A model generated the notes under the pieces. That model made no database searches. It was not told the origin of the DNA and was given only the letters and a program-made list of their open reading frames with translations. Shown here piece after piece: positions 1-11,226 of a stretch of 11,226 nt of DNA (position 1 is the stretch's first letter; each line of letters opens with the position of its first letter). The position numbers were made by a program, and so were the translations under genes. Origin of the DNA: Promethearchaeota archaeon (lineage in GTDB: Archaea > Asgardarchaeota > Lokiarchaeia > Sigynarchaeales > MK-D1); assembly GCA_016839865.1 (NCBI GenBank), contig JAEOTN010000269.1, forward strand, positions 1-11,226. Direction: 5' to 3'.

Positions 1-1700
1 ATTCCACCACCTTCATCGATTATATCGATTTTTACATATTGACCCTCTAATTGTGGAATTGGTGCTGGAATTTGCGAATTATTGTAATTACGACCTCTAA
101 TTATGAGTGTACCACCATTAGGCATTACCATTGCTTGGTCAGCATTGATAACGATATTGTTTACTGCTTGACTGATCATACCGTCATCACCTTCGATCAT
201 CCATAAATCTTCACTAATATCAAATTTACAGCGATTTTTTGAGCCCAATAAAGCAAATGATGCAGTTTCTTTGATAATATTATCCAATGCGAGTGGTTTC
301 TTTACAGGTACTCCACCTTTAGCAAATGCTAGGAGCTGGTTTGTTAATGCTTTCGCCCTTACAGATGCTTTTTCAGCAGAAGATAGTATCTTACTAGCAT
401 CAGAATCGGTAGGTAATTCTAATCGTGCCAAAGATATACTTCCAAGAATAGCTTGGAGAATATTGTTGAAATCATGAGCTATCCCCCCAGCAAGTATTCC
501 TAAAGACTCGAGTTTATTTGCACGCATCAATTCCTGCAAATGTTTTTGTTGCTCGGTAATATCTCGAAATACAACAATCACCCCAATCAAGTTGTCTTGT
601 CCGTCTTTTATTGGAGCGGCAGAGGCTTGTATTATAAATTGAATTTTGTTTTTTGCTTTAAGGATGAGCGGATCCGTTATTTCAATAACATCTTGAGATT
701 CAATAACCGTGTCTAAAAAGGAAGTAACTTTTTTCTCATCACTGCCATAAATTGGAGAGAATACAAACTGTAAAGCAATACCAATTGCATCTTCTTGAGT
801 CCATCCTGTCAGTCGTTCTGCAGCCGGATTCATGAGATTAATGATTCCATACATATCAGTTGCAATAACTGCATCTCCAATACTTTTCAATGTTACAGAT
901 AAATGCTCTTTCTCTGATGCTAATGCTTGTTCCGCAAAAACTCGATCAGTTACGTCAATTGCTGAAAATAGAACAGCTTTCTCACCCAAATGACGAGCTC
1001 GTCCCATATACATCTCACAATACACGATTTCTGAGTTACTTTTTATCCAACGGATAATAAATTTCCCCTTAAATTCCGACTCAGGATTATAAAAATCATG
1101 TCGTAAATCTTGTATGATATGACGATCATCTGGATAGATATGTTGGGCAAATTCATAATTATCCCAATTTTTGGATTCTTCAAACGCATATCCGAGCAAT
1201 TCTTCCATTTTTGGATTCATATACTTAATTATACCAGATTCCAACCATAGGATTCCCATTAAAGAGTTGCTGGCTATCCCACGAAATTTCTGTTCTGATT
1301 CTCGCAATTTTTTTTGAAGATTATGACGTTCGATAGCATATTTGATTGATCTATAAAGTGTATGAGCATCAAAATTCCCTTTTGGAATATAATCTTGGGC
1401 TCCTTCCTGCACTGCATGTATAGCAAGTTCTTCCATTAAACCAGATAACACAATTATAGGAATTTCGCGAAAATGCTCATAAGTTCCTTTGAAAGTATCC
1501 AATCCAGAGCTATCAGGTAGGGTCAAATCGAGAAGGACTATGTCGAATTCCTGTACTTGTTTTTCAGAAATGCCTTTCGCTAAACTATCCACCCATGTTA
1601 CATGAAAAGAAGAAGATTGAACTTCATCCAAATATTCTTGGATTAGAAAAGCGTCCCCCGGATTATCTTCAATTAATAATACTCGAATTTTACTTACCAT
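1..1700 (-). CDS. Hybrid receiver-PAS-PAS-histidine kinase (3' end cut by window edge)
   Basis: Translating the minus strand from the ATG at 1700-1698 gives 566 open codons up to the window edge. Order of domains: an N-terminal receiver (about 5-120) with acidic pair E11/D12, phosphoacceptor D58, switch S86 and K107; PAS about 136-250; PAS about 262-385; HisKA with motif AGGIAHDFNNIL and phosphoacceptor H409; then the HATPase domain with N-box NNIVINADQA (514-523) and the start of the G1 box, DEGGG (562-566), where the window ends. Having the receiver at the N-terminus suggests a kinase controlled by upstream phosphotransfer and, through its PAS domains, by small ligands or redox state. No membrane segment is seen, so it is probably cytosolic. 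Its ATG overlaps the stop of the preceding receiver gene by one base (TAATG), so it is the fourth gene of the signalling operon. The signal it senses is not predictable. Confidence 0.93.
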   Translation of the reverse strand, partial: MVSKIRVLLIEDNPGDAFLIQEYLDEVQSSSFHVTWVDSLAKGISEKQVQEFDIVLLDLTLPDSSGLDTFKGTYEHFREIPIIVLSGLMEELAIHAVQEGAQDYIPKGNFDAHTLYRSIKYAIERHNLQKKLRESEQKFRGIASNSLMGILWLESGIIKYMNPKMEELLGYAFEESKNWDNYEFAQHIYPDDRHIIQDLRHDFYNPESEFKGKFIIRWIKSNSEIVYCEMYMGRARHLGEKAVLFSAIDVTDRVFAEQALASEKEHLSVTLKSIGDAVIATDMYGIINLMNPAAERLTGWTQEDAIGIALQFVFSPIYGSDEKKVTSFLDTVIESQDVIEITDPLILKAKNKIQFIIQASAAPIKDGQDNLIGVIVVFRDITEQQKHLQELMRANKLESLGILAGGIAHDFNNILQAILGSISLARLELPTDSDASKILSSAEKASVRAKALTNQLLAFAKGGVPVKKPLALDNIIKETASFALLGSKNRCKFDISEDLWMIEGDDGMISQAVNNIVINADQAMVMPNGGTLIIRGRNYNNSQIPAPIPQLEGQYVKIDIIDEGGG

Positions 1701-2155
1701 TAAATCCCCCCATTAATTTTGACAGGTGTAATCACATGTTCAAACCAGAATTGCTTCAATAACTGGATCATTTCCAGAAAATCTTCATATTTGAACGGTT
1801 TGATAATAAAGGCGTTAGCATAACGTTCATAGGCGACATTTATTTCCCCCTTACGAGAACCGTTTGTAATGATAATTGAAGGAAGGTCTTTATAATCCTT
1901 ATGTGATTTAATTTTTTTCAGAAGATCTAAACCATTTAAACCCGGTAAATTTATATCAATCATAATTAAATCTGGTAAATTTCCTAAAGATTTCTTCTCA
2001 CTGAGATACTTAAGGCATTCAATTCCATTATGGACGTTATCAATTTGCACTTTATAGTGATCAGTTTCTTTCTCTAATTCTGTAAAAGCTTCTTTTGTGA
2101 TGAGAACATGAGCGGAATTATCTTCAACTAGGAGGATGTGCTTGTTTGAATTCAT
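1700..2155 (-). CDS. Stand-alone response regulator receiver, Rcp1-like (canonical)
   Basis: A 151-residue protein that is one CheY-like receiver domain with no output domain. All phosphotransfer residues are visible: the acidic patch E11/D12, phosphoacceptor D67 in the stretch LIMIDINLPG, switch T97 and invariant K119 followed by Pro. The C-terminal helix with FWFEHVITP resembles the tail of Rcp1-type regulators, which partner phytochrome-like kinases. It should take phosphate from one of the two flanking kinases and pass it on, or act by protein contact. The ATG overlaps the stop of the upstream receiver (ATGA, 2152-2155), and its own stop overlaps the start of the hybrid kinase. Its actual partner is not shown by sequence. 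Confidence 0.95.
   Translation of the reverse strand: MNSNKHILLVEDNSAHVLITKEAFTELEKETDHYKVQIDNVHNGIECLKYLSEKKSLGNLPDLIMIDINLPGLNGLDLLKKIKSHKDYKDLPSIIITNGSRKGEINVAYERYANAFIIKPFKYEDFLEMIQLLKQFWFEHVITPVKINGGI
1706..1711 (-). promoter_or_regulatory. Shine-Dalgarno-like G-run before the hybrid kinase
   Basis: Six consecutive G on the minus strand lie 5 nt before the ATG at 1700. They sit inside the last codons of the upstream receiver gene. This supports the chosen start and re-initiation at the TAATG junction. Confidence 0.45.
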
Positions 2156-2601
2156 TTGATTTCAACTCCTCGTATCTCAGGTAAAGTGATAATTTCCAAC
2201 CACAATTTTAAGACGATGTTGAATAATTGAGTGAATTCTTCGAAAGAGGGGGGTTTCTTAAGATAGGCATTTACATGGAGATTATAGCATTTCTTGATAA
2301 ATTCTTCATTAGATGAATTTGATAGAACTAATATTGGAATTTTTTTTAGTTCAGGATGCTTTTTTATGGATTGTAATAGTGTCAAGCCTTTATTGTTAGA
2401 GACTTCTATTTCAAGTAAGATGAGTTTAGGATAAAACCGTTCACGTTTATTTCTTGATGGAAAAAGGAGTTCCATTGCATCTACGTAATTTTGTGATGTT
2501 CTAATAATATTGGGAATTGAACGTAGGTCAATTATCTTATTCACCCATATGGCTATCTCTGGATCATCATCTATCAAAATGATTTCTGGTGATTTTTTCA
2601 T
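2152..2601 (-). CDS. Stand-alone receiver with Asp-to-Glu at the phosphorylation site
   Basis: A 149-residue Rcp1-like receiver counted from the ATG at 2601. The frame stays open to another ATG at 2673, but 2601 is preferred: it forms a 4-base ATGA overlap with the kinase stop, has GGAGG 7 nt upstream, and puts the first beta-strand at the normal distance from the N-terminus. The acidic cluster D11-D13, switch S94 and the Lys-Pro pair K116/P117 are kept. The phosphoacceptor position is Glu64 (codon GAA, 2412-2410), in PKLILLEIEV where a normal receiver has Asp. Glu cannot be assumed to accept phosphate and may mimic the phosphorylated state. A tail with LWLEIITLP matches the next receiver, suggesting an old duplication. 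Likely role: a pseudo-receiver modulating the neighbouring kinases (inference). Confidence 0.92.
   Translation of the reverse strand: MKKSPEIILIDDDPEIAIWVNKIIDLRSIPNIIRTSQNYVDAMELLFPSRNKRERFYPKLILLEIEVSNNKGLTLLQSIKKHPELKKIPILVLSNSSNEEFIKKCYNLHVNAYLKKPPSFEEFTQLFNIVLKLWLEIITLPEIRGVEIK
2166..2171 (-). promoter_or_regulatory. Shine-Dalgarno-like GAGGAG
   Basis: GAGGAG on the minus strand lies 10 nt before the ATG at 2155, inside the end of the upstream receiver gene. The spacing is slightly long, but it fits internal re-initiation in this overlapping operon. Confidence 0.4.
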
Positions 2602-4544
2602 TGATGATCCTCCATTTTCTTTGGAATGGTGAAGAAGAAAGTTGTTCCAACATTCACTTTGGATTCCAACCATATAAGCCCTCCATGGTTATCAATGATT
2701 TTTTTACATAATGGTAAACCAATTCCGCTTCCAGGATATTTATCCCGGGGGTGTAATCTTCGAAAGTTAAAAATTTGCTCAAAATATTCTTCCTTTATTC
2801 CGATTCCATTATCTTTAATAGAGAATTTCCATCCTTCTGTTAAATTTTGCATAGAGATGATTATTTTGGGTTTCCGATTACAGAATTTTATAGCGTTTGA
2901 GATTAAATTCTGAATCACTTGAGTATATAATGTAGGCTCTCCATAGATATGGGGCATGTCTCCAATTTCAATTTCTGCTTCTGTCTCATCAATCATCATT
3001 TTCAAATTATTCAAAGCTTCACTAATTTTTTCGTTTACATCGAATTCACAGAAATTTTGCTCTTTGTCAACACGAGAGTAAGCTAGTAATGCTTTAATCA
3101 TCTCATTCATTCGATTGGCTCCATCTACAGCATAATGGATATAGGCATTTGCCTTATCATCTAATTGATCTTTAAATTTTCGTTCAAATAGAGAAAGATA
3201 TGTGCTAACCATTCGGAGAGGTTCAGGTAAGTCATGAGAAGCAAAATATGCGAAATTTTCTAAATCCTTATTCTTTTGTTCTAGTTCTTTGTTTTTTCGT
3301 TTTAAAGCTGCTTGTACTCTAGTTAATTCGGTAACATCCGTGGAAATGGAGAACCGAACAGTCTTCCCATCTATCCACTTGATGAATTGATCTTCAACCA
3401 AAAAAGTGCGATTAAATTTCTTGTTAAAAAAATCGTTTGTAATAATGGGTTTCCCCTTATTCTTGAATAGCTCTTTGTTTGAACACCACGGACACGGAAT
3501 TGGTGAATCAAAAAACACTTCATGACATTTTTGGCCTACAGGATCAAATCCCAAAGATTCTCGAGTATGTTTATTTGTAAATAATATTGTATTATCATTT
3601 TCAACAGGATTAGAAACATAAATATAGCTTCGTATGGAATCAAATAATGAAAATAACTGATTCCGTTCAAATTCCATTATTTCTTCAGTTTCTCTCCGCT
3701 CAGTTACGTTTCTTGACCGAAGGACGATTCCATTAATTACAGAGTCATCAAGATAGTTCTGCGCAACACTCTCAATCACACGCCATGTACCATCTTTGTG
3801 ACGTATATGTAAGTCCACAATATACTCGAATATCAGACTGGAAACAAACTTCTTCATTGCCTCCATGAAGGATTCGTAGTCTTCTGGTAACATAATCTCT
3901 GATAGATTTAATTCAATGAATTCCTCGATAGTATATCCCAAAATTTTTGTGACAGAAGGACTGATATAATCAATTTGACTCTTAGAATTAAAAATCAAAA
4001 TAAAATCAGATGAATTTTCTGTTACTCGACGGTAAAAATTCTCACTTTCACGTAGCGCTGCCGCAATTAGTTTTCGTTCAGTAATATCTTGACCAATAAA
4101 AATACAACCAATAATGTGCCCAATCTCATCTTTAATTGCTGTAGGATTAGATAAAATGTTTACTTCCGTATCAATACTTGTTATAATTGCAATTTCCTCG
4201 AATAAGAGTCGCTCATTTCGTCTTACACGATGTAATATTTGTTTCACTGAGTTTTCAGTGTCTGGTCGGATGAATTTTGTAAGTGGTAATCCTCCGACGT
4301 CTTCAAATGCATATCCCGTTATTCGTGCAATTCCTTGGTTCCATATGTTTATGTTCCCTTTCTGATCAACGCTAAAAATTGGTGCATTCGAGGTATCCAA
4401 CGCATTACTAATATCTTTCGTTGATGTGAGAATTTGATGGTGCTCCAATTGCGTTTTACATGAAGATAACTCTTCTTCAAGCTCTATTATTCGCTTTTTT
4501 AGGGATTCCACCTCTAAATTAGGAGAACCAGCCGAATCTGTCAT
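2598..4544 (-). CDS. Triple-PAS sensor histidine kinase
   Basis: A 648-residue kinase with no transmembrane segment, so probably a cytosolic sensor. A charged coiled coil (about 10-36) is followed by PAS1 (about 44-158), PAS2 with PAC (about 166-286) and PAS3 (about 293-408). PAS3 carries a Cys cluster: C340, and CPWC at 351-354. A second coiled coil (about 408-430) leads to HisKA, FAYFASHDLPEPLRMV (431-446), with phosphoacceptor H437, a type common in phytochrome-like kinases. The HATPase domain is complete: N-box N546/N550, G1 DNGIGI (578-583), F-box around 591-597, G2 GSGIGLPLCKKI (605-616). It lacks a receiver and is the first gene of the operon, so the two small receivers that follow are its likely partners. 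An extra Pro (P440) sits three residues after the His. Confidence 0.96.
   Translation of the reverse strand: MTDSAGSPNLEVESLKKRIIELEEELSSCKTQLEHHQILTSTKDISNALDTSNAPIFSVDQKGNINIWNQGIARITGYAFEDVGGLPLTKFIRPDTENSVKQILHRVRRNERLLFEEIAIITSIDTEVNILSNPTAIKDEIGHIIGCIFIGQDITERKLIAAALRESENFYRRVTENSSDFILIFNSKSQIDYISPSVTKILGYTIEEFIELNLSEIMLPEDYESFMEAMKKFVSSLIFEYIVDLHIRHKDGTWRVIESVAQNYLDDSVINGIVLRSRNVTERRETEEIMEFERNQLFSLFDSIRSYIYVSNPVENDNTILFTNKHTRESLGFDPVGQKCHEVFFDSPIPCPWCSNKELFKNKGKPIITNDFFNKKFNRTFLVEDQFIKWIDGKTVRFSISTDVTELTRVQAALKRKNKELEQKNKDLENFAYFASHDLPEPLRMVSTYLSLFERKFKDQLDDKANAYIHYAVDGANRMNEMIKALLAYSRVDKEQNFCEFDVNEKISEALNNLKMMIDETEAEIEIGDMPHIYGEPTLYTQVIQNLISNAIKFCNRKPKIIISMQNLTEGWKFSIKDNGIGIKEEYFEQIFNFRRLHPRDKYPGSGIGLPLCKKIIDNHGGLIWLESKVNVGTTFFFTIPKKMEDHQ
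2609..2613 (-). promoter_or_regulatory. Shine-Dalgarno GGAGG that decides the start at 2601
   Basis: GGAGG on the minus strand lies 7 nt before the ATG at 2601 and is embedded in the last codons of the kinase gene. It is the best ribosome-binding site in the window and argues against the longer start at 2673. Confidence 0.6.
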
Positions 4545-4660
4545 GATATCCTCTCAATTTTGCCACACTATCGAAAGAGACTCTGATCGTGCGTACACAA
4601 AAACAAGAAGTCCACACATTGGAAAATATGTTTCGGAAAAAAATACCCAAATTGGATTTC

Positions 4661-4670
4661 TTTTTAAATT
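4661..4670 (-). promoter_or_regulatory. Weak TATA-like box for the signalling operon
   Basis: AATTTAAAAA on the minus strand. An archaeal start about 25 nt downstream would give a leader of roughly 90-100 nt before the kinase ATG at 4544. AT-rich background makes this a weak call. Confidence 0.25.
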
Positions 4671-4867
4671 TTAATGCGACCCTCAAAATGAATTTCTAAC
4701 CGTTAAGGGCATTGTTTTAACATAGATTGAAGAGACATCTTAATTCGCTAATAATAATTCTTCTATTCTTCTCTTTCTCCAAATTTTTCTATTTAGATTG
4801 ATGTAAGAAGATTCTTTACCAAAAAAAAGTACGAGATCGACGAATCTTATTAATAATATGAATCTAA

Positions 4868-4875
4868 TTATAAAT
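4868..4875 (+). promoter_or_regulatory. TATA-like box, leaderless-type spacing, for the NTF2-SDR-flavoprotein operon
   Basis: TTATAAAT is centred about 27 bp before the ATG at 4899. That is the TATA-to-start distance of archaeal leaderless mRNAs, and no Shine-Dalgarno motif lies before this ATG. An alternative AT-rich box, TTATTAATAATAT (about 4848-4860), would instead give a leader of about 20 nt. Confidence 0.5.
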
Positions 4876-4898
4876 CATTCAAGAATTGAGTGTTCTAA

Positions 4899-5339
4899 AT
4901 GAGTTATAGAATTGAAAGCTTGGATCAATTCACGAAATTATGGACTAACATCTACAATTCTCAAGAAAAACCAGATTGGTCAGGTATCATCCCTTATTAT
5001 GATGAGAAGATTCAATTTCGTGATTCTATTCAAGAAATCCATGGGAAAAAGGAATTCATTGAAATGACTGAACGATTAGTTAGACGATCACAGAATTTGA
5101 AAATCAAAATCATTAATATTTCAATGAAGGGAAAGATTATTTTCTTTGAATGGGAAATGACCTTAAGTTTTAATAACCTGCCAAATTCGAAGATATTCGG
5201 GGCAAGTCGACTAACTTTAAGCGAGAAGGGTAAGATCATAAAGCAGAGAGATTATTACGATCTTTGGGGTGATGTTATGGATAGTATTCCAGGTATCGGG
5301 AAAGGCTATCGGAAATTTATGCAGAAAGTTTTTGGGTGA
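4899..5339 (+). CDS. NTF2/SnoaL-like fold protein
   Basis: A 146-residue protein fitting the small alpha+beta-barrel (NTF2-like, SnoaL/ketosteroid-isomerase) superfamily. It has N-terminal helices, the segment YYDEKIQFRDSI (33-44), G49 before a helix, strand FFEWEMTL (82-89), and the typical closing strands GASRLTLSEKGKI then QRDYYDLWGD (116-125). Members range from isomerases and cyclases to non-catalytic binding proteins. The polar residues D42, E84, E86 and D118 face the usual pocket in such folds (inferred from family topology), but no specific catalytic set can be assigned. The C-terminal segment after P131 is basic and amphipathic. It is the first gene of the operon and overlaps the SDR start by 4 bases (GTGA). 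Possible job: double-bond isomerisation, or holding a hydrophobic intermediate. Confidence 0.85.
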   Translation: MSYRIESLDQFTKLWTNIYNSQEKPDWSGIIPYYDEKIQFRDSIQEIHGKKEFIEMTERLVRRSQNLKIKIINISMKGKIIFFEWEMTLSFNNLPNSKIFGASRLTLSEKGKIIKQRDYYDLWGDVMDSIPGIGKGYRKFMQKVFG

Positions 5340-6280
5340 TCTCCTTGGGTAAATTTAGATACTTGTTTAAATATAGATTCTCTAACGTTGGGGCAATGAT
5401 TAGGAACAATAAAGCAGATCCTTTAAAATGCACAGAGGACTTTAAAGGACACTTAGTTGCGATAACCGGTGCCACATCTGGAATTGGGTATGCTACTGCA
5501 CGAGAATATGCTACCCATGGAGCGAACTTGTTAGTGATAAATCGAAACATAGAAAAAAGTCGGAGCTTATGTGAAGAAATTACTAAGGACTTCAGCGTGG
5601 AGTGTTCCTACATACTTGCAGATTTTGCCAACCTTTCCGATATTAAAAAAGTTGGTAAGGATCTACTAAATTCGGATTTGAATATTGACGTATTCATTCA
5701 TAATGCTGGTGCTGATTTTGGAGAAAGAGTGTTGTCGAACGATGGTTTTGAGATGGTTTTCCAAGTGGATCATCTCGCCCCATTTATCTTAACTTATTTG
5801 TTGAAAGAAAAACTTAAAGCTCAAAAAAAATGCAGAATCATATTCGTTAATTCAGAAGCTCATCGCTTTGCCGTTCTCGGATTAAATTTGAACGATATTA
5901 ACTGGAAAAGACGTCGCTATTCCAGATTAAAAAGCTATGGCTCTGCTAAAACCTCGCAACTTCTAACAATGATAAAATTTGATGACTATTTTCGAGATAG
6001 TGGAGTAACGATAAATGCAATGCATCCTGGCAATGTAAAAACTAAAATGGCAGAAAAGAGTAGCGGATTTTTCCAGAGAGTATTCATTGAGCCGAATTTT
6101 AGATCGATCGATATATCTACAAGATCCTTATACTATCTTGGGGTTTCGAAAGATGTTGAAGGTGTAAGTGGTAAATTTTATAACCTAACTCGTGAAGAAG
6201 AACCCGCACCTCCAGCATTAGACAGAGAAGTTGCCCAAGAGTTATGGGATTTAAGCATCAAAATGGGTGGGTTAGACTGA
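5336..6280 (+). CDS. Short-chain dehydrogenase/reductase, retinol-dehydrogenase-like
   Basis: A 314-residue classical SDR with an intact active site: cofactor motif TGATSGIG (44-51), NAG (123-125), catalytic Ser173, Tyr201 and Lys205 (YGSAK). R70 after the second beta-strand favours NADP(H). The stretch DGFEMVFQVDHLAPF and the motif HPGNVKTKM resemble retinol-dehydrogenase/WWOX-type SDRs, which oxidise or reduce hydrophobic alcohols and ketones. The start is GTG at 5336, overlapping the previous stop (GTGA); the next in-frame ATG is at 5396, before the Rossmann fold, so the N-terminus is uncertain by 20 residues. The 35-residue N-terminal extension is basic and aromatic and may touch the membrane. 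It is sandwiched by overlaps between the NTF2-like gene and the flavoprotein gene. The substrate is unknown. Confidence 0.93.
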   Translation: MISLGKFRYLFKYRFSNVGAMIRNNKADPLKCTEDFKGHLVAITGATSGIGYATAREYATHGANLLVINRNIEKSRSLCEEITKDFSVECSYILADFANLSDIKKVGKDLLNSDLNIDVFIHNAGADFGERVLSNDGFEMVFQVDHLAPFILTYLLKEKLKAQKKCRIIFVNSEAHRFAVLGLNLNDINWKRRRYSRLKSYGSAKTSQLLTMIKFDDYFRDSGVTINAMHPGNVKTKMAEKSSGFFQRVFIEPNFRSIDISTRSLYYLGVSKDVEGVSGKFYNLTREEEPAPPALDREVAQELWDLSIKMGGLD

Positions 6281-7878
6281 ATGATAAGAGACACGAAATT
6301 GTCATTGTAGGCGCTGGGATGGCTGGACTTACTGCTGCTTCATATTTATCAAGAGCAGGACATGATGTTCTATTAATTGAGAAGAATAATACCTGTGGGG
6401 GGCTACTCACTTCGTTTCATAAAGATGGATTTGTGTTCGATACTGGTGCTAGGTCTATTGAAAATTCAGGGGTAGTGCGACCTTTATTGAGTGACCTAGG
6501 TATACCTCTTGAATTGATTCATAGCTCAGTTTCTGTTGGAATTGAAGATGAGATAATTCATTTTCTTTCGGAGTCGAGTATACAAAAATATAGGATCTTA
6601 TTAGAACGACTATATCCAGAAAATGTAGATGAAATAGTGGGAATTTTCTCGCTAATTATGGATATCATGAAAGATATGACGATTTTATCCGAGATTGATA
6701 ATCCCATCATCACTGGTTTGAAAAATTTCAGGTATCTTTTCAAGGAACTACTTCCCTATGTCGTTAGGAAGTTTCTTGGTTCGGTTAGACGAATAAATCA
6801 AATGAATACACCTATCGAGCAGACGCTGAGAAAATATACTTCAAACCAATCCCTTATAGATATTATCGCCCAACATTTTTTTAAGGATACACCCACTTCT
6901 TTTGCTTTAGGATACTTTCACACTTACTTCGACTATCTTTATCCGAAAGGAGGTACTGGTAATCTTCCAGAAGCTATCAAGGAGAAAGCACTGGAATGGG
7001 GAACGATAATTCGATATGGAACAGAAATACGGGAGATCATCCCATCTGAAAAAAAAGTGACTGATTCCAATGGTATTTCATTTTTCTATGAAAAACTCCT
7101 TTGGTGTGCGGATTTGAAATCATTATATAGACGTCTTAACCTTCATGGTTTAAAGGAAAAGATTTCTCGTAAGATAGTAAATAAAAAAGAAAAATTACTT
7201 AAAAGACATGGGGGAGATTCAGTTTTTACCCTATTCCTTGGAATAGATGAACCACTGAAAACATTTCGATCGATTTCAAATGGGCATTTCTTCTATACTC
7301 CTTCAAAGAAAGGTTTAGGCGTGTCAATTTGGACCAGATTGAAAGAAATTACAACGAATTTTGAAAATACTCCCAAAAAAACTATCCTGCAGTGGTTGGA
7401 CGATTTTTGCAAATTTAACACATATGAAATTTCCATTCCTGGAATTAGAGATTCCAGCCTAGCTCCAAAAGGAAAAACAGGAATGATTGTTAGCATTCTA
7501 TTTAACTATGATTTGATAAGCAAAATTAGAGAAGCAGGGTGGTATAAGGAATTCAAGACAGAAGTGGAAACTCGCATCATAAACACTCTCCATAATTCTG
7601 TGTATCCAGATTTCAAAGATAAAATCATTTTAAGATTCTCTTCAACACCGATAAGTATAGCAAATACAGTAGGGAGTTCTGAAGGGGCGATAACGGGTTG
7701 GACATTTGAACAACCGGTTCCTGTGGTTCAAGATCTCCTTAAGATATTTAAATCTGTTAATACTCCGATTCCAAATATATTTCAAGCCGGTCAATGGGTG
7801 TATAGCCCATCTGGAATACCTATTGCTATCTTAACAGGTGTGTTAGTAGCTAAAAAGCTGATGAAAATTAAGAAATAA
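6244..7878 (+). CDS. FAD-dependent oxidoreductase, phytoene desaturase / carotenoid isomerase / retinol saturase-like
   Basis: A 544-residue flavoprotein. The FAD dinucleotide fold is at the N-terminus: IVIVGAGMAGLTAASYL (19-35) with GxGxxG at 23-28, ribose-binding E46 and the CGG turn (51-53). The second FAD motif is at the C-terminus: AGQWVYSPSGIPIAILTG (515-532). Length and this bipartite layout match COG1233-type phytoene dehydrogenase-related proteins, which include CrtI desaturases, CrtISO isomerases and retinol saturase. Substrates are usually polyenes or other lipids. The ATG at 6244 overlaps the SDR gene by 37 bp; no other in-frame ATG lies before the FAD fold, though CTG at 6277 would give a 4-base CTGA overlap. 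No signal peptide or clear membrane helix is seen. Desaturase, saturase and isomerase activity cannot be told apart here. Confidence 0.92.
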   Translation: MGFKHQNGWVRLNDKRHEIVIVGAGMAGLTAASYLSRAGHDVLLIEKNNTCGGLLTSFHKDGFVFDTGARSIENSGVVRPLLSDLGIPLELIHSSVSVGIEDEIIHFLSESSIQKYRILLERLYPENVDEIVGIFSLIMDIMKDMTILSEIDNPIITGLKNFRYLFKELLPYVVRKFLGSVRRINQMNTPIEQTLRKYTSNQSLIDIIAQHFFKDTPTSFALGYFHTYFDYLYPKGGTGNLPEAIKEKALEWGTIIRYGTEIREIIPSEKKVTDSNGISFFYEKLLWCADLKSLYRRLNLHGLKEKISRKIVNKKEKLLKRHGGDSVFTLFLGIDEPLKTFRSISNGHFFYTPSKKGLGVSIWTRLKEITTNFENTPKKTILQWLDDFCKFNTYEISIPGIRDSSLAPKGKTGMIVSILFNYDLISKIREAGWYKEFKTEVETRIINTLHNSVYPDFKDKIILRFSSTPISIANTVGSSEGAITGWTFEQPVPVVQDLLKIFKSVNTPIPNIFQAGQWVYSPSGIPIAILTGVLVAKKLMKIKK

Positions 7879-7904
7879 GATAATAATCCATCTCTCTTTG
7901 CAGA

Positions 7905-7912
7905 TTTTTTTT
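7905..7912 (+). terminator. T-tract terminator after the flavoprotein gene
   Basis: Eight consecutive T follow the flavoprotein stop by 26 bp, with a pyrimidine-rich lead-in and no obvious hairpin. This matches archaeal oligo(T) termination. A new TATA-like box follows at once, so the operon probably ends here. Confidence 0.5.
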
Positions 7913-7922
7913 CATGATTGGT

Positions 7923-7931
7923 TTTATAAAG
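7923..7931 (+). promoter_or_regulatory. TATA-like box for the first tail-anchored paralogue
   Basis: TTTATAAAG is centred about 47 bp before the ATG at 7974. With an archaeal TATA-to-start distance of about 25 bp, this gives a leader of roughly 20 nt. The spacing is nearly the same as that of the second paralogue. Confidence 0.5.
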
Positions 7932-7973
7932 AGTGAAAACCATCTACAATCAAAAAATTGATGAGTATTATCC

Positions 7974-8978
7974 ATGAAAATCAAAGATGATGAAAAGTTC
8001 ATTCGAGTTGTTGAAAATTTAGTAATCCCTTCAGAAGTTAGTAACCTCATTTTCTTCTCCGGATTTAAGAAACTGGTTCCAAAATCTGTTTTTAAAAGAA
8101 TGTTGGAAAAAATATCTAACAAATCTCCGCACCTTGGTTTTGTTATTGAACCATATGCGATATTTCTATTTTTCAAGCTAAAAAATGTCGAAGAAGCTAA
8201 ATCGTACTTGCCTGAACGCTATGAACTAACAAAATCCAAAATATTTGATGATGAGGAACCTCAGCATTACTTGGGAATGGGGATTTTCAATACCAGAGCA
8301 AGCACATTTTGGGGTTCAAGACTAGAAGTATATCTTATTGCGAAAGATAAGGAAACAGGTCACCCATCGTGGATCTTCTTAGATATTCTAAGTGATACAC
8401 TTATTGCAATTCCTAAGGAAGGAGTAGCAGATAAAAACTGCACAAATGCTATACATACAACAAATTCAAAGGGAGAGATTTTGATAGATTTTAAAGAAGA
8501 CGAAACTGGTCGACAGCTTATATTAAACGGAAATATTACCAAAGGAAAAATGCGTCCTCTCTACCAGCCAATTTGGGTTGCTGGAAATACATCAATAGGG
8601 CATCGCAAAGATTGGTCTGAAAAAAATGATGACCCATTTGCAGTAATTTTCGATCCTGCTGAAGTTGAAAAAGCGTTAGACATTCCCCTTAAAGACGTTC
8701 ATCTAAAGAAAAATACACTTTTTCCAGAATTAGCCGAACCTGAATTAGTCAAGGTGTTGTGTTTTCCCTTCGCTCAACATTACATTGCTGATAGTCCGGG
8801 ACGTCGCACTTATGTGAAGGATATCGATGATATGATAAAGAATTATAACAAAATTTCAAACTTAAATGATATTAAAACCTTTTCAACAAAAGGTATAAAG
8901 AGAATGCTATTGATGGGGATGGTTTTACCTACCCTAGCATCGATTATTCTTTTTATTTTATTACTGATCAATTTATGA
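7974..8978 (+). CDS. Tail-anchored protein of unknown family, copy 1 (acetoacetate-decarboxylase-like fold, tentative)
   Basis: A 334-residue protein I do not firmly recognise. It has a soluble region (1-308) and one hydrophobic helix at the very C-terminus (about 311-333). With no signal peptide, it is probably a tail-anchored protein with its domain in the cytosol. Conserved with the next gene: GFVIEPY (55-61), LPERYEL (79-85), RLEVYLIAKDKETG (116-129), PK at 147-148, FDP (226-228), LCFPFAQHY (262-270). The beta-rich pattern, the LPxxYEL segment and a Pro-Lys pair recall acetoacetate decarboxylases, whose lysine forms a Schiff base; this is a weak resemblance. It ends with ATGA overlapping an upstream in-frame ATG of the next gene. 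It has its own TATA-like box and follows a T-tract, so it can be expressed separately from the flavoprotein operon. Confidence 0.9.
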   Translation: MKIKDDEKFIRVVENLVIPSEVSNLIFFSGFKKLVPKSVFKRMLEKISNKSPHLGFVIEPYAIFLFFKLKNVEEAKSYLPERYELTKSKIFDDEEPQHYLGMGIFNTRASTFWGSRLEVYLIAKDKETGHPSWIFLDILSDTLIAIPKEGVADKNCTNAIHTTNSKGEILIDFKEDETGRQLILNGNITKGKMRPLYQPIWVAGNTSIGHRKDWSEKNDDPFAVIFDPAEVEKALDIPLKDVHLKKNTLFPELAEPELVKVLCFPFAQHYIADSPGRRTYVKDIDDMIKNYNKISNLNDIKTFSTKGIKRMLLMGMVLPTLASIILFILLLINL

Positions 8979-8988
8979 TAGGTGTTTT

Positions 8989-8998
8989 TTATATAAAG
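8989..8998 (+). promoter_or_regulatory. TATA-like box for the second tail-anchored paralogue
   Basis: TTATATAAAG is centred about 48 bp before the ATG at 9041, matching the 47 bp seen before copy 1. It lies just after the stop of copy 1 (8978). If used, its transcript would begin near 9020 and exclude the upstream ATG at 8975, which supports 9041 as the start. Confidence 0.5.
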
Positions 8999-9040
8999 TC
9001 ATATATTGGAGAAAAACTCAAAGCGGGATCCGTAATTTCT

Positions 9041-10057
9041 ATGAAAAAAGAAGAAAATAGGAAATTAATTAAAAAAATTGAATCTCTCATTAATCCCAAA
9101 GATTCAGCTACTATTAGTTTCTTTAGTGAATTCACAAAGAATCTTCCTAAAAAAACCCAAGATAAATATCAAGAGAAAGGAAGCAAGAAAATACCATATA
9201 TGGGCTTCATCGTGGATCCGTATTGTTTTTTTTTAGCATATAAAATCACTAACACCTCAGCGGCGCAAGATATGCTTCCCGAAGGTTATGAACTAGCTGA
9301 AACTTCATTGTACAAGGGCGGTGACAAATATCCTATGGCAATAGCTGCTGTATTCACAGCTCGTACCTCTGCATTTTCAGGAATGCGACTTGAATTTTAC
9401 ATAATTGCAAGGAACAGGGAAACTGGTTTGTTATCTTGGATCATCTCCGATTATGAAACAAATACTAACAGCCATGATCCTAAAGCTGGTTTTGGCGGAT
9501 TCAGCACATCTACAGCTGTATATACGATTTCTCCCTATGGTGAATTACTAGTTGATATAAAGAATCGAGAGAATGACAATGAGTTCATTCTAACTGCTGA
9601 CATAAAAAATGGTGAAACAAGGGAATTAGATGAATCTCTATGGATTGAAGGAAATCTTTCGGTTGATTATGGTGGAAATTTAAAAACAGATGCACCATCA
9701 CATTTTACATTGATCTTTGATCCGGTTTTGATGAAAGAAGCAGTAAACATCCCTATTAAGAATATCCAAATCGAGTCTAACTCATATTTAAACAATATCA
9801 TTGACCCTATAAAGCCTGTTGATGCGGTTCTCTTTCCCTATACACAGCATTTTGTTATTAAACAAGACCTTAAGAAGTACGAAATTCAAAAAGAAAGTGA
9901 TTTATACCCTCACATAAAGACTTTCCTTGATAGAACTGGATTTAAAACCATGTCGGGTGATGACATTAAAAAACCAATATTCAGAAGTATGAAACTTTCG
10001 TTTCTAATCACTACTGGTATTATCATAACTTTACTGATTTTGCTCCTGATTAAATAA
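9041..10057 (+). CDS. Tail-anchored protein of unknown family, copy 2 (paralogue of the preceding gene)
   Basis: A 338-residue paralogue of the gene before it, collinear without obvious gaps for the first 270 residues. The frame is open from an ATG at 8975 (360 residues, ATGA overlap with copy 1). I prefer 9041 because MKKEEN aligns with the first residue of copy 1, the length then matches (338 vs 334), and a TATA-like box lies 48 bp upstream. Shared blocks: GFIVDPY (55-61), LPEGYEL (79-85), RLEFYIIARNRETG (116-129), PK (147-148), IFDP (225-228), LFPYTQHF (264-271). A single hydrophobic helix (about 318-337) ends the protein. Unlike copy 1, it has SDYETNTNSHDP (136-147), rich in polar residues before the Pro-Lys pair. 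Function is unknown; membrane anchoring suggests work on lipids or with the 5-alpha-reductase-like enzyme downstream. Confidence 0.88.
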   Translation: MKKEENRKLIKKIESLINPKDSATISFFSEFTKNLPKKTQDKYQEKGSKKIPYMGFIVDPYCFFLAYKITNTSAAQDMLPEGYELAETSLYKGGDKYPMAIAAVFTARTSAFSGMRLEFYIIARNRETGLLSWIISDYETNTNSHDPKAGFGGFSTSTAVYTISPYGELLVDIKNRENDNEFILTADIKNGETRELDESLWIEGNLSVDYGGNLKTDAPSHFTLIFDPVLMKEAVNIPIKNIQIESNSYLNNIIDPIKPVDAVLFPYTQHFVIKQDLKKYEIQKESDLYPHIKTFLDRTGFKTMSGDDIKKPIFRSMKLSFLITTGIIITLLILLLIK

Positions 10058-10065
10058 AATCACGA

Positions 10066-10086
10066 TTTTTTTTCTATTCTTCTCTC
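10066..10086 (+). terminator. T-tract terminator after copy 2
   Basis: Eight T (10066-10073) followed by a pyrimidine-only run begin 9 bp after the copy 2 stop. No stem-loop is evident. The 200-bp gap before the reductase gene otherwise shows only AT-rich sequence. Confidence 0.5.
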
Positions 10087-10249
10087 GAATTTATAAATTT
10101 TCTGATTCTTTTGCCCTTTTAGAGCCAATCAATAATTTTCTGATATTAATTTTGTTTACAATGCTTATTAGAAAGAAATAATACATAAATGTGATGAGAT
10201 TGTCAATAATTTTGCTGTAGAATCTTGTCAGATTTATCTAGATGAATAG

Positions 10250-10257
10250 TTATAAAA
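10250..10257 (+). promoter_or_regulatory. TATA-like box touching the annotated reductase ATG
   Basis: TTATAAAA directly abuts the ATG at 10258. If it is the true TATA box, transcription would start near 10276-10282, where two further in-frame ATGs occur (10276, 10282). The mRNA would then be leaderless and the protein 6 or 8 residues shorter. Confidence 0.35.
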
Positions 10258-11058
10258 ATGAGTTCCTCAGAGTACATGATTATGGAATGGACTCTCTTTA
10301 ATATCACAATAATTATGATGTTCGGTTTAGCGGTGATTGTGTTCATCACATTATTTTTTCAAACAGCTGGATACGGACAGCACTATACAAAGAAATGGGG
10401 TTGGACTGTTAACAACAAACTTGGATGGGTTCTTATGGAATTACCCACTGTAGTGATTTTTGCAATCTATTACTTTATTGGATTTACCACAGAAATAGTT
10501 CCATTAGTTTTCTTGTTTATTTGGAATCTTCATTACATGCAAAGGACATTTATCTTTCCTTTACTCATTCGCGGGAAAGATCCGATGCCGATTACTATAG
10601 TATTGATGGGAATTGTGTTTAACGGAATCAATGCATATTTACAGGCATATTGGATATATATCTTAGCGCCAGTTGAGAAACCTCATTTTTACGGGATAAC
10701 TTGGCTATGGGATGTGCGTTTCATAATAGGTTGTGTTATTTTTCTCTCAGGATATATAATTAATCTCCAATCGGACAAAATAATTCGAAATCTACGCCCA
10801 AAAGACTCCAAAGAAAAATTCCAATTCAAGATCCCTCGAGGGGGAATGTTCAAATATGTATCATGTCCAAGTTACCTCGGAGAAATAATGGAATGGACAG
10901 GATGGGCAATAGCAACTTGGTCATTAGCAGGTTTGGTGTTCCCAATTTGGACTTTTGCAAACTTAGCGCCTCGAGCAATTAAAAATCATAAATGGTACAA
11001 AGAGAAATTTGAAGATTATCCAGAGAATCGCAAAGCTTTGATTCCAGGAATCCTGTAG
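10258..11058 (+). CDS. Steroid 5-alpha-reductase family (SRD5A/DET2-like) membrane reductase
   Basis: A 266-residue multi-pass membrane protein with clear resemblance to eukaryotic 3-oxo-5-alpha-steroid 4-dehydrogenases across its length. Family enzymes use NADPH to reduce a C=C conjugated to a carbonyl. Visible signatures: LMELPTVV with E61 (human SRD5A2 E57), LHYMQRTFIFPLLIRG with Y93 (Y91), NAYLQ, INLQSDKIIRNLR with N169 and D173 (N160, D164), IPRGGMFKYVSCPSYLGEI with E209 (E197), MEWTGWAIATWSL, and the C-terminal KFEDYPENRKALIP. Human numbering is from memory. Hydrophobic helices lie near 12-34, 57-76, 80-103, 112-134, 150-170 and 213-236. The position of SRD5A2 N193 is Ser205. Start 10258 is used; 10276 or 10282 is possible given the TATA-like box. 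The native substrate is unknown: steroid, polyprenyl or other enone. Confidence 0.95.
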   Translation: MSSSEYMIMEWTLFNITIIMMFGLAVIVFITLFFQTAGYGQHYTKKWGWTVNNKLGWVLMELPTVVIFAIYYFIGFTTEIVPLVFLFIWNLHYMQRTFIFPLLIRGKDPMPITIVLMGIVFNGINAYLQAYWIYILAPVEKPHFYGITWLWDVRFIIGCVIFLSGYIINLQSDKIIRNLRPKDSKEKFQFKIPRGGMFKYVSCPSYLGEIMEWTGWAIATWSLAGLVFPIWTFANLAPRAIKNHKWYKEKFEDYPENRKALIPGIL

Positions 11059-11062
11059 AGAA

Positions 11063-11226
11063 TTAGCCTTTTTTAAACAAAGGACGTTGATACCACTTTT
11101 TCTTTTTTCCGGTTTGTTGGGTTTTTTCTCCGAAAAAATAATCCATGCCTACGCGTTCCACCTTACGTAGATGCTCATTTACGGCAGAAACAGATATGTT
11201 CATCTTTTCTGCGATACTTTGTGCAC
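11063..11226 (-). CDS. C-terminal part of a helix-turn-helix transcription regulator (5' end beyond window)
   Basis: The minus strand holds 53 residues and a TAA stop (11065-11063), entering from the right edge. The visible part contains a helix-turn-helix, SIAEKMNISVSAVNEHLRKV (3-22), as in winged-helix ArsR/MarR-like archaeal regulators. After it come a wing-like hairpin and a very basic tail (four consecutive Lys at 40-43, ending in LFKKG). Helix two of the motif and the recognition helix are complete, so DNA binding is likely. The N-terminal part is missing, so any ligand or dimer domain cannot be judged. The gene converges on the reductase with a 4-bp gap. Whether it regulates the lipid-redox cluster is unknown. 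Confidence 0.75.
   Translation of the reverse strand, partial: AQSIAEKMNISVSAVNEHLRKVERVGMDYFFGEKTQQTGKKKKWYQRPLFKKG
11069..11108 (+). terminator. T-rich region after the reductase, inside the convergent gene
   Basis: Plus-strand T-runs at 11069-11074, 11097-11101 and 11103-11108 follow the reductase stop. They are the complement of Lys-rich codons in the convergent regulator gene and could serve as an archaeal oligo(T) terminator. Confidence 0.3.

Follow-up and report, generated by a model that had tools for sequence, protein, structure and literature searches.

Six open reading frames lie on the plus strand between positions 4899 and 11058 of the window, the whole 11,226-nucleotide stretch that was analysed, and a sensory cluster on the minus strand lies to their left. 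The genes and repeats are as follows.

2598..4544, minus strand: PAS histidine kinase, left flank, part of the resident locus
4761..4774, plus strand: 14-bp direct repeat, left copy, identical to the right copy, status uncertain
4899..5339, plus strand: cassette gene 1, NTF2/SnoaL-like protein, 146 amino acids (PF12680 SnoaL_2)
5336..6280, plus strand: cassette gene 2, RDH-like classical SDR, 314 amino acids, GTG start (adh_short)
6244..7878, plus strand: cassette gene 3, CrtI/amine-oxidase-type FAD oxidoreductase, 544 amino acids (PF01593, PF13450)
7974..8978, plus strand: cassette gene 4 (TAa), predicted ADC-like fold with a C-terminal membrane helix at residues 308-334
9041..10057, plus strand: cassette gene 5 (TAb), paralogue of gene 4, 338 amino acids
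10072..10085, plus strand: 14-bp direct repeat, right copy, identical to the left copy
10258..11058, plus strand: gene 6, SRD5A (PF02544) membrane reductase, 168.9 bits, resident neighbour outside the cassette

The first-pass annotation had placed six reading frames on one strand, and all are present on the plus strand at its positions, except that the start of gene 5 differs. The frame that it gave for this gene is correct, but its start at 8975 is not; 9041 is the most likely start because most of the best 120 relatives are 334-339 amino acids long and the aligned ones begin at that methionine. An alternative start near codon 12 is possible for gene 3, most of whose best 120 relatives have about 529-533 amino acids. 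Three genes had been described as overlapping and the other three as following directly. The overlaps are there (genes 1 and 2 by 4 bp, genes 2 and 3 by 37 bp), but the later genes are set off by gaps of 95 bp (gene 3 to genes 4-5) and 200 bp (gene 5 to gene 6). The suggestion of an archaeal host agrees with the best named relatives of the window proteins, which are mostly from Lokiarchaeota/Promethearchaeota, with some from other Asgards and, for gene 5, also from Spirochaetales. The cassette is not set apart by its GC content (34-37%, vs 32-37% elsewhere).

Pfam and NCBIfam scans confirmed the domain identities proposed for genes 1, 2, 3 and 6. Gene 1 is a member of the NTF2/SnoaL group (SnoaL_2, 34.1 bits, cut-off 27), and residues D42, Q45, W85 and Q116-R117-D118-Y119 are invariant in 12 aligned sequences including that of the window. 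Gene 2 scores 95 bits against adh_short and has the complete classical SDR set (TGATSGIG at 44, N123, S173, Y201xxxK205); its best NCBIfam subfamilies, PRK06197 and PRK06196, are both matched below their cut-offs. Gene 3 matches Amino_oxidase (PF01593) at 78.9 bits and NAD_binding_8 (PF13450) at 62.4 bits. Its best named families are CrtI/CrtD/CrtO, and some of its relatives bear the JGI names retinol 13,14-reductase or phytoene dehydrogenase-like. With 80.4 bits against the NCBIfam crtI_fam model (cut-off 238.1), it falls short of the threshold for CrtI phytoene desaturases.

Linkage of genes 1-5 in Asgard archaea and bacteria

A species-genome collection was scanned with an alignment of the TA proteins, yielding 30 loci (L001-L030), and the six window proteins served as tblastn queries (E ≤ 1e-8) against every one of them. 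In 25 loci (L001-L025) TAa and TAb, or at least parts of both, adjoin, L026 has only a cut-off TAb, and L027-L030, from two Patescibacteria and two uncultured bacteria, have single TA copies. Beside the pair in the 25 paired loci we found the CrtI-like gene in 18, the SDR in 15 and the NTF2 gene in 13, with all five genes present in 12 (L004, L007, L010, L012, L013, L015, L018 and L020-L024). Genes 1-5 are a conserved five-gene cassette common to Asgard archaea and spirochaetes. The functional link that had been proposed for all six genes from co-location is strengthened for genes 1-5 by this conserved linkage and does not extend to the SRD5A gene. Whether the genes ever stand together in relatives likewise has a divided answer: the full six-gene set was not seen elsewhere, but genes 1-5 are together in 12 loci.

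In most complete loci TAa-TAb faces FAD-SDR-NTF2. The order of the window, NTF2-SDR-FAD-TAa-TAb, recurs in L013, while L020 and L022 have NTF2-TAa-TAb facing FAD-SDR, and a FAD fragment follows TAb in L017. Seven paired loci are without the flavoprotein: in L006, L008 and L014 the contig stops on one side of the pair, the short contig L002 keeps a remnant of TAa, and the spirochaete loci L009, L016 and L025 have no FAD gene in their fetched flanks. The nearest flanking genes, judged by eye, differ between the 12 complete loci. Shared neighbours were sought by all-against-all clustering of ORFs, counting families in three or more loci. The other recurrent families were opposite-strand ORFs that overlap core genes, a family of ABC-type ATPases found in four loci, an 807-amino-acid family in three, and a CDC48-like AAA ATPase that lies at varying distance in three Loki loci.

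Across 227 Asgard genomes, an NTF2 orthologue was found in 15 (E ≤ 1e-20), TA relatives in 19 (E ≤ 1e-10) and the flavoprotein in at least 21 (E ≤ 1e-100, best six candidates per genome scored). The SDR adjoins NTF2 in 15 of 15 genomes and the flavoprotein in all 19 sites that are uncut by a contig end. Seventeen of the 19 TA-bearing genomes belong to the Loki order; the other two are G321 and G337. The NTF2-SDR-FAD trio occurs in three Asgard genomes (L097-L099) and SDR-FAD, with no NTF2 match, in five (L100-L104), and no TA match was found in these eight genomes. One spirochaete locus, L131, has the trio and TAa only. Because of the three spirochaete loci without FAD, the TAa-only L131 and the eight Asgard genomes without TA, the five parts are not strictly interdependent. 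A tree of SDR plus FAD, with an arbitrary root, resolves Loki, other Asgard and bacterial sequences as three supported groups. TAa and TAb separate with full support in the TA tree, where the Loki sequences are nested among bacterial ones, this placement having moderate support. No paper was recognised as describing the cassette in the literature searched, whose scope excluded most subscription papers and bioRxiv preprints.

The SRD5A gene and the cassette site

Gene 6 belongs to PF02544 (Steroid_dh), its 168.9 bits comparing with a cut-off of 22.6, and its closest solved relatives are PbSRD5A (7c83, 243.9 bits) and SRD5A2. In likeness to SRD5A1/2 and PbSRD5A (7c83, 7bw1), gene 6 keeps the equivalents of E57 and Y91 as E61 and Y93, but the glutamine of the SRD5A QEY signature given in excerpts of PMC7815742 is replaced by M60. 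This position is methionine in 146 of 147 aligned SRD5A rows, the remaining one being a gap; the rows are the window, the best 120 matches (the window's own protein among them, as P0241) and 26 sequences from loci. In human SRD5A2, Q56A/L abolished activity (PMC7815742). Six of the eight NADPH residues named in the same excerpts are kept in gene 6 (N160, D164, R171, E197, R227 and Y235), while N193 is replaced by S and H231 by N; over the 147 rows the H231 position is N in 85 and H in 50. Since MEY stands for QEY and two NADPH positions differ, a steroid is not assured as the substrate of gene 6. We regard the SRD5A gene as independent of the cassette and as one of a subfamily in which MEY replaces the QEY signature.

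The distribution of SRD5A does not bear out its inclusion in a pathway with genes 1-5. None of the 30 loci has it in the flanks fetched, which reach at least 8.7 kb on both sides in 11 of the 25 paired loci and are shorter in the others. We also ran the check that had been proposed with that claim, searching around SRD5A genes in the Loki order: the six-gene set was not found in 16 regions (from 16 of 22 SRD5A-positive genomes), and the sole cassette-like gene was a distant SDR (32%) 8 kb away in L124. The order compared is that of G003, the genome of L005, and comprises 79 genomes that are mostly drafts, which makes absence and distance approximate. TA proteins occur in 17 of them and SRD5A (E ≤ 1e-30) in 22; the six genomes that have both carry them always on different contigs. 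SRD5A is thus found in 6 of 17 TA-positive and 16 of 62 TA-negative genomes (Fisher p 0.54), so that in this order it occurs independently of the cassette.

One relative, G021, has the same locus as the window without the cassette (L128), with 827 bp between the kinase and SRD5A. Nucleotide identity to L128 is 70% over window positions 98-4481 and 68% over 10355-11220, and the proteins are 72% (kinase) and 69% (SRD5A) identical. Among the 79 genomes, with the best 15 candidates per genome scored, only G021 has a kinase match at E ≤ 1e-180. In the window the 14-bp repeat, which is pyrimidine-rich, brackets the cassette; a shared 14-letter word was seen in 1 of 300 mononucleotide shuffles. Most likely the cassette reached this site by insertion, the histidine-kinase cluster on one side and the SRD5A gene on the other being the residents, a reading that has one cassette-free genome behind it.

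Two other accounts of the locus have to be set against an inserted cassette beside an independent SRD5A gene. The G021 arrangement could reflect deletion of an ancestral cassette instead of the site before insertion; in favour of this, a single genome shows the cassette-free site and the SDR-FAD pair looks old in Asgards. G021, however, has no TA or NTF2 match at the cut-offs used and no FAD match among the best six candidates per genome scored, and elsewhere cassettes adjoin other genes; we regard deletion as rather unlikely. Alternatively, all six genes might serve one pathway, for example with the SDR and SRD5A acting as DHRSX and SRD5A3 do from polyprenol through polyprenal and dolichal to dolichol. 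DHRSX is itself an SDR. The three-step detour does employ DHRSX with an SRD5A-family enzyme (PMC11607601), the window holds an SDR and an SRD5A gene on one strand, and SRD5A is matched strongly (E ≤ 1e-40) in 10 of the 18 searched genomes with TA loci. These matches are unlinked to the loci, though, and 15 of 26 genomes in one spirochaete order have SRD5A as background. Together with the fetched flanks that lack SRD5A, the separate contigs, the Fisher test, the cassette-free kinase-SRD5A locus and the lack of any SRD5A3 structure among the solved matches of gene 6, this largely refutes a six-gene pathway, which we consider very improbable. An archaeal steroid pathway is a tempting reading of the window that the independence of SRD5A corrects.

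The anchored pair

Genes 4 and 5 had been described as paired tail-anchored proteins, and they are indeed paralogues (31% identity) with one hydrophobic C-terminal helix each. By hydropathy this helix, at residues 308-334 in TAa and 316-338 in TAb, is the only one, as in tail-anchored proteins. Neither gene matches a Pfam family above its cut-off. PF06314 matches none of 53 TA family members, no PDB profile match to the family was found at E ≤ 1, and hhalign of the family against four Loki ADCs was negative. The predicted folds of both proteins contain an ADC barrel, which Foldseek alone did not find for TAa; MppR and an aldolase-dehydratase are among the best-ranked solved structures with this fold. 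TAa and TAb are, to judge from these models, an uncatalogued protein family with an ADC-like barrel on a membrane anchor. In predicted fold they are akin to the ADC-like superfamily (3c8w, 3bgt, 5upb, MppR, Sbi aldolase-dehydratase), to which no sequence similarity was detected. They differ from it by extra N-terminal helices and the C-terminal membrane helix, and by a presumed Schiff-base lysine that is not conserved in the TA family.

The lysine site was placed by strand order, not by coordinates; in TAb it lies near residue 170 when counted from the start at 8975. Lysine stands at this presumed site in 33 of 53 sequences: in 27 of 32 TAb, in 2 of 17 TAa and in 4 of 4 single copies. The window's own TAa is one of the two TAa that have it, which weakens a strict division into active TAb and inactive TAa. 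G321 and G337 each encode a TAb-like protein of 307 amino acids (41% identity) in which serine takes the place of the presumed lysine and the C-terminal hydrophobic helix is missing, and the trio is absent from the fetched region. With these anchorless, stand-alone proteins in two Asgard genomes, the membrane anchor is not universal in the family.

Proposed function and related systems

We favour, with a probability of about 0.6, the reading that genes 1-5 form an accessory, horizontally spread and likely inserted cassette that modifies a membrane-soluble, long-chain substrate of archaeal and bacterial cells. The substrate and the chemistry of the cassette are steps beyond the genetics that we infer. 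The target of the cassette, which works with two membrane-anchored proteins, is probably a membrane lipid. Its hosts are expected to have archaeal or bacterial lipids, so a substrate found in both kinds of cell, perhaps a polyprenol or a quinone, is suggested; if the membrane lipids of the hosts do differ in this way, the substrate should be contained in both. The CrtI-like flavoprotein would change a C=C bond of the chain by desaturation, saturation or isomerisation. In Methanosarcina, hydroxyarchaeol is the product of a phytoene-desaturase homologue (cited in excerpts of PMC10821996), and UfaD, a flavoprotein related to phytoene dehydrogenases, can desaturate phospholipid chains (excerpts of PMC7380195). 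On the same molecule, the RDH-like SDR would convert an alcohol to a carbonyl or back, and the NTF2-fold protein may isomerise, hydrate or hand on an intermediate. TAa and TAb, with their predicted barrels held by the C-terminal helix, would present the lipid at the surface of the membrane; TAb, usually lysine-bearing, may do carbonyl chemistry, and the usually lysine-less TAa would be a non-catalytic partner in most hosts. Whatever its substrate, the window displays a five-gene unit of Asgard archaea and spirochaetes and a protein family, without a Pfam match, that is predicted to carry an ADC-like barrel on an anchor.

The same enzymes could be put to other uses. SnoaL/NTF2, SDR and FAD proteins often serve as tailoring enzymes. 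Those of the cassette might do so in a small-molecule (ketone, aldol or polyketide-like) pathway in which the ADC-fold pair is the decarboxylase or aldolase-dehydratase and its anchoring is incidental. MppR and an aldolase-dehydratase among the top solved matches and two Asgard TAb relatives without a membrane helix would suit such a pathway. Both window paralogues nevertheless have the helix, the presumed lysine is missing from 15 of 17 TAa, and among the shared neighbours of the cassette loci we noticed no synthase, ligase or carrier protein; we judge this pathway unlikely, though it deserves consideration. Much less is to be said for carotenoid, retinoid or squalene metabolism by a CrtI-like desaturase and an RDH-like SDR, towards which the named families of gene 3 and the JGI names of some relatives point. 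Gene 3 scores far below the carotenoid cut-offs and a phytoene/squalene synthase (PF00494, E ≤ 1e-10) is found in only 3 of 17 TA-positive genomes, or 7 of 79 in the order, which makes a home-made carotenoid an unlikely substrate; the carotenoid named among the possible substrates in the first-pass annotation is not supported, and we hold the whole alternative to be improbable. The slimmest chance of all is that of an operon of the furan-fatty-acid (Ufa) type. The P. syringae regulon does have the SDR PSPTO_1119 beside the flavin oxidase-like PSPTO_1118 (excerpts of PMC5507510), and UfaD is such a flavoprotein (PMC7380195). Yet genes 1-5 had no tblastn match at E ≤ 1e-3 in six DUF1365 neighbourhoods, which are stand-ins without a verified UfaD, no DUF1365 protein or CFA methyltransferase is among the ten window proteins scanned, and the pathway needs O2 in R. 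sphaeroides (excerpts of PMC7380195).

A bolder form of the membrane-lipid reading would make the cassette a mobile module for lipid editing that passes between domains, with a new class of anchored ADC-fold pair, a lysine-bearing TAb and a usually lysine-less TAa, at its core. The lipid would be one that ether-lipid archaea share with ester-lipid bacteria. Its SDR and FAD enzyme could, for instance, carry out allylic oxidation, double-bond saturation and re-reduction of a polyprenol, and the module would be a counterpart of the DHRSX/SRD5A3 route that evolved independently. The lysine kept in the window's TAa and the two anchorless relatives make this less likely, and we give it little credence.

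Among known systems, the dolichol detour resembles the window in its SDR and SRD5A-family chemistry, but a unit of the DHRSX/SRD5A3 type would be expected to keep the two genes together, and they are unlinked in the window's relatives. The CrtI/CrtD/CrtO and carotenoid isomerase families are like gene 3 in FAD-binding fold and overall length, but it reaches only 51-81 bits against NCBIfam models whose curated cut-offs are 238-1000 bits. The UfaD/RpoE-ChrR operon of Rhodobacter and Pseudomonas differs from the cassette by the missing tblastn similarity and DUF1365/CFA proteins described above. It resembles it in placing an SDR beside a phytoene-dehydrogenase-related flavoprotein, and we count as a further likeness that UfaD acts on membrane acyl chains (excerpts of PMC7380195 and PMC5507510).

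Flanks of the cassette

The five cassette genes (NTF2/SnoaL, SDR, the CrtI-like FAD flavoprotein and the paralogous anchored proteins TAa and TAb) lie in the window among the following features:

3-4544, minus strand: sensory genes for a PAS histidine kinase and two response regulators, along with a further sensor
4761-4774 and 10072-10085: two identical copies of a pyrimidine-rich 14-bp word, one on each side of the cassette
11064-11226, minus strand: partial gene that converges with the membrane reductase gene SRD5A and of which the window includes the C-terminal end

A shared word as long as the one at the cassette edges was obtained in one of 300 shuffles. Receiver and PAS domains were found in the further sensor. 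The sensory genes are syntenic with L128, a cassette-free kinase-SRD5A locus, at 70% nucleotide identity, and in L128 the gene at the position equivalent to the partial gene includes an HTH_10 domain.

At another locus, L012, HdrA-like and MvhD-like genes (5303-8848) immediately adjoin the cassette, and genes of similar appearance are found near the Asgard trio (NTF2-SDR-FAD) or pair loci L098 and L102; all of these names were given from the appearance of the sequence and not by family search.

Incomplete sets and anchored-protein relatives

Several loci include only part of the cassette or an anchored-protein relative:

L131, 4824-9839: spirochaete locus with the trio and TAa only
L132, 8345-9229: stand-alone TAb-like protein of 307 aa, Asgard genome
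L133, 8474-9367: stand-alone TAb-like protein of 307 aa, Asgard genome

In L131 an ORF on the opposite strand sits between the cassette-type genes. Two other spirochaete loci, L009 and L016, include the TA pair and SDR, while flavoprotein and NTF2 were not found in their fetched flanks. The TAb-like proteins of L132 and L133 miss the C-terminal membrane helix. Loci L027-L030, from Patescibacteria and uncultured bacteria, each encode one anchored-protein relative, with no trio found within about 8-10 kb on either side. In genomes G033 and G076 the TA matches are interrupted by an in-frame stop, and at E ≤ 1e-100 neither genome yields a match to the flavoprotein; these TA copies are possibly decaying.

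The SRD5A signature

In the window's SRD5A (10258-11058, plus strand) and its aligned relatives, the catalytic signature QEY is replaced by MEY. These proteins constitute a prokaryotic SRD5A subfamily that is marked by MEY.
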